Below are positions 1 through 64,000 of a stretch of DNA of 64,000 nt, piece by piece. A model generated the notes under the pieces. It searched no databases and was not told the DNA's origin. It was given only the letters and a program-made list of their open reading frames with translations. The position numbers and the translations under genes were made by a program. Source of the stretch: Nitrospira sp. (GTDB lineage: Bacteria > Nitrospirota > Nitrospiria > Nitrospirales > Nitrospiraceae); assembly GCA_024998565.1 (NCBI GenBank), contig JACOEM010000004.1:62001-126000 (forward strand), read 5' to 3'. Every line of letters begins with the position of its first letter. Positions within the stretch are counted from its first letter, which is position 1.

Positions 1-92
1 ATAGGCCCCGTGTCCCGCTTCCAGTACTGTTCTAGGTGCTGCCGCAGAGTGCCTGTGCAATGCGGTCATCCTTCATGGAGGAGGGAGACATC

Positions 93-422
93 ATGGAAAC
101 GGGATCACGTATCAAGTTTGTGTGGGTCATTGTCGTCGGGTTGGGCCTGGCCTTGTCCACTGCGTCCGGGGGACAGGCGCAAGTGATCCATCCCGACCAA
201 ATTATCGGTATTCCCTCCCCGCAAACGGAGATGGGTTTCGGGGAGAGTCCGACATCCTCCGAGCCGTCGGCAAACGACATGGAGAAGGGGTTTGATCGTC
301 AAATGATGGTTCCGGAGAGCGGTGCATCCGGCAGCATGGACATGAACAAGCTGAAGACGCCGGACGCTACCGATGCGGAGAACGCGCGCGAGTCGGACCG
401 CCAATCGTCGGTCTCCTTCTGA
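93..422 (+). CDS. small secreted protein, unknown function
   Basis: A 109-residue protein. The ATG at 93 is chosen because a purine-rich ribosome binding site (GGAGGAGGGAG) lies just before it; upstream in-frame ATGs lack one. Residues 1 to about 30 form a typical signal peptide ending near GGQAQ, so export is likely. The mature part is short, polar and rich in Met, Ser and Asp/Glu, with no Cys and no domain I recognise; it looks disordered. It is followed 36 bases later by another secreted protein gene on the same strand, and the first three genes probably form one unit. I cannot assign a function. Confidence 0.7.
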   Translation: METGSRIKFVWVIVVGLGLALSTASGGQAQVIHPDQIIGIPSPQTEMGFGESPTSSEPSANDMEKGFDRQMMVPESGASGSMDMNKLKTPDATDAENARESDRQSSVSF

Positions 423-458
423 TCCTGGTGGGATCGTGTCATTGAGAGGAGGCGCACC

Positions 459-857
459 ATGAGCATGCAACAGAGAGGCTATCGATTCTGTGCCTTGTCT
501 ATCGGGTTGTGCCTGGGTGTGGTGGTGTGTGCGGCTGCCGCTTTTGCGCAGCAATCGGCATGGGTCGATGAAATCAATAACTCCCTCAACTTCTACAAGA
601 CCAGTTATCCCGGTTCGAATTGGGAACCCTACAGCCAGCGGCTGCAGACCGTGAAAGAGGCGGTGGATCGCGCGGATACCCGGACGGTCAAGTCAGAAAT
701 GGGCAAGTGGTTCAAGATGCTCAGGGCCCGTGAGCAGGGCATCCACGATGTCGCTGCCGACGAGTTGTTCAACTTTGCGTTGATGGTCACGCCGATCCTG
801 GAATACGGCATCACGGTTCCACCGGCCCCCGGCGGAGGCACCGAGCCGGGTTATTGA
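459..857 (+). CDS. secreted helical protein, unknown function
   Basis: A 132-residue protein with a clear signal peptide: hydrophobic residues 11-30, cleavage probably after AFA at 30. GAGAGGAGG precedes the ATG at good distance. The mature part (31-132) is predicted mostly helical, with regular charged and hydrophobic spacing between residues 38 and 105, and ends in a short Pro/Gly tail. There is no Cys in the mature part and no known motif. It sits between two other secreted protein genes. It is probably a periplasmic structural or accessory protein; function unknown. Confidence 0.75.
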   Translation: MSMQQRGYRFCALSIGLCLGVVVCAAAAFAQQSAWVDEINNSLNFYKTSYPGSNWEPYSQRLQTVKEAVDRADTRTVKSEMGKWFKMLRAREQGIHDVAADELFNFALMVTPILEYGITVPPAPGGGTEPGY

Positions 858-897
858 GTCGATGCCTGGATGTGAGTCGGTGCGAAAGGAGGCCGTT

Positions 898-1407
898 ATG
901 AGGTGGAACGCGTGTCTAGCCGTTGCTGCGATCGGGGTCTTCTTCCCGGTGGCGTCAGGATGGGCTGATTCGACCGACAGCCTCCTGATGGGTGTGCGTT
1001 CGGCGGTGAACGGGCATATCGTCAAAATCGAGAGCGGGCTCTTGTTTGTCAAAACTCCCTATGGGCTGCAATTCCGGACGATCAGTCCGAACAAGGCCGA
1101 TCGGGTGGGGCTGCACAATGCTCGGCCCGGCGATGAAGTGTGGTTACTGATCGATTCAGGGAACGTGTTGCTGGACGCGGCCAGGTCGGGTGGTGAACAT
1201 TTTGCCAATCACAAGGTCGTGGCCGGTCGGATCCACTATGCGGACCCCTTCTGGGGAGAGATTCAGATCTCCACGCCTGAGGGATTCGAGCGGTTCGAGG
1301 TCGATGCGCTGGCGGGAAGCAAGCTGTCGGTATTTCAAGAGGGGATGCCGGTGACGATCGAGTTGGACTCCGACAACGTGATGATCGACATACAGTCTGA
1401 TCGGTAG
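898..1407 (+). CDS. secreted beta-rich protein, unknown function
   Basis: A 169-residue protein. The start at 898 has AAAGGAGG seven bases upstream, better than the in-frame codon at 862. Residues 1-22 are a signal peptide ending in GWA. The mature part has two similar stretches that alternate hydrophobic and polar residues (about 35-75 and 95-160), suggesting small OB-like or SH3-like beta barrels, a fold often seen in periplasmic proteins with a repeated 'gkivki... pyG' pattern. No catalytic motif is visible. Third gene of the secreted trio; a strong hairpin follows it. Confidence 0.7.
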   Translation: MRWNACLAVAAIGVFFPVASGWADSTDSLLMGVRSAVNGHIVKIESGLLFVKTPYGLQFRTISPNKADRVGLHNARPGDEVWLLIDSGNVLLDAARSGGEHFANHKVVAGRIHYADPFWGEIQISTPEGFERFEVDALAGSKLSVFQEGMPVTIELDSDNVMIDIQSDR

Positions 1408-1472
1408 TATGACAGGTCGCACCTGTCGTCGCCTTGACTTCATTGTGAGAGGCTCGTACGATTTTTAGCAAT

Positions 1473-1509
1473 GCGCGCTCCTGCCAGGCAATCGCGAGCA
1501 GGAGCGCGC
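1473..1509. terminator. 12-bp perfect inverted repeat, terminator-like
   Basis: The arms GCGCGCTCCTGC (1473-1484) and GCAGGAGCGCGC (1498-1509) are perfectly complementary around a 13-base loop. It lies in the 143-base gap behind the secreted protein gene ending at 1407. There is no U-run after it, so it may be a mRNA-stabilising or Rho-assisted end rather than a classical intrinsic terminator. Confidence 0.45.
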
Positions 1510-1550
1510 GGTTCCCGCAGTCCGCAACGCGAACGCACCAGAGGCGGCTC

Positions 1551-2333
1551 ATGCGACGTCTGCCGTGGATGCTGGCGTGCCTGGTAGCAGCAGGGTGGTT
1601 TTTGGCCTTGCCGTCTGCCCGGGGGCTTGAGTCCTCCTCCGACCGGTCGACTATTCCCTTCCACACCATCCTCGAACTGGAGCAGACGGCTCGTCTGCTG
1701 GCCATCCTGCTCGACTCCGGCCGCGCAGTCGTGAATGACAATCAAACTTTACTAGATGACCCGAACAAGGCACACAAAGGCTTCACGCCGGAGGCTTTTG
1801 AAGGACAGCTACGCGATATGTTCCGTGGCCGAGCCGGCATCAATCTGGATGAGTTGGATGGGAGCGCCTTATCCTCCCGGAGCCGTCGTCTGCTTCAGGA
1901 GCTGGTGTCGGTGAGCAAGCAGGTGATCGCGGATGCTCAAGCGGAACTCAATCGGCAGGGGGCCGGGTTCAAGGGGTTTATTCCGGCCGTGTTCGGAGCG
2001 CGCGTATCCACGCGCTTCACCGCAGTGACGGGGGTGCGACTCAAACAGACGGCCTTGGATCCCCGGAATCCCGCCAATCGGCCTGACTCGTACGAACGGG
2101 TCGCACTGGAAGCGTTTGCGGACTCCGCCTACCCTCGTGAAAAAGTCATCAGTGAAATGGCTGCCAACAGTTCGTCGCTCCGCCTGATGTTTCCTCTCTA
2201 TGCGACGAGACAGTGCCTTGATTGCCATGGCGGTCCGAAGGGGGGACTCGATCGCACGGGCTATCCGAGGGAAGGCCTCACCTTGGGGCAAAACGCCGGG
2301 GCCATTAGCGTGCTGTTGCCGGTCGGAAAATGA
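1551..2333 (+). CDS. DUF3365 (Tll0287-like) haem-binding secreted protein
   Basis: A 260-residue exported protein: signal peptide 1-25, then an alpha-helical Tll0287-like (DUF3365) domain. This family is a PAS-like sensor fold that binds one c-type haem near its C-terminus; here the haem site is CLDCH with Cys222, Cys225 and His226, followed by GGPKGG. The family acts as a redox or gas sensor input, alone or attached to kinases and cyclases. The gene overlaps the next one by 4 bases (ATGA), so it is translationally coupled to the protease/FGE-like fusion, which suggests that the two products work together in the periplasm. A second DUF3365 protein is encoded at 49496-50098. Confidence 0.85.
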   Translation: MRRLPWMLACLVAAGWFLALPSARGLESSSDRSTIPFHTILELEQTARLLAILLDSGRAVVNDNQTLLDDPNKAHKGFTPEAFEGQLRDMFRGRAGINLDELDGSALSSRSRRLLQELVSVSKQVIADAQAELNRQGAGFKGFIPAVFGARVSTRFTAVTGVRLKQTALDPRNPANRPDSYERVALEAFADSAYPREKVISEMAANSSSLRLMFPLYATRQCLDCHGGPKGGLDRTGYPREGLTLGQNAGAISVLLPVGK

Positions 2334-3943
2334 AGATCTACCTGGTCCTGCTTGTCCTGTTGTTCGCGCTCGTCGAAAGTGGACGGGCGAACGAGCGTCC
2401 GCCGTTGCCGGTAGAAAAGCCGGCCGGCAGCGGCGTCATTGTTCATCGTGATGGGTATGTCCTCACGGCCCACCATGTCGTCGCCAATGCGAAGCGGATC
2501 ACGATCGTGACGTCCGGGGAATTTCGGGCGCCCGCCGTGCTGGTGAGCGTGGACGCGGAACACGATCTCGCCTTGCTCAAGGTGGAGACGGTGGGGCTCT
2601 CCGAAGCACTCCTTGGGTATGCCGGCGCTGTGAAGCTGGACCAAGAGGTCATTGCCGTCGGGTTTCAGTTCGGCTTGCGTGAAATCACCATCACCCGTGG
2701 CCACGTGGCTGCCGTCAGGACCAAGGGCGTGCAGCGGGTCTTTCAGGTCGATGCCGCGGTGAATCCCGGTAACAGCGGAGGCCCGGTGTTCAACCGGAAG
2801 GGCGAAGTCGTGGGCATCCTCACCACGAAGTTTACCCATCCGTCCGGGATCGTGCCGGAAGGGATGGCCTTTGCCGTGCCGATCAGTTATGCCACGCCCT
2901 TGTTAGCCAACATCCCGGATTTCGATTTCTCCGCCATCGGCAGGGGGCGGAGGGAGTCACCCAAGGGAAAGGGCAACGGTGATCTGGTCATGGAACTCAC
3001 GCGGACCTCCGTGCGCATCGAAACCCTGCGCATGTCCGAGGGGCCGGCCACGGTCATGCAACCTGCGCCGATGCCTCCGTCTTCTGACGGCCGGCGCAGT
3101 GCGCAGCCGTCTGTCACCCATGTGCCGGTGCCGTCCGCTCGCGTCCATGAACCGGTTCCCCTGGCCGGAGACGAATCTATTGATCGCGTGAATGCTCAAC
3201 TGCTGGCAAGCCAGCAGGAAGAACTCAAGCGACTTGTCGATCAAGGCCTGACACCTCCCGGCGAGATGGTGTTGATTCCCGCCGGCGAGTTCCTCATGGG
3301 CATGGAGGATGGTTTGCCCGATGCCCGTCCGATCCATCGGTTGTCTATGAGTGCCTATTGGATCGACCGGCATGGAGTGACGAACGGGCAGTACCGGGCC
3401 TGTGTGGAGGGGGGGGCCTGTCTGATTCCGAAAGTGCGCGATGCCTTCGACGATCCGCAGCGAGCCCAATTCCCGGTGACCAATGTCACCTGGTCCCAAG
3501 CCCGGGCCTATTGTCAGTGGGTCGGTAAACGATTGCCGACGGAGGCGGAATGGGAAAAGGCGGCGCGGGGAATCGACGGCCGGCGCTATCCCTGGGGCAA
3601 CAGCGACGAGGTGATTCAGAAAAGCCGGGTCAAGCTGACGGACGGGAATTCCGCCAATGGCGTCGATCCGTTGGGCCTGCCCTCGGTCTCCGCGTCACCC
3701 TACGGCGTGCTCGGCATGATCGGGATGGTGTCGGAATGGGTGAAGGACTGGTATGCGGAGGATTTTTACCGCACCTCGCCGGCCCGGGATCCGCAAGGGC
3801 CGCTGCGCGGGACGTTTCGTGTCTTGCGAGGCGGCAGTTGGATGGAGCGGCCCCTCGAGTTGCGCGCCAGCTACCGGGCCTGGGACGAGATGACGTACTG
3901 GGGGCCGACGTTAGGATTTCGTTGCGCGACCGACGTCCCCTAA
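2330..3943 (+). CDS. trypsin-like serine protease fused to FGE-sulfatase-like domain
   Basis: A 537-residue exported protein. Residues 1-20 are a signal peptide. Residues 30-195 are an HtrA/Do-type trypsin fold with the triad His49 (TAHHVV), Asp79 (EHDLALLKV) and Ser149 (NPGNSGGP). A Pro-rich linker (about 215-300) leads to a formylglycine-generating-enzyme-like domain from about 310 to 535, recognised from IPAGEFLMG, a LPTEAEWEKAARG motif, YPWGN and a RGGSW ... GFRC end. The Cys pair that does catalysis in true FGE is absent: after GGSW there is no Cys until GFRC. The domain is therefore more likely a binding or lectin-like module than an enzyme. There is no PDZ domain. The start overlaps the DUF3365 gene. 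Confidence 0.85.
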   Translation: MKIYLVLLVLLFALVESGRANERPPLPVEKPAGSGVIVHRDGYVLTAHHVVANAKRITIVTSGEFRAPAVLVSVDAEHDLALLKVETVGLSEALLGYAGAVKLDQEVIAVGFQFGLREITITRGHVAAVRTKGVQRVFQVDAAVNPGNSGGPVFNRKGEVVGILTTKFTHPSGIVPEGMAFAVPISYATPLLANIPDFDFSAIGRGRRESPKGKGNGDLVMELTRTSVRIETLRMSEGPATVMQPAPMPPSSDGRRSAQPSVTHVPVPSARVHEPVPLAGDESIDRVNAQLLASQQEELKRLVDQGLTPPGEMVLIPAGEFLMGMEDGLPDARPIHRLSMSAYWIDRHGVTNGQYRACVEGGACLIPKVRDAFDDPQRAQFPVTNVTWSQARAYCQWVGKRLPTEAEWEKAARGIDGRRYPWGNSDEVIQKSRVKLTDGNSANGVDPLGLPSVSASPYGVLGMIGMVSEWVKDWYAEDFYRTSPARDPQGPLRGTFRVLRGGSWMERPLELRASYRAWDEMTYWGPTLGFRCATDVP

Positions 3944-3989
3944 CCCGGAAGATTCCTGACTGCCTGCTCCGCCGTCCGATCCTCTTGCC

Positions 3990-4143
3990 CGGCGGGGCTT
4001 TTCTCGCTCGGCCTCCTCGACGGACTCCAAGTACGCCTGCGTCGGCCTCACTTGCGAGAAGCCCCGGCGGGCTTCGGTCTCGAACGTCTCGCGACGGCCC
4101 TCAGGAATCTCATCCGGGCCAGCCGGGTGCTGAAAAAGGCCCC
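3990..4143. repeat. degenerate copy of intergenic stem-loop repeat (candidate)
   Basis: The 3944-4189 gap is C-rich and carries no convincing gene. Segment 3998-4060 shares phrases with the repeat at 25347-25480 (TCTCGCTC, then AGTACGCCT, then GGCC) in the same order, and 4127-4143 (GTGCTGAAAAAGGCC) resembles that repeat's outer arm in reverse. The similarity is partial and was judged by eye, so this is only a candidate. Confidence 0.3.
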
Positions 4144-4189
4144 CTCTAGCCCCCTTTCCCTCCGGTTCATTCTCACGTACGATAGCCCG

Positions 4190-4228
4190 ATGGTCGGCGC
4201 GCTTTTGATCGTGCAATCGCCTTCATGA
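4190..4228 (+). other. possible 12-codon leader peptide before the cyclase
   Basis: A 12-codon frame (MVGALLIVQSPS) ends with TGA overlapping the ATG of the CHASE2 cyclase (ATGA). A TACGAT hexamer at 4178-4183 stands exactly 6 bases before its ATG, the same spacing as other likely leaderless genes in this window. The cyclase itself has no Shine-Dalgarno sequence, so coupling through this short frame would explain its translation. It could equally be chance. Confidence 0.25.
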
Positions 4229-6363
4229 CCTCCACTCCCTTTCGAAAGAAAATCCTGTCGGCGGTCGCAGTGGGCCTGACGGTGTTCGCCCTCGTGGCCG
4301 GGCTCAGTACCTCCCGCTGGTTCGAGGTCGCAGAACTCAAGGCGCTGGATCATTTGGTCCGACGCTACGCGGATCCTGCCAAAGCCGATTCGAATCTTGT
4401 GTTACTCGCCATCGATGAATCGAGCCTCGAGGCATTCGGGCGCTGGCCCTGGCCTCGCGATCGGTTCGGCTACGTCGTGCGGTATCTCAAACAAGCGGGC
4501 GCCAGAGCCGTCGTGTTCGATGTGATGTTCTTCGAGGCGGACGAGAATGCGGAAGAATTCGACCAGTCGTTTGCCGATGATTTGAAGGCGGCAGGCAACG
4601 TGTTCCTGCCGATGCTGTTCCAGGCTGAGCCCGCTGCCATTCCGCCTGAGGCGCAGCCTCGCGCCACGCTCACGGTGGAGTCGTCTGGTGCGGGGCCCGC
4701 GCCGGATACTTATGCCGGAGTGAAACTGCCGATTCCGGTGCTGGCACAACAGGCACGCGGGCTGGGTGTCATCAATCTGTCTGCCGACGCCGACGGCCCG
4801 ACAAGGCGGGTGCCTTTGCTGGGGCAAGTCAACGGCAAGGTCGTGCCGCATCTCTCGGTAGCGGTCGCGCAATACCTGCTCGGCGCCGACCGGCTCTCGA
4901 TGCGTGACGGGCGTCTGCAGATCGGCGCCCACCACGTTCCATTGGAGACCGACGGCAGCCTGTTGATTGACTGGCATGGATCCCTGGAGCAGACCTACCA
5001 TGCGAAGAGGTATTCCATCGGACGGGTGTTGCAAGCCTTCGCGCAGCAGGCGAAAGGCGAACGGCCGTCGCTGGATCCGACGCTGTTCAAGGACAAGGTG
5101 GTGTTTATCGCCGGTACAGCGGCGGGGCTCTACGATCTTCGTGTCACGCCGTTCTCTGCTGCCACGCCGGGCGTGCTCATTCATATGGCGGCGTTGGACA
5201 ATCTCCTGCACGGGCAAGGTTTACAAGCCGCTCCGAGGTGGTTCTCGCTGACGACCATCCTGCTGCTCTGTCTGGCTTCTGCCGGTACCTTCATGTTGTT
5301 CCGTTCCTACCCGGTCAAGTTTGGCGTCACGATCGGACTGGCGGTGGCCTACTATGGATTAGTCGTGCATGCGTTTGCCGGGCACGAGTGGTGGCTGGAG
5401 CTGGTGTTTCCGGAAGCGGCGCTGGCGTTGACATTCGGCACGGCCGCGACCGTCGAATATGTGACCGAAGGCAAGCAGCGCCGTCTCATGCGCGCGGCCT
5501 TCGACAAGTACATGTCGTCCGAGGTGGTCGAGGAGATCATGCGGAATCCCGAGGCCATCAAGCTTGGCGGGGAGAAAAAAGAAATCACGATCTTTTTTTC
5601 CGACATCGCAGGCTTTACGACAATCTCGGAAAAGATGTCTCCCGAAGACCTCGTGACGTTGCTCAATCGCTATCTGTCGGCGATGACGACCATCATCAAG
5701 ACCACCCATCGTGGCAATGTGAACAAGTATCTCGGCGACGGGATCATGGCATTGTTCGGCGCGCCGCTGGACGACCCGAAGCATGCCTCGCTGGCCTGTT
5801 ACGCTGCGCTGGACTGTCAGGTCGAGTTGGCCCGTCTCAGGGAAGTGTGGAAGCGGGAGGGGCTTCCGGAGATCGGCGCCAGGATCGGCCTCAATTCGGG
5901 CCCCTGCATCGTGGGCAACATGGGGTCCGAAGAACGAATGGAATATACGGTGACCGGCGATAGTGTGAACCTGGCTTCTCGTCTGGAGGGGGCCAGCAAG
6001 TATTACGACACGCTGATTCTGATCGGCCAGCGGACGGCCGAACTGGCGAAGAACGACATTGAAGTGCGGGAGATCGATCTGCTACGAGTGAAAGGGAAAA
6101 AAGAGCCGGTCGTCGTGTTCGAACTGTTGGCCCGCAAGGGGCAGCTGGATGACAAGAAGCGGCGCGTGATCGCAGTGTATCTGGAAGGACTGACGGCCTA
6201 TAAGATGCGGAATTTTTCAACCGCTTGTGCCAGGTTTTCAGAAGCCGTTGCGCTGGATCCGTCGGATGGGCCTTCGCGGGTCTACCTGGAACGATCCACG
6301 AATTATCGACAGATGCCCCCGCCTGGAGAGTGGGACGGCGTCTATGAAATGACCTCAAAATAA
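4225..6363 (+). CDS. CHASE2-domain adenylate/guanylate cyclase
   Basis: A 712-residue membrane sensor that makes cyclic nucleotide. One N-terminal TM helix (about 9-28), an extracytoplasmic CHASE2 domain (about 35-330), then three TM helices (about 335-410), then a class III cyclase domain (about 450-630) and a short TPR-like C-terminal helix pair. Metal-binding aspartates are in FSDIAGFT (Asp459) and KYLGDGIMALFG (Asp505); the transition-state Asn and Arg are in TGDSVNLASRLE. All needed residues are present, so it should be active. Substrate (ATP more likely than GTP) is inferred from the family. It follows the haem-protein/protease pair; no Shine-Dalgarno is seen. Confidence 0.92.
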   Translation: MTSTPFRKKILSAVAVGLTVFALVAGLSTSRWFEVAELKALDHLVRRYADPAKADSNLVLLAIDESSLEAFGRWPWPRDRFGYVVRYLKQAGARAVVFDVMFFEADENAEEFDQSFADDLKAAGNVFLPMLFQAEPAAIPPEAQPRATLTVESSGAGPAPDTYAGVKLPIPVLAQQARGLGVINLSADADGPTRRVPLLGQVNGKVVPHLSVAVAQYLLGADRLSMRDGRLQIGAHHVPLETDGSLLIDWHGSLEQTYHAKRYSIGRVLQAFAQQAKGERPSLDPTLFKDKVVFIAGTAAGLYDLRVTPFSAATPGVLIHMAALDNLLHGQGLQAAPRWFSLTTILLLCLASAGTFMLFRSYPVKFGVTIGLAVAYYGLVVHAFAGHEWWLELVFPEAALALTFGTAATVEYVTEGKQRRLMRAAFDKYMSSEVVEEIMRNPEAIKLGGEKKEITIFFSDIAGFTTISEKMSPEDLVTLLNRYLSAMTTIIKTTHRGNVNKYLGDGIMALFGAPLDDPKHASLACYAALDCQVELARLREVWKREGLPEIGARIGLNSGPCIVGNMGSEERMEYTVTGDSVNLASRLEGASKYYDTLILIGQRTAELAKNDIEVREIDLLRVKGKKEPVVVFELLARKGQLDDKKRRVIAVYLEGLTAYKMRNFSTACARFSEAVALDPSDGPSRVYLERSTNYRQMPPPGEWDGVYEMTSK

Positions 6364-6389
6364 GTGGCAGTGCCGAGGGGGAGGAAGCT

Positions 6390-6902
6390 GTGACAGCACC
6401 ACGATCGTTTTGGATTCCGCTCATCGCCCTGTGGATCGGTCTGTTCGCCTGGGGGACGGAAGCCTGGGCCGAAACCGTCTACGTGCAAGCCAAGACGGCT
6501 CAACTGCGCGCAGGAAAAACCTCGCTGGATGCCGTGGTCGGGAATGTAAAGTTCGGCGAGTCGCTGGAGGTGGTCGGTCGAGATGGAAGCTGGATGGAGG
6601 TCAAAACTTCAGCCGGCGCACGGGGATGGATCTTCGCCAACAAAACGTCCACATCGAAACCGTCAGGGAGCAACGACACCTTGGCGCGGCTGGGTCAGAG
6701 TATGCGGGGCGGAGACGCATCCGCGACCACCGCGTCGGCGGGAGCCAGAGGGCTGGACAAGGCGTCCGAGGGGTATGCCAACCGTGCCGGCGTGTCCGCG
6801 CGGGATCGGGAGGTAGTGGATCGCATGACGGCCTATCAAATCCCCGACCAGGACGTCGAAGAGTTCATGCGGGAAGGAGGCCTGGGCGAATATGCAAAAT
6901 AA
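6390..6902 (+). CDS. secreted bacterial SH3-domain protein
   Basis: A 170-residue protein starting with GTG at 6390 behind GGGGGAGG. Signal peptide 1-27 (cleavage after AWA), then an SH3b domain from about 28 to 92 with the typical LRAGKTSLDAVVGNVKFG and GSWMEVKT ... GWIF pattern. SH3b domains bind peptidoglycan or act as protein docking modules. The rest (95-170) is Gly/Ser/Ala-rich and then helical. The stop overlaps the start of the M48 protease gene by 11 bases, so the two are coupled and the product may target or regulate that protease. Confidence 0.85.
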   Translation: MTAPRSFWIPLIALWIGLFAWGTEAWAETVYVQAKTAQLRAGKTSLDAVVGNVKFGESLEVVGRDGSWMEVKTSAGARGWIFANKTSTSKPSGSNDTLARLGQSMRGGDASATTASAGARGLDKASEGYANRAGVSARDREVVDRMTAYQIPDQDVEEFMREGGLGEYAK

Positions 6903-7758
6903 CAGGATCTGGACGGCGAGCCTGATGGCGCTCTCGATGGCGGTGGCTGGTTGTGCGGAAGTGCAGCGGGCTGCCGAGGATGTCGCGCGACAATCCGGCA
7001 ATCCCCGATTGGCCGGCGCAATCCATGGCGCAGGCAATGTCGTCGGCAGTCTGTTTCCCATCGGTTACGAGGAAGAGTCGTCGATCGGGCAGGCGATAGC
7101 CCTGCAAGTCGTGGCGCGATACGGCGGTGTCGTGGATCAGCCTGAGTTAGTCCGTTATGTGAACCTGGTGGGGAGGGCGGTGGCCAACACATCCGACCGG
7201 CCCGATATCCCATATCGGGTCGCCATTCTGGATCACGAGTCGATCAATGCGTTTGCCGCGCCTGCCGGGTATATTTTTGTGACGCGGGGTCTGCTCAAGC
7301 AAATTAAGAATGAAGCGGAACTCGCCGCCGTTCTGGGGCATGAAATTGCGCACGTGAGCGAAAAGCATATTCTTGACGTGATTCAACGCAGCAAGCGCCT
7401 GGCCGGGGTCACCGAAGCCGGCCTCTCCTATGCGACGAGTAATCCGGCTGCGTTCAAGGGCGTCATCGACGGCGCCGTCAAGAAGCTGCTCGATGAAGGG
7501 CTGGATCAGGAGAAAGAAACCGACGCCGATACGGTCGGTGAAGTGTTCGCCGCGCGGGTCGGATACGATGCGGAGGCCTATGTGGGCCTCCTGACGCGGT
7601 TGCGCGATCTCAAGGGCGATGACCGTGCGCTGTTTAAGACCCATCCCAACTTTTCCGCGCGGATCGAGGCCGTGCAGAAGACCATTCGCACCAAGCATCT
7701 TGCCTCCAACGGCCTGGTGTTGCAGGAACGGTTTGCCCGCATGATCAAGCGTGTCTAG
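6892..7758 (+). CDS. M48-family zinc metalloprotease lipoprotein
   Basis: A 288-residue protein with a lipoprotein signal (lipobox AVAGC, Cys21). The zinc site is HEIAH at residues 150-154 (H-E-x-x-H) with the third ligand in EKETDADTVG near 210. This matches peptidase M48, subfamily of YcaL/BepA-like periplasmic proteases that degrade misassembled outer-membrane proteins, though without the C-terminal TPR domain of BepA. It shares 11 bases with the SH3 gene. Its stop codon TAG is also the first three bases of a degenerate copy of the intergenic repeat. Confidence 0.9.
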   Translation: MQNNRIWTASLMALSMAVAGCAEVQRAAEDVARQSGNPRLAGAIHGAGNVVGSLFPIGYEEESSIGQAIALQVVARYGGVVDQPELVRYVNLVGRAVANTSDRPDIPYRVAILDHESINAFAAPAGYIFVTRGLLKQIKNEAELAAVLGHEIAHVSEKHILDVIQRSKRLAGVTEAGLSYATSNPAAFKGVIDGAVKKLLDEGLDQEKETDADTVGEVFAARVGYDAEAYVGLLTRLRDLKGDDRALFKTHPNFSARIEAVQKTIRTKHLASNGLVLQERFARMIKRV

Positions 7759-7807
7759 CAGGCGGCTGAAACAGGCTGCCAGCGGCGTTCTCGCGGCGTT
7801 CAGGGGC
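7756..7807 (+). repeat. partial copy of the TAGCAGGC stem-loop repeat
   Basis: The segment begins TAGCAGGCGGCTGAAACAG and runs to GTTCTCGCGGCG, matching the left half of the repeat at 25347-25480 with a few changes. The first TAG is the stop codon of the M48 protease gene. The right arm is missing, so this copy is truncated. Confidence 0.5.
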
Positions 7808-7812
7808 CGTCC

Positions 7813-9750
7813 CTAGCTCGCCGGGCGAAAGCGTAGCGTGAAGGTGGTTCCTTTTCCCTGGTTGCTGGTCACGGCCAGGGTTCCGCCGTTATCCTCGATG
7901 AGCCGTTTGACGTTGGTGAGGCCGAGACCGGTTCCATAGGCTTTGGTCGTGAAGAAGGGCTCGAAGATTCGTGAAAGGTGTTCCGGAGCGATGCCGTTTC
8001 CGGTATCGGCCACCTCAATTTCCACCTCGCTGTCCTGTCCGGCTCTGGTCGTGAGGGTCAGGGTTCCTCCTTCCGGCATCGCTTCACGCGCATTGATGAG
8101 GAGGTTCATCAGGGCCTCCTTCACCTGCTCCGGATCGACCTGAATCGAGGGCAGGGCATGCTCAAATCGCTGTTCGACCCGGATGCGTTCATGTCCACCC
8201 TGTGCTTCCCACTGTCTCAGCGCAGCGCGGACGACGGCTTCCGCAGGTTCTACCTTGAAGTCCGGCGGCTTCTGTCTGGCATACCGGAGAAAGTCGTGGA
8301 GTCGCAGTGAAAGTTTGTCGACTTCATCGATGATATAGCGGGCCATTTCCTGGCGGATGGGTTCTTCCTGCGGCCCCTCCAGCACGACTTGTGCGGAACT
8401 CCGGATGACGCCGAGCGGGTTCCGCAGATCGTGGGCGAGGGCGGCGAGCAGTTGTCCCACCGACGCCAGCTTTTCCTGCCGGATCAGCTCATGTTGCTGT
8501 GACCGGATCGTTCGCAGGTTTTCTTCCAGCACCTCCCGCATGGCCGCGAAACTCGTGGCCAGGTCTTCAATTTCATCAGCGGTCTGATAGCCCGGCGAAA
8601 GCAACGGGGGCCGGGGGCGGTTTGCGGTGCTCTCTTCCGGTAGGGCCAGCGTAAGGCGAAGGCCCTCCGCTTCGCGCTGGAGCGCCACGATCGGTTTCAC
8701 GATGCGGTAGCCGACAAGAAACCCGAAGGCGGAGAGCACGATCACCAGCCCGAACCCGATGACGCCGACCGTCAGCAGCAGGGAATAGATCGGCGCGTAG
8801 GTTTCCTCGGGCGCCTGCCGGATGAACGCATACCATCGGTTGCCGTCGAGGCTCCCCGGCGTCAGCGCATGAGTCAGGTGGACCGGCGCCGCCCCGACGA
8901 TCGCATCGCGGCCGCCGTGTGCATCATCGTCTGCGACCAGCCACAGGGGGCGATCCAACGTCAGCCGGTTCATCAAAGTCGATGGAATCAAATGGGCGGT
9001 GGGCGGCAGGACCGGGCAGATCAACGGCGTGCCTTGCGTGTCGAGCAGCATGGCGTGACCCGTGTTCCCGATCTGGATGGGGAGGATCATTTGAGTCAAC
9101 AGATTGCGACGGATGACGAGGCCGACGACGCCGATGGTGGACCGGCGGGTGTCGTCAAGGATCGGGACGGCAACATGGAAGACCATGTCGTTCACCTGAG
9201 GATCGAACGTCACGTTGCTGACGTAGGATGTGCCGGGTGCGGCCTGTATGGCTTCACGCCACCAGACTTCGCCCGCCTGTTGCGGCGGCAGCCGCGGATC
9301 TGTCGAGGCGACGACCTGGCCCTGTCGGTCGGCAATGGTGACACGCACATAGTGCCGGGATTCGCCCGCCCATTCGTGGAGGTAGCTTGTGGTGTCCTGG
9401 TCCACCGCGGGCGGGCCGTTGGATTTCGGATGGGCCGGCGATGGCGGAGGCTGTGTCTTGCCGGCAGTGGTACCGGTCTGTTGGTTCGCAAGGACGACCG
9501 GCTGACGGACGTGCAGGGGGACGAGCGCCAGCCGGATGGCCCGATCGATTTCATTGTCGACAGCGGTTGCCAGTCGAATAGAGGTGGAACGCGCGATCTC
9601 CTGGAAGCCTTCACCGATGGCTTGCTTGAGAGTGGCGGTGCTGGATCGGTAGGTCGCCCAGAGCGCGACCATGCCGGGCACGATGCCGACAATGAGCAGC
9701 GCGATGAAGAATTTTCTCTGGAGACCGCCGGTTCGTCGTAGGCGACGCAT
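7813..9750 (-). CDS. sensor histidine kinase, Cache-HAMP-HisKA-HATPase
   Basis: A 645-residue membrane kinase, NtrB/AtoS-like. TM helix at about 13-33, a large extracytoplasmic double-Cache-like sensing region to about 325, a second TM helix, HAMP linker, then HisKA with His440 in LAHDLRNPLG and an HATPase domain with the N box (NLLINAREAMPEGG), G1 (ADTGNG) and G2 (GTGLGLTNV). It autophosphorylates and passes phosphate to the regulator encoded just upstream in the same operon: that gene's TGA overlaps this ATG by one base (TGATG). The signal sensed is unknown. Confidence 0.93.
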   Translation of the reverse strand: MRRLRRTGGLQRKFFIALLIVGIVPGMVALWATYRSSTATLKQAIGEGFQEIARSTSIRLATAVDNEIDRAIRLALVPLHVRQPVVLANQQTGTTAGKTQPPPSPAHPKSNGPPAVDQDTTSYLHEWAGESRHYVRVTIADRQGQVVASTDPRLPPQQAGEVWWREAIQAAPGTSYVSNVTFDPQVNDMVFHVAVPILDDTRRSTIGVVGLVIRRNLLTQMILPIQIGNTGHAMLLDTQGTPLICPVLPPTAHLIPSTLMNRLTLDRPLWLVADDDAHGGRDAIVGAAPVHLTHALTPGSLDGNRWYAFIRQAPEETYAPIYSLLLTVGVIGFGLVIVLSAFGFLVGYRIVKPIVALQREAEGLRLTLALPEESTANRPRPPLLSPGYQTADEIEDLATSFAAMREVLEENLRTIRSQQHELIRQEKLASVGQLLAALAHDLRNPLGVIRSSAQVVLEGPQEEPIRQEMARYIIDEVDKLSLRLHDFLRYARQKPPDFKVEPAEAVVRAALRQWEAQGGHERIRVEQRFEHALPSIQVDPEQVKEALMNLLINAREAMPEGGTLTLTTRAGQDSEVEIEVADTGNGIAPEHLSRIFEPFFTTKAYGTGLGLTNVKRLIEDNGGTLAVTSNQGKGTTFTLRFRPAS

Positions 9751-11135
9751 CAGCCTGAGGGCAGCGACAGGTTATGTTTGGCCATTCGATACCGCAACGT
9801 ATTGCGCGTGATCTTGAGCAGACGGCTGGCTTCGGACACGTTCCCCCCGGTTTTACGCAACGCCTCCTGGAGCATCGTCTTTTCGACTTCCTCCACGGAA
9901 AGTCCCAGCGCGAGGAGGGACGGTGTACCGGCCGGTTTCTCTTCGTTTGGCGGCGGAGTGCTCTTGAACGAGGCCGGCAGATGCTCGGGCGTAATCTCGT
10001 CCTGTTTGCAGGTGATGGTCAGCCACTCCACGACATTGTGCAGTTCCCGCACGTTGCCCGGCCAGGGGTATTGTTTGAGGATCGCGAGCGCCTCGGTGGT
10101 CATTCCCCTGATGCGGCTGCCGCGTTCCCGACGGGCCTGGCTGAGGAACTGAGTCAGAATCGGTTCGATATCCTCCGGTCGTTCGCGCAAGGGCGGCATC
10201 CGGAGCTGATACACGTTCAGGCGATAGTAGAGGTCCAGGCGGAAACGGCCCGCTTTGATAAGATCGGGCAATTCCTGGTTGGTCGCGGCGATGACGCGAA
10301 TATCGACGGCGACACTGCGCACGCCGCCCAATGGCTCCACGACATGCTGTTCAAGGACGCGCAGGAGCTTGGCCTGTGCCGTCAAACTCAGTTCGCCGAT
10401 TTCGTCCAGGAACAATGTGCCCCGGTCCGCCATTTGAAAGCGTCCCGGCTTGGCTTTCTTTGCGTCGGTAAACGCACCCTTCTCGTACCCGAACAGTTCG
10501 GATTCCAACAGGTGCTCGGGGATGCCGGCGCAGTTCAGGGCTACCATCGGGCCTTGGGCGCGCGGGCTGACGAGGTGGATGGCGCGCGCGAGCAGATCCT
10601 TGCCCGTTCCGCTTTCGCCTGTGATGAGGACCGTGGCATCGGTCTGTGCCACTTCCCGGGCGAGCCGCTTGATCAGTTCCATCTCCTTGGAGACGCTGAC
10701 CATGCGGTCGAAGCCGAACTGTTCGTGCAACCCTGCGCGCAGAATGCGATTGTCCCGGGCGAGCTGACGGACCTGCAGCGCGCGGGCAATGACGATCTTC
10801 AACTCTTCATTGTCGACAGGCTTGGAGATGTAGTCGTAGGCGCCTTTCTGCATGGCCTCGACGGCCGATTTGACGGTGCCGTATCCGGTCACGATCAGGA
10901 CCGGCACATCGGGTAACTGTTGCCGGGCTGCTTCCAGCACATCCATGCCCGAGACGGCGCCCAATTGGAGATCCGTGATGATCATGTCGAGGGATTCGTG
11001 TTCCTGGATCATGCGGAGGGCTTCGTCCCCCGAGCGGGCCAGGAGCAACTGATACCCGGCAGGTTTCAGCACCAGCTCGAAGAGCCGCCGCATTCGTTCT
11101 TCATCTTCGACGATCAGGAGGGTGGGTGCGTGCAT
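9750..11135 (-). CDS. NtrC-family sigma54-dependent response regulator
   Basis: A 461-residue regulator: receiver domain with phospho-acceptor Asp55 (MIITDLQLG), AAA+ central domain with Walker A GESGTGKD and a sigma54-contact loop, and a Fis-type helix-turn-helix at about 420-458. The contact loop reads GAFTDA rather than the usual GAFTGA; this variant occurs in the family and probably keeps function. It is expected to activate sigma54 promoters after phosphorylation by the overlapping kinase gene. I found no clear -24/-12 promoter in the window. Start supported by GAGG before the ATG. Confidence 0.93.
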   Translation of the reverse strand: MHAPTLLIVEDEERMRRLFELVLKPAGYQLLLARSGDEALRMIQEHESLDMIITDLQLGAVSGMDVLEAARQQLPDVPVLIVTGYGTVKSAVEAMQKGAYDYISKPVDNEELKIVIARALQVRQLARDNRILRAGLHEQFGFDRMVSVSKEMELIKRLAREVAQTDATVLITGESGTGKDLLARAIHLVSPRAQGPMVALNCAGIPEHLLESELFGYEKGAFTDAKKAKPGRFQMADRGTLFLDEIGELSLTAQAKLLRVLEQHVVEPLGGVRSVAVDIRVIAATNQELPDLIKAGRFRLDLYYRLNVYQLRMPPLRERPEDIEPILTQFLSQARRERGSRIRGMTTEALAILKQYPWPGNVRELHNVVEWLTITCKQDEITPEHLPASFKSTPPPNEEKPAGTPSLLALGLSVEEVEKTMLQEALRKTGGNVSEASRLLKITRNTLRYRMAKHNLSLPSG

Positions 11136-11228
11136 GGCCTCGCAACCGGCTGAGGTGGGTCCTCACATGAGGGAGGACATGAGACCGTAGCCTACCACTA
11201 TCGGCCGGGGAGAAACAGTGGGTGGGGC

Positions 11229-12260
11229 TTAGCGGGGATCGGCGCTCGGCGGAGGTGTGGTGCTGTGCCGATCAACGGGGGCGGTTTCATTGGAGAGCGC
11301 CCAGGAGAGATTGCGTTGGAGTCCGGCGTATTTTGCGCGGCGGATGGGACTGTGTTTGAACGTGGTGGCGAAGGTCTGCTCGTCCATCTTCGTCAGGGCC
11401 AGCAGCGACGGGGCCGCGGTGAGTGGGGAAGGCTGGAAGCCGGGTTCGGTGGTTGATCCGGCCTGGACGTTGTAGGGGCAGATGTCCAGGCAATCGTCGC
11501 AGCCGAAAATCCGGTTGCCCAGCTTTCGCCGGAGGTCCTCGGCGATCGGCGGTTCGGTGCCGCGAAGTTCGATGGTCAGGTAGGAGATGCAGCGTCCGGC
11601 ATCGACGACGTAGGGTTCGGTGATCGCGCCGGTCGGACAGGCCTGGATGCAGAGCGTGCAACTTCCGCAGAGATCGGTTCCCGCCTCATCCGGCTCAAGC
11701 TCCAGCGTCGTCAGAATTTCTCCCAGGAGCAGCCAGGAGCCGAAGTCTGTCGAGACAAGGTTCGAATGTTTGCCGATCCAGCCGAGGCCGGCCTGCTGGG
11801 CCCAGGCCTTCTCCATGACCGGTCCCGTGTCGACATAGGCCCGGTTGAGGCTGTCCGGGGCCAGCGCGCCGATGCGCTCGGCGAGTTGGGCCAGCTTGTC
11901 GCCAAGGATCTTGTGGTAGTCGAGGCCCCAGGCATAGCGGGCAATGCGCCCGTTTCCCTGGCGTTCGTCGGCCCGATAGTCGGTGTAATAGTTCATGCCG
12001 ACGGAAATGATCGATCGGCAGCCGGGCAACACTCGGGTGGGATCGGCTCGCCGCCCGGGATCACGGACCATCCAGGCCATGGTCGCGTGGTATCCGCGCC
12101 TGAGCCATTCTTGGAGCCGGTCCAGCAGGTCACCGGCCGAGGCCTCGCGATTCAGATTTGTGGCCGGGTTCGTTTGCGTAGGAAGGAGGCTGATACCGAC
12201 GGCGTCGAAGCCGAGTTCGCGGGCGGCTTGTTTGATGGCGACTGTGAGGGACGCGGGCAT
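11229..12260 (-). CDS. queG: epoxyqueuosine reductase QueG
   Basis: A 343-residue cytoplasmic enzyme that reduces epoxyqueuosine to queuosine in tRNA, the last step of queuosine synthesis, using cobalamin and two 4Fe-4S clusters. The catalytic Asp is in VDTGP (Asp144). Cluster ligands are CGSCTLCIQACP (Cys198, 201, 204, 208) and CDDCLDICP (Cys254, 257, 261) plus Cys224. Length fits the shorter QueG forms without the C-terminal HEAT-like part. The true start is 12260, where the ATG overlaps the stop (TAATG) of the small cysteine-rich gene upstream; the longer open frame to 12473 is that gene's shadow. Confidence 0.93.
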   Translation of the reverse strand: MPASLTVAIKQAARELGFDAVGISLLPTQTNPATNLNREASAGDLLDRLQEWLRRGYHATMAWMVRDPGRRADPTRVLPGCRSIISVGMNYYTDYRADERQGNGRIARYAWGLDYHKILGDKLAQLAERIGALAPDSLNRAYVDTGPVMEKAWAQQAGLGWIGKHSNLVSTDFGSWLLLGEILTTLELEPDEAGTDLCGSCTLCIQACPTGAITEPYVVDAGRCISYLTIELRGTEPPIAEDLRRKLGNRIFGCDDCLDICPYNVQAGSTTEPGFQPSPLTAAPSLLALTKMDEQTFATTFKHSPIRRAKYAGLQRNLSWALSNETAPVDRHSTTPPPSADPR

Positions 12261-12634
12261 TAGGGCTTCGCGCACTCGAATCGCACCATGAATTGCCCGG
12301 TGCAATGACCTGAATCGCAGCGGGTACATTGGCCGGTAATGCGCGTCTTCCAGTCCGTGCCTTTCTGATCGAAGGTGCAAAACGTGCGACCGGCCTTGGA
12401 GATGGTCGTCCACGGTTTGTCGGTTCCCGGGAAGCGGGCGATGACGCAGCCGGCGGGAATCGGCACTTGACACTGGTGAGTAGGATCGCCTTTCGCCATG
12501 CCGAAACTGCAGGATTGTTCGGTCGTCGCGGAAGAGTCAGGCGGCGCTTGGGCCTGCCCCTCGTCGGGAACAGAGCCCCATGTGAGGGCACAGCCGAGCA
12601 GGAGCGGAAGGATCGGACGAATCAGCCAAGACAT
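12260..12634 (-). CDS. small cysteine-rich secreted protein
   Basis: A 124-residue protein with a signal peptide (hydrophobic 6-18, cleavage near GQAQA). The mature part has eight cysteines, several in CxxC-like spacing (CTRCDSGHC), which in an exported protein suggests disulfides or metal binding. It has no domain I recognise. Its TAA overlaps the queG ATG by one base, so the two are translated together, an odd pairing because queG acts in the cytoplasm; the linkage may be only regulatory. Confidence 0.75.
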   Translation of the reverse strand: MSWLIRPILPLLLGCALTWGSVPDEGQAQAPPDSSATTEQSCSFGMAKGDPTHQCQVPIPAGCVIARFPGTDKPWTTISKAGRTFCTFDQKGTDWKTRITGQCTRCDSGHCTGQFMVRFECAKP

Positions 12635-12953
12635 ATTGGATCAACTCCGTTAAAGAGCGGTATGGTATCACAGCGGTCATTTCCGCGGCGAATCCACCTC
12701 ATCGCGCCTGTTCCAGGCCAGCCCTGTCTACTACCGATTCTGTCCAGGGACTGTTCAAAAACCACCGCTAGTGTATGGGGGCAAGAATCCGGCCCGGCGT
12801 AACATGATGCCGGTACAGGGAAGCGAAGGTGGCATGTTAGTTGCGTTGCCCTGGGGTATCGAGTGCCGTGCGGATACGTGTGTAGTGTGTTCGAACGGTG
12901 TGTGGTGTGACCGGCGATACCAATTTTCCGATCTCGTTTCATCGGGTTGTACT
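12635..12953. other. divergent intergenic region
   Basis: These 319 bases separate the small cysteine-rich gene on the minus strand from the REC-PAS gene on the plus strand and should hold promoters for both. The open frame reaching up from the REC-PAS gene has no ribosome binding site at its upstream ATGs and does not look coding. I see no hairpin or recognised operator. Confidence 0.5.
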
Positions 12954-13715
12954 ATGGCGCAGGCAAAAATTCTGATCGTCGATGACGAAGTGGTGGTGGC
13001 TGAAGACATCAGACGTCAGCTGCGCACACTCGGGTATCTGGTCGTAGGTGTGGTGGCATCCGGGGATGAGGCCGTACGGCTGGCCGGGGAGCATCGGCCG
13101 GATTTAGTTCTCATGGATATTAAGCTGAAGGGGGCGATGGATGGGATCGACGCGGCCCGAACCATCCAGTCCCGGTATGGTACGCCGGTGATCTATCTGA
13201 CGGCCTTTTCGGATGAGGAGACACTGGAACGGGCGAGGGAAACCTTGCCGTTGGCCTATTTGATTAAGCCGTTTGTGAGCAGCGATCTGCGCGCCGCGCT
13301 GGAGCTCGCGCTCTTCCGCCAGCGTGTGTCGCGTATTGCCGAGCAACGCGGGCGGTGGTTGGAGGCGGTTGTCCAGTCGATGGAAGATGCCGTTATGACG
13401 GTCGATCAGCGGGGGCGAGTGACCATGCTCAACCCGGCGGCTGAAGGTTTGACCGGCTGGGCGCAGCCAGATGCGCTGGGGAAGGCAGTTCAGGAAGTGA
13501 TGGTGGTGTTGGATCCGGAGAGTCGGTGGCCGGTGCCGAACCGGGCCGTACAGCTCTTGCGTACGGGAACGTCTGCCGATCTTGGCGGGCGTCCGTTTCT
13601 TCTCGTCAGTCGCAACGGGCACGAGCATCGGATCACCGACAGTGCGGCCATGATCCGTGATGAGCGGGGAGACCCGTCAGGAGTCGTACTGGTGTTTCGC
13701 CCTGCCTCTGCGTAA
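12954..13715 (+). CDS. response regulator with receiver and PAS domains
   Basis: A 253-residue signalling protein. Residues 1-122 are a CheY-like receiver with Asp10/Asp11, phospho-acceptor Asp55 (LVLMDIKLKG) and the conserved Lys in LIKPF. A helix links it to a PAS domain (about 140-250) with the LNPAAEGLTGW motif. No DNA-binding, kinase or cyclase output follows, so it probably acts by protein contact or as a phosphorelay adaptor. ATG at 12954 is where homology begins; no good Shine-Dalgarno is visible. Confidence 0.88.
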   Translation: MAQAKILIVDDEVVVAEDIRRQLRTLGYLVVGVVASGDEAVRLAGEHRPDLVLMDIKLKGAMDGIDAARTIQSRYGTPVIYLTAFSDEETLERARETLPLAYLIKPFVSSDLRAALELALFRQRVSRIAEQRGRWLEAVVQSMEDAVMTVDQRGRVTMLNPAAEGLTGWAQPDALGKAVQEVMVVLDPESRWPVPNRAVQLLRTGTSADLGGRPFLLVSRNGHEHRITDSAAMIRDERGDPSGVVLVFRPASA

Positions 13716-13898
13716 CCGTTCAGGTTCCCGCCGTTTTCAACCGTGTGATCATCCGCCCAGCAGGCATAATTGTATTCGTCCCGTCGTTGCGCTCGCACTG
13801 GGCGCATTCAATGAGTATACTTCTTGAGTAACGCTGCAGGCCGGCGAGTGATTCCGGTCGCACGGGTGTTAAGACGGTGTCTAGGTGTGGAGGCACGC

Positions 13899-13988
13899 AT
13901 GAGTGTTGGTTCTGCAATTTTTCGGGTGCGACGTCTGTCTGATGAGCGCAATTTCGTCCGGTTCACGAACCCCACCGTTATACTGTGA
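13899..13988 (+). CDS. possible 29-residue upstream ORF
   Basis: A short frame with a strong ribosome binding site (GGAGG at 13889-13893, 5 bases before ATG). Its TGA overlaps the ATG at 13988 of the START-like gene (TGATG). The peptide is Arg-rich with no motif. The good ribosome site plus exact overlap suggest either a real small gene or a translation-coupling leader; the sequence has no other support. Confidence 0.35.
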   Translation: MSVGSAIFRVRRLSDERNFVRFTNPTVIL

Positions 13989-14590
13989 TGCACAGACTAC
14001 GATGTGTCCTAAGCTGGGTTTGGTTGGTATCCGGTTGCCTGCTCGTCCTGGTGTCCGTGCCGGTCGGGGGCGCGATGGCTGGAGAGGTTGGCTCAGCCCA
14101 TCTGCTGCGGGCCCTCGTGGTGCAACCGGATCCTGACGGTGGTGTGCGGGCAACGGCTACGCTGCTGTTTCCCGGCGGCCCGGCGGTGCTCCAGTCGATT
14201 CTCTCCGAGTACCGCAAATGGCCTGAACTGTTTGAAACCCGGATGCGGGTGGCGCAAGTTGAAGAGCGGGACGGACGGGTCCTCACGGATATCTATATTT
14301 CACACGCGCTCTTGCCCGGTGAACAGCGGCTGCTCTGTGAATCGCAGACGTTGCCCGGCGGCGGGCTCATCACGCACCTCAAGGGGGGGGATTTCACGCG
14401 CTACCATCGGGAGTGGCGGCTCCAACCGGCCGGCGACGGCACGCAGACGCGGGCGGAATTCGACCTGTTGGTCGAGGTGAAGACCCTCGTCCCCGATTGG
14501 CTGGTCGCCGTCGCCATGGAGCGGGAGCTGAATACCCACTTTCGACTGGTTCGGGAGCGGGCCTTAGATCGGATTACGAAGGAAAGGTGA
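13988..14590 (+). CDS. secreted START/SRPBCC-fold protein
   Basis: A 200-residue protein. Residues 1 to about 33 are a signal peptide or membrane anchor. The rest fits the START/SRPBCC (Bet v1-like) lipid-binding fold: a beta strand region, ILSEYRKWPELFETRM helix, ISHALLPGEQR, FTRYHREWRLQP and a long C-terminal helix with VPDWLVAVAMERELNTH. Members bind hydrophobic ligands in a central cavity. The start is ATG 13988 (GTG at 13985 is also in frame). The 3' end overlaps the 3' end of thiI by 17 bases in convergent orientation. Confidence 0.78.
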   Translation: MHRLRCVLSWVWLVSGCLLVLVSVPVGGAMAGEVGSAHLLRALVVQPDPDGGVRATATLLFPGGPAVLQSILSEYRKWPELFETRMRVAQVEERDGRVLTDIYISHALLPGEQRLLCESQTLPGGGLITHLKGGDFTRYHREWRLQPAGDGTQTRAEFDLLVEVKTLVPDWLVAVAMERELNTHFRLVRERALDRITKER

Positions 14591-15752
14591 ACGTCGACAG
14601 CTCGGCCTTTTCGACGCCCTGCTTGACGAATGCGCTGATCTCCAGGCCCCGTTCGATGCGCAGGATGTCGTCCGGCTTGGTTCTAGTGCTCGGGTGTAGC
14701 GGCACGAAGAGCTTGCAGCAGTCTTGATCCGGCTCGATCGACGTCGTGAAGCTCCCGATCTGTTGCGCCTGCTCGGTAATTTCGATCTTGTCCATTCCGA
14801 TCAACGGGCGCAGAAGCGGGAGTTCCGCGGCCGCCTCCACCACCGACAGATTCTCAGGTGTTTGCGAAGCGACCTGGCCGAGGCTATCCCCGGTGACCAG
14901 CGCCCAGCAGCCATGACGCCGCGCAAGTTCTTCCGCGATGCGCACCATGATCCGCCGATACAAGACGACACGAAAGGCCGCCGGGGCGTTCGCGACGATC
15001 TCACGTTGAATCTCGCCGAAGGGCACAATGTAAAGTTGCGAATGGTATTGGTAGGCCGTCAGCAGCTGGACCAGCTCCTGGACCTTCTCTTCGGAATCGC
15101 GGCTCACCAGCGGGCGTCCGGAGAAATGCACGAAGACGGCTTTGCAGCCGCGTTTCATCATCCGGTAGGCCGCCACGGGGGAGTCGATGCCGCCGGAAAT
15201 CAAACAGGCCACTTTTCCGCTGGTACCCACCGGCATGCCGCCCGGGCCTTGGATCTTTCTTGCCGCGACATGGGCTTCCTTGGTGAGGAGCTCGATGTAA
15301 AGTGTCAGGTCGGGCTGTTTTAGCTTCACGGCTTTTCCCGTGGTTTCGTGGAGATAGCCGCCGACTTCGCGTTCGACGTCCATCGAAGTCAGAGGCAGGC
15401 GTTTGTCTGCGCGTTTGGCCGTCACCCGGAACGAGTTGAAGGTCTGTTCGGAGAGTTGCCGCTCAGCGACCTGTTTGATGGTCGTCAGATCCGGTGCCGT
15501 GAGATCCAACGGCACGGATTCGGTCAGCAGAAAGTTTGAGACGCCGCAGGTGCGGCGGAGTCGCTCGGTCACCATGTCCGGCGCGACCTCATCGGGAATC
15601 GTCACCCGGATGCGCCCCTGCAGCGACTCGATCCGCCGGATCTTCAGATCTTTCAGCGCCAGTCTGAGATTGCGGACAAGCCGTTGCTCGAAGAAGTCGC
15701 GGTTGCGGCCTTTGAGGGCGAGTTCGTGGTAATGGACAATTGCGCAATGCAT
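14574..15752 (-). CDS. thiI: tRNA 4-thiouridine synthase ThiI
   Basis: A 392-residue enzyme that adenylates and thiolates U8 of tRNA and can supply sulfur for thiazole synthesis. NFLD and THUMP domains (about 1-165) bind tRNA; the PP-loop ATPase has SGGIDS at residues 186-191 and a GDSLGQVASQT motif. The C-terminal rhodanese domain of E. coli ThiI is missing, as in most shorter ThiI; the conserved Cys that receives sulfur is in the CCKLFVP region. One copy of the GTGAAACG-type repeat lies directly upstream (15760-15790). Confidence 0.94.
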   Translation of the reverse strand: MHCAIVHYHELALKGRNRDFFEQRLVRNLRLALKDLKIRRIESLQGRIRVTIPDEVAPDMVTERLRRTCGVSNFLLTESVPLDLTAPDLTTIKQVAERQLSEQTFNSFRVTAKRADKRLPLTSMDVEREVGGYLHETTGKAVKLKQPDLTLYIELLTKEAHVAARKIQGPGGMPVGTSGKVACLISGGIDSPVAAYRMMKRGCKAVFVHFSGRPLVSRDSEEKVQELVQLLTAYQYHSQLYIVPFGEIQREIVANAPAAFRVVLYRRIMVRIAEELARRHGCWALVTGDSLGQVASQTPENLSVVEAAAELPLLRPLIGMDKIEITEQAQQIGSFTTSIEPDQDCCKLFVPLHPSTRTKPDDILRIERGLEISAFVKQGVEKAELSTFTFPS

Positions 15753-15759
15753 GATATCA

Positions 15760-15790
15760 GCGTGAAACGGGAAAGGTGAAATGTGAAACG
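15760..15790 (+). repeat. left copy of ~30-bp inverted repeat flanking the four-helix-bundle gene
   Basis: The sequence starts GCGTGAAACGGGAAAGGTGA and ends GTGAAACG. Its reverse complement recurs, with few changes, at 16201-16229, on the other side of the gene at 15812-16174. A related segment is found inside the lhr coding region near 60034-60062. Confidence 0.6.
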
Positions 15791-15811
15791 TATGAAAAAG
15801 GCAACACGCGT

Positions 15812-16174
15812 CTAATCTTTTGTCCTTAAATGTCGAATCAGTCCGCTGAGCATCCTATCGACCCGTTCGAGCATTTCCACTAGAGATTCCAACTCTCTCT
15901 GTCCGAGGTACTCGAGTCGCCGGGCAAGTTCCAGTTGTGTATCCAGTTCGCTCAATGAGCCCTTCGCGATATAGAGAAACTGGATAAACTCCTTTTTGGT
16001 TTGTCTGGCTGCTCCCTCGGCAATGTTGCTGGGAATGCTGATTGCTGCCCGCCGCGCTTGATTGGTGAGGCCAAACTGCTCTCTCGCCGGGAATTCATCG
16101 GTAGTCTTATAAACTAACTGCGCCAGCTCGACGGCTGTCGTCCAGGCATCAAGCTGCTTGTGAGGCTTGCTCAT
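15812..16174 (-). CDS. four-helix-bundle protein (23S rRNA intervening-sequence protein family)
   Basis: A 120-residue protein of the S23/IVP four-helix-bundle family, seen from KQLDAWTTAVELA near the start, the central SIPSNIAEGAAR motif and the GSLSELDTQLELA helix. Members were first found inside 23S rRNA intervening sequences and also sit alone in chromosomes; their biochemical role is not known, and they form homopentamers. An upstream in-frame ATG at 16186 is an alternative start; neither has a good Shine-Dalgarno. The gene stands between two inverted copies of a 30-base repeat, wedged between trxB and thiI, which suggests insertion as a cassette. Confidence 0.85.
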   Translation of the reverse strand: MSKPHKQLDAWTTAVELAQLVYKTTDEFPAREQFGLTNQARRAAISIPSNIAEGAARQTKKEFIQFLYIAKGSLSELDTQLELARRLEYLGQRELESLVEMLERVDRMLSGLIRHLRTKD

Positions 16175-16200
16175 GCGCCGGTTCATTCCGGTCAGAACTC

Positions 16201-16229
16201 GCTCACCTTTCACGTTTTACGTTTCACGC
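16201..16229 (-). repeat. right copy of ~30-bp inverted repeat
   Basis: Read on the minus strand it begins GCGTGAAACGTAAAACGTGA, closely matching 15760-15790. It overlaps the 3' end of trxB and supplies that gene's last codons (Arg-Glu-Thr-stop). Confidence 0.6.
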
Positions 16230-17137
16230 GACTCCAGGAATCGCTCGGCGTCGATGGCGGCCATGCAGCCGGAGCCGGCCGCGGTGATGGCCTGGCGATA
16301 TTTGGTATCCTGCACGTCGCCTGCGGCGAAGACACCAGGCACGCTGGTGGCGGTGCCTTGCGAGGTGAGGATGTACCCCTTCTCATCCATCGTGAGTTGG
16401 CCCGTGAAGAGATCGGTGTTGGGCCGGTGGCCGATGGCGACGAAGACGCCGTCGCAAGCCAGTTCCGAAGAGGCGCCGGTCACGAGGTTCTTGAGCCGGG
16501 CTCCGATGACCAGGTCCCTTCCAAGGATGTCCTCGACGATGGAATTCCATGCAAACGAAATTTTTTCATTCTTCATGGCGCGGTCCTGCATGATTTTCGA
16601 GGCCCGCAGTTTGTCACGTCGGTGGACCACGGTGACGGTTCGAGCGAATTTCGTCAGGAAGTTGGCTTCTTCCAGCGCACTGTCGCCGCCGCCCACGACC
16701 ACTAAATCTTTCCCGCGAAAAAAGTAGCCGTCGCAGGTCGCGCAGGTCGAGACGCCGTGTCCGATCAACCTGGTTTCATTCGGTACGCCGAGCGGAATGG
16801 ACGAGGCGCCGGTGGCCAGGATCAAGGTCGCCGCCGTCACCGTCTGTTCCCCGTCGATGGTCAGGTGAAACGGTCGCTGCGCGAGATCGACGGCCGAGAC
16901 ATCGCCGGTGAGGAATGACGTGCCGAAGTGCTCGGCCTGGGCGCGCATTTCCTTCATGAGCTCGGGGCCCATGATGCCTTTTGAAAATCCGGGATAGTTT
17001 TCGACTTCGGTGGTCGTCGTGAGTTGCCCGCCGGACTGCCAGCCTTCGATGAGCAGCGGCGAGAGATTGGCTCTGGCTGCGTAGATGGCGGCGGTGAGGC
17101 CGGCAGGGCCGGAGCCGATAATGACTACATTGTGCAT
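16217..17137 (-). CDS. trxB: thioredoxin reductase
   Basis: A 306-residue flavoprotein that reduces thioredoxin with NADPH. FAD-binding GSGPAG at residues 8-13, redox Cys pair CATC at Cys132 and Cys135, NADPH site [12 protein letters not shown], and the C-terminal FAD motif [10 protein letters not shown]. Length is normal for the low-molecular-weight family. It follows the monohaem cytochrome gene after a 9-base gap and is in the same minus-strand group as coaE. Its last codons are formed by a repeat copy. Confidence 0.95.
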
Positions 17138-17146
17138 GGAAAGAAC

Positions 17147-17713
17147 TTAACACGGAGACACTTGCGGATGCATCTTGGCGGTTTGTTGTTTCTCGATTCG
17201 TGAATTCCCCTGGTTGCAGGGAGATGGTGACGTGGAAGGAGGGGCGTCCTCTTTCAGGGCTGAAAGGTAATCGACCATTTCGTATAGGGCTTTAGCTGCA
17301 AGTGCAGTTTTATAATTCAGGGGCATCGCGACCGACCTATATCCGTTAGGAACGTAGAGGTCATGATCTAAGATCGATTCCACCACATATTCTCTGACAG
17401 ACCTCGCAGTACCCTTATAGCTTGAGCTGTTGAGCCGTTTCTGACCGGTCGTTCCCATGACCAGTTTGGGCACTATTGTTCCAACAGCACCTCGTATCCC
17501 AGGAATTACATGACAGGCTATGCACTTTGCTTTGCGAAATAATGATTCAATATCTTCATCGCCAGTAGATGTGACCAAGGAGGCTTTGGCTGGGCCACCT
17601 ATTTTGAAATACAAAGTAGAGGACTCTTTCCTCAAGCTTCCTGCTGCAGAAGTATCTCCCTGAGACGCGAGCAGAGATGCCAAGCTTAGTGTAACCAGTA
17701 TGAGAGGTGTCAT
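17147..17713 (-). CDS. monohaem c-type cytochrome, secreted
   Basis: A 188-residue exported protein: short signal peptide (1-24), then a cytochrome c fold with haem site CIACH (Cys64, Cys67, His68) and a likely axial Met129 in SVAMPLNY, followed by the final helix ALYEMVDYLSAL. The C-terminal 35 residues are Ser/Pro/Gln-rich and probably disordered. Base composition is visibly less GC-rich than its neighbours, which may mean transfer. It overlaps coaE by 4 bases (ATGA), so it is coupled to a coenzyme A gene with no obvious link. Confidence 0.8.
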   Translation of the reverse strand: MTPLILVTLSLASLLASQGDTSAAGSLRKESSTLYFKIGGPAKASLVTSTGDEDIESLFRKAKCIACHVIPGIRGAVGTIVPKLVMGTTGQKRLNSSSYKGTARSVREYVVESILDHDLYVPNGYRSVAMPLNYKTALAAKALYEMVDYLSALKEDAPPSTSPSPCNQGNSRIEKQQTAKMHPQVSPC

Positions 17714-18324
17714 TGTTTAGAACTGCTCCTCTCGACAAGCTCCTTCCAGACAAGTTCAACCTTCTTGCGGAGCTGTCTCAAAGAGCTACTTCCATCAAGA
17801 ACCGTGTCTGCTCGCCGGGTTTTATTTGCAAGTGGGAGTTGGCTCTTAATTCTTCTGATGGCCTCGGCGCGGGTGAACCCATTGCGCTTCTTCAATCGGG
17901 CGATTTGAGTTTCGCGGTCGGCGGTGACGACGATGACCCGGTCCACGCGTTTGTCGATACCGGCTTCGTAGAGAAGCGGAACGTCGTACACGACGACGGC
18001 CTTGGGGTTGTTGCGTGCGGCTTGTCTCGTCAGTCTGGCTTGCTCACGCGCGACGCGGGGGTGGATGATTTGTTCCAGCCGGCGCAACTTGGACCGGTTC
18101 CGGAAGACCATGGCGCCGAGGGCCTGGCGATTGAGAGTACGATCGGGATTGAGAACGGCTTTGCCGAAGGTCTTGATGATGGCGCGCCAGGCCGGTTTGC
18201 CAGGTTCCACCACCTGGTGGGCCAACGCATCGGCATCGATGACGAGGGCCCCGCATCGCTCGAACATCTTCGCTACCGTGCTTTTGCCGGTCGCGACGCC
18301 GCCGGTGAGGCCCACAAGGATCAT
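17710..18324 (-). CDS. coaE: dephospho-CoA kinase
   Basis: A 204-residue kinase that phosphorylates the 3' hydroxyl of dephospho-CoA, the last step of coenzyme A synthesis. The P-loop is GGVATGKST (residues 8-16); the DADALAH motif and the IIHPRV ... YDVPLLYEAG stretch are typical. The start is set at 18324 because homology begins there and a -10 element sits 8 bases upstream; there is no Shine-Dalgarno, so the mRNA is probably leaderless. The 3' end overlaps the cytochrome gene. Confidence 0.94.
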   Translation of the reverse strand: MILVGLTGGVATGKSTVAKMFERCGALVIDADALAHQVVEPGKPAWRAIIKTFGKAVLNPDRTLNRQALGAMVFRNRSKLRRLEQIIHPRVAREQARLTRQAARNNPKAVVVYDVPLLYEAGIDKRVDRVIVVTADRETQIARLKKRNGFTRAEAIRRIKSQLPLANKTRRADTVLDGSSSLRQLRKKVELVWKELVERSSSKQ

Positions 18325-18332
18325 GGGACGGG

Positions 18333-18341
18333 AAGATACCA
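18333..18341 (-). promoter_or_regulatory. extended -10 promoter of coaE
   Basis: On the minus strand TGG-TATCTT stands 8 bases before the coaE ATG. With no ribosome binding site present, transcription would start at or within a few bases of the ATG. Confidence 0.45.
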
Positions 18342-18384
18342 TGGGGGGCGAGGGCTCGCAATGACACTCGATTGACTTCTCGCC

Positions 18385-19443
18385 ATGCCCGGCGGTATGA
18401 CCATTCGTATGAAAAACATGAAACATTGTCTAGCCGCCGTCCTCCTTCTGTGTCTGCCATTCGGAGTCTTGGGCCTCTCCATCGCTCGGGCGGAAGCGCC
18501 GGCGCCCGCCGAACGGCAGCCGCTGGTGGTCGCCTTGGATGACTCAGGTCAGTACCACTCGATCCAGGAGGCGGTGGATGCCGCAAAGAAGGGTGACACC
18601 ATTCTCATCAGGCCCGGCTCCTATGCCGAGGATGTGACCATTCACAGCAAGGAAAACGTCCGACTGGTGGGGGCGGGAATGGATCAGGTCACGATCCTGG
18701 GTCGTGAACGCGTCGGGGTGTTCCATGTCGGAAAGTGGCCCTATGGTGCGACGAACATCGAAATTTCCGGCCTCACGATCAACGAGCATGGCGGCCACGC
18801 GATGGGGATGTTCAACGGCCGCGGCATCACCCTGCATCATGTGCGGGTCAAGGGTATGTTGTTTACGCAGCAGGTGGAGGATGTGCGGATTGAGGACTGT
18901 ATCATCGGCGGCAGTGAAACCACCGGCGTTCAGTTCGCAAATTCTCAGGCGGTCATGCGGGGCAATTTCATCCATGACAATGACCACGGGGTGAGTGTGG
19001 CGGGCAAATCCACGGTGCGCCTGGAACGAAACGTCATCACCAGGAGCCTGTTCGAGGCGGTGATCGTGAACGATCAATCGAAGGCTGCGTTGGTCGGCAA
19101 TACCTTTGTGAAAAACGGGGGCGGCGCCGCGTTTCTCGGGACCTCCCAGAATGAGGCTTCGGGCAACATCGTCAGCCTCAACGCCTACGGGTTTGTCGTG
19201 GCGCCCTCCAGCCGGGTGCTCTTATCCTACAACGCCATGCAGAATTCCGGATCGAACTATCTCCGGCACGGAACCCCCAACCAACCGGCTCCGGAGCTGA
19301 AACCCGATTCGGATTTGACGGTGGACCCACGATTTGTTGACACCGCCCGGGATGATTTCAGATTGCGTGCGGATACCGCGCTGGTCAAAATCGGTGACTT
19401 TCCTTACCTTGGTGCCCTGCCTCCCCTTGCGGAATCGCACTGA
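18385..19443 (+). CDS. NosD-like right-handed beta-helix secreted protein
   Basis: A 352-residue exported protein. Several ATGs lie close together (18385, 18397, 18409, 18418); signal peptide follows the last. After it, IQEAVDAAKKGDTILIRPGSY opens a pectin-lyase-like beta helix typical of NosD/DUF1565 proteins, with many turns of about 22-24 residues such as ISGLTINEHGG, VRIEDCIIGG, NFIHDNDHG and NVITRSLFEA up to about 300. Members bind or cleave polysaccharides, or assist copper-site assembly (NosD); no Nos genes are nearby. No catalytic residues can be assigned. Confidence 0.85.
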   Translation: MPGGMTIRMKNMKHCLAAVLLLCLPFGVLGLSIARAEAPAPAERQPLVVALDDSGQYHSIQEAVDAAKKGDTILIRPGSYAEDVTIHSKENVRLVGAGMDQVTILGRERVGVFHVGKWPYGATNIEISGLTINEHGGHAMGMFNGRGITLHHVRVKGMLFTQQVEDVRIEDCIIGGSETTGVQFANSQAVMRGNFIHDNDHGVSVAGKSTVRLERNVITRSLFEAVIVNDQSKAALVGNTFVKNGGGAAFLGTSQNEASGNIVSLNAYGFVVAPSSRVLLSYNAMQNSGSNYLRHGTPNQPAPELKPDSDLTVDPRFVDTARDDFRLRADTALVKIGDFPYLGALPPLAESH

Positions 19444-19506
19444 CTTCCGCAGTAAAGCATAACAAATTGAGAGGTTAGCGCTTCCACTCAGCCCCGAAAT
19501 TCCCTG

Positions 19507-19515
19507 TGCTATGCT
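19507..19515 (+). promoter_or_regulatory. extended -10 promoter before the 61-residue gene
   Basis: TGC-TATGCT forms an extended -10. The start site would be near 19522. A 22-codon frame (ATG 19527, TAA 19593-19595) follows with a 4-5 base leader and ends inside the Shine-Dalgarno of the gene at 19599, so it might act as a leader; it is not listed as a gene. Confidence 0.35.
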
Positions 19516-19598
19516 TCAGTGAGCGCATGGTAGTCAGGTGTCTCCGGTGTGGCTCAAGAATTGCTGCACTACGACCGACAAGGGATTGGAGGTAACAA

Positions 19599-19784
19599 GT
19601 GGCCAGCTTTCGATTCGATCTGGAAAAGCGGAGTACCGACGGGATTCCCAACTTGGCGGAGCTGGAGTCCGGCAAGCTTCTAGGGGCGATCCTACCGATG
19701 TCCGAGCAAGCACAACTTCAGTTGCGTGACAGCATCGAAGTCATCGACTATCTCATGAACCAGGAAGGTGTCGTCTGGAGTTAG
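19599..19784 (+). CDS. small conserved-looking cytoplasmic protein
   Basis: A 61-residue protein starting with GTG, with GGAGGT five bases upstream. It is acidic and amphipathic, with one likely long helix (about residues 34-55) and no Cys, TM or signal. I do not recognise it. The strong ribosome site and promoter candidate at 19507 support expression. The 241-base gap after it is pyrimidine-rich and empty. Confidence 0.55.
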   Translation: MASFRFDLEKRSTDGIPNLAELESGKLLGAILPMSEQAQLQLRDSIEVIDYLMNQEGVVWS

Positions 19785-20025
19785 GGCCTGCGTCCTCCCG
19801 CTGAATGTTCCTTTCCCATTCCTGTTCCGTCCCTTGTCATCACCCCCACATCTTTCGCCTGACCTCGCAAGGATCGCTCTGCTGACTCGATTTCTGTCGT
19901 GCATGGCCGGCACTGCCTCGCTTCTTGAGCTGGCGCCCTCGAATCTCAGTTGAATCTTTTTGGGGCCGGGCGCATGCTGGCGCCTGCTGCAAGCTGTGTC
20001 TCGTTCAGTCGGGAGACCTCGTGCT

Positions 20026-22701
20026 ATGTCGATGTCGCCGGGAGAGGAATCTGTTCGTCCGGGGTCCGCTGAGCAGCAGCGCCTGGATGAGGACGATCTG
20101 CGCCGGAAACACTGGAAACGCTGGGGGCCCTATGTCAGTGAACGGGCTTGGGGAACGGTCCGCGAAGACTATAGCCCGTATGGGACGGCCTGGGAATCGG
20201 TTCCCCACGATCATGCCCGCTCGAAAGCCTACCGTTGGAATGAAGACGGATTGGCCGGCATTTGTGATCGGCACCAGTTCGTCTGTCTCGCGCTGGCGCT
20301 CTGGAACGGACGGGACCCGATTCTCAAAGAACGGATGTTCGGCCTCACGGGGAACGAGGGCAATCATGGTGAGGATCCCAAAGAATATTATTTCTACCTC
20401 GACTCCACCCCTACGCATTCCTACATGAAGTTTCTCTACAAGTATCCGCAGGCGGCGTTTCCGTATACACAACTCATCGAAGAAAATCGCCGTCGAGGCA
20501 GGAACGATCCGGAGTTCGAGTTGCTCGATACGGGAGTGTTCGCCGACGATCGTTACTTCGATGTCGGTGTCGAATATGCCAAGGCCTCGCCGGAAGATGT
20601 GCTCATGCGGATCCAGATCGTCAATCGCGGTCCGGATCCGGCGCAGCTGACAGTGCTGCCGACCATCTGGTTCCGCAACACCTGGTCGTGGGGACTCGAT
20701 GTGCGCCGCCCGCGGATGCGGAAAGGCGAATCGACGTCGTCGGTCGGTATTGTGGAGTTCGACCATGAGTATTACGGGCCGCGACGGTTGCTCTGCGAGG
20801 GTGGGCCGGATCTGTTGTTCACCGAAAACGAAACCAATACCCGGCGTCTCTACGGCGATGTGGATGGCGCACGGTATGTGAAAGACGGGATCAATGACTA
20901 CGTCGTGCAGGGCGACAAGGGCGCGGTCAATCCCGAGCAGATCGGCTCGAAGGTGTCCGCGCACTATGTGGTGACCGCGTTGCCTGATCGGCCTGTGACG
21001 ATTCGATTGCGGTTCACGAACGGGGCCGCTGAGGGGGCTCTCGATCCGCAGGCATTCGACGCGGTCTTTGCCGCCCGTCTCAAGGAAGCGGACGAGTTTT
21101 ATGCCGCGTTGGCCCCCGCGAACGTGTCAGAAGATGCGCGAATGGTGCAGCGGCAAGCCTTTGCCGGGCTCTTGTGGAGCAAGCAGTTTTATCACTACGA
21201 CGTCGATCGTTGGCTGAAGGGCGACCCGGCGGGACCGGAACCTCCTAAAGAGCGGCTGCATGGCAGGAATGCGGATTGGACACATCTCTACAATGCGGAC
21301 GTCATTTCCATGCCGGATAAGTGGGAATACCCCTGGTATGCGGCCTGGGACTTGGCGTTTCACTGCCTGCCGATCGCACTCGTCGATTCGCGTTTTGCCA
21401 AGGATCAGCTCGTCCTCATGCTGCGTGAATGGTACATGCATCCGAACGGCCAGATTCCTGCCTATGAATGGGCCCTGGGCGACGTGAATCCGCCGGTGCA
21501 TGCCTGGGCGGCCTGGCGGGTGTACAAGATCGAGAAGAAGCGGAAAGGCGTCGGCGATCGCATCTTTCTGGAGCGGGTGTTCCACAAGCTCCTGCTGAAT
21601 TTTACCTGGTGGGTGAATCGGAAGGATGCCGAGGGGAAGAATATTTTTCAGGGCGGATTTCTGGGGTTGGACAACATCGGGGTGTTCGATCGCAGCAAGC
21701 CGCTGCCCACCGGCGGGCACATCGAGCAATCCGACGCAACCAGCTGGATGGGGATGTATTGCCTGAATATGTTGTCGATCGCGTTGGAATTGGCGCGGGA
21801 AGACCGGGCCTATGAAGATGTCGCCAGCAAGTTCTTCGAGCATTTTGTCTACATCTGCCGGGCGATGAACAACATCGGCGATGCGAAGATCGAACTCTGG
21901 AACAAGGCCGACGGCTTCTTCTACGACGTGCTGCACCTGCCGGACGGGAAGAAGTTTCCCATGAAAGTGCGGTCGATGGTCGGCTTGATTCCGTTGTTTG
22001 CGGTGGAGACGCTGGATTCTGAGCTCATCGACCGGTTGCCCCGGTTCAAGCACCGGATGCAATGGTTCATCGAAAACCGGCCGGATTTCAGTCTGCACAT
22101 TGAAACCCAGTCGCAGGACGGGGAGGTGCGCCGGTTCTTGTCGCTCGTCAACCGTCACCGGTTGCCCAAGGTCCTGCGGTACATGTTGGATGAGCAGGAG
22201 TTTTTGTCGCCATATGGCGTGCGGGCCCTGTCCCGTTATCACAAGGACCACCCCTACGTGTTCTCGATGATGGGTACGAGCCAGTGTGTCGAATATCAGC
22301 CTGCGGAATCCACCAACGGTCTCTTCGGAGGGAATTCGAATTGGCGGGGGCCGGTCTGGTTTCCCGTGAACTACCTCCTGATCGAATCGCTTCAGAAGTT
22401 TCACTATTATTTGGGCGACGGCTTCACGGTCGAGTATCCGACGGGATCCGGGCAGAAGCGCACTCTCGCCGAAGTCGCCGCCGAATTGTCCCGGCGGCTC
22501 ACGCACACCTTCCTGCGCGGACCCGATGGTCGGCGTCCCGTCTACGGTGGTGCGGAAAAGTTTCAGCAGGATCCGCACTGGCGCGATCTCATCTTGTTTT
22601 ATGAATATTTTCATGGCGACAACGGCGCCGGGATCGGCGCGAGCCATCAAACCGGCTGGACCGGGCTAGTGGCGAAGTTGATTCAGCAGTCGGGCGAGTA
22701 A
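20026..22701 (+). CDS. GH63-type alpha-glucosidase family protein
   Basis: An 891-residue protein of the glycoside hydrolase family 63-like (mannosyl-oligosaccharide glucosidase/MGH1-type) (alpha/alpha)6 barrel proteins. Typical phrases are [14 protein letters not shown] near 70, an N-terminal beta domain to about 330, [13 protein letters not shown]-like [49 protein letters not shown] and [14 protein letters not shown]. No signal peptide, so cytoplasmic. It should cleave alpha-glucosidic bonds of oligosaccharides or glucosylglycerate-type compounds; the substrate is not shown by the sequence. ATG 20026 has GGGAGA upstream. A 14-base gap separates it from the debranching enzyme, so the two are one operon. 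Confidence 0.88.
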
Positions 22702-22715
22702 GCCGGAGGCACGGG

Positions 22716-24701
22716 ATGACCATTGATTCGAGGCGCTGTCAGGACCTTGAGCGGGCACTCAGTCTGGAATGGCTGGAGACGAACGGGCGGGGCGGGTATG
22801 CTTCGGGCACCGTCGCCGGCGCGAATACGCGACGCTACCATGCGTTGCTGCTGGTGGCCAGACGCCCGCCGGTCGATCGTGTGGTCCTGGTGAATCATCT
22901 CGAAGAATCGATGGAAGTCGGCGGCCAATCCTTTCCGCTCTCGACAAATTTGTATAGCGGCGCGGTTCATCCGGAAGGGTATCGGTATTGCGACGGGTTC
23001 TCCGCCCTGCCATGGCCGACCTGGTGTTACGCCTCCCACGGAATTCGCCTGGAGCGTGAACTGCTCTGTCCGGATGGCCGCGATATGGTCGTCGTGCGGT
23101 GGCGGTTGCTTGGCGACGCACCGTCTGCTGTGGTGCTGCGGGTCAGACCGATGCTCTCGGGTCGCGACTTTCATGCGCTGCATCAGGAGAATGCCGGGGT
23201 GCGCAGTCAGGCCACGGTTGACGGGGGGCGTGTCACGTGGCAACCCTACGAGGCGCTACCTGCCGTGCTGGCGTTCCACAACGGGCAGTATCTCCATGAG
23301 CCGGATTGGTACCGCCACATTCACTATCGGATCGAGCGCGAACGCGGCCTGGACCATACAGAGGATTGGTGGTCGCCGGGCGAATGTGCGTTCACGCTCA
23401 CTCCGGGATCGGTGGCGGAACTTCTGTTCACGACCGAACAGCTTGAGTCCATCGAGGTCACGCAGGTTGTAGAGGCGGAGCGGCGGCGGCGCGCAGAGTG
23501 TCCGGTATCGGCGCCGATCGACGATGCGTTGGCGCAGGAGCTCTGGGCTGCGAGCAGCGCGTATCTTGTCCGCCGGGGAAACGGGCAGACGGTGATCGCC
23601 GGATATCCCTGGTTTGCCGATTGGGGGCGAGACACGTTTATCGCGTTGCCGGGGCTCTGCCTGGTGACGGGTCGTTACGACGTGGCCCGGCAGGTGATCG
23701 AGGCGTTTGCGTCTCATGTGTCGCAAGGGATGGTGCCGAATCGATTTCCCGACATCGGCGAACAACCTGAGTACAACACGATCGATGCGTCCTTATGGTT
23801 TATTCATGCCGTGGATCGCTATCTCCACTATAGCCGCGACCTCGACGGAGTACGCCGGATTGCCTGGCCCGCGATCAAACAGATTGTGGAGGGGTATCGT
23901 CGAGGCACGCGGTTCGGTATTCACATGGACGACGACGGGATGATTACCGGCGGCGAGGAGGGCGTTCAGCTCACCTGGATGGATGTCAAAATTGGCGATT
24001 GGGTGGTGACTCCCCGGCATGGGAAACCGGTCGAGATTCAAGCGCTCTGGGTGCGGGCGTTGGCGGCGGCTGCCGAACTGGCGGCGCAATTCGGGGAACC
24101 GGCGTACGCGGCACAATGCCGGCAAGATCGTGCGAAGGCCACCGAGTCGTTTCGAGCCCGCTTCTGGTATCGAACCGGAGGCTATCTCTTCGATGTGGTA
24201 GACGGGCCGATCGGAGACGACGCCTCGCTCCGTCCGAACCAGATTTATGCCCTGGCGTTGGACGATCAGCTGGTGACGGAGGCACAGGCAAAACACATTT
24301 TGCAGCTCGTGAAAGAACGGTTGCTCACGCCGATGGGCTTACGCACATTGGCGCCGGAGGACATCCGGTTCTGTGCGTCATACGAGGGTGGGGTCTCTGA
24401 GCGGGACGGTGCCTACCATCAAGGCACCGTGTGGCCGTTTCTGCTCGGCCCGTTCGTGACGGCGTGGGTGAAAACCTATGGCGATAGTCCGGCGGTGCGG
24501 CGGGATGCACGCCTGTTTCTCGACGGGCTGCACGAACATTTACACGAAGCCTGCCTGGGTCAGGTGTCGGAGATCTTCGATGGTCAGCACCCGCATCGAG
24601 CGCGTGGCTGTGTGGCGCAGGCCTGGTCCGTAGCCGAACCCTTGCGCGCGCTCATGGAAGATCTCGGCGCGGTTCGTGAGAGATCATCGAATCCGCGCTG
24701 A
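22716..24701 (+). CDS. amylo-alpha-1,6-glucosidase (glycogen debranching enzyme)
   Basis: A 661-residue enzyme of the GDE/GH133 family. The N-terminal domain (about 1-230) carries LEWLETNGRGGYASGTVAG and NTRRYHALL; the C-terminal catalytic (alpha/alpha)6 barrel (about 275-650) carries YPWFADWGRDTFIALPGL, NTIDASLWFIHAVD, TWMDVKIGDWVVTPR and YHQGTVWPFLLGPF. It removes alpha-1,6 branch glucose from glycogen-type polymers. It is cytoplasmic and shares the operon with the GH63-type enzyme, suggesting mobilisation of a storage glucan or oligosaccharide. Confidence 0.93.
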   Translation: MTIDSRRCQDLERALSLEWLETNGRGGYASGTVAGANTRRYHALLLVARRPPVDRVVLVNHLEESMEVGGQSFPLSTNLYSGAVHPEGYRYCDGFSALPWPTWCYASHGIRLERELLCPDGRDMVVVRWRLLGDAPSAVVLRVRPMLSGRDFHALHQENAGVRSQATVDGGRVTWQPYEALPAVLAFHNGQYLHEPDWYRHIHYRIERERGLDHTEDWWSPGECAFTLTPGSVAELLFTTEQLESIEVTQVVEAERRRRAECPVSAPIDDALAQELWAASSAYLVRRGNGQTVIAGYPWFADWGRDTFIALPGLCLVTGRYDVARQVIEAFASHVSQGMVPNRFPDIGEQPEYNTIDASLWFIHAVDRYLHYSRDLDGVRRIAWPAIKQIVEGYRRGTRFGIHMDDDGMITGGEEGVQLTWMDVKIGDWVVTPRHGKPVEIQALWVRALAAAAELAAQFGEPAYAAQCRQDRAKATESFRARFWYRTGGYLFDVVDGPIGDDASLRPNQIYALALDDQLVTEAQAKHILQLVKERLLTPMGLRTLAPEDIRFCASYEGGVSERDGAYHQGTVWPFLLGPFVTAWVKTYGDSPAVRRDARLFLDGLHEHLHEACLGQVSEIFDGQHPHRARGCVAQAWSVAEPLRALMEDLGAVRERSSNPR

Positions 24702-24842
24702 CTTGTGACGTTGCGGGTCCTTCATCAATTCCGGTTCCATGCGGACACGAGCGCGTGAGTGCTCCTGTCCTGTCACGTTCCTGCCAGATTCTGCTCCGGA
24801 AATCTTGACAGCCAAAGAAGCGATCCGGTAAGGATAAGAAAG

Positions 24843-25349
24843 ATGCGCCAGCACACCTCCGTCACAATTGTTGCTCTCCTGTCCGCCGGGTTGTTCCTGA
24901 CCGGCTGTCAGCTCTTCGATTCCTCCACGCGTCAGCCGGCACCTCGCTCGGCTTCCGTGATGTCGATGTGGGAATTGTACCGGCATTGCCAATCGAGCGG
25001 CGATGTCGAGACGGTCTTGTCGGCAGCGAAACAGCTGCAGCAGTCCGCTGATACGCATGTGGTTCCCGCTCCGGATGTTCCCAAGAGTCTTGACCGGTTT
25101 GTCACGCGTCAGCCGGTTCGCACGACGGTTGATCCCAAAGCGCTGGCCGCTTCGTGCACCTTGCAGGCGGCGAGGACGAGCCTGAGCGCCGGGCGTGAGC
25201 AGGAAGCGGAACAGCTTCTCTATGCTGTGGTGTTGAGTTATCCGGAAAGCGACTATACCTTCTACGTCGCGCAAGCGAAGGTCTGGATCGAGGAATTGCA
25301 TCGTCCCGGCACGCCGGATGCTCTCATCCATCCCATCTCCACCTTCTAG
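24843..25349 (+). CDS. lipoprotein, unknown function
   Basis: A 168-residue protein with lipobox LTGC (Cys22). The ATG at 24843 is supported by AAGGA upstream; a TTGACA at 24805-24810 may be its -35. The mature part is helical and contains alpha-hairpin-like segments (HCQSSGDVETVLSAAKQL, EQEAEQLLYAVVLSYPES) resembling tetratricopeptide units. Probably an envelope scaffold. Its stop codon TAG is also the start of the intergenic repeat. Confidence 0.75.
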   Translation: MRQHTSVTIVALLSAGLFLTGCQLFDSSTRQPAPRSASVMSMWELYRHCQSSGDVETVLSAAKQLQQSADTHVVPAPDVPKSLDRFVTRQPVRTTVDPKALAASCTLQAARTSLSAGREQEAEQLLYAVVLSYPESDYTFYVAQAKVWIEELHRPGTPDALIHPISTF

Positions 25350-25480
25350 CAGGCCGTTGAAACAGTCCGCCGGCGTCGTTCTCGCTCCCTTCAGAGCCTC
25401 AACGTACCACAGAGGGTACGCCTTGGCCCTTCATTCGCTGCAGCCTTGCTGGACGGCCTTTTTGAACGGCCTGCGGGTGG
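25347..25480 (+). repeat. full copy of TAGCAGGC intergenic stem-loop repeat
   Basis: The outer arms GCAGGCCGTT (25349-25358) and AACGGCCTGC (25465-25474) pair perfectly; inside, CGTACC (25403-25408) and GGTACG (25415-25420) form a second hairpin. The whole is about 130 bases and can fold into a long stem. A partial copy lies at 7756-7807 and a weaker one near 3990-4143. From here to 25843 the 494-base gap holds no gene I can support. Confidence 0.65.
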
Positions 25481-25843
25481 TGCGCATGGCATACGTGATC
25501 GCGGCCGATTCAGAACAACAGTGGACGGACGGCTGGGGGCGACAATCTGCTAGCCGGCTGTCGACCTCGTTCCGTTTCTCATTCAGCCAACATTGTTGAG
25601 CTGAATCCCTTGATCATGACGGAGTGATTGTCTGATGCGCAGGTCATTGCGGCCCGGATCTATCATTGGACCCGATGTGAGATGGGTTCAGCGCTATGGT
25701 GCGAAGCCGGTATTCTGTTGCAGGCGGCCGGACTCTCGTTGCGCGCCCTTGCGTGAGTCGCACGCGGGGATAATGTGAATCGAGTGGGAGGATGGCGGGC
25801 CCTGTAGCGTGGAAAAACCTGCCTGCAGCTGGTGCGCGGTGTT

Positions 25844-26760
25844 ATGGTCTACGTCTGGCCCTTGTCGATCCTCGGGCGGCTCTTCTATCGACTTCGCTGG
25901 TCTCCTCCTCTTTATGGGGTGATCAATCGTCGATCTCGGCTGGTATTCCGCTCAATTCCGCAGGTGCTTGGTCCGGATGGTGCTGAGGCGGTTCGCCCCT
26001 CCATACCGACGGGATCTTTCGCACCACCGTCAAGGCGCTGGCGCAAGATCTCGCGCTGTTCCGGGATCTGGCTCGGAATGCCGGGATGATGCTCGCCGGA
26101 CAGGATGTTCAACGGAAGATCACGCAACGATACAATTCGAGCGATATGAAATGGTACGTGGTGCGGGCGATCGGACGGCGCGCGAAACGGCCGCCCATTC
26201 CGTCATCGTTCATCCGCTTCTTTCTCCACCCGCAGCTGCTGAGTATCGCCGGTACCTATCTCGGGTTACAGGTCCGTCTCAACTACTTGGATGTCTGGCA
26301 TAACATCCCGGTGCGAGAGGGTGAGCCGCCGATCTCCGCGGAGTTCTGGCATCGCGACCATGAAGATCAGCGTATCATTAAGGTCTTTGTGTTGCTGACC
26401 GATGTCGATGAGACAATGGGGCCCTTCAACTATGTGAAGCGGTCCCAGGCAGGCGGGGAGTACGGCACTCTCTTTCCCGCCATTCCCCCGACCGGTCGAT
26501 ACCCGAAACGGAACGTGCTCGACCAGCTCATCAATGAGACGCCGTTGCCGTCTGTCTCCTGCATCGGGCCGGCGGGCAGTGTCATCCTCTGTGATGCGAG
26601 CGGGTTGCATCGAGGAGGTCGGTCGCTGACGCAGCCGCGAATCGTTTTAGTGGGCGTCTACACCTCCAATGCCGGACTCGATGCGGCCCGTTATTCCCTC
26701 CCTCGATCGGTCGGCCATGAACTGTTATCCCCTGCCGCGAAGTTCGCCCTGTATTTCTAG
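25844..26760 (+). pseudogene. phytanoyl-CoA dioxygenase-like gene broken by a frameshift
   Basis: Two frames together make one protein of about 305 residues. Frame one (25844 to about 26000) ends in PQVLGPDGAEAVR; frame two continues from about 26000 with LHTDGIFRTTVKALAQDL and runs to 26760. The switch falls in the C-run CGCCCCTCC at 25995-26003, where one extra base would restore reading; frame two has a stop at 25984-25986, so the two do not overlap further. The second part has Fe(II)/2-oxoglutarate features of the PhyH family: HxD in FWHRDHED, and the distal His in GLHRGG. Either a true one-base deletion, or an assembly error in a homopolymer. ATG 26086 could give a shortened product. Confidence 0.7.
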
Positions 26761-26887
26761 CGCACCGGTACTTGGTCACTCCAATCTGTAAGCCTGACCT
26801 CTGAGTATTGACAGAGCGGGGTGATGGCCGTACCCTCGCACGTCATACGCAGATTGCGCAGGGCATGTGAAACTAAGGAGGCTTGTA

Positions 26888-27439
26888 ATGGCGGGGACGA
26901 TACAATCGTTGAAACGGGGCGTGGGGCGTGTCGGCATGATGGCGGGAATTCTGTTCTTGGCCGGCGGGTGGCCTATGGCGGCGTCGGCGGCGGATGAATT
27001 GCCAAAAGAAGCCGTATTGCCGGCGACACTCGCGGGCAAGGCCGTGCAGGCAGCGCTCGATTTCTGCAAGAAGGACGGCTATCGTGTGAGTGCGTCGGTC
27101 GTCGATCGCGCAGGGGTCTTGCGGGCCATGATGCGGGCCGACGGAGCTGGTCCGCATACCGTCGATAGCAGCAGAAAGAAGGCCTATACCGCTGCCAGCT
27201 TGCGGCGCGCGACGAGCGACTTGGCCGACATGATTGCCAAGCAGCCCGCGTTGCAAGCATTGCGAGAGATGAATGAGAGTATCTTGATGGTCGGTGGCGG
27301 GTTACCTATCGAAATCGCCGGCGAGGTAGTCGGAGCGATCGGCGTCGGGGGCGCGCCTGGTACGCATCTGGACGATGCCTGCGCCGAGGCGGGTCTTGAT
27401 GCAATCGGAGCGGCCTCGAAGATGCCTACGGCGAAATGA
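26888..27439 (+). CDS. GlcG/HbpS-family secreted protein
   Basis: A 183-residue protein with AAGGAGGC before ATG 26888 and a signal peptide (1 to about 35). The mature part is the GlcG/HbpS (Haem_degrading, DUF336) alpha-beta fold: ALDFCKKDGYRVSASVVDRAG, a KKAYTAASLRRAT helix, GGLPIEIAGEVVGAIGVGGAPG and a final DDACAEAGLDAI helix. Family members bind or break down haem or cobalamin-like ligands and sense redox state outside the cell. It overlaps the next lipoprotein gene by 4 bases. Confidence 0.88.
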   Translation: MAGTIQSLKRGVGRVGMMAGILFLAGGWPMAASAADELPKEAVLPATLAGKAVQAALDFCKKDGYRVSASVVDRAGVLRAMMRADGAGPHTVDSSRKKAYTAASLRRATSDLADMIAKQPALQALREMNESILMVGGGLPIEIAGEVVGAIGVGGAPGTHLDDACAEAGLDAIGAASKMPTAK

Positions 27440-27900
27440 TGAAGAGACAAGGGCGGGGACCGGGCTGGGTTCTGATCGGTCTGGTCCTCCTCTTGTCGGC
27501 CTGCAATAGTGATCGCCCTGAGCCGGCCGAGTTTGAGCTTCCCTCGGCCGGGATTCGGCTGAACCTGACTCGTCTCGCCACGCACCCCTTCCTCTCCCGC
27601 TATCGATTGACCCTTCGCATTGAAGGGCCGCGCGGCTGTTCGGCCACGACGGAATTATTTCCCGACACGGGGTACGCCGGGCGGCGAAATGTCTACCAAC
27701 AGCGGTCGGGCGTCATCACGGTTTTGGGGCAATACGACGCGCGGGTGTTCGATCCGGCCACGTGCAGCCTTCGCCTGGTGGAGTTTCAATCGCTGGTCGG
27801 TCAGGCCACATTTCTTGGCGCGTTCGACGTCGATGCCCAGAAACGATGGCGATTTCTTGATGCGTCCGTGCGACCGGAGCGGTCGTTCGAAAAGCATTAG
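27436..27900 (+). CDS. lipoprotein, unknown function
   Basis: A 154-residue protein with a lipobox LLSAC (Cys23). The mature part looks beta-rich, with two further cysteines (GPRGCSATTE and DPATCSLRL) that could form a disulfide. No family recognised. The ATG overlaps the TGA of the GlcG/HbpS-like gene (ATGA), so the two exported proteins are made together. Its stop is followed by CAGG, giving the same TAGCAGG start as the repeat, but no repeat follows. Confidence 0.7.
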   Translation: MMKRQGRGPGWVLIGLVLLLSACNSDRPEPAEFELPSAGIRLNLTRLATHPFLSRYRLTLRIEGPRGCSATTELFPDTGYAGRRNVYQQRSGVITVLGQYDARVFDPATCSLRLVEFQSLVGQATFLGAFDVDAQKRWRFLDASVRPERSFEKH

Positions 27901-28006
27901 CAGGAAGTTGGCCTCGAGTTCGTACCTCATGCACTGCTGCGAGGGTGGTCGGTGCCGCCGTGACCGGGGCGCTGCTCCATCGGCGGAGTGTGTGGGCGTC
28001 AGATCG

Positions 28007-28906
28007 TCAATCGTGTAACCGGTCTTTGAAGGTCAGTTCGGCCACCGCCGATTTATCCAATTCCCCCTTGCCGATGTCGATCAGCCGCCGATATTGTTCA
28101 TACGTCGCTTTGGCCAGGGGCAGGTCCAAGCCTGCCTGTTTCGCCAATGCGCAGGCGATTCCCGAGTCTTTTGCCGCGTGAGCCGCTGAGAAATAGCAAT
28201 CGTGGGCCCGCTGTTGCATGTCCTCACCGTCGGTTTCGAGCACGCGGGAGTTGGCGCCGGTTTGAGAAAAGACTTCGCGAAGCATCGTGAGGTCCAGGCC
28301 GAGCGCCGCCCCCAATCCCAGCCCTTCGGCCAGGGCGGCGGTGTTGGCATTCATCACCATATTCACCAGGGCCTTGACCTTGGCGGCTTCGCCCGCAGGT
28401 CCGATATACCGCAGGTGTGCGCTCAGATCCTGCAAGAGCGGCTTCGCCCGTTCGAACGCCTCGGGTCGTCCGCCGCACATCAAGTAGAGGGTGCCTTGGC
28501 GAGCCTGTGTGATGCTGCTCGCCATGCAGGCTTCGAGGCTTCGGCCGCCTTGGTGCTCGACCAACGTATGGACTTCGCTTTGGAGCTCGGGGGAGAGGGT
28601 GGCGCAATTGATGAAGAGGCGATTATCGGCATGACGGAGAAGACTGTCCGGCCCGACGGGTGAGTAGATTTGGCGCATGGCGGCATCGTCCGACACCACC
28701 GTCAGCACCGTATCGGCTAACTCAGCCACACGTGCCGGAGTCATGACCGCCGTGCACGCGAGTTCCTTCGCGAGCGCCTCCGCACGTTCCGTGTCGGTGT
28801 CATAGACCGCGACGATCGCATAGTGGAGGTCGTGGAGCCGCCGGGCCATGTTGGCCCCCATTCGCCCTATTCCCACGATGCCGATTCGAAATTCTGACTG
28901 TGCCAT
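28007..28906 (-). CDS. NAD(P)-dependent beta-hydroxyacid dehydrogenase family protein
   Basis: A 299-residue cytoplasmic enzyme of the 3-hydroxyisobutyrate/6-phosphogluconate/tartronate-semialdehyde reductase family. The Rossmann motif GIGRMG lies at residues 12-17; the substrate motif is around ACMASSITQARQGTL, and the catalytic Lys is in KVKALVNMVMNANTAA. It probably oxidises or reduces a short beta-hydroxy acid or semialdehyde; the exact substrate is not evident. ATG 28906 has AGGAGG upstream; the longer open frame to 29188 is not coding. Confidence 0.88.
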   Translation of the reverse strand: MAQSEFRIGIVGIGRMGANMARRLHDLHYAIVAVYDTDTERAEALAKELACTAVMTPARVAELADTVLTVVSDDAAMRQIYSPVGPDSLLRHADNRLFINCATLSPELQSEVHTLVEHQGGRSLEACMASSITQARQGTLYLMCGGRPEAFERAKPLLQDLSAHLRYIGPAGEAAKVKALVNMVMNANTAALAEGLGLGAALGLDLTMLREVFSQTGANSRVLETDGEDMQQRAHDCYFSAAHAAKDSGIACALAKQAGLDLPLAKATYEQYRRLIDIGKGELDKSAVAELTFKDRLHD

Positions 28907-29047
28907 CCGCAACCTCCTGGAAAACATGCTACTCTGCCGGGCGCGGAAGTCTACCACAGTCCCTACGGATGCAGGTATCCACGCGTCCGGTTGTGTCAGG
29001 TGGGTGCGTCGATTCACAAGAGCGACACGAAACATGGGGAGTGCGGC

Positions 29048-29269
29048 ATGCAACAGGCGATTATCGGATATCACCAGGACGACGAAGGCCATTGGGTGGC
29101 CGACCTTCGCTGCGGCCATGGCCAACATGTGCGACATCAGCCGCCCATGACGAGTCGTCCGTGGGTATTGACGGAGGAGGGGCGGCAAGCGTTCCTCGGA
29201 ACCGAGCTGAACTGTAAAAAGTGTGACGAGGGGGGCGACGGGTTTGACCCCACCGGGGCCCGGTCTTGA
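29048..29269 (+). CDS. DUF3565 small protein
   Basis: A 73-residue protein of the DUF3565 family, recognised from IIGYHQDDEGHWVADLRCGH, QHVRHQPP, RPWVLTEEGR and the LNCKKCD end. The conserved His and Cys residues (CGH ... RHQPP ... CKKC) suggest a metal site. The ATG at 29048 has GGGAG upstream. Function of the family is unknown. It is transcribed divergently from the dehydrogenase gene. Confidence 0.85.
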   Translation: MQQAIIGYHQDDEGHWVADLRCGHGQHVRHQPPMTSRPWVLTEEGRQAFLGTELNCKKCDEGGDGFDPTGARS

Positions 29270-29284
29270 GGGATCCGGTGGGGT
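29247..29284. terminator. inverted repeat spanning the DUF3565 stop codon
   Basis: ACCCCACCGG (29247-29256) and CCGGTGGGGT (29275-29284) are perfectly complementary around an 18-base loop that contains the stop codon. It lies between convergent genes and could end transcription; there is no U-run. Confidence 0.4.
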
Positions 29285-29343
29285 TGATACGGCGATGAAA
29301 CGCCTGGATCAGGGCTGATGGAGAGAGACGCTGAGTACCATCT

Positions 29344-30171
29344 CTAGGCCCAGATCCAGTCGAAGAGGGATGTGAACCATCCCGTTACACTTGAGAACCA
29401 GGAGTCGTCTTGGGGGGCTGCTGCGGTCGCGGGTCGTGGGGCTGGTGGCGTAGCGGGTGCCTGCGCAACCTTTGCAGGAGTACTGGGCGAAGCCGGGGCT
29501 GCGGCGACCGGTGCGGGCTGAGGTACTGCCGGTGTCGTGACGGTACTGGCAGCCGGGGGCGCCGACGCCTGCGATGCGCTCGGCGCAGGGGCTACGGGGG
29601 GCGGCGTGGAATCAACCTGTGGCGTTTGCGGGGTGATGACCGCGACCAGGTGTGGCTCCTGCGGGTTTCCGTCCACCGTGGTCACACGGGCCTCCGGGCC
29701 GGATGGTGTGGTCGCCATCGTGTGTTCGTGTTGGGCCGTGAGCGCTTCCAGCCGTTTCTCGATCCGTTTGGTCTCGCTGATTTCCTTCAACATGGCCTGA
29801 TGCCGGGCGCGCAACGCGGCGATGTTGTACTCGAGCGCCGCGAGTTTGGCCTGGTTGCTCTTGTGGAGCTGTTCGTAGGCGAGCTGGATCTTTTTCAGTT
29901 CGCCCTTGAGAGCGGCAAGAGAACGTTCCTCACGCTGATTGGCGAGGTGCGTCTCGTCTCGTTGTTGTTCGAGGCTCTGAATGTCAGCCTGCGTCTGGGC
30001 GAGTTCAGCGGCCCGCGTTTTGACCTCATGTCTGGCTGTCTCATAGGTGTGTTGTGAAACACAGCCCCCTAGCATCAAGACGGCGACTCCAAGCATCCAG
30101 CAGCGTGCGATGGGTCGGATGTTGCGGGGAGACGCGGTCGTGAGTATTGGACCTGGAGTGATTGCTTGCAT
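29344..30171 (-). CDS. coiled-coil lipoprotein with Pro/Ala-rich tail
   Basis: A 275-residue protein. Start at 30171 is supported by GGGAGGAA. Basic N-terminus, hydrophobic stretch and lipobox LGGC (Cys37). Residues about 45-155 are a continuous coiled coil rich in Gln, Glu and Leu. Residues about 160-255 are a low-complexity Pro/Ala/Thr/Val spacer. The last 20 residues (WFSSVTGWFTSLFDWIWA) are strongly aromatic and may dock to a membrane. It looks like an envelope-spanning or tethering protein; no enzyme domain. Confidence 0.8.
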   Translation of the reverse strand: MQAITPGPILTTASPRNIRPIARCWMLGVAVLMLGGCVSQHTYETARHEVKTRAAELAQTQADIQSLEQQRDETHLANQREERSLAALKGELKKIQLAYEQLHKSNQAKLAALEYNIAALRARHQAMLKEISETKRIEKRLEALTAQHEHTMATTPSGPEARVTTVDGNPQEPHLVAVITPQTPQVDSTPPPVAPAPSASQASAPPAASTVTTPAVPQPAPVAAAPASPSTPAKVAQAPATPPAPRPATAAAPQDDSWFSSVTGWFTSLFDWIWA

Positions 30172-30363
30172 GGGACCTTCCTCCCGGGTACGTACAGTGC
30201 CAGTCGTTGCGAACGGTGATCCGCCTGCGCGGAGCCGCTGTGCCTGAGGTTAATTTTTCAGAAAAGTGGGAAAACGGCAAAATATTTCGGGAAACCTGCA
30301 GTGCGTTGTCGAGGGGGGAGAACCGGAGAACAGCGACGTTGTGTGAGGTGATCCGGATCCGGG

Positions 30364-31485
30364 CTATTGAATGCTGATGCGGTCTGCGGGACAAGGGATC
30401 TGCATATCGAGTCCGGCCCCATGCCAGGGCTGGAGACGCGGGCCGCTATATCGATAGCCCCCGGTGACCGGGTCGGTTGAGAGGAGGAGCGGTGTGTCCA
30501 GATCCAGCACATCGAAGCCGCCGAGGCCCAGCACGAGACTGAACGAGCAGCCCATGGCGATACGGGTTTCCAGCATGCCGCCGACCATGAGACGCAGGCC
30601 CGCGGAGCGGGTGAAGACGGCGATTCGCCACGCGTCGATCACGCCGGTTTTCATGATCTTGATGTTGATATAGTCGGCGGCTTGCATCCGGACAACCTCG
30701 CGCGCATCGTCCAGTGACCGGACAGACTCATCGGCGGCCACGGGAATGCCCGTCAGGTGCCGAATCGCCTGTAGCCCTTCGAGATCATCGCGCACGACCG
30801 GCTGCTCGAGCAAGACCAGCCGCCCGCCGAACTGCTTCACTCCATGGACAAATCGGAGGCAATCTTCACGGGAAAAACCCTGATTTCCATCGCCGATAAA
30901 GCCGATCTCGGGGAGTGCGTTGTGCACGGCCTGTAATCTGCGAATGTCCTGTTCGACATCCGTTCCGACTTTCATCTTGAAGAGGCGGAATCCCCGGGTG
31001 TACCAACCCCGCGCGAGTTCCAGCGTCTTTTCCGGACTGCAGATCGGGATGGTGATGTCGGTTTCCCGCTCGCGGACGTCCGCGGCTCCCCACAGTTGCC
31101 AGAGCGGGATGCGCTGCGATCGACAGTAGGCGTCGAGCATCGCGGTTTCCAAGCCGCAACGAGCGGCAGGGTGGAGTGGGGCCTGTTCGTTGAGCCGGCC
31201 TGCCAGGGACTCATAGTCCCCGACAGATTGGCCGATCATACTCTGCGCCAGCTCCGTGGCCGCGGCGAAGCAGGATGCCCGATCCTCACCTCCGACTTCC
31301 GGGAACGGCGCGGCCTCGCCGATGCCCTGCGTTCCATCCCGCAACGTCACTCGCAAGAACAGGTTTTGCGCCGTCACCCGCGCGCCCGTGGCGACAACGA
31401 ACGGATCCGTGATCGGAATATCGACCGGCCAGATTTCGATGCGTTGTATGGTGTGGGCATCCACCGGCGTGTCGTGTCCGCTCAT
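30364..31485 (-). CDS. enolase-superfamily dipeptide epimerase-like enzyme
   Basis: A 373-residue enzyme of the enolase superfamily, muconate-lactonizing subgroup, closest in pattern to L-Ala-D/L-Glu epimerases. The acid/base Lys pair is FKMKVG (Lys170, Lys172) and NIKIMK (Lys276/Lys279); Mg ligands are Asp199 (GDGNQG), Glu227 (LLEQPV) and Asp252 (AADES). All catalytic residues are present. It would epimerise a dipeptide such as one from peptidoglycan turnover, though the substrate is inferred only. The ATG overlaps the end of the upstream molybdoenzyme gene by 4 bases. Confidence 0.88.
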   Translation of the reverse strand: MSGHDTPVDAHTIQRIEIWPVDIPITDPFVVATGARVTAQNLFLRVTLRDGTQGIGEAAPFPEVGGEDRASCFAAATELAQSMIGQSVGDYESLAGRLNEQAPLHPAARCGLETAMLDAYCRSQRIPLWQLWGAADVRERETDITIPICSPEKTLELARGWYTRGFRLFKMKVGTDVEQDIRRLQAVHNALPEIGFIGDGNQGFSREDCLRFVHGVKQFGGRLVLLEQPVVRDDLEGLQAIRHLTGIPVAADESVRSLDDAREVVRMQAADYINIKIMKTGVIDAWRIAVFTRSAGLRLMVGGMLETRIAMGCSFSLVLGLGGFDVLDLDTPLLLSTDPVTGGYRYSGPRLQPWHGAGLDMQIPCPADRISIQ

Positions 31486-32126
31486 CCGTACCGGTCATTT
31501 TGCCAGGGGAAGGCGCTGTTCGAATAGCCCCGGACTTCCCAGAACCCCTTCTCGTCGTGGTCGGAGAAGGTGATTTCCTTGATCCACTTGGCGCCTTTCC
31601 AGGCATACCGTTTCGGGATGATCATGCGAACCGGGCCGCCGTGTTCTTTGGTGAGCGGCCGGCCGTTCCATTTGTACGTGAGGAGCACGTCGTCGTCCTG
31701 ACAGGCGACGAGCGGTAAATTCGTGGTGTAGTCGTCGTACGATTTGAAGAGGACGAATTGGGCCGACGGGAGCGGCTGGACGACGGCCAGGAGTTGTTTA
31801 AAACTGACCCCTTCCCACTCATTGTCGTAACGACTCCAGGACGTCACGCAATGGAAGTCCGACACGTCTTTGAATTGCGGTTGCGCAAGGAAGTCCGTCC
31901 AGGTCCAGGTAACGGGGGTCGTGACTGCACCTCCGATGGTCAACGTCCATTCTGAGAGGGGAATATCTGGCTTTTGGCCCAGGTCGAGCACCGGCCAGGT
32001 TTCCACGAGGTGTTGGCCAGGGGGGAGCCGATCATCTCCTTCGTAAAAGACCTCGCGTTCTTCCCCGCCGCGTCGGGCCTTGGCCCAGTTCTCTTTGGTC
32101 TTGATCAAACGGTCATTCTGATCCAT
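31482..32126 (-). CDS. sulfite-oxidase-fold molybdopterin protein
   Basis: A 214-residue protein with the oxidoreductase molybdopterin domain (sulfite oxidase fold). The Mo-binding Cys is Cys93 in DFHCVTSWSR; SYDDYTTNLPL, NGRPLTKEHGGPVRMIIP and the KWIKEI motif are typical of the small bacterial YedY/SorA-like group. There is no Tat or Sec signal, so it is probably cytoplasmic, unlike YedY. ATG 32126 is chosen because AGGAGG precedes it. Coupled to the epimerase gene by an ATGA overlap. Its substrate is unknown. Confidence 0.87.
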   Translation of the reverse strand: MDQNDRLIKTKENWAKARRGGEEREVFYEGDDRLPPGQHLVETWPVLDLGQKPDIPLSEWTLTIGGAVTTPVTWTWTDFLAQPQFKDVSDFHCVTSWSRYDNEWEGVSFKQLLAVVQPLPSAQFVLFKSYDDYTTNLPLVACQDDDVLLTYKWNGRPLTKEHGGPVRMIIPKRYAWKGAKWIKEITFSDHDEKGFWEVRGYSNSAFPWQNDRYG

Positions 32127-32389
32127 ACCCAGCCTCCTGGAGACAGAGTAGGACAAGAGGCTAGGATCTTACAAGGCCGGTGTTGGGGATCGGCCGGCGC
32201 GGGTGTTTCGTGCGCTGTCTGCTAGAAAATGACGAAGGGGAGATGAAGAAGCTCAGTATTGTCGGGGAGTTCAAGCTGCGGATTGAGCGTACAGAGGCGG
32301 ATGGTCGGGAGAGAGTGATTCGAGTGATCGGACGGCGTAGGTAACCCCCGGCCTCTAGATAGCCTGGCCGTTGGTTTTCTTCACGAGGA

Positions 32390-32539
32390 TCAGACGTGTA
32401 GTCTGGTCTCTCGTTCAGACCAACGCTGCGGACGCATCAACGTGCCCAAGGCCGCGATGGCGCAGATTGTCGCCAGAAGAAGGAAGCTTGCGAAGAGGAA
32501 AAATCCACTTTTCATGTCGTGCACCGAGAGCGGTCCCAT
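32390..32539 (-). CDS. 49-residue single-pass membrane protein
   Basis: A short gene with a strong ribosome site (AAGGGGGTGA, 4 bases before ATG). The product has a soluble N-terminus of about 10 residues, one TM helix from about 12 to 34 (SGFFLFASFLLLATICAIAA) and a basic, Arg-rich C-terminus (RPQRWSERETR), giving a typical positive-inside small membrane protein. Codon use looks normal for the genome. Function unknown; it lies next to a small zinc-ribbon gene in the same orientation and may be co-transcribed with it. Confidence 0.6.
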   Translation of the reverse strand: MGPLSVHDMKSGFFLFASFLLLATICAIAALGTLMRPQRWSERETRLHV

Positions 32540-32575
32540 GACGTCACCCCCTTACAATAATCTAATTGTACCACT

Positions 32576-32782
32576 TCACTCCGCGTGCCAACCGCATCCG
32601 CAACGCCATGATTCTTCAGGTGATTTTTTTCTCAGGCGCGAGGAGCAGTGAGGGCAGGGGCGCATCCACACATGTGAAGTCGTCTCATAGACGGGGTGCG
32701 AGTTTTGGGACTGCTGTGAGACCGCGTGTGTTGTCAGCATAGCCGAGTCCAAGAGTTCAATCAGCGCATGCATCTGAGACAT
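32576..32782 (-). CDS. 68-residue zinc-ribbon protein
   Basis: The ATG at 32782 has GGAGGT five bases upstream. The N-terminal half is a helix with HALIELLDSAM; the C-terminal half is a four-Cys zinc ribbon (CPHC ... CGCGW) of the kind that binds one zinc ion. Such small ribbons mediate protein or nucleic-acid contacts. It is 36 bases before the 49-residue membrane protein gene on the same strand. A 14-bp palindrome lies about 100 bases upstream. Confidence 0.6.
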   Translation of the reverse strand: MSQMHALIELLDSAMLTTHAVSQQSQNSHPVYETTSHVWMRPCPHCSSRLRKKSPEESWRCGCGWHAE

Positions 32783-32883
32783 TACCTCCACTGGCACCCT
32801 GTCTTCAAGAGTTCTTTCGGAGGGACAAGGCGGGGACTTGAGGGCCACTGGTCCCATCGTGGGTCATCATCGTGCAGGCGGGC

Positions 32884-32897
32884 AATCTAATTAGATT
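32884..32897. promoter_or_regulatory. 14-bp perfect palindrome, operator-like
   Basis: AATCTAATTAGATT is a perfect AT-rich palindrome in GC-rich surroundings, between the divergent zinc-ribbon gene and the TVP38 gene. On the plus strand a TATACA at 32907-32912 would be the -10, and the palindrome covers the -35 place at 17-base spacing, so a bound repressor would block RNA polymerase. Confidence 0.45.
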
Positions 32898-33031
32898 CGC
32901 CATCCGTATACAGTGCAATGTGGTGACAAGCAGGTTCCTTCCTCTGTAAGGTTGCTGACATTCTTTCAGCCACGAGCGGTGTCTTGTCCGCGCAGGTGAG
33001 TCCACGATTGACACATGAGTGAGGAGGCAGG

Positions 33032-33769
33032 ATGATACCGCCCCAAGGTGCCATGACCACATCTGTAGCATCGCCCTCATCTTCGAAACGCCCCGGGCTC
33101 GGCAAACTGATGCTGGGGATTTTTGTCGGGTTGAGCCTCGCCGCATTTTTTTACTTTGATCTGGGACAGTACCTCTCACTGGATGGACTCAAGTCCAACC
33201 GGGCTCGTTTGCTTGCATTTACAGAAGCCAACTATCCGGTCGCAGTGGCCCTGTTTGTGCTCGCCTACTGTGTGGTGGTGGGGCTCTCGCTGCCCGGTGG
33301 AGCGATCATGACGTTGGCCGGAGGGTTTCTCTTCGGCAGCCTGTTGGGCACGCTTTACGTCAATGTCGGTGCGACCGTGGGTGCGACGCTGGCATTTTTG
33401 GTGGCCCGCTATCTGCTCAGGGAGTGGGTGGAGCAGAAATTCGGCAGCCGGTTGGACGCGATTCAGCAGGGATTTTCCAGGAACGCGTTCAGTTATCTGA
33501 TGACGCTGCGGTTGATCCCGTTGTTCCCGTTCTTTCTGGTCAATATGGTCTCGGGGCTCACCAGGGTGAATGTGGGGACCTACATGGCGGCGACCTCCTT
33601 GGGCATCATCCCCGGCAGTTTTGTCTTTGCGTATGCCGGCCGCCAGCTCGGCACGATCAGTTCACTCAAGGAAATCGCTTCACCCAATGTGTTGCTCGCG
33701 TTTACGTTACTCGGTCTGTTGGCGCTGGTGCCCATTCTCTATCAGAAGTTTGCCGGTAAGGCGGTCTAA
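33032..33769 (+). CDS. TVP38/TMEM64-family (DedA-like) membrane protein
   Basis: A 245-residue integral membrane protein with about six hydrophobic helices. The VTT/SNARE-associated domain motifs are LSLPGGAIMTLAGGFLFG, a re-entrant loop, LVARYLLREWVEQKFG and LRLIPLFPFFLVNMVSGLT. Family members move or scramble lipids or take part in envelope homeostasis. AGGAGG precedes the ATG. It is followed 49 bases later by a mercuric-reductase-like flavoenzyme; TVP38 proteins fused to, or next to, such flavoenzymes are widespread, so the two products likely act together. Confidence 0.9.
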   Translation: MIPPQGAMTTSVASPSSSKRPGLGKLMLGIFVGLSLAAFFYFDLGQYLSLDGLKSNRARLLAFTEANYPVAVALFVLAYCVVVGLSLPGGAIMTLAGGFLFGSLLGTLYVNVGATVGATLAFLVARYLLREWVEQKFGSRLDAIQQGFSRNAFSYLMTLRLIPLFPFFLVNMVSGLTRVNVGTYMAATSLGIIPGSFVFAYAGRQLGTISSLKEIASPNVLLAFTLLGLLALVPILYQKFAGKAV

Positions 33770-33818
33770 CTGCACGGCCGCGGCCATGTGTAGTCACCAG
33801 AGGGAGAATCCGACGTCA

Positions 33819-35372
33819 ATGAACGCGCCTGTCCAAAGCTTGGTCCTGCCGGATGACGAACACAACCGGCGGTTGGTGGAGAATGTGCACCCCTCCGGCT
33901 GGGCGAATCCCGAGCCTCTCGGTCGCTACAACATGGTTGTAGTCGGCGCCGGCACTGCGGGGCTGATCACGGCGGTGGTGGCGGCGGGTTTGGGCGCAAA
34001 GGTCGCGCTGATCGAACGCCATCTGATGGGAGGCGATTGCCTGAACGTCGGATGCGTGCCCTCCAAGGCCCTGATTCGTGCGGCCAATGCTTGGGCGCAG
34101 TTGCGGGATGCCTCGGTCTTCGGGCTGCATCTCCCGCCGGGGGTGACTCGTGACTTCGGTGCGGTAATGGCCAGGATGCGAAAATTGCGCGCCGGGATCA
34201 GCCATGTGGATTCGGCTCATCGCTACACGTCGCTGGGGGTCGATGTCTATATCGGGCAGGCTCGCTTCACTGGCCGGGATGCCGTGGCGGTGGAGGGCCC
34301 ATCGGGAAATCGGACGCTGACTTTCGTCAATGCGGCAGTCTGTACCGGGGCAAGGGCTTCGGCGCCGGCCATCCCTGGGTTGGCAGAGGCGGGATACCTC
34401 ACCAATGAAACGGTGTTTTCGCTGACGGAGTTGCCGGCGCGTCTCGCCGTGATCGGCGCGGGTCCGATCGGGTGTGAACTGGCGCAGGCCTTCGCACGCT
34501 TCGGGAGCGAGGTATCACTCATTGAAGCGATGCACGGCATCATGCCGAATGAGGATCGGGACGCAGCGGAGGTGGTGCAGCAGTCCATGACGCGGGACGG
34601 TGTCAGGCTACTTTGTTGCGGGAAGGATCTAAAAGTGGAGCGAACGGCCGCCGGAAAGCGGCTCCTGCTCGATTCGCACGGCCGGCACTACGATCTCACG
34701 GTGGACGAAATTCTGGTCGGCGTGGGGCGTACCCCGAATGTCGATGGGCTGGGGTTGGAGACGATCGGGGTTGAGTATGACAAAACCGGCGTGAAAGTGA
34801 ACGATCGCCTCCAGACTACGAACTCGAGGATTTACGCCGCCGGCGACATCTGTTCCCGGTACAAATTCACCCATGCCGCGGATGCGATGGCGCAGATCGT
34901 CATTCAAAATGCATTGTTCCCGCATCCCTTCGGGCTGGGGTATGCCAGCATGGAGTCGCTGATCATGCCTTGGTGTACGTTCACCGAGCCCGAGATCGCT
35001 CATGTCGGCCTCTACGAAGCGGATGCCAAAAAGAAGGGCTTGGAGATCGAAACCTATACCTACAAACTCAGTGAGGTGGATCGAGCCATCCTGGATGGTG
35101 AGCAAGAAGGGTTTGCCCGCATCCATATTCGAAAAGGCACCGACACTATTCTCGGGGCCACGATTGTGGCGGCACATGCCGGTGACTTGATCGGAGAATT
35201 TTCGGTGGCGATGAAGGCCGGTGCCGGTGCCAAAACGATCGCTGCCACGATCCATCCGTATCCCACCCGGGCGGAAGTCAACAAGAAGGTCGTCAACCTC
35301 TGGCGCAAGGCGCACTTTACCGCGCGGAGCAAGATGCTGTTAACGAGGCTCTTTGCCTGGTTGAGGCGATGA
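33819..35372 (+). CDS. FAD-dependent pyridine-nucleotide disulfide oxidoreductase (MerA/Lpd-like)
   Basis: A 517-residue flavoenzyme. FAD-binding GAGTAG near 43, redox-active CLNVGC (Cys74, Cys79), NAD(P)-binding GAGPIG near 300, FAD motif YAAGDIC, and the dimer-domain IHPYPTRAE that supplies the catalytic His. It resembles mercuric reductase and lipoamide dehydrogenase but lacks the N-terminal metal-binding domain and the vicinal C-terminal Cys pair of MerA, so mercury reduction is unlikely. It overlaps the DUF3047 gene. The ORF extends upstream to 33570 but homology starts at 33819. Confidence 0.92.
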   Translation: MNAPVQSLVLPDDEHNRRLVENVHPSGWANPEPLGRYNMVVVGAGTAGLITAVVAAGLGAKVALIERHLMGGDCLNVGCVPSKALIRAANAWAQLRDASVFGLHLPPGVTRDFGAVMARMRKLRAGISHVDSAHRYTSLGVDVYIGQARFTGRDAVAVEGPSGNRTLTFVNAAVCTGARASAPAIPGLAEAGYLTNETVFSLTELPARLAVIGAGPIGCELAQAFARFGSEVSLIEAMHGIMPNEDRDAAEVVQQSMTRDGVRLLCCGKDLKVERTAAGKRLLLDSHGRHYDLTVDEILVGVGRTPNVDGLGLETIGVEYDKTGVKVNDRLQTTNSRIYAAGDICSRYKFTHAADAMAQIVIQNALFPHPFGLGYASMESLIMPWCTFTEPEIAHVGLYEADAKKKGLEIETYTYKLSEVDRAILDGEQEGFARIHIRKGTDTILGATIVAAHAGDLIGEFSVAMKAGAGAKTIAATIHPYPTRAEVNKKVVNLWRKAHFTARSKMLLTRLFAWLRR

Positions 35373-36118
35373 GGGGACAGGTGATGCGGCTCGGGATTGG
35401 CCTGCTCCTGTGCTTGTCGGGCGCTGCGATCGCCGCACATGCGCAGGGCTCTATGAAGCTGGAGGTCGGACAGTTTTCGATCGCTACTGAAGGCGTCACG
35501 TTGCCCGAGGGATGGACACCGTTGACGTTTAAGAAGATCGAACGGCACACAAGATATGAGGTGGTGAAGGACGGGCCGGTTTCCGTGGTGAAGGCTGTGA
35601 GCGAGGCATCTGCCTCAGGCCTGACGAAAGCCGTGGCGATTGATCCGCATGAATATCCGATTGTGCGCTGGCGATGGAAGGTGGAGAATCTGCTGCAAAA
35701 GGGCAGTGTGAACCGCAAGGACGGTGATGACTATCCGGCACGGCTTTACATTACCTTTGCCTATGAGCCGGACAAGGTAAGTTTTGGAAGAAAGCTGAAA
35801 TACAAGGCCGGTCGGGCGCTGTTCGGAGATATTCCGATCGGCGCCTTGAACTACATCTGGGACGGCAAGAGCCCGGTCGGGACGGTGGTGGACAATGCCT
35901 TTACCGACTTTGCGAAGATGATTGTGGTGGAGAGCGGGCCGCAGCGCATCGGCACGTGGGTCGAGGAAGAGCGCAATGTGTATGAAGATTATCGAGTGGC
36001 CTTCGGCGAAGAGCCGCCGGCGATCAGCGGCGTCGCGATTATGAGCGATACGGATAACACGAAGGAACGGGCCGTGGCCTATTACGGTGACATCGTCTTC
36101 GTCAAGGCGTTGAAGTGA
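35369..36118 (+). CDS. DUF3047 family secreted protein
   Basis: A 249-residue protein with signal peptide (MRLGIGLLLCLSG... cleaved after AHA). The DUF3047 domain fills the rest: GWTPLTFKKIERHTRYEVV, the YPIVRWRWKVEN motif, DYPARLYITFAYEP, and AIMSDTDNT with YYGDIVF at the end; a galactose-binding-like beta fold is likely. The ATG at 35369 overlaps the previous stop; ATG 35384, behind GAGGGG, is an equally good start. The family often travels with TVP38 and flavoenzyme genes, as here. Function unknown. Confidence 0.85.
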   Translation: MRGQVMRLGIGLLLCLSGAAIAAHAQGSMKLEVGQFSIATEGVTLPEGWTPLTFKKIERHTRYEVVKDGPVSVVKAVSEASASGLTKAVAIDPHEYPIVRWRWKVENLLQKGSVNRKDGDDYPARLYITFAYEPDKVSFGRKLKYKAGRALFGDIPIGALNYIWDGKSPVGTVVDNAFTDFAKMIVVESGPQRIGTWVEEERNVYEDYRVAFGEEPPAISGVAIMSDTDNTKERAVAYYGDIVFVKALK

Positions 36119-36154
36119 CGAGGAGGGGGAACTGCTGGAACTGAGAAAGGCGGG

Positions 36155-36181
36155 GAGGCCGACCTGTGCAGGGTCGGCCTC
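36155..36181. terminator. 10-bp hairpin between convergent genes
   Basis: GAGGCCGACC (36155-36164) and GGTCGGCCTC (36172-36181) pair perfectly around a 7-base loop, 37 bases after the DUF3047 stop and before the convergent 36226 gene end. Bidirectional terminator is likely, although no U-run follows. Confidence 0.5.
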
Positions 36182-36225
36182 TCCAGGACACCGGCGAGCT
36201 GATGCGGGTTCGCAGAGTCAACGGG

Positions 36226-36639
36226 TTATTGAACTGAATTTGCGAAGCCACCGTGGGTGATTTCAGCCCGAATGGTGTCGCCCACTTTCTTGTTACCCCG
36301 GAGGTGCTTGGTTCCCTGTCCGACATGCACCTTCATTTGGCTGCCATCGAAGTCTTCGACTGTGTACGTCTCGCCGTGAATTTCTTTGACGGTGCCGCCC
36401 ACGGTCTTCCATGCGACTCCGGGTTTGGAGTCATGTTGCCCGGGTTTCGGAGCCGGGGGTTGCTCAGGGACTGATCCCAACAGTGAGGCAGCCGCGGCTG
36501 CCGAGGTGGTGGTCGCATGGTTCGAATGTTTGCCGGCCTTCTCCTTGTCCTTTGCCGATGCCGGAGCCACGACAAAAGCGACGGTGGCGAGGGTGGCCGC
36601 GGCGATGGTGAGTATCGAAGCCTGGAGCTTGGTGTTCAT
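36226..36639 (-). CDS. secreted small protein, unknown function
   Basis: A 137-residue protein with GGGAGGA upstream and a signal peptide ending at APASA (about residue 29). A low-complexity Ala/Ser/Pro/Lys spacer (30-75) is followed by a compact beta domain (about 78-130): VGGTVKEIHGETYTVEDFDG, then VHVGQGTKHLRG and VGDTIRAEIT. This is a small OB-like barrel pattern seen in other periplasmic proteins of unknown role. No Cys. Confidence 0.72.
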   Translation of the reverse strand: MNTKLQASILTIAAATLATVAFVVAPASAKDKEKAGKHSNHATTTSAAAAASLLGSVPEQPPAPKPGQHDSKPGVAWKTVGGTVKEIHGETYTVEDFDGSQMKVHVGQGTKHLRGNKKVGDTIRAEITHGGFANSVQ

Positions 36640-36839
36640 AACAATCCTCCCTGGGATGAGTCAGGCTGCAGTGTCGAGAGTCATTCAGCAAACCGTATGC
36701 CTGGAAACCGGTTGCCTGCAGTGCCGAATCGCCTGGATTGGTGCCGATTGTGTCGCGTTGTGCTGAGTCGGATGAGGTGGAGCCGGAGGAAAATGGCAAC
36801 AGGTGTTCAAATGTGGTCAGGCCGACCGGGGAATCCACG

Positions 36840-37838
36840 ATGACGAGGAAGCCCCCGCTGGCCATGATTGCCGACTGTGCCCGGCCGTTGGCAAATCTCT
36901 TACGGGGGCGGCCGGTCCTCGCCACGTTTCAGGTGACCCTGCGTTGTAACTCCGCCTGTGGCTACTGCGATCTTCCTCTGAACCAGGGACGGTATGAACT
37001 GACGCGAGAGGAGATCCGGGGCATCTTTGGACAGCTCTATACCGAAGGCATCAGGTTCGTGCTTGTTCAGGGGGGTGAGCCGCTCCTACGCACGGACCTC
37101 GTCGACATTCTGTCGGATCTTTCCTCGTTGGGGTTGCAGGTGACCGTGATCACCAATGGGACCAGGCTGACTCCTGACCTTGTTGCGCAGTGTGCTTCGT
37201 TGCGCTTACCGGTGTCGATCAGTCTGGACACGCTCGATCGTGCTCGCTACCGACAGATACGCGGGGCCGATCAGTTGCCTCAAGTCCTGTCCGGACTCAA
37301 TCTCTTGGCACGGTATCCCTTCCCTAAATTCCTTACCTGCATCGTGAGCGAAGCCAATCGCGACGAGGTGCCGGACGTCGTGCGATTCGCACGGCGGCAC
37401 GGTTTCATTCCCGTGGTGGGAGCCTACCACTGGAACGTGGGCCTTTACGGCAAAGAGGATTCTGCGTTGATGTACGATCGTTCGGCAGCGATCCGTGTGT
37501 TCGAACAGCTGTTGAAGGAAGACCTGATCCCTCCCGGGTATTTTCGACACTTCGTCAAGGACAGCGCCGTCTGGTTGCGGGGAGAACGGCTCGAGCCCTG
37601 TGACGCCGGCCGGTATAGCATTGCCATCGATGCGTCCGGCCAGGTCTCAGCCTGCTTGGCGATGCCGGCGGTGGGGAACCTGCGCGAGGTGCCCTACCGG
37701 GAGATCCTCGGTCGCTTCGACCGGAGCCAGATTCAAGCCTGTTCAGATGGGTCCTCATGCAACCGTCTCGATGGGCGCGTGGTGGGGACGATCCTGAGAC
37801 ATCCGATCACGGCATGGCGGACTCCGGTGCGGTTTTAA
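36840..37838 (+). CDS. radical SAM enzyme with SPASM-like tail
   Basis: A 332-residue enzyme. The 4Fe-4S motif is CNSACGYC (Cys36, Cys40, Cys43); GGEP-like QGGEPLLR binds SAM, and ISLDTLDRARYRQIRG is typical of the MoaA/PqqE/BtrN subgroup. The C-terminal part has four extra Cys (PCDAG, SACLAM, CSDGSSCN), suggesting a second cluster as in SPASM or twitch domains. Such enzymes modify peptides, sugars or arsenic compounds. It is the first gene of a tight four-gene operon with DUF547, a ferritin-like protein and a glycosyltransferase. Start 36840 fits homology; GGGGA lies upstream. Confidence 0.88.
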   Translation: MTRKPPLAMIADCARPLANLLRGRPVLATFQVTLRCNSACGYCDLPLNQGRYELTREEIRGIFGQLYTEGIRFVLVQGGEPLLRTDLVDILSDLSSLGLQVTVITNGTRLTPDLVAQCASLRLPVSISLDTLDRARYRQIRGADQLPQVLSGLNLLARYPFPKFLTCIVSEANRDEVPDVVRFARRHGFIPVVGAYHWNVGLYGKEDSALMYDRSAAIRVFEQLLKEDLIPPGYFRHFVKDSAVWLRGERLEPCDAGRYSIAIDASGQVSACLAMPAVGNLREVPYREILGRFDRSQIQACSDGSSCNRLDGRVVGTILRHPITAWRTPVRF

Positions 37839-37851
37839 TAGGAGAGAGATT

Positions 37852-38628
37852 GTGATGCGAAATTTCCTGATCGGAGCGCTGATGATCGTGCTGGGGGGCT
37901 GTTCGACGGTACCGACCTCTTTTACCCCCTCAGACCCGCTCCCGCCGGAGCAAGTGTCTCATCGGTTGTGGCAGGAACTACTGAGCGTGGATGTCCGTGA
38001 CGGCGTAGTTGATTACCCGGCCATTCGCCGCCAGGGGCGGCTTCCGCCCTATGTCGCGTTGTTGAATCGAGTGGATCCGGGCGGTTTGTCGGCGGAAGAC
38101 CGGCTGGCGTTCTGGATCAATGCGTACAATGCCTTTGCCGTCACGGGTATTCTGGAGGGGTATTCTCCGGACACGTTGTTCGGCCGATACCGGTACTTTA
38201 TCGCGCGGGAGTACTCTGTTGGTGGACAGCCGGTGAACCTCTACAATCTTGAGCGGGAGATTCTTATCGCCCAGTTTCACGAACCACGTGTACATTTTGC
38301 TATCGTCTGTGCTTCAGCCTCCTGCCCGAAACTCCAATCGTGGGCGTTCGAGGGGCAGCACCTCGATGAGCAACTGAATCGGGTCACGAGGGAGTTTGTG
38401 AATGACCCGTTGCGCAACCGGTTTGATCGATCGAGAAAAGTGGCCTCGTTGTCGATGATTTTCAAATGGTTTGCCAAAGATTTCGAGGCTCGCTCAGGAT
38501 CAATCCTGGCGTATGTCGGGGAGCATGTGCAAGATCCGTCGCTCAAGCAGGATCTTCTGGCCGGCGACTACACCGTGGAGTTTCTCGACTACGATTGGCA
38601 TTTGAATGGACCGCCCCCGCAGTACTGA
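37852..38628 (+). CDS. DUF547 lipoprotein
   Basis: A 258-residue protein, starting with GTG 37852 or ATG 37855 behind AGGAGAGAG. Lipobox LGGC (Cys17). The DUF547 domain is recognised from RLAFWINAYNAFAVTGILE, LYNLEREIL, FAIVCASASCPKLQ and LSMIFKWFAKDF. The domain resembles a papain-like or transglutaminase-like fold with a Cys in the ASCPKL motif; activity has not been assigned. It follows the radical SAM gene by 13 bases and precedes the ferritin-like gene by 11, so it belongs to that operon. Confidence 0.88.
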   Translation: MMRNFLIGALMIVLGGCSTVPTSFTPSDPLPPEQVSHRLWQELLSVDVRDGVVDYPAIRRQGRLPPYVALLNRVDPGGLSAEDRLAFWINAYNAFAVTGILEGYSPDTLFGRYRYFIAREYSVGGQPVNLYNLEREILIAQFHEPRVHFAIVCASASCPKLQSWAFEGQHLDEQLNRVTREFVNDPLRNRFDRSRKVASLSMIFKWFAKDFEARSGSILAYVGEHVQDPSLKQDLLAGDYTVEFLDYDWHLNGPPPQY

Positions 38629-38639
38629 AGGAGTTGTGC

Positions 38640-39275
38640 ATGGTGGTGTTGCCTAGTGAACGAGTCCCCATTGCCCGGCTGCTGACGTTTCTTGAACATG
38701 GCGAAAGGATGGCGCACCTCTGTGCGCAAAGCCAGGCGGCGTTGGCTCCCGACTTGAAGGCGCGCCGTTTTCTCACGACCCAGGCACGTCAGGAGGCGAT
38801 GCATGCGGTAGTGTTTCGTGGCGCCATCGGCTGGCTTGCGCCACGCCACCTCGGCGATGCTCCGTTCCTGCCGGCTCTTGAGGACTATCGCCGGCTTCTC
38901 ACTGAGGCGCTTGAACGTGGCGATTGGCTGGAGAGTATTCTGGCTGAACAGGTGATCCTCGAAGGACTGGGGGAGGCAATTCTGACCCGGATCGAGGGCG
39001 GCCTTGAAAAGCGGCAGGCGCCGTTTCGCCGGTTGCGCCGGGTTTTGCTGCACCAGGAAGAGGCTCATCATGACTTCGGGCGGCGTGTCTTGGAGCGCGC
39101 GATGGTGGACGGACACAGGGAGTTGGAGGCTCTCCGTCTGCGCACGCAGGACTATCTGGCATTGACTGACTCGATGGTGTTGACGCTCTGCGACCTCTTC
39201 GAGACGATCGAGGAAGATGCCTCCGCCTGGGCGGCGGATGTGCGCACCTTCTTGCCCGTTTGGTTGACGGCATGA
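38640..39275 (+). CDS. ferritin-like di-iron helical protein
   Basis: A 211-residue all-helical protein. GAAGGAG precedes ATG 38640. The helices carry possible di-iron ligands in the ferritin pattern: Glu22, Glu52-x-x-His55 (RQEAMH), Glu108/Glu112 (ILEGLGE) and Glu141-x-x-His144 (QEEAHH). This is the E...ExxH...E...ExxH scheme of ferritin-like oxygenases. It may be an oxidase or hydroxylase for the product of the neighbouring radical SAM enzyme. Its stop overlaps the glycosyltransferase start by 4 bases (ATGA). Confidence 0.72.
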   Translation: MVVLPSERVPIARLLTFLEHGERMAHLCAQSQAALAPDLKARRFLTTQARQEAMHAVVFRGAIGWLAPRHLGDAPFLPALEDYRRLLTEALERGDWLESILAEQVILEGLGEAILTRIEGGLEKRQAPFRRLRRVLLHQEEAHHDFGRRVLERAMVDGHRELEALRLRTQDYLALTDSMVLTLCDLFETIEEDASAWAADVRTFLPVWLTA

Positions 39276-39976
39276 TCTCGGTCGTCGTTCCTGCCTATAA
39301 CGAAGAACGTGCATTGCCCGTCACCCTGCGTCATCTCCTCGATCAAGCCGGCGAATATGAAGTCATCGTCGTCGATGGCGGGAGCAGCGATGGCACCTGT
39401 GAGCTGGTTCGGCAATGTTCCCTCAGCTGGCGGCTTCCAATCCCGGCGCCGCTCACACTCGTGACCGCGCGTAAAGGACGGGCTTCCCAGATGAATGCCG
39501 GCGCGAAGCTGGCACGGGGCGAGTGGTTGCTCTTCCTCCATGCCGATACACTGTTGCCGGTCCAGGCACTGAGTCGGCTCAATGCGTTGGAGACGAATCT
39601 TACTATCCAGGCCGGCGGCTTTTGTCACCAATTTTCAGGATCGGATTGGCGGCTTCGACTCATCTCGTGGCTCGATAATTTTCGCTGTGTCAGGAGCCGT
39701 GTCATCTATGGAGATCAAGCGTTATTCGTGCGGAGGGTGTTGTTCGAGCACCTCGGTGGATTCCCCGATCAGCCCATTCTGGAAGATGTGGCGTTCTGTG
39801 AAAAACTGCTGACCGTCACGACACCGATACTCCTATCTCCCCCTGTCGTTACGGATGCCCGCAAGTTTCTCAAGATGGGCGTCTGGCGAAGTTTTGTTCG
39901 CGTGTTGTTGATCATTCTGCACGTGGAGTTCAAGCTGCCCTACCTCCCGCGGGTCTTTTTTCAGGATATTCGCTGA
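39272..39976 (+). CDS. GT2 glycosyltransferase, TIGR04283-like
   Basis: A 234-residue family 2 glycosyltransferase. SVVVPAYNEE opens the nucleotide-binding fold; VVDGGSSDGT and FLHADT carry the metal-binding acids; GGFPDQPILEDVAFCEKL is the acceptor-site loop. The pattern QMNAGAKLARGEWLLFLHADT and GDQALFVRR is that of the TIGR04283 group, which is found in arsenosugar-type clusters. No TM helices until a hydrophobic C-terminus (VLLIILHVEF). Last gene of the radical SAM operon, coupled to the ferritin-like gene. The sugar and acceptor are unknown. Confidence 0.87.
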   Translation: MISVVVPAYNEERALPVTLRHLLDQAGEYEVIVVDGGSSDGTCELVRQCSLSWRLPIPAPLTLVTARKGRASQMNAGAKLARGEWLLFLHADTLLPVQALSRLNALETNLTIQAGGFCHQFSGSDWRLRLISWLDNFRCVRSRVIYGDQALFVRRVLFEHLGGFPDQPILEDVAFCEKLLTVTTPILLSPPVVTDARKFLKMGVWRSFVRVLLIILHVEFKLPYLPRVFFQDIR

Positions 39977-40116
39977 TCTCTGGTTCATCGTGCATAACTT
40001 GCTGTGGCGTCATTTCACGGAGGTCTTTGGAAACCGCCATTTCGATTGTCAACCAGCCGGCGTCCTTGTACGTTGGAGCGGATGACAGTGCAGCGGGGGC
40101 AACCAAAGGAGGATGT

Positions 40117-40434
40117 ATGAAGCAGGTGATGTGGGGCGCGGCGTTGTTGTCGGTGTGTGTCACGTCGTTGGTGTTTGCGCAGGCGGAGACGCCCAGGATC
40201 GATCAACGGCAGGCCAATCAGGAGAAACGAATCGACCAGGGGATTGCCAGCGGTCAATTGAATGAACGTGAAGCCAATCGCTTGAACAACCAGCAGGAAC
40301 ACGTCAACAAGATGGAGGACAAGGCGAAATCGGACGGCGTTGTGACGAAGAAAGAACGGGCCCGGATCAATCGCGCGCAGGATCGCACGTCGCGTCATAT
40401 TGCTCGCCAGAAGCACGACCGTCAACAGCGATAA
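40117..40434 (+). CDS. small periplasmic helical protein
   Basis: A 105-residue protein with AAAGGAGG before ATG 40117 and a signal peptide 1-22. The mature part is very rich in Gln, Asn, Arg and Lys and forms helices with repeating phrases (RQANQEKRIDQGIASGQLN, EREANRLNNQQEHV, RARINRAQDRTSRHIARQ). These resemble small EF-hand-free helical repeats found in secreted stress proteins. Highly basic. Function unknown; a strong hairpin follows it. Confidence 0.75.
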   Translation: MKQVMWGAALLSVCVTSLVFAQAETPRIDQRQANQEKRIDQGIASGQLNEREANRLNNQQEHVNKMEDKAKSDGVVTKKERARINRAQDRTSRHIARQKHDRQQR

Positions 40435-40519
40435 ACGATATCACCGATGCCGGGCGTGCCGTCGAGCGACCGGTTCGACCCGGCCAGGCGTCCGCGCTCG
40501 CTCATTCTGTCGAGTAACC

Positions 40520-40554
40520 CCATGCCGTCCACACTGCTTGTGTGGACGGCATGG
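40520..40554. terminator. 15-bp perfect hairpin terminator
   Basis: CCATGCCGTCCACAC (40520-40534) pairs fully with GTGTGGACGGCATGG (40540-40554) around a 5-base loop, followed by TTCCTCTCC. It ends the region behind the 40117 gene and insulates the next promoter. Confidence 0.6.
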
Positions 40555-40640
40555 TTCCTCTCCATCCAATCCTCTCGCTTCGTGCACAGCCTTCCTTCTC
40601 CTCTGTCTCCACTGCGGGACTGAATCGATTCGCTCGATCC

Positions 40641-40649
40641 TGTTAGAAT
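40641..40649 (+). promoter_or_regulatory. extended -10 promoter, leaderless start of DHH-CBS-nucleotidyltransferase
   Basis: TGT-TAGAAT ends 6 bases before the ATG at 40656, so transcription should begin at the A of the start codon. No Shine-Dalgarno is present. Confidence 0.5.
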
Positions 40650-40655
40650 GCCGGC

Positions 40656-43331
40656 ATGGATCTGATCACGACACATCTGAATGCAGACTTCGATGGACTG
40701 GCTTCGATGGTGGCCGCCCGGAAGCTCTATCCGGGAGCGGTCCTGGTGTTGCCCGGCGGTGCGCAGGAGTCGGTGCGAGGTTTTCTGGCGACGCACCATC
40801 TGGACATCTCTCGCCTCAAGGACGTGGCGCTGGAACGGGTACGACGGTTGATTCTCGTGGACGTTCAGGAGCCGGAGCGGCTGGGCCCGTTGAAGGCCCT
40901 CAGTTCACGCGCAGATGTGGAGGTGCATGTTTTCGATCACCATGGAGCCGACGATGAGCCGGAGCCGCAGACTCGACCTCAGTGGCCTCATCTCGCTGAA
41001 CGGCACATCGAACCGGTCGGCGCCACGACTACGCTGCTGATCGAACGCCTGAAGGCGCAGCAGATTATACTCACGGCTGCCGAGGCGACGGTGTTGGCGC
41101 TTGGTCTGTACGAGGAGACAGGGTCATTGGCCTATCCGTCGACGACTCCGCGTGATCTGGAGGCTGCGGCAGTTGTGCTGCGCGCCGGCGCGGATTTGAA
41201 CGTCGTGGCGGAGGTCTTGCGGCATCCGCTGGATCCCGATCTGATCGCCCTGTTGAACGATCTGTTGCAGGCCGGATCAATCTATTATCTGGAGGGCCGC
41301 AAAATTCTTGTGGCCTCCAGCACGTATGACCGTTACAAGGGCGATCTCGCGGAGGCCGTCCACCGGTTGGCGGAATTACAGGGATTCGATGCCGTCATCG
41401 TGGCCATTGCACTGGATGAGAAGGTTGAGGTGATTGGCCGGAGCCGGCGCCCCGAGATCGATGTGGCGTGGATTGCGCGCGAATTCGGCGGCGGCGGACA
41501 TGCCGTGGCGGCAGCGGCCAGTGTGAAGGGCCGAACGCTCATCGAAGTGCAGGAACGGCTGACGCGTCTCCTGACGGAACGCTATCGCCCGACCCTGGTG
41601 GCCCGGGATGTCATGACACAACCGGTCAAAACGATCGTCGCGGATGCGACCGTGGCGGAGGCCGAACGATCCATGACTACGTATGGGGTCAACGTTCTCC
41701 CGGTCGTCGATCAGAAGGAGCGCTATGTCGGGACGATTTCACGTGAGGTCGTTCAGAAGGCACTGTTTCATCGTCTCGGAGCGCAACGAGTCGAGGATCT
41801 GGCCAGACACGATCAGTACAGCGCAGAGCCGGAGACCCCCTTTCACGACATCGAAATGCGGATGATCGAATTGAATCAGCGGTTTGTGCCGGTGCTGTCC
41901 GGCGGTAAAACGGTGGGCGTGATTACGCGAACCGATCTACTCCGCAGTCTCCATGAGGACGTGATGGCATCCGCACGGGGGAAAGCCAAATCGTTGATGG
42001 ACCTGGAGTCTTCGGGTGCAGTGCGCCGACGCGATGTCGGGGGATTCCTGCGGGACCGCTTGCCTCGTGATGTGCATGACCTGCTACGGACGGCAGGCGA
42101 TTTGGGCGAGCGCCTTGGCTACTCGGCCTATGTGGTCGGTGGATTTGTGCGGGATCTGCTGCTCGGTATCGAGAATCTCGATGTCGATTTTGTGGTGGAG
42201 GGTGACGGGATCGCGTTTGCACGCGCCCTGGCGAAGGAGCGGGCGGGCCAGGTGAAGGTCCACGAGCGATTCGGAACGGCTGTCGTGCTCCTGCCGGACG
42301 GGTTCAAGGTGGATGTGGCCACGGCCCGCACGGAGTATTACGAATATCCGACGGCGTTGCCGACGGTCGAGCAGAGCTCCATTAAGAAGGATCTCTACCG
42401 TCGGGATTTCACCATCAACACGTTGGCTGTGCGCCTCAATCCACGCGCGTTCGGCCAGCTGATCGATTTTTACGGCGGACAACGCGATCTCAAAGAACGC
42501 CTTATCCGGGTACTACATAGCTTGAGTTTTGTGGAGGATCCGACGAGGGTCTTTCGCGCGATTCGCTTCGAACTGCGTTTCGATTTTCACTTGAGCAAGG
42601 AGACGCTGGCGCTGATTAAAGGCGCGGTGAAGATGGAGTTGTTCCATCGACTGTCCGGTCGGCGGTTGCTGGATGAACTGCGGTACTTATTTTCTGAGCG
42701 CACGCCACGCCATGCCGTTCGCCGGTTGGCGGACCTGGATCTTCTGCGGTTCATTCATCCGACACTGACGTGGTCGAATCGACTGGATCGTCGGTTGAGC
42801 GAAGTGGAAGCGGCGCTGGATTGGTACAAACTGTCCTGTCTGGATCGGCACATCAGCGGATGGCTGGTGTATGCCATGGCACTTACCGAGGCGATGCCGG
42901 ATCAAGCCGTACACGAGATGCTCGAACGATTTCCCTTCACGGAAGCGGAACGAGGGGCTATCACTGCGGCTCGGTTCCTTACGCAGCCGGTGTGTCGGGC
43001 TCTGAGCCGACGCGTGCCGCTCAGGCCTTCGGAAACGGTGGCTCTGCTGGCCGGTCTGGCAGATGAAACGCTCGTGTTCCTGCTGGCGAAGAACGGCTCG
43101 GCATCGGCCAAGCGACACCTGTCTCTCTATCTGACGACGTATCGCGACGTGAAACCCGCCTTGACCGGGAAATCCCTCCAGGCGCTTGGATTCAGACCGG
43201 GTCCACTCTATCGCACGATTCTCGAGCGTCTGACCAAGGCGAGGTTGGATGGTGACGTGAAGACTGAAGCGGAGGAGCGGGAGCTCGTGAAAACCTTTTC
43301 TGATCAGGGCCGGGGGAGAGCGAGAGACTAG
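40656..43331 (+). CDS. tRNA nucleotidyltransferase fused to DHH phosphoesterase and two CBS domains
   Basis: An 891-residue cytoplasmic protein. Residues 1-310 are a DHH/DHHA1 phosphoesterase with DADFDG-like LNADFDGLAS, VFDHH and the GGGGHAVAAAAS motif. Residues about 315-435 are two CBS domains (DVMTQPVKTI, RFVPVLSGGKTVGVITR) that may bind adenine nucleotides. From 470 on is a class II nucleotidyltransferase with GGFVRDLLLG (about 493) and the catalytic DVDF (about 508), plus RRDFTINTLA and EDPTRVFRAIRFE. This fused form is known in several deep lineages, where it acts as the A-adding or CCA-adding enzyme. All motifs are intact. Confidence 0.93.
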   Translation: MDLITTHLNADFDGLASMVAARKLYPGAVLVLPGGAQESVRGFLATHHLDISRLKDVALERVRRLILVDVQEPERLGPLKALSSRADVEVHVFDHHGADDEPEPQTRPQWPHLAERHIEPVGATTTLLIERLKAQQIILTAAEATVLALGLYEETGSLAYPSTTPRDLEAAAVVLRAGADLNVVAEVLRHPLDPDLIALLNDLLQAGSIYYLEGRKILVASSTYDRYKGDLAEAVHRLAELQGFDAVIVAIALDEKVEVIGRSRRPEIDVAWIAREFGGGGHAVAAAASVKGRTLIEVQERLTRLLTERYRPTLVARDVMTQPVKTIVADATVAEAERSMTTYGVNVLPVVDQKERYVGTISREVVQKALFHRLGAQRVEDLARHDQYSAEPETPFHDIEMRMIELNQRFVPVLSGGKTVGVITRTDLLRSLHEDVMASARGKAKSLMDLESSGAVRRRDVGGFLRDRLPRDVHDLLRTAGDLGERLGYSAYVVGGFVRDLLLGIENLDVDFVVEGDGIAFARALAKERAGQVKVHERFGTAVVLLPDGFKVDVATARTEYYEYPTALPTVEQSSIKKDLYRRDFTINTLAVRLNPRAFGQLIDFYGGQRDLKERLIRVLHSLSFVEDPTRVFRAIRFELRFDFHLSKETLALIKGAVKMELFHRLSGRRLLDELRYLFSERTPRHAVRRLADLDLLRFIHPTLTWSNRLDRRLSEVEAALDWYKLSCLDRHISGWLVYAMALTEAMPDQAVHEMLERFPFTEAERGAITAARFLTQPVCRALSRRVPLRPSETVALLAGLADETLVFLLAKNGSASAKRHLSLYLTTYRDVKPALTGKSLQALGFRPGPLYRTILERLTKARLDGDVKTEAEERELVKTFSDQGRGRARD

Positions 43332-43442
43332 CTTCCCGCATTCGGGGAGGTATCAAGCCACATCGGCGGTGCCGCAGAGCGCGGACAACCTCGGGAGGTC
43401 GCGTTGAACGCCTCCCGTGCCCGATGACACGACGCGGGGAGG

Positions 43443-43643
43443 TTAAGCCAGCGGCTCAACCGGCTCGAGTTCGTCGTGCATGTCGACGGTCCGAGCATCT
43501 TTTCCCATTGCGGCGAGGAGGCCGTCATAAACGATGCGAGCCGCGTCCGACCATTTAGGATTGAATGGGCGACCAGCGAAAGCGGCTTCGGCCGCCTTTT
43601 TCTCATCGTGGGTAATTTGTCGAGGAGTCAGTGTGGTGTCCAT
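43443..43643 (-). CDS. small hypothetical protein
   Basis: A 66-residue soluble protein with no Cys; DEKKAAEAAFAGRPFNPKW and the DAARIVYDGLLAAMG helix look like a folded helical domain, followed by an acidic tail. There is no Shine-Dalgarno, but a TATTAT hexamer lies 7 bases before the ATG on the minus strand, fitting a leaderless mRNA. I do not recognise the family. Confidence 0.6.
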   Translation of the reverse strand: MDTTLTPRQITHDEKKAAEAAFAGRPFNPKWSDAARIVYDGLLAAMGKDARTVDMHDELEPVEPLA

Positions 43644-43776
43644 AGGAATAATAATAGATCGCTTCAGGGCAATGTCAAGGACTCAACGGAATGGCAGAAC
43701 CCCTGTTGTTTAACAGACATTGCTTTCTAGCGCTGCGGCATGCATGGCCTGAAGCGTCCGGAGTAAGGGATTCTCC

Positions 43777-44742
43777 TCAAGCACGGTGCGGCGGCAAGAG
43801 CCGGTCAAGTTCGGCGTGAACCGACCGAAGCAGTGTCGATGCCGTCTCGTACGTGACCACCACGAACGAGAGTCTGTCTCCCGGCGATAGTTGAGCCGCA
43901 AGAGTACGATCGGCCGCGATCATCGTCGCGAGTTTGGCATACCCTCCCGTCGTCTGGCAGTCGGCCATGAGTAGAATCGGCTGTCGATCCGCCGGCACTT
44001 GAATGTTCCCGGCACTCACGGCATCGGACACGATGTCGGCGGAGGTGCGATGCGGCAACGCCAAACCTTGTAACCGATAGCCCATCCGGTCTGATTCAGA
44101 AGCGAGTCGGTACGGTTGGCTCGCGAGTCTCTCCAGCGCATCGTCCGTGAAACGATCGGCCTGTGGCCCCGCTATCACCCGTATCGTGGCGGTGGATTGA
44201 TACCGGGGGCGCTGTGCGTCAGGAAGTGTTCGTTCTACGTATGGTTTGCCCGCAACTCGTGCCGGTCCGGCATTGAGCCGATCCCATTTCCTCAGCGCGC
44301 GACCTGCGACGCCTCCCAATCCACTACGCACGTGGGTCGATCGGCTGCCGAGCATCAACGGCCCGTCGATGCCGCCGGCCACGGTGAGGTAGGCACGAGC
44401 GCCTTGTCGGCGCATGCCGAATTCAAGGCGACTCCCGGCGGGCATGCGGACGACGGTCCACATGGGCAGTGCGATGCCGTTGCCGGTGGGACTGAGGTCC
44501 GCCCCGGTGATGGCGATGGAGAGTGCGTCTTCGAACAAGAGTTCCGGTCCTTGGATGGTGACCTCCAGGCCGGCGGCCCGGTCGGGATTACCGAGGAGAC
44601 GATTCCCGACCGTGAGCGCCCAGGGATCCATCGCGCCGCTCACCGACACGCCGAACCGTTGGTATCCAACACGACCGAGATCCTGAATGGTCGTGAAGAG
44701 TCCGGGGCGTACGACGTGGATGGTCGGCTGCTTAAGAGGCAT
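43777..44742 (-). CDS. pxpC: 5-oxoprolinase subunit PxpC
   Basis: A 321-residue subunit of the ATP-dependent bacterial 5-oxoprolinase (PxpABC), which opens 5-oxo-L-proline to glutamate. The KipA/AHS2-type fold shows VVRPGLFTTIQDLGRVGYQRFG and SGAMDPWALTVGNRLLGNP at the N-terminus and SDRMGYRLQG and ADCQTTGGYAKLATMIAADR later. The start is placed at ATG 44742, 11 bases inside the end of pxpA; the ORF upstream to 44796 is not homologous. Last gene of the MFS-pxpBAC operon. Confidence 0.92.
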   Translation of the reverse strand: MPLKQPTIHVVRPGLFTTIQDLGRVGYQRFGVSVSGAMDPWALTVGNRLLGNPDRAAGLEVTIQGPELLFEDALSIAITGADLSPTGNGIALPMWTVVRMPAGSRLEFGMRRQGARAYLTVAGGIDGPLMLGSRSTHVRSGLGGVAGRALRKWDRLNAGPARVAGKPYVERTLPDAQRPRYQSTATIRVIAGPQADRFTDDALERLASQPYRLASESDRMGYRLQGLALPHRTSADIVSDAVSAGNIQVPADRQPILLMADCQTTGGYAKLATMIAADRTLAAQLSPGDRLSFVVVTYETASTLLRSVHAELDRLLPPHRA

Positions 44743-45508
44743 GATCAATACGGACTGTAGAAATCCCTCCGTCGTCGAACATGGTCCGTAACGCATGAGC
44801 CAGTCGGACCGCGCCAGGAGTGTCGGCGTGAATACACAGCGTATCGATATGAAGATGAAGGAACGAACCGTCGATGGCCGCGATGGTGTCGTCGTGAATC
44901 AGCGAGTGTGCGCGCGAGACCACGGTCGATTCATCGTGGATGAGCGCGCCTTCCTGCCCTCGAGGCACTAAACGGCCGTCGATTTGGTAGGCCCGATCGG
45001 CAAACCCTTCGGCGGCAACCGGAAGACCGCGGGCTTTGCCGGCGACGAGGAGTTCCGACCCAGCCAAACCCACGAGGATCAATCGAGGATCAATGTGTGC
45101 GACCGCTTCGGCGATGGCGTCGGCCAGCGCAGGATCACGTGCCGCCAGGTTGTAGAGCGCCCCGTGGGGCTTCACATGCGAGAGCCGAAGACCTTCGGCC
45201 TGACTGATGGCCATCAGTTCACCCACCTGGGCCAGGATCAAGTCTTGTACGAACGAAGGGGAGAGCGGTTGTTCACGACGACCCCCGGAGTCCCGATCCG
45301 GCAATCCGGGGTGCGCACCGATTGCCAGATCATGCTGTCGCGCCAGCTGCACGGTGCTGCGCATTAAGGCCGCATCGCCGGCATGCACCCCGCAGGCGAT
45401 ATTCACCGACGTGACATAGGCCATGATCCGGGCTTCCACATCCAGTTGCTCCGGTGTCGCGGCCTCTCCCAGGTCGCAATTGAGGTCGATGCTACGTTTC
45501 TGTTTCAT
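44732..45508 (-). CDS. pxpA: 5-oxoprolinase subunit PxpA (LamB/YcsF)
   Basis: A 258-residue subunit with the LamB/YcsF fold: IDLNCDLGEA at the start, VTSVNIACGVHAGDA, IGAHPGLPDRDSGGRR and HVKPHGALYN. It carries out the chemistry at the ring of 5-oxoproline together with PxpBC. It overlaps pxpB by 4 bases and pxpC by 11, so the three subunits are made in step. Confidence 0.94.
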   Translation of the reverse strand: MKQKRSIDLNCDLGEAATPEQLDVEARIMAYVTSVNIACGVHAGDAALMRSTVQLARQHDLAIGAHPGLPDRDSGGRREQPLSPSFVQDLILAQVGELMAISQAEGLRLSHVKPHGALYNLAARDPALADAIAEAVAHIDPRLILVGLAGSELLVAGKARGLPVAAEGFADRAYQIDGRLVPRGQEGALIHDESTVVSRAHSLIHDDTIAAIDGSFLHLHIDTLCIHADTPGAVRLAHALRTMFDDGGISTVRIDHAS

Positions 45509-46209
45509 GTGTGATTCTCGAACAGCGCATGGAATTCTGTTTCGCCGATCGGCACGAATTGCACCTGGTCGCCCGGAGCTAGCAAGAACGGCGCAGGTCG
45601 GGTCAGGCTGAACAGCGGTACCGGAGTGCGTCCGATGATGCGCCAGCCGCCCGGGCTGGCATGCGGGTAAATGCCGGTTTGTGTGCCGGCGATGCCGACC
45701 GATCCTGTTGCGACTTGTTTTCGAGGTGTCGGGAGTCGTGACGTCGCGATGCGATCCGGCACGGTCCCTAGATAGGGAAAGCCCGGGCTGAATCCCAGCA
45801 TGTACACGCGGTAGACCACGGAAGCATGCAGGGCCGCCACCTGCTCGGGTGTGAGTGCCGCTCGCTTGGCCACGTCGCCCAGATCGGGTCCTGCGCTACC
45901 TCCATACCACACGGGAATCGTGTGAGTCGTGGGGGCACGTGGCGGGGGTGTGTTCGTTGCCGTCATCAAGGCACGGAAATGCCCGGTCATCGTGGATACA
46001 TCGGTACGGAACGGATCGAAATAGACCGTAGCGGAACGGTACGTCGGCACCACCTCCAGAAAGCCCGGGAGCCCGGCCCGTTCTACGGCAGTGGCGAAGG
46101 CCAGGACCGACTCGTTCGTATGAAGATCGATGCTCTCCCCGAATTCAATGGTCAGGGCGGACTCACTCAGTGGCACGATGCGCGGGATCGCAGTCTCAGG
46201 TTGTTTCAT
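45505..46209 (-). CDS. pxpB: 5-oxoprolinase subunit PxpB
   Basis: A 234-residue subunit (KipI/AHS1 family) seen from the FGESIDLHTNE, VVPTYRSATVYFDP and YMLGFSPGFPYLG motifs, LPTPRKQVATGSVGIAG, and GGWRIIGRTP. With PxpC it forms the ATP-using part of 5-oxoprolinase. The start at 46209 fits the family; no good Shine-Dalgarno is visible, and upstream in-frame ATGs (46260, 46275) run into the MFS gene end. Confidence 0.9.
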   Translation of the reverse strand: MKQPETAIPRIVPLSESALTIEFGESIDLHTNESVLAFATAVERAGLPGFLEVVPTYRSATVYFDPFRTDVSTMTGHFRALMTATNTPPPRAPTTHTIPVWYGGSAGPDLGDVAKRAALTPEQVAALHASVVYRVYMLGFSPGFPYLGTVPDRIATSRLPTPRKQVATGSVGIAGTQTGIYPHASPGGWRIIGRTPVPLFSLTRPAPFLLAPGDQVQFVPIGETEFHALFENHT

Positions 46210-46237
46210 AGTAGCCGGGCAGTCGGTCCGCGAGATG

Positions 46238-47518
46238 TCACTCCGGTAATGGTTTCCCATTCGTCTCGGTCGCAAAGGGCAGCACGGCCAATCCCAACAG
46301 ATAGATCAGGGCGATGGTGCTCGCCGCGTTGTTGAACGATCCCAGCCGGGTGACGAGCCACCCGGTGACGAAGGGCGCGGCCGAGGCCAGCACGCGGCCC
46401 GCGTTGAAGCAAAATCCTGAGCCGGTGGCGCGGAGTCGTGTCGGATAGAGCTCAGGCAAGTAAATCGGAAAGCCGCTGAAAATGCCATTGTTGAAGAATC
46501 CCAGCAGCGGGAGTAACAACAACACTTCTGCATAACTGTGTGGGACGAAATAGGTCGCCGGCAGCATGATGAAGCTGCCGAGGCACATCAAGCCGAATAC
46601 GGGCAGGCGGCCGAACCGTTCGGCCAGCGGCCCGAATCCCAGATACCCGAACAACGAGCCCGCATTGAGCGCCATGATTGCGTAGCTGACCTTCTCTGTC
46701 AGCGTCGCGGCATCCTGCCCTTGGAGGTCCGGCATGGCCCGGATCAAGGTGGGGGCCCAGTTGGTCGCGCCCCACAGACCGAAGACCGCCACGAACGCCA
46801 GGGTTGAGCCCACCCAGGTGTTGCGGCGTAATGCCGGTTGAAACAACTCGGCGAGGTGCAGGAAGCTGGTGCACGCGGATTGCGCCTCCTGTTCGTGGGC
46901 CTGTACCCATCGCTCCGGTTCCTTGACCCACCAACGGACGAGTAAGGCCACAAAGGCGGGCAGGATGCCCACGAGGAAGAGGAGTCGCCATCCATAGCTG
47001 CTTAGGAGCAGGTTGAAGCCGGCGGCCAGGAAAAATCCGGCGGCCCATGCAGACTGTAGAATCCCGGCCGCCCGGGCACGTTTGTCCTCAGGCCAGGTCT
47101 CGGCCACAATAGCCGCACCGGCGGCCCATTCACCGCCGATGCCGAGGGCGGTCAGAAAGCGATAGACAGCCAGATGCCACCATTCTTGAGCCAACGCGGC
47201 GAGGCCGGTGAAGACGGCATATATCACGATCGTGATGATCAACGTCTTGGTCCGGCCGAAATAGTCCGCGGCCATCCCGAAGCCGATTCCCCCGATGGCC
47301 CACCCGATCAGGAAAATAGAAAACACCATGCCGCCGTACCACCCGATCTGTTCGTCCGTGACGGCGCCGCCGGCGGCCCCGGCCTGTAGAAGCTCATGTA
47401 GGGCGGGATGCAGCACGATCGCGTAGATCGTTGCGTCCATGGCGTCGAATACCCACCCCAGCCAGGCGACGAACAGGACCAGCCATTGATACCTCGTGAC
47501 GCCTTGCGCCCACGCCAT
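46238..47518 (-). CDS. MFS transporter
   Basis: A 426-residue major facilitator with 12 predicted TM helices. The A-motif [13 protein letters not shown] lies between TM2 and TM3; [23 protein letters not shown] matches the SP/AAHS-type anion:H+ symporter group of aromatic- or carboxylic-acid carriers. A Shine-Dalgarno (AGGAGAGGG) precedes ATG 47518. It heads the pxpBAC operon, so it probably imports 5-oxoproline or a related carboxylate; that link is inference from context. Confidence 0.9.
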
Positions 47519-47607
47519 GCCGAACTCCCTCTCCTGGGAACAGATTGCCTCCGCGCCAGGCTACGGGGGAGACCCGACGCTGTCAAGGTGAAGCCGGCGA
47601 AGCGGCA

Positions 47608-47616
47608 TGGTATAGT
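47608..47616 (+). promoter_or_regulatory. extended -10 promoter of the J-domain gene
   Basis: TGG-TATAGT ends 10 bases before ATG 47627; predicted leader is only 3-4 bases and there is no Shine-Dalgarno. Confidence 0.5.
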
Positions 47617-47626
47617 CTCCGCCTGT

Positions 47627-48265
47627 ATGCCTCGCGTGGATTATTATCGTGTCCTCGGTGTGTCGCGCGACATCTCCGACGACGACATCAAGAAAGCCTA
47701 CCGGAAGCTCGTTTTCGAGCACCATCCCGACCGCAATCCCCACAACAAGCAGGCAGAGGAGAAGATCCGCGAGATCAACTCCGCCTATGAGGTCCTGGGT
47801 GATCCCGAGAGCCGGAGAACCTATGATCGCCTGCATTGGGGGGAAGAGGCGCGGGCCGAGACGGTGGATCCGTCCCTGATCCTTGAGGAGATGGAGAAAA
47901 AACTCTTCGACGAAGGGCGGAAAGAAGTCTTCGCCGTCCTGATGAAGATGGTACCGCGGATCAAATCGGAACTGGCCCTCATTCGCGAGCGCACGGTGGC
48001 GCATCAGGGGTATGACACCTTCAAGGAATCCATCGTGGAAGCGCGCGGGGCGGAAGTCCTGGATGAGTTCGTAACTCCCGATATGGAGCAACGGAAACAG
48101 CGCTTGCTTGAGGTCGCGGTGCAGATGATGGTGTCGCAGGCGGTGGTCGCGAGGGGAGACGAGGGCGGGATTCGTACGCTTCGCGGCCGGTTAGAGGAAA
48201 TGTTCCGCAAGGGCCGGATCAACGGCTTCGCGACGGCCTTGGAATTGCTGTATGAAAGACGGTAA
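47627..48265 (+). CDS. J-domain (DnaJ-like) protein
   Basis: A 212-residue protein. Residues 1-68 are a J domain with the HPD motif at 33-35 (EHHPDRNP), which stimulates Hsp70 ATPase. The remainder (about 80-212) is a helical domain with no Gly/Phe or zinc-finger region, so it is a type III co-chaperone. The C-terminal domain ([31 protein letters not shown]) is not one I recognise. It starts at 47627, where the J domain begins; the longer frame upstream is not coding. Confidence 0.9.
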
Positions 48266-48290
48266 CGACCCGCGTCGTTCGTGTCACGGT

Positions 48291-49499
48291 TCACGCCCCT
48301 GAGAGCGGACCCGCCACGAATCGACCGCGCTGCATCACTCCCGCAATCCGCTCCCGTTTCAGCAGTGCTCCGATATTTCTGAGAGGATTGCCTTCCACAA
48401 ACAGCAGGTCCGCCTGTTTTCCCGCCGCGATGGATCCGATCTCCTGAGTCAGGCCTAGTAATCGCGCGGCGGCGGAGGTGCTGGTCATGATCGCGTTCAT
48501 CGGCGTCATGCCCAGCGCGACCATCCGTTCCAATTCCTGAGCATTGTCCCCGTGGTAGTTGAACGGCGTTCCCGCATCCGTACCCAGGGCGATCGGAACA
48601 CCCCGGCGCAGGGCGGCGCGGAAGCTTCTCTCGTGTTGCTTCACCATGTTTCTCGCCTTGGAGCGGGCGCTGTCGGGAATGCCGCAGCCGGTCGGGCAGG
48701 CCGCTGTCGTGGCGAGGGCCGACAGTGTCGGTACCATGTAGACGTGGCGCTGGGTCATCATCTCTGCCGCGTCATCGTCCATGAGGGTGGCATGTTCGAT
48801 GGAGTGGACGCCTGCGTGCAGCGCGTTCTTCATCCCGGTGGCGCCGTGGGCATGGGCGGCCACATGTCGCCCGTGGGAGACGGCCACCTCGACGGCTGCG
48901 GACAGTTCTGCCACGGTCATCTGCGCGTCGTCCGGAGAGGTGCCGGGGGTGAGCACGCCGCCGGAAGCAATGACTTTGATGACTTCGGCGCCGGCATGGA
49001 GTTGATCCAAGACGGCGGCCCGGACGGCCTCGACCCCGTCGGCTTCGCGTCCGATGAAGCGCGCATGCCCGCCGGGCATGCAGATCGCGAGACCGGCGGC
49101 GAGAATTCTGGGCCCCGGCGTCAATCCGGCCTCAATGGCCTGTTTCAGGGCGAACACCGCATGGTCCCGGAATCCCACATCCCGGACGGTGGTGAACCCG
49201 GCGTGGAGCGTGCGGCGCGCCATCTCGGCGGCTTTGAGCAGGGTCACGGACGAGGATTCTCTCTCCACCGCAGCCACGACATCCGCCTCCGCTCCCAAAC
49301 AAAAGTGAACGTGGCAATCGATCAGGCCGGGAAGGACGGTCAGGCCGCGGCCGTCGATTCGTTGCGCGCCCTTGGGAAGCCGAACGTCCTGTTCGGGACC
49401 GACGGCCAGGATGCGGGTGCCCTCGATGAGGAGGGTGCCTCGCTCAATCCGGTGACCGAGGCCGTCCAGAATGCGGATTTGGCGGAAGGCGATGGTCAT
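48291..49499 (-). CDS. metal-dependent amidohydrolase
   Basis: A 402-residue enzyme of the amidohydrolase superfamily (imidazolonepropionase/Sgx9260-type prolidase-like group). Metal ligands are H63 and H65 (CHVHF), the Lys in EVIKVIASGG, His in AAHAHG and SIEHAT, and the Asp in LGTDAGTP. No signal peptide. It could hydrolyse Xaa-Pro or related dipeptides; the substrate is not evident. It overlaps the upstream DUF3365 cytochrome gene by 4 bases. Confidence 0.9.
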   Translation of the reverse strand: MTIAFRQIRILDGLGHRIERGTLLIEGTRILAVGPEQDVRLPKGAQRIDGRGLTVLPGLIDCHVHFCLGAEADVVAAVERESSSVTLLKAAEMARRTLHAGFTTVRDVGFRDHAVFALKQAIEAGLTPGPRILAAGLAICMPGGHARFIGREADGVEAVRAAVLDQLHAGAEVIKVIASGGVLTPGTSPDDAQMTVAELSAAVEVAVSHGRHVAAHAHGATGMKNALHAGVHSIEHATLMDDDAAEMMTQRHVYMVPTLSALATTAACPTGCGIPDSARSKARNMVKQHERSFRAALRRGVPIALGTDAGTPFNYHGDNAQELERMVALGMTPMNAIMTSTSAAARLLGLTQEIGSIAAGKQADLLFVEGNPLRNIGALLKRERIAGVMQRGRFVAGPLSGA

Positions 49500-50098
49500 G
49501 GCGCCTCGCTGATCGGAATGGTGACGATGACGCCGCCCATGATGTCGTTGAGTTTATAGTCCCGTCGCGGGCTGTTTACGTGGGCATTGTGGCAGCTCAC
49601 ACAGCTTTCGGACACCGCCCGGTCTGCGTAGATGCCCTGGAAGTAGCGGACGCCCGCCTGTTGATAGAATCCGGTGAAGGGTTTTTCGGGCGCCTTCATT
49701 ACGACCTCAAGCCCGCGCCGTTCGAACTCGCTGTTCGGTCCGTTCCACACATATATCGGGGTGAGGCTGGCCAGCCGGAAACTGAGTTTCATATCTTTTT
49801 GTGCCACCAGGCGCCCGGATTCGAGGAGGAATTGAGCCGGGAGCGGGAGGCCCTTCTCTTCTTTCCAATGTTCGAGTGCCTCGACGACGCCCTGGTTATG
49901 GAGCTTGTCTACGACATTCTGGGTATAGTTGGCGCGATTCGCATCGATGACCGCATGAATAAAGCTGGTCACGCGCTCGGGGGGGACCATTTCCGCCTTG
50001 TGTGATTCTGCGACCGCGAGGGCAATGGCCCAGTAGGTGATGGCCGCCACGAAGCCGGCCACTCCTGCCGTCACGATCCATAACCCGTTTCGACTCAT
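49496..50098 (-). CDS. DUF3365 haem-c sensor protein, membrane-anchored
   Basis: A 200-residue protein with an N-terminal TM helix (about 7-30) and a DUF3365 domain outside. The haem site is CVSCH (Cys166, Cys169, His170) after ADRAVSES; the FQGIYADRAV and LNDIMGGVIVTIPI segments are typical. AGGAGG precedes ATG 50098. It overlaps the aminotransferase upstream and the amidohydrolase downstream, each by 4 bases, which is odd company for a haem sensor. Confidence 0.85.
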   Translation of the reverse strand: MSRNGLWIVTAGVAGFVAAITYWAIALAVAESHKAEMVPPERVTSFIHAVIDANRANYTQNVVDKLHNQGVVEALEHWKEEKGLPLPAQFLLESGRLVAQKDMKLSFRLASLTPIYVWNGPNSEFERRGLEVVMKAPEKPFTGFYQQAGVRYFQGIYADRAVSESCVSCHNAHVNSPRRDYKLNDIMGGVIVTIPISEAP

Positions 50099-51312
50099 GC
50101 ACCCCTCCTCGCCGATCCTAGTGAATGGGTATAAATTTCTTCCGCTGCCTGGGCGGCGCGGCCCGGCTGCACCGGCCGTCCCTGGCCTGCGAAGATTTCT
50201 TCCAGGGCGTTGAGCAGCGTCAGTACGTGCGCCTGTCGGCACGATTCGCCCATCAGGCCGATGCGCCAGACTCGCCCCCGTAGCGGTCCCAGTCCGCCGC
50301 CGATTTCGATGCCGTACTGCTGCAGCAGGTGCGTCCTCATCAGTGTTTCGTCCATGCCGTCGGGTAGCGTGACACAGTTGAGCATCGGGAGTCGATGGCC
50401 CGGCGGAGGCAGGGGACTCAGGCCCAGAGCTCGGAGCCCGGCCGTCAGTGCATCACTGTTGACCTGATGTCGCGCGGCACGCGCCGGGAGTCCCTCTTCG
50501 TGCACCAGCCGCAGGGCTTCCCGAAGCCCGTAGAGCATCGAGATCGGGGCGGTGTGGTGATAGGCACGGCTGTGGTCGTTCCAATAGTCGGCGATGAGCG
50601 ACAGATCAAGGTACCAGCTGTGGCAGGGAACACGTCGCTGCCGGATGGCGCCCATGCCTCGCGGGCTGACGGTGAGCGGGGCCAGGCCTGGGGGACAGCT
50701 CAGGCACTTCTGCGTGCCGCTGTAGCAGGCGTCGATTCCCCAGGTATCGACCTCGACCGGGATGCCTCCCAGGGAGGTGACGGCGTCCACGATAAATAGT
50801 GCATCGTGCGCGCGGCACAGCGCCCCCACGTCCTCAAGGGGTTGGAGAGCGCCGGTCGACGTTTCCGCATGGACCAGGACCAGGGCTTTGACCGGAGCAG
50901 ACCGCGCCAGTTCCTGTTCCAGCGCCTCGATGGGAATCGTCGCTCCCCAGGGTGCTTCGATGCGGATCGGGAGGCCGCCGCTTCGTTCGATCATGGTCGC
51001 CAACCTGGAGCCGAACACGCCGTTGACTCCCACGATCGCACGATCGCCGGGTTCGATGAGATTGGCGATCACCGCTTCCATGCCTGCCGATCCGGTTCCG
51101 GACAAGGCAATCGTAAACTCGTTTTGGGTATGGAAGGTGGCGCGGAGCAAGGCTTGAATGTCGTTCATCAGAGCGAGAAAGACCGGGTCGAGGTGTCCGA
51201 GCAACGGCTGTGACAGGGCCCGCAACACCCGGGGATGGACCATGCTTGGGCCGGGGCCCATGAGCAGGCGATGCGGTGGAACAAAGTCCTGATGCCGGGA
51301 GTTCGTAGTCAT
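50095..51312 (-). CDS. alanine-glyoxylate / serine-pyruvate aminotransferase
   Basis: A 405-residue class V aminotransferase. PLP lysine is Lys202 in SGTQKCLSCPPG; the ring-pairing Asp176 is in FIVDAVTSLGG. LLMGPGPSMVHPRVL, HTQNEFTIALSGTGSAGMEA and LEIGGGLG-type IEIGGGLGPLRGRVWRIGLMG are family signatures. It should transfer the amino group to glyoxylate, serving photorespiration-like C2 or glycine metabolism. No clear Shine-Dalgarno. First gene of the operon with the DUF3365 and amidohydrolase genes. Confidence 0.93.
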   Translation of the reverse strand: MTTNSRHQDFVPPHRLLMGPGPSMVHPRVLRALSQPLLGHLDPVFLALMNDIQALLRATFHTQNEFTIALSGTGSAGMEAVIANLIEPGDRAIVGVNGVFGSRLATMIERSGGLPIRIEAPWGATIPIEALEQELARSAPVKALVLVHAETSTGALQPLEDVGALCRAHDALFIVDAVTSLGGIPVEVDTWGIDACYSGTQKCLSCPPGLAPLTVSPRGMGAIRQRRVPCHSWYLDLSLIADYWNDHSRAYHHTAPISMLYGLREALRLVHEEGLPARAARHQVNSDALTAGLRALGLSPLPPPGHRLPMLNCVTLPDGMDETLMRTHLLQQYGIEIGGGLGPLRGRVWRIGLMGESCRQAHVLTLLNALEEIFAGQGRPVQPGRAAQAAEEIYTHSLGSARRGA

Positions 51313-51485
51313 CGTTGTTGCCGGTCGTGGTTGTCGGTCCCGGGAGGCATCACCCTGTGGTTCACGGCCTGATACTCAGAGGAGCGTAGTATAACGAAAC
51401 CGAATGGGATTCAGCCATGGGATTATCCGCAGTTCCCCCCTGCAATCTTCACGGCGCCGCGCCAGTTTCGCCTCTTGAAGGCCGG

Positions 51486-51494
51486 TGGTATACT
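51486..51494 (+). promoter_or_regulatory. extended -10 promoter of the CPBP protease gene
   Basis: TGG-TATACT is a good extended -10. The mRNA would start near 51501, leaving a 22-base leader that contains GGAGG before GTG 51523. Confidence 0.45.
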
Positions 51495-51522
51495 CCGGCG
51501 CCAATCACGCTCCGGAGGACCT

Positions 51523-53016
51523 GTGGACGCAGACGAATCGACCGGCCCGACATCGCAGACGCCCGCATCTCCGCCGCCCTGCGTGGGGGCGCCTCCTCCC
51601 CCGCATGCCTACGATCCCGGCTTCTCCCGTGCCATCACCTGGTTGTCGGCGGTCGTGCTCAGTTCGTCCATTGCGGTGGTTGCCTGGTTATCGTTCGATG
51701 TGCCGCGTGTGGATCGGGTGCCGGATGCCGAGCGAGCGCTCAGTCATATGGTCGGGCGCTTGATGGATCAGGAAGACGGGCTCAAGACCCTGCCGGTCTG
51801 GGAACAGTTTCTCTATGAAGTGACGATGGGCGGTGACGCGAACGATCGTGAGCAGGCGATTGAATGGTATCGCGAACTCGCTGAAGAATCGTCCGACCCC
51901 TCTGTCGATTTGCATCTGGCGATCCTGGAGGGAGAGTCCGGGCACCTGGCGGATGTACAACAGAAAATGGCTCGATGGGTTCGACAGGGTGAACCGTACC
52001 CGGCCTTTGCCAGGCTACTGCAAGCGGGATACGTGGATGCCCGTGTGCCTCCCGCTTCGGGCTTCGAGTTGCAGGCCTATCTGGCCGAGCAGCCCGTGTC
52101 AGGGTGGTTCTACAGCCGTCTGGCCACTCGAATCGCCGAACGAGCCGGAGACCGGCCCTTGCTGGTGACGATCGAGACCTCGTCGCAGCAGCGGGTGGAG
52201 ACAGTGCTGTGGCGCTCCCGGGTGTTTGCCTTACTCGAATTGACGCTCATGATCGTGGGGTTGTTCGTGCTGGTGTGGTGGGTCCGGCGGGGGCAAGGCA
52301 CGGCGATGTTGCGCGTGGGGTCCGCGGAGCTTCCGCCACTCTGGGCCGGCCGATTGGGCGCGGGGGTGTTACTGCGCGGGGGGGCGGTGGGCGCCCTGTT
52401 GACCGTGGCGTTTCTCTATATCGCCGGCGATTATCCATCGTTGCGGGTGGTCGCGGTGCCGCTGTCGAACCTTCCCCTGTTGGCCTTGGCCTACTACCAT
52501 CTGCTCCGGCCCCAGAGGCAGACGTTCTGGCGCGGATTCGGGTTGTGCATCGAACCACGCCATCTGGGGCAATTGGGGTTGGCGGTGTTGGCGGTCGTGG
52601 CCGCGGGCCTCGTGGGCGAATGGGTACTGGGCCGGATCGCGGAACCGTTGAAGTTGATCAGCCACTGGACCGAGTGGTTCGATGCGGATCTCGCGTGGGG
52701 ATCGTCGCCGACCCTCATGGTCAGCCTGATGGAATACGTGTTCTTTGCGCCCGTCTTTGAAGAATTGGCTTTCCGCGGCTTGCTGTTCGGCGTGTTTCGT
52801 CGCCGGTTTCAGTGGGGCGTGGCTGCCATGCTGAGCGCGGCGTTGTTTGCGATCGCCCATGGGTATGGGTTGATCGGATTCCTCAGCGTCTTCTGGAGCG
52901 GGGTGATTTGGGCCTGGGCCTATGAACGGACCGGCAGCCTCTGGCCCGGAATGATCGGGCATGCCATCAATAATCTGCTGGTCTGTTTGAGTGTGATGGC
53001 CTTGTTACGGGCCTGA
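51523..53016 (+). CDS. CPBP-family intramembrane protease
   Basis: A 497-residue membrane protein starting with GTG 51523 behind GGAGG. A Pro-rich cytoplasmic N-terminus, one TM helix (about 40-60), a roughly 170-residue extracytoplasmic helical domain with TPR-like pairs (AIEWYRELAEESSDPSVDL, LAILEGESGHLADVQQKM), then about seven TM helices. The CPBP/Rce1 motif is FEELAFRGLLFG, followed by the AIAHGYG and GHAINN motifs that complete the glutamic protease site. The large helical domain before the protease core is unusual for this family. Confidence 0.88.
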   Translation: MDADESTGPTSQTPASPPPCVGAPPPPHAYDPGFSRAITWLSAVVLSSSIAVVAWLSFDVPRVDRVPDAERALSHMVGRLMDQEDGLKTLPVWEQFLYEVTMGGDANDREQAIEWYRELAEESSDPSVDLHLAILEGESGHLADVQQKMARWVRQGEPYPAFARLLQAGYVDARVPPASGFELQAYLAEQPVSGWFYSRLATRIAERAGDRPLLVTIETSSQQRVETVLWRSRVFALLELTLMIVGLFVLVWWVRRGQGTAMLRVGSAELPPLWAGRLGAGVLLRGGAVGALLTVAFLYIAGDYPSLRVVAVPLSNLPLLALAYYHLLRPQRQTFWRGFGLCIEPRHLGQLGLAVLAVVAAGLVGEWVLGRIAEPLKLISHWTEWFDADLAWGSSPTLMVSLMEYVFFAPVFEELAFRGLLFGVFRRRFQWGVAAMLSAALFAIAHGYGLIGFLSVFWSGVIWAWAYERTGSLWPGMIGHAINNLLVCLSVMALLRA

Positions 53017-53035
53017 ACACCGGTCGTCCGCGGCC

Positions 53036-53854
53036 TCACAGCCTGATGGGGGGCCGTCTGTCCGCTTCGATCGACTGGAGTGCGTCATAGAATTCCGGGT
53101 GCCGGAGCGTATAACCCACGTGTGTCAGGATCTTGTGATTCCGGATGCGTTTGCCTGATTCGCTGCGATCCGCCTGCCGAGCACTCACCACTCCCCACCT
53201 GCCTGAGACTTCCGCGCAAATATCGGCCCAGCGGCGCGGGTGTCCATCGCTCACATTGTAGGTGTCTCCGGCCTGTCCGCGTTGCAGCGCCAGGAGACAG
53301 AGGTGCGCCAGATCCTCAACATGGATGAGGTTGACGAACTTGTTCGTCGGACCGACGCGTCCTTGCCGGATCCATTCCACGGGGTTTCGATTCGGGCCGT
53401 AGATGCCGGCGACGCGCAGAATAATCGCTGCGTGATGCGTACGCAGGTATTCTTCGCCCTGCACGCGAGGAAGGCCGGTATTGATGGGATGGGCTTCGTC
53501 GATCCAGGCAGGAAGGTCATCCACGGGGCCGCCTTCCCGGTCATACGCAGAGGTACTGCCCAGCACCACCAACCTTCCGGGAGGGCGGCAAGAGTCTCGG
53601 GCAAATGCCTGGACCTGTTCGAGCGGTGTGGCGGGAAATGTCCAGATCAGGTCTGCGTCGGGAGGAAGTCCGGACCAGGTGCTCGGCTCCGCCAGGTCGA
53701 ATCGAATGCGTCTCGATGGATCGACCTCACTCAAATGGCGATCGGGGTGACGGCTGCTGGCCAGGATGGGCAGGGATTGTTGCACGGCCAACTTGTAAAT
53801 CCAGCGGCCGGTATACCCGGATCCCAGAATGACGAGGGTGCGTGGCGTGGTCAT
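53036..53854 (-). CDS. NAD-dependent epimerase/dehydratase family protein
   Basis: A 272-residue Rossmann-fold protein of the atypical extended SDR group. The nucleotide motif reads GSGYTGRW (residues 11-18) instead of GATGFIG. It has LVVLGSTSAYDREGG, AIILRVAGIYGPNR and FVNLIHVEDLAHLCLLAL. The usual YxxxK is not clear, so it may be a binding or regulatory member. A TATGAT sits 6 bases before its ATG and there is no Shine-Dalgarno; it is divergent from the two-component gene at 53956. Confidence 0.85.
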   Translation of the reverse strand: MTTPRTLVILGSGYTGRWIYKLAVQQSLPILASSRHPDRHLSEVDPSRRIRFDLAEPSTWSGLPPDADLIWTFPATPLEQVQAFARDSCRPPGRLVVLGSTSAYDREGGPVDDLPAWIDEAHPINTGLPRVQGEEYLRTHHAAIILRVAGIYGPNRNPVEWIRQGRVGPTNKFVNLIHVEDLAHLCLLALQRGQAGDTYNVSDGHPRRWADICAEVSGRWGVVSARQADRSESGKRIRNHKILTHVGYTLRHPEFYDALQSIEADRRPPIRL

Positions 53855-53860
53855 CGGCGC

Positions 53861-53866
53861 ATCATA
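53861..53866 (-). promoter_or_regulatory. -10 element of the epimerase gene
   Basis: On the minus strand TATGAT ends 6 bases before the ATG at 53854, predicting a leaderless transcript. Confidence 0.45.
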
Positions 53867-53937
53867 CCTGAACGGCTGATCGGTTTGCTGCGCTCGACTC
53901 CGGCTTATTCTGGTTCTGGTCTCCGGCGAGCGACGCA

Positions 53938-53946
53938 TGCTAAGAT
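53938..53946 (+). promoter_or_regulatory. extended -10 promoter of the NarX-type kinase gene
   Basis: TGC-TAAGAT ends 9 bases before ATG 53956; no Shine-Dalgarno is present, so the leader is at most 2-3 bases. Confidence 0.45.
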
Positions 53947-53955
53947 CCTGCCCTT

Positions 53956-55098
53956 ATGAAACCCTTCAACGCCAGGCAGGAGCAGATGGGGGAAGGGAGC
54001 AGACACCCGGCCGATGACCCGTTGCATCGCCGACAGCGTCTCATGGTCGGGGCAGCGGGCCTGCTGGCGTGTCTCTTTTTCATTCTGGATCTCCAGTTGC
54101 CGCTCGGAGTGGCGAACGCGGTGCTGTACAGCGCCGTCGTCTTTCTGTCCGCGGCCAGCCAACACCGATGGCTGCCGGTCGGCACTGCCATCACCTGCTC
54201 GCTGTTGACCATCATGGCCGCTCCGTTCAGCCCCAGAGTGCCGGGCCTTCCGGCATGGTTTGAGTGGGGCAATCACCTGTTCAGTCTGTTCGGCATCTGG
54301 ACTCCGGTCATGTTTATCTATCAGCGACGGCGCACGGAGTTACTGCTGAAGGAAGTCAATGAGCGGCTTGAGCAAGGAGTGGACGCGCGGACGGCGGACC
54401 TGGCCGCCAGCCGTCTGGCTCTGGAGCGAAGCGAAGAACAGTTGCATACATTGACCGGTCGGATTCTGACGGCGCAGGAAGAGGAGCGTCGGCGGATCGC
54501 GCAGGATTTACACGATGACGTCAATCAACGGCTGGCCTTGCTGATGTTGGATTTACAGGCAGTCGACCGGCAAATCGGGTCCGCTCCGGCCGAAGCTCAG
54601 GAGGGTATCCGCACCGCTCTGAAGGGGCTGGAGGAGCTGTCGGACGATGTGCGGTTTATGGCCTATCGATTCCATCCCTCCATTCTGGACGATCTGGGGT
54701 TGAAAGCGGCCTTGCAGCGGTTGCTGGATGATTTTTCGAGCCGCACGGGGGTGAAGGCGCTGTTTGTGCACCAGCCGCTCGATCACCAGCTCGACAAAAC
54801 CACATCGACCGCCGTGTACCGGGTTATCCAGGAAAGCCTGTCGAATATCGCGCGACATGCCAAGGCCACCCGGGTGGAGGTGGAGGTGACGGTCGAAGAC
54901 GAGGGGTTGGTCGTGGTGGTGCGTGACGACGGCAGAGGGTTCGATCAACTGGCGATCGATCGGGCCGAGGGCGGCCTGGGGTTGTTGAACATGCGAGAGC
55001 GGTTGCTGGCGGTGCAGGGGGCCTGCGAGGTGGAATCCAATCCGGGACGGGGAACGACGGTGTCGATGTATGTGCCGTTAGCACGGGTGGCGACATGA
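53956..55098 (+). CDS. NarX/DegS-type sensor histidine kinase
   Basis: A 380-residue membrane kinase. Residues about 30-122 are four hydrophobic segments, a membrane-embedded sensor without an extracytoplasmic loop. A coiled linker leads to HisKA_3 with His186 in RRRIAQDLHDDVNQ, and an HATPase_c domain with N box (ESLSNIARHAKAT), DDGRGF and GLGLLNMRERL. It phosphorylates the LuxR-type regulator encoded next, with which it shares 4 bases (ATGA). Confidence 0.93.
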   Translation: MKPFNARQEQMGEGSRHPADDPLHRRQRLMVGAAGLLACLFFILDLQLPLGVANAVLYSAVVFLSAASQHRWLPVGTAITCSLLTIMAAPFSPRVPGLPAWFEWGNHLFSLFGIWTPVMFIYQRRRTELLLKEVNERLEQGVDARTADLAASRLALERSEEQLHTLTGRILTAQEEERRRIAQDLHDDVNQRLALLMLDLQAVDRQIGSAPAEAQEGIRTALKGLEELSDDVRFMAYRFHPSILDDLGLKAALQRLLDDFSSRTGVKALFVHQPLDHQLDKTTSTAVYRVIQESLSNIARHAKATRVEVEVTVEDEGLVVVVRDDGRGFDQLAIDRAEGGLGLLNMRERLLAVQGACEVESNPGRGTTVSMYVPLARVAT

Positions 55099-55739
55099 CT
55101 CTGCCGCGCGTGCTACTGGCGGATGATCACACGCTGGTGTTGGAAGGGTTTCGGCGGCTGCTGGATGATCAGTGTGAACTGGTCGGGACCGTCGGGGACG
55201 GGCGTGCCCTGCTGGAGGCCATTCCGGAGTTGAAGCCGGATATCGTGATTCTCGACATCTCGATGCCGGTGCTGAACGGGATCGATGCGGCCCGTGTCCT
55301 GAAGGTCAAGTTTCCCCAGGTCAAAGTGGTCTTTATCACGATGCATGCCGATCCGGCCTATGTGCGGGCGGCCTTCGAGGCCGGCGCCTCCGCCTACCTG
55401 CTCAAACGCTGCGTGGGCGAAGAACTGGGGCAGGCGATACGGGCTGTGCGGGGCGGGAACTTCTATGTGACCCCTCTGGTGACTAAGGATGTGGTGGAAA
55501 GTATGTTGCGCGGGATCGATGGCGGGGCGCCGTCGGGTCCGGAACTGACCACCCGTCAGCGCGAAGTGCTGCAATTGCTGGCCGAAGGCCATACAGTAAA
55601 AGATATTGCCGGCACCCTCAAAATCTCCCCGCGCACCGTTGAGTTCCATAAAGGCCAGATCATGGAACAGCTCAATCTTCACACCACCGTCGAACTCGTC
55701 AAATATGCCTTGGCCCAGGGATTGACCAGCCAGACATAG
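55095..55739 (+). CDS. NarL/FixJ-family response regulator
   Basis: A 214-residue regulator. Receiver domain with Asp10, Asp11 and phospho-acceptor Asp54 (IVILDISMP), Lys in LLKRC. The C-terminal LuxR-type HTH (about 148-210) has TTRQREVLQLLAEGHTVKDIAGTLKISPRTVEFHKGQIM. It pairs with the overlapping kinase. Target genes are unknown; the lone receiver and Cys4-ribbon genes downstream are candidates. Confidence 0.94.
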   Translation: MTLPRVLLADDHTLVLEGFRRLLDDQCELVGTVGDGRALLEAIPELKPDIVILDISMPVLNGIDAARVLKVKFPQVKVVFITMHADPAYVRAAFEAGASAYLLKRCVGEELGQAIRAVRGGNFYVTPLVTKDVVESMLRGIDGGAPSGPELTTRQREVLQLLAEGHTVKDIAGTLKISPRTVEFHKGQIMEQLNLHTTVELVKYALAQGLTSQT

Positions 55740-55893
55740 TTGGCTTCCTACCGGTGTCTCCCCTTCCTCTCTTGAGTTACTAGTCAGAATCCAGGTATTT
55801 TTTAGTTGAGATGACCCGCGTTGTTACGCGTGTGGTTTTCCCTTCACTTGCCTACTATACGTCTCCATTTTCTAAGCAGTGACTCGTAGGAAT

Positions 55894-56325
55894 ATGAGAA
55901 AAAAGATGTCGCGTCCACGTGTCCTCATCGGCGATTCCTCGCGGGCTATGCTGGCCTTTCTGGAGATCTTGTTGGAACCTCAATTCGAGGTCGTGTCTTC
56001 CGAAACTGAAGCGGAAGCTATTGTATTGACTGCAAGAAAAATCTCGCCGGAGTTGGTCATTCTGGATTTCTCTCTCTCGTTTCTGGAAGGGCTTGGGGCC
56101 GCCCGACAGCTGTATGAGACAATGCCGAACAGCAAGGTCGTGTTTTTTTCTTCGCATGAAGACCCTGTCTACGTCACGGCCGCATTCGAGGCCGGCGCCA
56201 GGGGATATCTCGTCAAGCATCTCACGGTCGACCTCGGGCATTATCTCGGCCGCGTGCTGCAAGGTGAACGGGTCTGCTGTCCGGATGGTCTTCACACGCG
56301 GGTGGCTCGCATGAAAGACACCTGA
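55894..56325 (+). CDS. stand-alone receiver domain protein
   Basis: A 143-residue protein with only a receiver domain. Phospho-acceptor is Asp58 (LVILDFSLS); only one acid (Asp14) is seen in the N-terminal pocket where two are usual, and Lys in YLVKHL is present. Its Ala-Ala-rich alpha5 face (VTAAFEAGARGYLVK) matches NarL-type receivers, so it looks like a NarL regulator that lost its DNA-binding part. The start 55894 has a weak AGGA. It follows the NarX/NarL-type pair by 154 bases. Confidence 0.82.
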   Translation: MRKKMSRPRVLIGDSSRAMLAFLEILLEPQFEVVSSETEAEAIVLTARKISPELVILDFSLSFLEGLGAARQLYETMPNSKVVFFSSHEDPVYVTAAFEAGARGYLVKHLTVDLGHYLGRVLQGERVCCPDGLHTRVARMKDT

Positions 56326-56374
56326 CCGCCTGTTGTCCGGCCATGCGATGGATTCGCGCAAAAGGAGACCGACG

Positions 56375-56575
56375 ATGGTTCGAGTCGTACCGATGTGTGA
56401 GTTGTGCCGCCGGGTTCGTGATGAGGGGACCTCGACCTGGGGGACGAACAGCTGGGTCGATTTTCCCAGTTACCTGGCACGACATGTCGTGCCGCCCTCT
56501 CAGGTGCGGTTTTCACGGGACTATTGCAGTGAGTGCCGGCTCTCCTGCGACATTTTGAAGACGTACGGGGGGTAA
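56375..56575 (+). CDS. stand-alone Cys4 ribbon protein
   Basis: A 66-residue protein with AAAGGAG before ATG 56375. It has CELCRRVRDE at the start and CSECRLSC near the end, the same pattern as the CxxCkkIRd...G.W...CPxC module that is usually joined to PAS or receiver domains in signalling proteins. Four Cys would bind zinc or iron. Here the module is separate and sits right after a lone receiver gene, so the pair may reconstitute a split signalling protein. Confidence 0.7.
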   Translation: MVRVVPMCELCRRVRDEGTSTWGTNSWVDFPSYLARHVVPPSQVRFSRDYCSECRLSCDILKTYGG

Positions 56576-56775
56576 TGGGGGCGAAAGTCATCGCTCGAAA
56601 CATTCCCTCCGAAGCGTCTAGTGAGCATCATCCGTCGCGTCGCATCCTACCGGTCCTGATCGTCCCGATTTCTCTGTTCTGAACATCCCCATTGTCGGGA
56701 TCGCCGCTGCCTCGCCTTCCATTTCCTCAATCCGCATCCGTGGCGGCTTGCGCGATGTGTTGTCGTTTCCTGTTG

Positions 56776-56784
56776 TGCTACGAT
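56776..56784 (+). promoter_or_regulatory. extended -10 promoter of lhr
   Basis: TGC-TACGAT ends 9 bases before ATG 56794; no Shine-Dalgarno is found. The 218-base gap upstream of it holds no gene. Confidence 0.45.
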
Positions 56785-56793
56785 GATTCTCTG

Positions 56794-59700
56794 ATGTCTG
56801 CCCTGCCGTTTCATCCCGTCGTTGCCGAGTGGTTCACGACCCGATTCGCCTCTGCGACGAATGTCCAGATGCAGGCCTGGCCTGCAATTCAATCCGGTCG
56901 TGACGTGCTGATCTCAGCGCCGACGGGGTCGGGGAAGACCCTCGCGGCCTTTCTCTCCTGCATCGATACTCTCTTTCAGCAGGCGGTACGCTGTGAGCTG
57001 CGGGATGAGACGCAGGTGCTCTATGTCTCGCCGCTGAAAGCGCTGAGCAACGATGTGCAGAAAAATCTGCAACAGCCGCTCAGCGAGATCGGGCAGGCCG
57101 CGCTGGCTTCCGGCCTGTTGCTGCCGCAACTGCGGGTGGTGGTGCGTACCGGCGACACGCCCATGACCGAGCGGCAACAGATGCTTCGGCGTCCGCCGCA
57201 TATCCTGATCACAACCCCCGAATCGTTGTTTATCCTGCTGACGGCGGAAAAAAGCCGGGCGATGCTGAAGACCGTGCGCACGGTCATCGTGGATGAAATT
57301 CATGCCGTGGCGCCCAATAAGCGAGGGGCGCATCTGGCCCTGTCGCTGGAGCGGGTGGCGGCGCTCACCGGCGCCGGAGTTCAACGCATCGGCCTGTCGG
57401 CAACGCAGCGACCCATCGAAACCATTGCGGAGTTCTTGGTGGGAAATAGAAACCCGTCAAGTGTCAATGGTCACACGTCATACGAAGCCGTCAGTCATCA
57501 GCCACCAGTGGTCGGATCTTCCGCAGAAGTCGGAAGCCATCCGCCATCCGCCATCAGCTCTGCGCCGTGCACGATCATCGACGTGGGCCATCGCCGCGAT
57601 ATGGATCTGGCCGTTGAAGTGCCGAAGGATGAACTCGGGGCCGTCGCGACGAATGCGATCTGGAGCGATATCTATGATCGTGTCGCCGCGTTGGTCGAAG
57701 CGCATCGCTCCACCCTGGTCTTTGTGAATACGCGGCGGCTGGCCGAGCGGGTGTCGCACTATTTGGAAGAGCGGTTGCGGCATCTTGGGGACGAGGTGGT
57801 CGCGGCGCATCACGGGAGTCTGTCGCGAACGATCCGTCTGTCGGCCGAAGATCGATTGAAAACGGGCGCCGTACGCGTGGTGGTGGCCACGGCATCGCTG
57901 GAGCTGGGCATCGATGTTGGAACCGTCGATCTCGTGTGCCAGATCGGGTCGCCGCGGTCGATTGCCACGGGACTCCAGCGGATCGGTCGGGCAGGCCATT
58001 GGGTTCATGCCATTCCCAAGGGCCGGCTCTTTGCTACCACCCGCGACGAATTGATCGAATGCGCCGCGTTGATCCGGGCGATCAGGGCCGGGGTGTTGGA
58101 CCGCATCGAAGTACCGCCTGCGCCGCTGGATGTGTTAGCCCAGCAGATCGTAGCCGCCGCGGCGACCCAGTCGTGGGAGGAGGCGGAGCTCTACGATCTC
58201 TGCCGGCGCGCGATGCCTTACCGCGATCTGGATCGGTCGACCTTCGATGCCGTCGTCACCATGCTCGCAGATGGGTACGTGACCAGCCGGGGCCGAGGAC
58301 GGGCCTATCTCCATCACGACCGCATCAATCACCACATTCGGGGGCGACGCGGCGCTCGCCTGGCGGCCATTACCTCAGGCGGTGCAATCCCCGACACGGC
58401 CAACTACGCCGTGATTGCGGAGCCGGACGGTACGGTGGTGGGGTCGGTCGATGAAGATTTCGCGGTCGAGAGTTTGGCCGGAGACATCATCCTGCTGGGC
58501 AACACGTCCTGGCGGATCAAAGGTGTGGAGACCGGCAAGATGCGGGTCGAGGATGCGCAGGGCGCTCCGCCGACGATCCCGTTCTGGCGCGGAGAGGCGC
58601 CGGCCCGTACGGCGGAACTGTCCGCGGAAGTGGCGCGTCTGAAGGCCGACATCGACCATCGGCTCGGTGCCGGTCAGGCGCTCTCCGCGGGCTCTGCACC
58701 GCCCGTGCAGTGGCTTAGGCGGGAATGTGGTCTCGACCAGCGGGGGGCGCAACAGGCGGTCGAATATATCCTGGCTGGCAAGGCGGTGCTGGGGCCGGTC
58801 CCGACGCAGCAGACCATCGTGGCGGAGCGGTTCTTTGACGAAAGCGGCGGGATGCAGCTGGTCATCCATGCGCCGTTCGGCGGGCGGATCAATCGGGCCT
58901 GGGGATTGGCCTTGCGGAAGCGGTTTTGTGTGACCTTCGACTTCGAGTTGCAGGCCGCCGCCACGGATGAAGGCATCGTCCTCTCGTTGGGGGAGAAGCA
59001 CAGCTTTCCGCTCGAGACGGTGTTCGCGTTCCTGAACGTCAACACCTTGCGAGAGGTGCTCACGCAGGCGGTGCTGCAAGCGCCGATGTTCATGACGCGC
59101 TGGCGGTGGAACGCTTCGCGGGCCCTGGCCCTGCTCCGGTTTGTCGGAGGGAAGCGGGTGGCGCCGCAGATTCAGCGGATGCGCGCCGAAGATCTCCTTG
59201 CCGCGGTGTTTCCCGATGCAATTGCCTGTCAGGATAATTTCCAGGGTGCGCGAACAATCCGGCAGATTCCGGACCATCCGTTGGCGCAGGAGACGATCCG
59301 CGATTGTCTGACCGAAGCAATGGATCTCGACGGCTTGATCGCCGTGCTGGAGAAGATCGAACGCGGGGCCATTACTTGCCTGGCGATCGACACGCCGATG
59401 CCCTCGGCCTTCTGCCACGAAATTTTGAACGCCAATCCCTATGCCTTCCTCGATGATGCGCCGTTGGAGGAACGCCGGGCCCGCGCGGTGGATATGCGGC
59501 GCAGTTTGCCGCCTGAACTGGCGGGTGGCATGGGCGCGCTGGATCAATCGGCCATCGATCAGGTCAGTGAGGAGTCCTGGCCGGTGGTGCGGGACGCGGA
59601 GGAGTTTCACGATGCGCTGTTGTCGCTGGGCTGGGTGCCCTGTGAGCGAATGCCCGGCTGGGACTTGCTGGTACCGACGCTGGGGGCGGCCGGTCGCGTC

Positions 59701-61272
59701 GCGACTCTCTGGCAGGGAGAGACGAAGCTGGGATGGTTGGCAGCGGAGAATCGTCACTACGCCGGCCTGCTCTTTCCCGATGCGCGGATCGATCCGGCGA
59801 CCGGCCCGGTTGATCCGATGGAACAGGTTGAGCAGGAAGAGGTCCTGAACCGGGTGGTCTTGGGATGGATGGAGAGCATCGGCCCGACGACGGCCAGGGA
59901 ACTGTCGCTGACGCTGCATCTGTCCGAGTCGGACGTTCAGTCGGCGTTTCTGCGACTCGAGTCCCAGGGCCATCTGCTCCGTGGCCAATTCCGTCAGGCA
60001 CTGAGTGCGAGATCTGAAACGAAAGATCCATCGTCTCACCTTTCACCTTTCACTTCTCACGAGTTTTGTCATCGCCGCCTGCTCGCCCGGATTCACCGGT
60101 TGACGATCGGGCGGTTGCGCAAAGAAATCGAGCCGGTCACGGCTGCCGAGTTCATGCGGTTTCTGTTTCAGTGGCAACATGCGGCACCCGGTGCGCGTCT
60201 GCACGGAGAGGCCGGACTGCTTGAAGTCGTCAAACAACTCGGTGGATTCGAGGCCGCGGCCTCGGCCTGGGAGTCACAGATTCTGCGCGTCCGCATGGCC
60301 AAGTATCAGCCTGAGTGGCTCGATCGGCTCTGTTTGAGCGGCGCGCTGATGTGGGGTCGCCTGACGCCGCATCCCCGCCTGATGCAGGAGTTGAATCCTG
60401 TGTCGGGGCGCCGGGTGATTCCGACCCGCGTTGCGCCCGTCGGCATCTTTGCGCGTGAAGATGGGCCGGTCTTGCTGGCGGCGGCCGGTGAGGAGTTGGC
60501 GCGTCTCGATCTGTCCGCGCGCTTGAGTGGTTCGGCGCAAGCCATCCGACATTGCCTGCAGGCGCGGGGCGCGAGTTTTTTCAGCGAGCTGTTGCATGGG
60601 ACGCGGCTGCTGGCTTCCGAAGTGGAAGACGGGTTGTGGGAACTGGTCGCGGCCGGCCTGGTGACCGCCGACGGGTTCGACAATCTGCGTTCGCTGATCG
60701 ATCCGAAGCGGCGGCGTGCCGAGGCATCGGATCGAAGTCGCCGGCCGCGCCATGTGGGTGGACGCTGGTCGTTGCTGCGACCGATGGAAAACCATCAGCC
60801 ATCATCCGGCAGCTCTCAGCAGTCGAACTCTGCACCGGCTACGGAGCACCTGGCCCGGCAACTGTTGCAGCGGTATGGAGTAGTGTTTCGAGATCTTCTG
60901 GGGCGGGAGTCGACGGTCTCATCCTGGCGCGATCTGTTGGTTTGTTACCGGCGGCTCGAATTGACGGGTGAAATTCGCGGGGGGCGGTTTGTGAGTGGCT
61001 TTACCGGCGAGCAGTTTGCATTGCCCGGCGCATTGGAGTCGTTGCGGGCGCTCAAGAAGCGGCCTGGTGCTGCGACTCAGCAGGAGATCAAAATTTCCGC
61101 CGCCGATCCGTTGAACCTGGCGGGGCTCATTCTGCCCGGGCCACGCATTGCCGCGGTGCCGTCGAACTTCGTGGTCTTTCGAGACGGGATGGTCGTGCGT
61201 ACGGTGACGGGACGCGAGACGAACGACCGGCCGGGGGCGCCGGTCGTCGAGGTCGGTCGCGTCGGCGGATAG
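56794..61272 (+). CDS. lhr: Lhr-family DEAD/DEAH helicase
   Basis: A 1492-residue superfamily 2 helicase of the large Lhr type. Walker A APTGSGKT at 42-49, motif II DEIH at 167-170, SATQRP motif III, and motifs V/VI GIDVGTVDLVCQIGSPRS and QRIGRAGHW. The winged-helix, beta-barrel and Lhr C-terminal domains follow, as in mycobacterial and E. coli Lhr. Lhr unwinds RNA:DNA and DNA with 3'-5' polarity in repair. Three segments (about residues 216-257, 1070-1089 and 1331-1350) do not fit the family and read as Ser/His/Pro-rich inserts. They look like in-frame insertions of repeat DNA. The frame to 56692 is not used. Confidence 0.94.
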   Translation: MSALPFHPVVAEWFTTRFASATNVQMQAWPAIQSGRDVLISAPTGSGKTLAAFLSCIDTLFQQAVRCELRDETQVLYVSPLKALSNDVQKNLQQPLSEIGQAALASGLLLPQLRVVVRTGDTPMTERQQMLRRPPHILITTPESLFILLTAEKSRAMLKTVRTVIVDEIHAVAPNKRGAHLALSLERVAALTGAGVQRIGLSATQRPIETIAEFLVGNRNPSSVNGHTSYEAVSHQPPVVGSSAEVGSHPPSAISSAPCTIIDVGHRRDMDLAVEVPKDELGAVATNAIWSDIYDRVAALVEAHRSTLVFVNTRRLAERVSHYLEERLRHLGDEVVAAHHGSLSRTIRLSAEDRLKTGAVRVVVATASLELGIDVGTVDLVCQIGSPRSIATGLQRIGRAGHWVHAIPKGRLFATTRDELIECAALIRAIRAGVLDRIEVPPAPLDVLAQQIVAAAATQSWEEAELYDLCRRAMPYRDLDRSTFDAVVTMLADGYVTSRGRGRAYLHHDRINHHIRGRRGARLAAITSGGAIPDTANYAVIAEPDGTVVGSVDEDFAVESLAGDIILLGNTSWRIKGVETGKMRVEDAQGAPPTIPFWRGEAPARTAELSAEVARLKADIDHRLGAGQALSAGSAPPVQWLRRECGLDQRGAQQAVEYILAGKAVLGPVPTQQTIVAERFFDESGGMQLVIHAPFGGRINRAWGLALRKRFCVTFDFELQAAATDEGIVLSLGEKHSFPLETVFAFLNVNTLREVLTQAVLQAPMFMTRWRWNASRALALLRFVGGKRVAPQIQRMRAEDLLAAVFPDAIACQDNFQGARTIRQIPDHPLAQETIRDCLTEAMDLDGLIAVLEKIERGAITCLAIDTPMPSAFCHEILNANPYAFLDDAPLEERRARAVDMRRSLPPELAGGMGALDQSAIDQVSEESWPVVRDAEEFHDALLSLGWVPCERMPGWDLLVPTLGAAGRVATLWQGETKLGWLAAENRHYAGLLFPDARIDPATGPVDPMEQVEQEEVLNRVVLGWMESIGPTTARELSLTLHLSESDVQSAFLRLESQGHLLRGQFRQALSARSETKDPSSHLSPFTSHEFCHRRLLARIHRLTIGRLRKEIEPVTAAEFMRFLFQWQHAAPGARLHGEAGLLEVVKQLGGFEAAASAWESQILRVRMAKYQPEWLDRLCLSGALMWGRLTPHPRLMQELNPVSGRRVIPTRVAPVGIFAREDGPVLLAAAGEELARLDLSARLSGSAQAIRHCLQARGASFFSELLHGTRLLASEVEDGLWELVAAGLVTADGFDNLRSLIDPKRRRAEASDRSRRPRHVGGRWSLLRPMENHQPSSGSSQQSNSAPATEHLARQLLQRYGVVFRDLLGRESTVSSWRDLLVCYRRLELTGEIRGGRFVSGFTGEQFALPGALESLRALKKRPGAATQQEIKISAADPLNLAGLILPGPRIAAVPSNFVVFRDGMVVRTVTGRETNDRPGAPVVEVGRVGG
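57441..57566 (+). repeat. in-frame repeat-like insertion 1 in lhr
   Basis: About 125 bases with CATCAGCCACC and tandem CATCCGC units break the helicase between EFLVG and PCTIIDVG, segments that are adjacent in typical Lhr. The inserted residues are Ser/His/Pro-rich and the reading frame is kept. Insertion 3 shares the CATCAGCCA phrase. Confidence 0.55.
60001..60062 (+). repeat. in-frame repeat-like insertion 2 in lhr
   Basis: About 60 bases containing TCTCACCTTTCACCTTTCAC, the reverse complement of the GTGAAAGGTGA phrase of the repeats at 15760-15790 and 16201-16229. It separates FRQA from CHRRLLARIHRLT, which are adjacent in typical Lhr. Confidence 0.55.
60784..60842 (+). repeat. in-frame repeat-like insertion 3 in lhr
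   Basis: About 60 bases with CATCAGCCATCATCC and CAGCTCTCAGCAG, coding a Ser/Gln/Asn-rich stretch between SLLRP and ATEHLARQLLQRYG. It is similar in wording to insertion 1. Confidence 0.5.
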
Positions 61273-61302
61273 GATGCAGGTCGGGTTTCGTGCGGTTCCG
61301 GA

Positions 61303-62157
61303 TCAGATGAGCTTGGCCGGAATCGCCAGCAGCGGGCAGCGCGCGCCGCGGAGCACGCGTTCCGTGGTGCTGCCGCGCAGCATGTCCAGCAGGCTGTCCT
61401 GTGCCTTTGTCGCCATGACAATTAAGTCCACGTCGAATTCCGCCCCGGCCGCAAGAATCCATTCCACCGGATCGCCTTTGCCGAACAATTGATTCCAGGA
61501 CCAGCCCGCTTTTTGCGGCAGCTCCAGCGCATTGACGTCCGGTTCCTTCCCCGCATGAACCAGGGTCAGCGTGACGGGCGGGGCGCTCAGTTCCGAGATC
61601 AGCGCGCTTGCGGCATCGATGGCGGGTTGGGAAGGCGGCTGGATGGAAATGGGCAGGAGTAAGCGCTGGAGCCTGGTCTGACCGGTTTCTCGGGATACGA
61701 ATCCTTCCACGTGTGACGGGACAAACAACGTCTTCACCTGCATTTCACGGGAGACCGGTTCCGCGAGCGCGTGATGCACCCATCGGGCGAATCCTTCGTG
61801 CTGATGCGTGGCCAGCACCATCAGGTCCGTCGGCGACGCCGTCAGATGATGAATGATGGCCTGTTTGGCATCGGAGGCCAGAGCGCGCACCTTCCTGATC
61901 CGGATGCCCAGTTTGGTCACATCACCCTTGGAGCTGGATTCCGGCAGCAGTCCCCATTGAGCCAGAGTCGGGCGAATACGGGGGAAGTCTTCGAATCCCT
62001 CCGGAGAGACCGCCGGGTCCACATGCATGATCGTCAGCTCGGCACGAAACACCAGCGCCAGCTTGAGTGCATGGGCGAAGGCCACCTGGCTGTCCTGCGA
62101 AAAATCTGTGGGGTGGAAGATCCGATGAATCGTGAACGGAGGGTGCAACGCATTCAT
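61303..62157 (-). CDS. universal stress protein with two USP domains
   Basis: A 284-residue protein made of two tandem universal stress domains: residues about 8-155 (IHRIFHPTDFSQDSQVAFAHALKLA, LMVLATHQHEGFARW, EPVSREMQVKTLFV) and about 160-284 (ASALISELSAPPVTLTLVHAG, VDLIVMATKAQDSLLDMLRGSTTERVLRGARCPLLAIP). The second has the ATP-binding G-x2-G-like pattern less clearly, so nucleotide binding is uncertain. The role is general stress tolerance. No Shine-Dalgarno is obvious at ATG 62157. Confidence 0.9.
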   Translation of the reverse strand: MNALHPPFTIHRIFHPTDFSQDSQVAFAHALKLALVFRAELTIMHVDPAVSPEGFEDFPRIRPTLAQWGLLPESSSKGDVTKLGIRIRKVRALASDAKQAIIHHLTASPTDLMVLATHQHEGFARWVHHALAEPVSREMQVKTLFVPSHVEGFVSRETGQTRLQRLLLPISIQPPSQPAIDAASALISELSAPPVTLTLVHAGKEPDVNALELPQKAGWSWNQLFGKGDPVEWILAAGAEFDVDLIVMATKAQDSLLDMLRGSTTERVLRGARCPLLAIPAKLI

Positions 62158-62225
62158 GTCGATGTCGAACTCCAGTGAGGTGCTGTGATCGTCACTGCTG
62201 CCGGCTCGCCGACCGGCGGGAACGG

Positions 62226-62621
62226 CTAGCGCAGCGCGGATTGCAGATCGTTCACCAGGTCGGTGGTCGAGGTGCTTCCGGTCCGGCTCCAGCGGCTAAA
62301 TGAGTCTTGCGCGAACGGTTGAAATACCGAGGCATCGGAGGTGCCCATGAGGCGGTCCAACGAAGCCAGGTACTCACCCTGCCCGCGGGCCGTATCGGCT
62401 TGAAGATTGTCCGCATTGTAGGCGGTGAAGGCCGCAACCTTGTGTGCGGGGTTCAGCAGGCCGTCTTCGTTCCACCAGATGCGTCCCGAGGTGGTGCCGG
62501 TGATGTTCGAGGTTGTGTCCGTCGTTTCCTTGAAGGTCGCTTTGAACGAGCAGGCCGAGAGCAGCAAGACGAGAGAGACTCCTCCGAATGCGACGACGAT
62601 CCGGCGATGATTGGCAATCAT
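62226..62621 (-). CDS. small lipoprotein, unknown function
   Basis: A 131-residue protein with AAGGAG before ATG 62621 and a lipobox LLSAC (Cys24). A Thr-rich stretch (TFKETTDTTSNITGTTSG) follows, then a helical region with GQGEYLASLDRLMG. It resembles small DUF3015-like surface lipoproteins of gram-negative bacteria, but I do not recognise a specific family. It lies between the stress protein and the DUF3617 gene, which is divergent. Confidence 0.7.
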   Translation of the reverse strand: MIANHRRIVVAFGGVSLVLLLSACSFKATFKETTDTTSNITGTTSGRIWWNEDGLLNPAHKVAAFTAYNADNLQADTARGQGEYLASLDRLMGTSDASVFQPFAQDSFSRWSRTGSTSTTDLVNDLQSALR

Positions 62622-62873
62622 GCGTAGACTCCTTTCGGGAAGCGAACAGACTCGTGCCGCGACTATACCATAGTGGAGACCAAATTGAGCCAGGTGAGAG
62701 ATCGGGTATGCTCGTGTAAGTCCGGATGGTTTCCGGGCCGTCACCGTTGACAATAACGCGGAGCATGAGCACAATCGTCAAGGCCTTGATGGGGCGGAAC
62801 TTCGGGCGAGGCGGTCTGGGGGAACAGCGGACCCAGGGGCCGGCGCACCCCGGGAAGATGAGGAGGCTTGAAG

Positions 62874-63314
62874 ATGAAGACACGCGTGTTGCTGTATGGG
62901 CTTGTCGGCGTGGTGCTTGGCGTTGCGCCGGTGCGGGCGGAATCGGTTCCGATGAAGCCGGGCGAGTATCAAGTGACGGCCGTCACCGACGCCAGCAACG
63001 GCGAGGCAGGGAAGCCGGACACCCGCACTCGCTGTGTCAGGGAGGAGCATCTCGCCAATCCGGATGCCGTCTTTAACTACTACGCCTTGAACGGGTTTCA
63101 GCCCAACCCGTCCAGCAGGGTGGTGAATGTGTCGATCCAAGGCGGGAAGGTCAGTTATGACATCGAAGGTGTCTACGCGGTCACTCGTGTGGAGGGGACG
63201 GTGTCTCCCACCGGGTTTTCCGTGGTCCGCAAAGCGACGCCCAAGGGCGATCATGCGCTGTCGGTGACCATGAAAGTCGACGCGAAACGAACCGGAGATT
63301 GTCCCGGCAAGTGA
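62874..63314 (+). CDS. DUF3617-like secreted protein
   Basis: A 146-residue protein with AGGAGG seven bases before ATG 62874. Signal peptide 1-23 (cleaved after VRA). The mature domain starts MKPGEYQVTAVTD and ends MKVDAKRTGDCPG, with a single Cys pair (RTRCVREE and GDCPG), as in DUF3617 family proteins, whose function is unknown. A perfect terminator hairpin follows. Confidence 0.78.
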   Translation: MKTRVLLYGLVGVVLGVAPVRAESVPMKPGEYQVTAVTDASNGEAGKPDTRTRCVREEHLANPDAVFNYYALNGFQPNPSSRVVNVSIQGGKVSYDIEGVYAVTRVEGTVSPTGFSVVRKATPKGDHALSVTMKVDAKRTGDCPGK

Positions 63315-63359
63315 TGCCGTTCGGGCTGTGCGTTGAAGCTACGATATGCCTGTTGATGC

Positions 63360-63383
63360 GGAGGCCGGGCTGTCCCGGCCTCC
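63360..63383. terminator. 10-bp perfect hairpin terminator
   Basis: GGAGGCCGGG (63360-63369) and CCCGGCCTCC (63374-63383) pair fully around a 4-base loop, between the convergent DUF3617 and DUF2330 genes. It is probably a bidirectional terminator. Confidence 0.6.
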
Positions 63384-63402
63384 GGCGTTTCGACTGTTCC
63401 CG

Positions 63403-64000
63403 CTAGTTCATCCACAAGCGCTGATACCATTTCTTCTCCTCGCCGGCCGGCAACGAGGCGATGTTCATCGTTTTGCGGATGTCACCGATGTTCCAGCCCG
63501 TCAGTGACGCCAGCGTTTGCGCCTCCCGCTCATATCGCTCCCGCAGTTGATGCCGGTACGCCGTGGCGGCGGCGCATTCATCGATTCCGGTCCAGGGATG
63601 GCGCAGGATATAACGCGCCTGGAAATTACTGCGATCCGAGGTCTCCTGGAATATCAGGTCTTCAGGAAAATGCGCGGCGTCGTAGCGCACGTGCAGCCGG
63701 GTAAGGAACACGTTCTGTGCCATCGGCAGGCCCTTGCCCGTCCGTCCGGTTCCATCCTGCCAGAAGACGCCCAAACCGCGGAGTTCGTCGGCAGTGAGCG
63801 GATTGGCCGCACAGGGATCGCACCAGTTCATATCCCAGGCATATTCCATGAAGACGCCGCGCTCGCTTTCCCGCTTCACCTGCTGGCTGAACAGGTCGCG
63901 ATAGAACTCGCCGAATTTGTCCTTCACGTAGAGCGGAAGTTCCTGTGCCTCCGGGAGTCGCACGGTCCGGTAGTTTGTCGTCTCGACCCGACCCTGCTTC
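63403..64000 (-). CDS. DUF2330 protein, 3' part (runs off window)
   Basis: At least 198 residues of an open frame that continues past the window end; the GTG at 63963 is only an internal codon, since TTNYRTVRLPEAQELPLYV reads through it. The segment matches the C-terminal part of DUF2330 proteins: YVKDKFGEFYRDLFSQQ, CDPCAANPLTADELRGLGVFW and VFLTRLHVRYDAAHFPEDLIFQET. These are secreted proteins of unknown function. The N-terminus is not in the window. Confidence 0.8.
   Translation of the reverse strand, partial: KQGRVETTNYRTVRLPEAQELPLYVKDKFGEFYRDLFSQQVKRESERGVFMEYAWDMNWCDPCAANPLTADELRGLGVFWQDGTGRTGKGLPMAQNVFLTRLHVRYDAAHFPEDLIFQETSDRSNFQARYILRHPWTGIDECAAATAYRHQLRERYEREAQTLASLTGWNIGDIRKTMNIASLPAGEEKKWYQRLWMN

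Follow-up and report, generated by a model that had tools for sequence, protein, structure and literature searches.

What is made, if anything, by four adjoining Nitrospira genes which encode a radical SAM enzyme, a DUF547 lipoprotein, a ferritin-like protein, and a glycosyltransferase? The genes lie in a 64,000-nucleotide stretch of DNA, hereafter the window, from a genus that comprises key nitrite oxidizers in soils and water treatment and about whose small molecules, to our knowledge, little is known. A prior reading of the sequence alone assigned the four genes to 36840-39976 and gave their spacing as 13, 11, and -4 bases. All four lie on one strand, and re-measurement returned exactly these values, the last gap being an ATGA overlap. 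The TVP38 protein, flavoenzyme, and DUF3047 protein that were claimed upstream of the block are indeed present; the flavoenzyme belongs to the PRK06370 subfamily (Table 1) and reaches neither the MerA nor the lipoamide-dehydrogenase cut-off. Between this trio and the block lies a divergent gene for a small secreted protein, which the sequence-only reading omitted. Promoters and terminators around the block did not rise above shuffled expectation.

Table 1. Features of the four-gene block and its immediate neighbors (positions are those of the window).
Feature	Coordinates	Strand	Remarks
Radical SAM enzyme, 332 aa	36840..37838	+	Pfam Radical_SAM (PF04055) 1e-21; CxxxCxxC; four invariant C-terminal Cys (twitch/SPASM-like)
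DUF547 lipoprotein	37852..38628	+	DUF547 8e-27; GTG start; lipobox LGGC
Ferritin-like protein, 211 aa	38640..39275	+	ADO/R2-like fold (model); invariant Glu/His set; new family
Family-2 glycosyltransferase	39272..39976	+	TIGR04283 214.2 bits (cut-off 182); diverged second copy
Small secreted protein, divergent	36226..36639	-	Left border of the four-gene block
TVP38/VTT-domain membrane protein	33032..33769	+	Neighboring independent module
FAD/NAD(P) disulfide-oxidoreductase-like protein	33843..35372	+	NCBIfam PRK06370 subfamily, 768 bits; independent module
DUF3047 protein	35369..36118	+	Neighboring independent module

The block is conserved well beyond this genome. A scan of ∼85,000 species genomes returned 81 relatives of the ferritin-like protein, and the 80 that are listed come from Nitrospirales/Nitrospirota records except for a contig labeled Nitrospinota (L138), a 94%-identical contig labeled Verrucomicrobiota that is probably misbinned (L080), and two records labeled Nitrosospira (L098 and L109). 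At 45% identity or more, the protein was confined to the same order among the 295 genomes of the phylum that were searched, and the search of plasmids gave a single doubtful match (29% identity). Among the 80 loci, the glycosyltransferase directly follows the ferritin-like gene at 71 of 73 testable loci, DUF547 immediately precedes it at 69 of 77, a radical SAM gene lies upstream at 57 of 70, and the complete set is found at 48 of 63. Several deep relatives have the order DUF547, precursor, MNIO, DUF2063, radical SAM, ferritin-like protein, glycosyltransferase, which indicates that DUF547 has been shifted rather than lost. The sequence-only reading had staked itself on co-location of these genes in other genomes, and such co-location was found. 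Each block gene has a dN/dS of 0.03-0.16, with synonymous changes exceeding nonsynonymous ones by ∼6-40-fold, most strongly in the ferritin-like gene. The conserved order in dozens of species and these dN/dS values rule out a local coincidence.

Fifteen of 25 genomes from the same genus carry both DUF547 and, at the block, a second TIGR04283 copy (208-218 bits); the remaining 10 have neither. In all seven block-negative genomes inspected, the enolase-like, molybdo-oxidase-like, TVP38, FAD, DUF3047, and DHH/polyA genes are retained in unchanged order, the divergent small gene persists in six, and the missing genes are exactly the four of the block. A clean empty site (L194) has flanks that are 92-93% identical to those of the block in the window, where the match stops at 36819 and restarts at 40027. 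In a tree of flank genes, block-negative genomes are scattered over at least three places, which points to repeated losses or to losses with re-acquisition. Repeated loss as a unit, together with strong selection wherever the block is kept, argues for a real trait that varies between strains. Loss as a unit could in part reflect one deletion-prone segment, a possibility that counts against a single cassette.

Two refinements follow. The radical SAM gene is the member most often missing: 12 of the 15 block-positive same-genus genomes have a strong match to it, whereas in G244, G295, and G307 it is either absent or decayed. Of 70 loci, 13 lack the gene, and in G307 it has decayed; DUF547, the ferritin-like gene, and the glycosyltransferase persist in most of these, and Nitrospira moscoviensis (L124) likewise has these three genes without it. 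The radical SAM enzyme is therefore dispensable in some versions of the pathway, which weighs against the reading of all four genes as one cassette. Secondly, the trio of TVP38, flavoenzyme, and DUF3047 stays in place when the block is lost and is thus an independent module; the TVP38/flavoenzyme pair that had been cast as the membrane partner of the block is not an obligate part of it. One locus in which the trio is contiguous with DUF547, the ferritin-like gene, and the glycosyltransferase as an operon (L057), and similar pairs in proteobacterial arsenosugar islands, point weakly to a link between the two.

The glycosyltransferase raises the possibility that the block takes part in arsenosugar or arsenolipid synthesis by acting on the product of an ArsM-ArsS pair encoded elsewhere. 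The enzyme scores above the TIGR04283 cut-off, and contig C9 of the same genome carries an ArsS that is also above its cut-off (TIGR04167, 450 bits) and that adjoins an ArsM-like methyltransferase (PRK11873, 239 of 263 bits), with a canonical TIGR04283-TIGR04282 pair (TIGR04282, 211.6 bits) ∼120 kb beyond. The earlier claim that ArsM and ArsS are absent therefore stands locally, as no ArsS, TIGR04282, or ArsM was found among the genes scanned around the block, and fails for the genome as a whole. In one genome, arsM-arsS lies ∼4 kb upstream of the block (L043). Plasmids from three phyla or classes likewise carry DUF547 and TIGR04283 alongside ArsS. Plasmid pJNE5-X3 of Acinetobacter portensis holds arsS, a TVP38-FAD fusion, DUF547, TIGR04283, TIGR04282, and a methyltransferase in one cluster, and the bglu_2p island of Burkholderia glumae brings together ArsS, DUF547 with a further radical SAM gene next to it, TIGR04283, TVP38-FAD, and a pair of bufferin-type cassettes (DUF2282/DUF692). 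This recurrence of the same gene types across phyla argues for a shared theme, which could be metalloid or metal stress or a common class of glycosylated product. However, same-genus genomes such as G143, G169, G208, and G115 have ArsS and a canonical TIGR04283 copy and lack the block, which is thus not needed for them and is not the arsenosugar pathway itself. The block glycosyltransferases also form a clade that is split from the canonical Nitrospira TIGR04283 and the plasmid arsenosugar enzymes with a support of 1.00, and the radical SAM enzyme of the block was rejected as ArsS at 25 bits against TIGR04167 (cut-off 300). We consider a role in arsenosugar or arsenolipid synthesis unlikely.

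The radical SAM enzyme falls far below every NCBIfam equivalog cut-off and is neither ArsS nor MoaA. C36, C40, and C43 of its CxxxCxxC motif are invariant in relatives, as are C254, C272, C301, and C307, which confirms the extra C-terminal cysteines that the sequence-only reading had pointed out. These four residues fit one putative auxiliary cluster; the SPASM profile PF13186 gave 21.1 bits, just under its cut-off of 21.5. In the DUF547 protein, the lipobox Cys17 and an H148/C153/SxSC motif are invariant, and the latter may mark a catalytic or metal site. The structure model of this protein is confident (pLDDT 91.7), and it gave no significant PDB match at the sensitivity used, nor did the sequence match the PDB.

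Searches of Pfam, NCBIfam, and PHROGs assigned the ferritin-like protein to no family at a significant score. Across 34 sequences, E22, E52, H55, E103, E108, E140, and H143 are invariant, so that all of the iron ligands on which the earlier reading depended are kept in the alignment. Their order (E, ExxH, E, ExxH) is the carboxylate-bridged di-iron pattern, with E103 and E108 competing for one place, and four Glu and two His in the bundle assign the protein to the ferritin-like di-iron proteins at the level of a predicted site. An AlphaFold2 model (pLDDT 84.6) is a helical bundle whose best match among solved structures is cyanobacterial aldehyde-deformylating oxygenase (ADO; Foldseek TM 0.78, E 5e-4). 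The two align end-to-end (Z 23.4, rmsd 2.6, 201 of 218 residues), and R2-like oxidases come next (Z 20). Sequence profiles gave weak di-iron matches to R2, COQ7, and phenol hydroxylase/multicomponent monooxygenase (E 0.002-0.3). Storage ferritins do not appear among the best-ranked rows of the structure comparison, which excludes nothing. Taken together, the model and the ligands suggest that the protein probably acts as a di-iron oxygenase or oxidase of the ADO/R2 fold.

The resemblance to ADO could also mean that the block belongs to a lipid or hydrocarbon pathway, with a fatty aldehyde or lipid as the substrate of the ADO-like protein and a glycolipid as the product of the glycosyltransferase. 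The ADO matches include a palmitate-bound entry, profile comparison with the PDB ranks a tetraether lipid synthase first for the radical SAM enzyme, and one locus has a second copy of the ferritin-like gene beside a CDP-archaeol-synthase-like gene (L064). Yet the ferritin-like protein is not ADO by sequence: PF11266 found no match in the window genome even at E 10, while the Synechococcus elongatus control matched over the cut-off, and membership of that family was rejected. Acyl-ACP reductase (TIGR04058) was not found over the cut-off in 41 genomes, with a cyanobacterial control that matched, and the tetraether lipid synthase match covers the core domain only, with a similar score for MoaA. 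We regard a lipid or hydrocarbon pathway as quite unlikely.

A third possibility is that the block enzymes tailor a metal-stress RiPP by decorating a bufferin-like metal-binding peptide. Bufferin-type MNIO RiPP cassettes are characterized by DUF692/DUF2063 (PMC12452194), and at several loci in Nitrospirales outside Nitrospiraceae (L067/L139, L068/L144, and L150) the block comes immediately after the genes for a Cys-rich precursor, an MNIO, and a DUF2063 protein; at L069/L143 and L138 this arrangement before the block is only partial. The B. glumae island, where ArsS, DUF547, TIGR04283, and TVP38-FAD are joined by two bufferin-type cassettes, points the same way. On the other hand, no precursor or MNIO adjoins the block in Nitrospiraceae, neither an MNIO gene nor a Cys-rich precursor was found next to the block in the window, and block-positive genomes such as G121, G139, and G179 lack a bona fide MNIO, the highest score being ∼48 bits. 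In the window genome, MNIO, DUF2063, and DoxX genes are located on contig C9. Peptide tailoring is, in our judgment, very unlikely. The families outside Nitrospiraceae, where the genes are ordered differently and are interrupted by a RiPP cassette, also speak against a single cassette. Highly improbable is an iron store or peroxide scavenger within a stress module that has no dedicated product: the ferritin-like bundle and the ECF-type sigma factors and redox proteins of some neighborhoods would suit it, but the model matches ADO and R2-type oxidases along its entire length and the partnership with the glycosyltransferase is invariant.

The explanation that we favor, to which we give about even credence, is that the block forms one Nitrospirales biosynthetic cassette, an arsenosugar-type variant whose core is a putative oxygenase and a glycosyltransferase. 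The analysis shows that the genes are conserved together and lost together, that the metal-ligand patterns are intact, and which fold the model adopts; the chemistry, the order of steps, and the product are inferred. The core would consist of the ferritin-like di-iron protein and its dedicated TIGR04283 paralog, nearly always accompanied by DUF547 and usually by the radical SAM enzyme. In the cytosol, the radical SAM enzyme, with its putative second Fe-S site, would generate or prime a carbon-centered radical in a small precursor molecule. Next, the di-iron protein would activate O2 to hydroxylate or cleave this precursor, the glycosyltransferase would add a sugar to the new function, and the DUF547 lipoprotein may bind or process the product outside the inner membrane. 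The combination of radical chemistry, O2 chemistry, and glycosylation had already been proposed in the sequence-only reading, and it fits the predicted domains. More tentatively, the ferritin-like family may represent a new kind of di-iron enzyme that activates O2, is restricted to Nitrospirales, and, together with the dedicated glycosyltransferase, makes a new glycosylated metabolite or lipid unrelated to arsenic.

The block is a genuine cassette that is under selection and specific to its lineage, and we read it as an arsenosugar-type variant whose core holds a new di-iron family. Our literature search found no paper that names TIGR04283, none that joins DUF547 with TIGR04283, and none that joins ADO with Nitrospira; nor did it find a functional paper for DUF547 or TIGR04283, which are widespread members of arsenosugar-type islands. 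The block would tie an uncharacterized family of putative oxygenases to both. An AMO profile, which would have indicated a comammox link, matched in no genome, and the controls likewise gave no match, so that this result is uninformative. The natural pair of genomes with and without the block, whose flanks are 92-93% identical, is a place to look for the block product.

Several known systems resemble parts of this cassette. Cyanobacterial ADO (PF11266) has a fold in common with the ferritin-like protein over its whole length and the same 4-Glu/2-His ligand pattern with similar spacing; the ferritin-like protein differs in being only 16-20% identical, in occurring without acyl-ACP reductase, and in being paired with a glycosyltransferase. 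With R2-like ligand-binding oxidases, RNR R2, COQ7, and bacterial multicomponent monooxygenases it has the di-iron carboxylate bundle in common, and the weak profile matches cover the first ExxH region, whereas it is shorter and has a different gene context. The radical SAM enzyme resembles MoaA, PqqE, and SPASM-twitch enzymes in its CxxxCxxC core and four C-terminal cysteines. Bufferin-type MNIO RiPP cassettes adjoin the block in several Nitrospirales outside Nitrospiraceae and not at the window locus. The arsenosugar-type cassette shares with the block locus TIGR04283, DUF547, a radical SAM gene, and TVP38 and FAD-oxidoreductase neighbors, but in place of ArsS, ArsM, and TIGR04282 the block has another radical SAM enzyme and the ferritin-like family, and its glycosyltransferase is a diverged paralog.

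The genes of the block and its neighbours have not diverged evenly from those of L031 and L033, two loci in relatives. The DUF547 and ferritin-like genes are 90-98% identical to their counterparts there, whereas the genes for the TVP38 protein (VTT), the FAD oxidoreductase and the TIGR04283 glycosyltransferase reach 81-86%, and this difference suggests that recombination between species has occurred inside the block. The predicted structure of the DUF547 protein is of high confidence (pLDDT 91.7), and its comparison with solved structures did not return a significant match.

Coordinates of the features in the window
Feature	Position	Strand
TVP38-FAD-DUF3047 trio	33032-36118	+
Four-gene block	36840-39976	+
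DUF547 gene	37852-38628	+
DUF547 and ferritin-like genes	37852-39275	+

Elsewhere, a contig labelled Verrucomicrobiota (L080) has the gene order of the Nitrospira locus and 94% identity to the Nitrospira ferritin-like gene; this contig is probably misbinned. At L064 (G085:C8) and L065 a second copy of the ferritin-like protein occurs without the block; its neighbours there are a small protein resembling CDP-archaeol synthase and a PPDK_N/PEP-utiliser protein.

Bufferin-type genes were observed immediately 5' of the radical SAM, ferritin-like and glycosyltransferase genes in Nitrospirales other than Nitrospiraceae, as a bufferin-like, Cys-rich precursor with MNIO and DUF2063 at L067, L068 and L150, and as MNIO and DUF2063 only at L069. 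Further TVP38-FAD-DUF3047 trios, at L201 (G115:C13) and L051/L103, adjoin MNIO/DUF2063/DoxX cassettes. On the Burkholderia glumae plasmid bglu_2p (L207), a single island holds arsenosugar genes and TVP38-FAD, together with DUF547, a second radical SAM gene and two bufferin-type cassettes.
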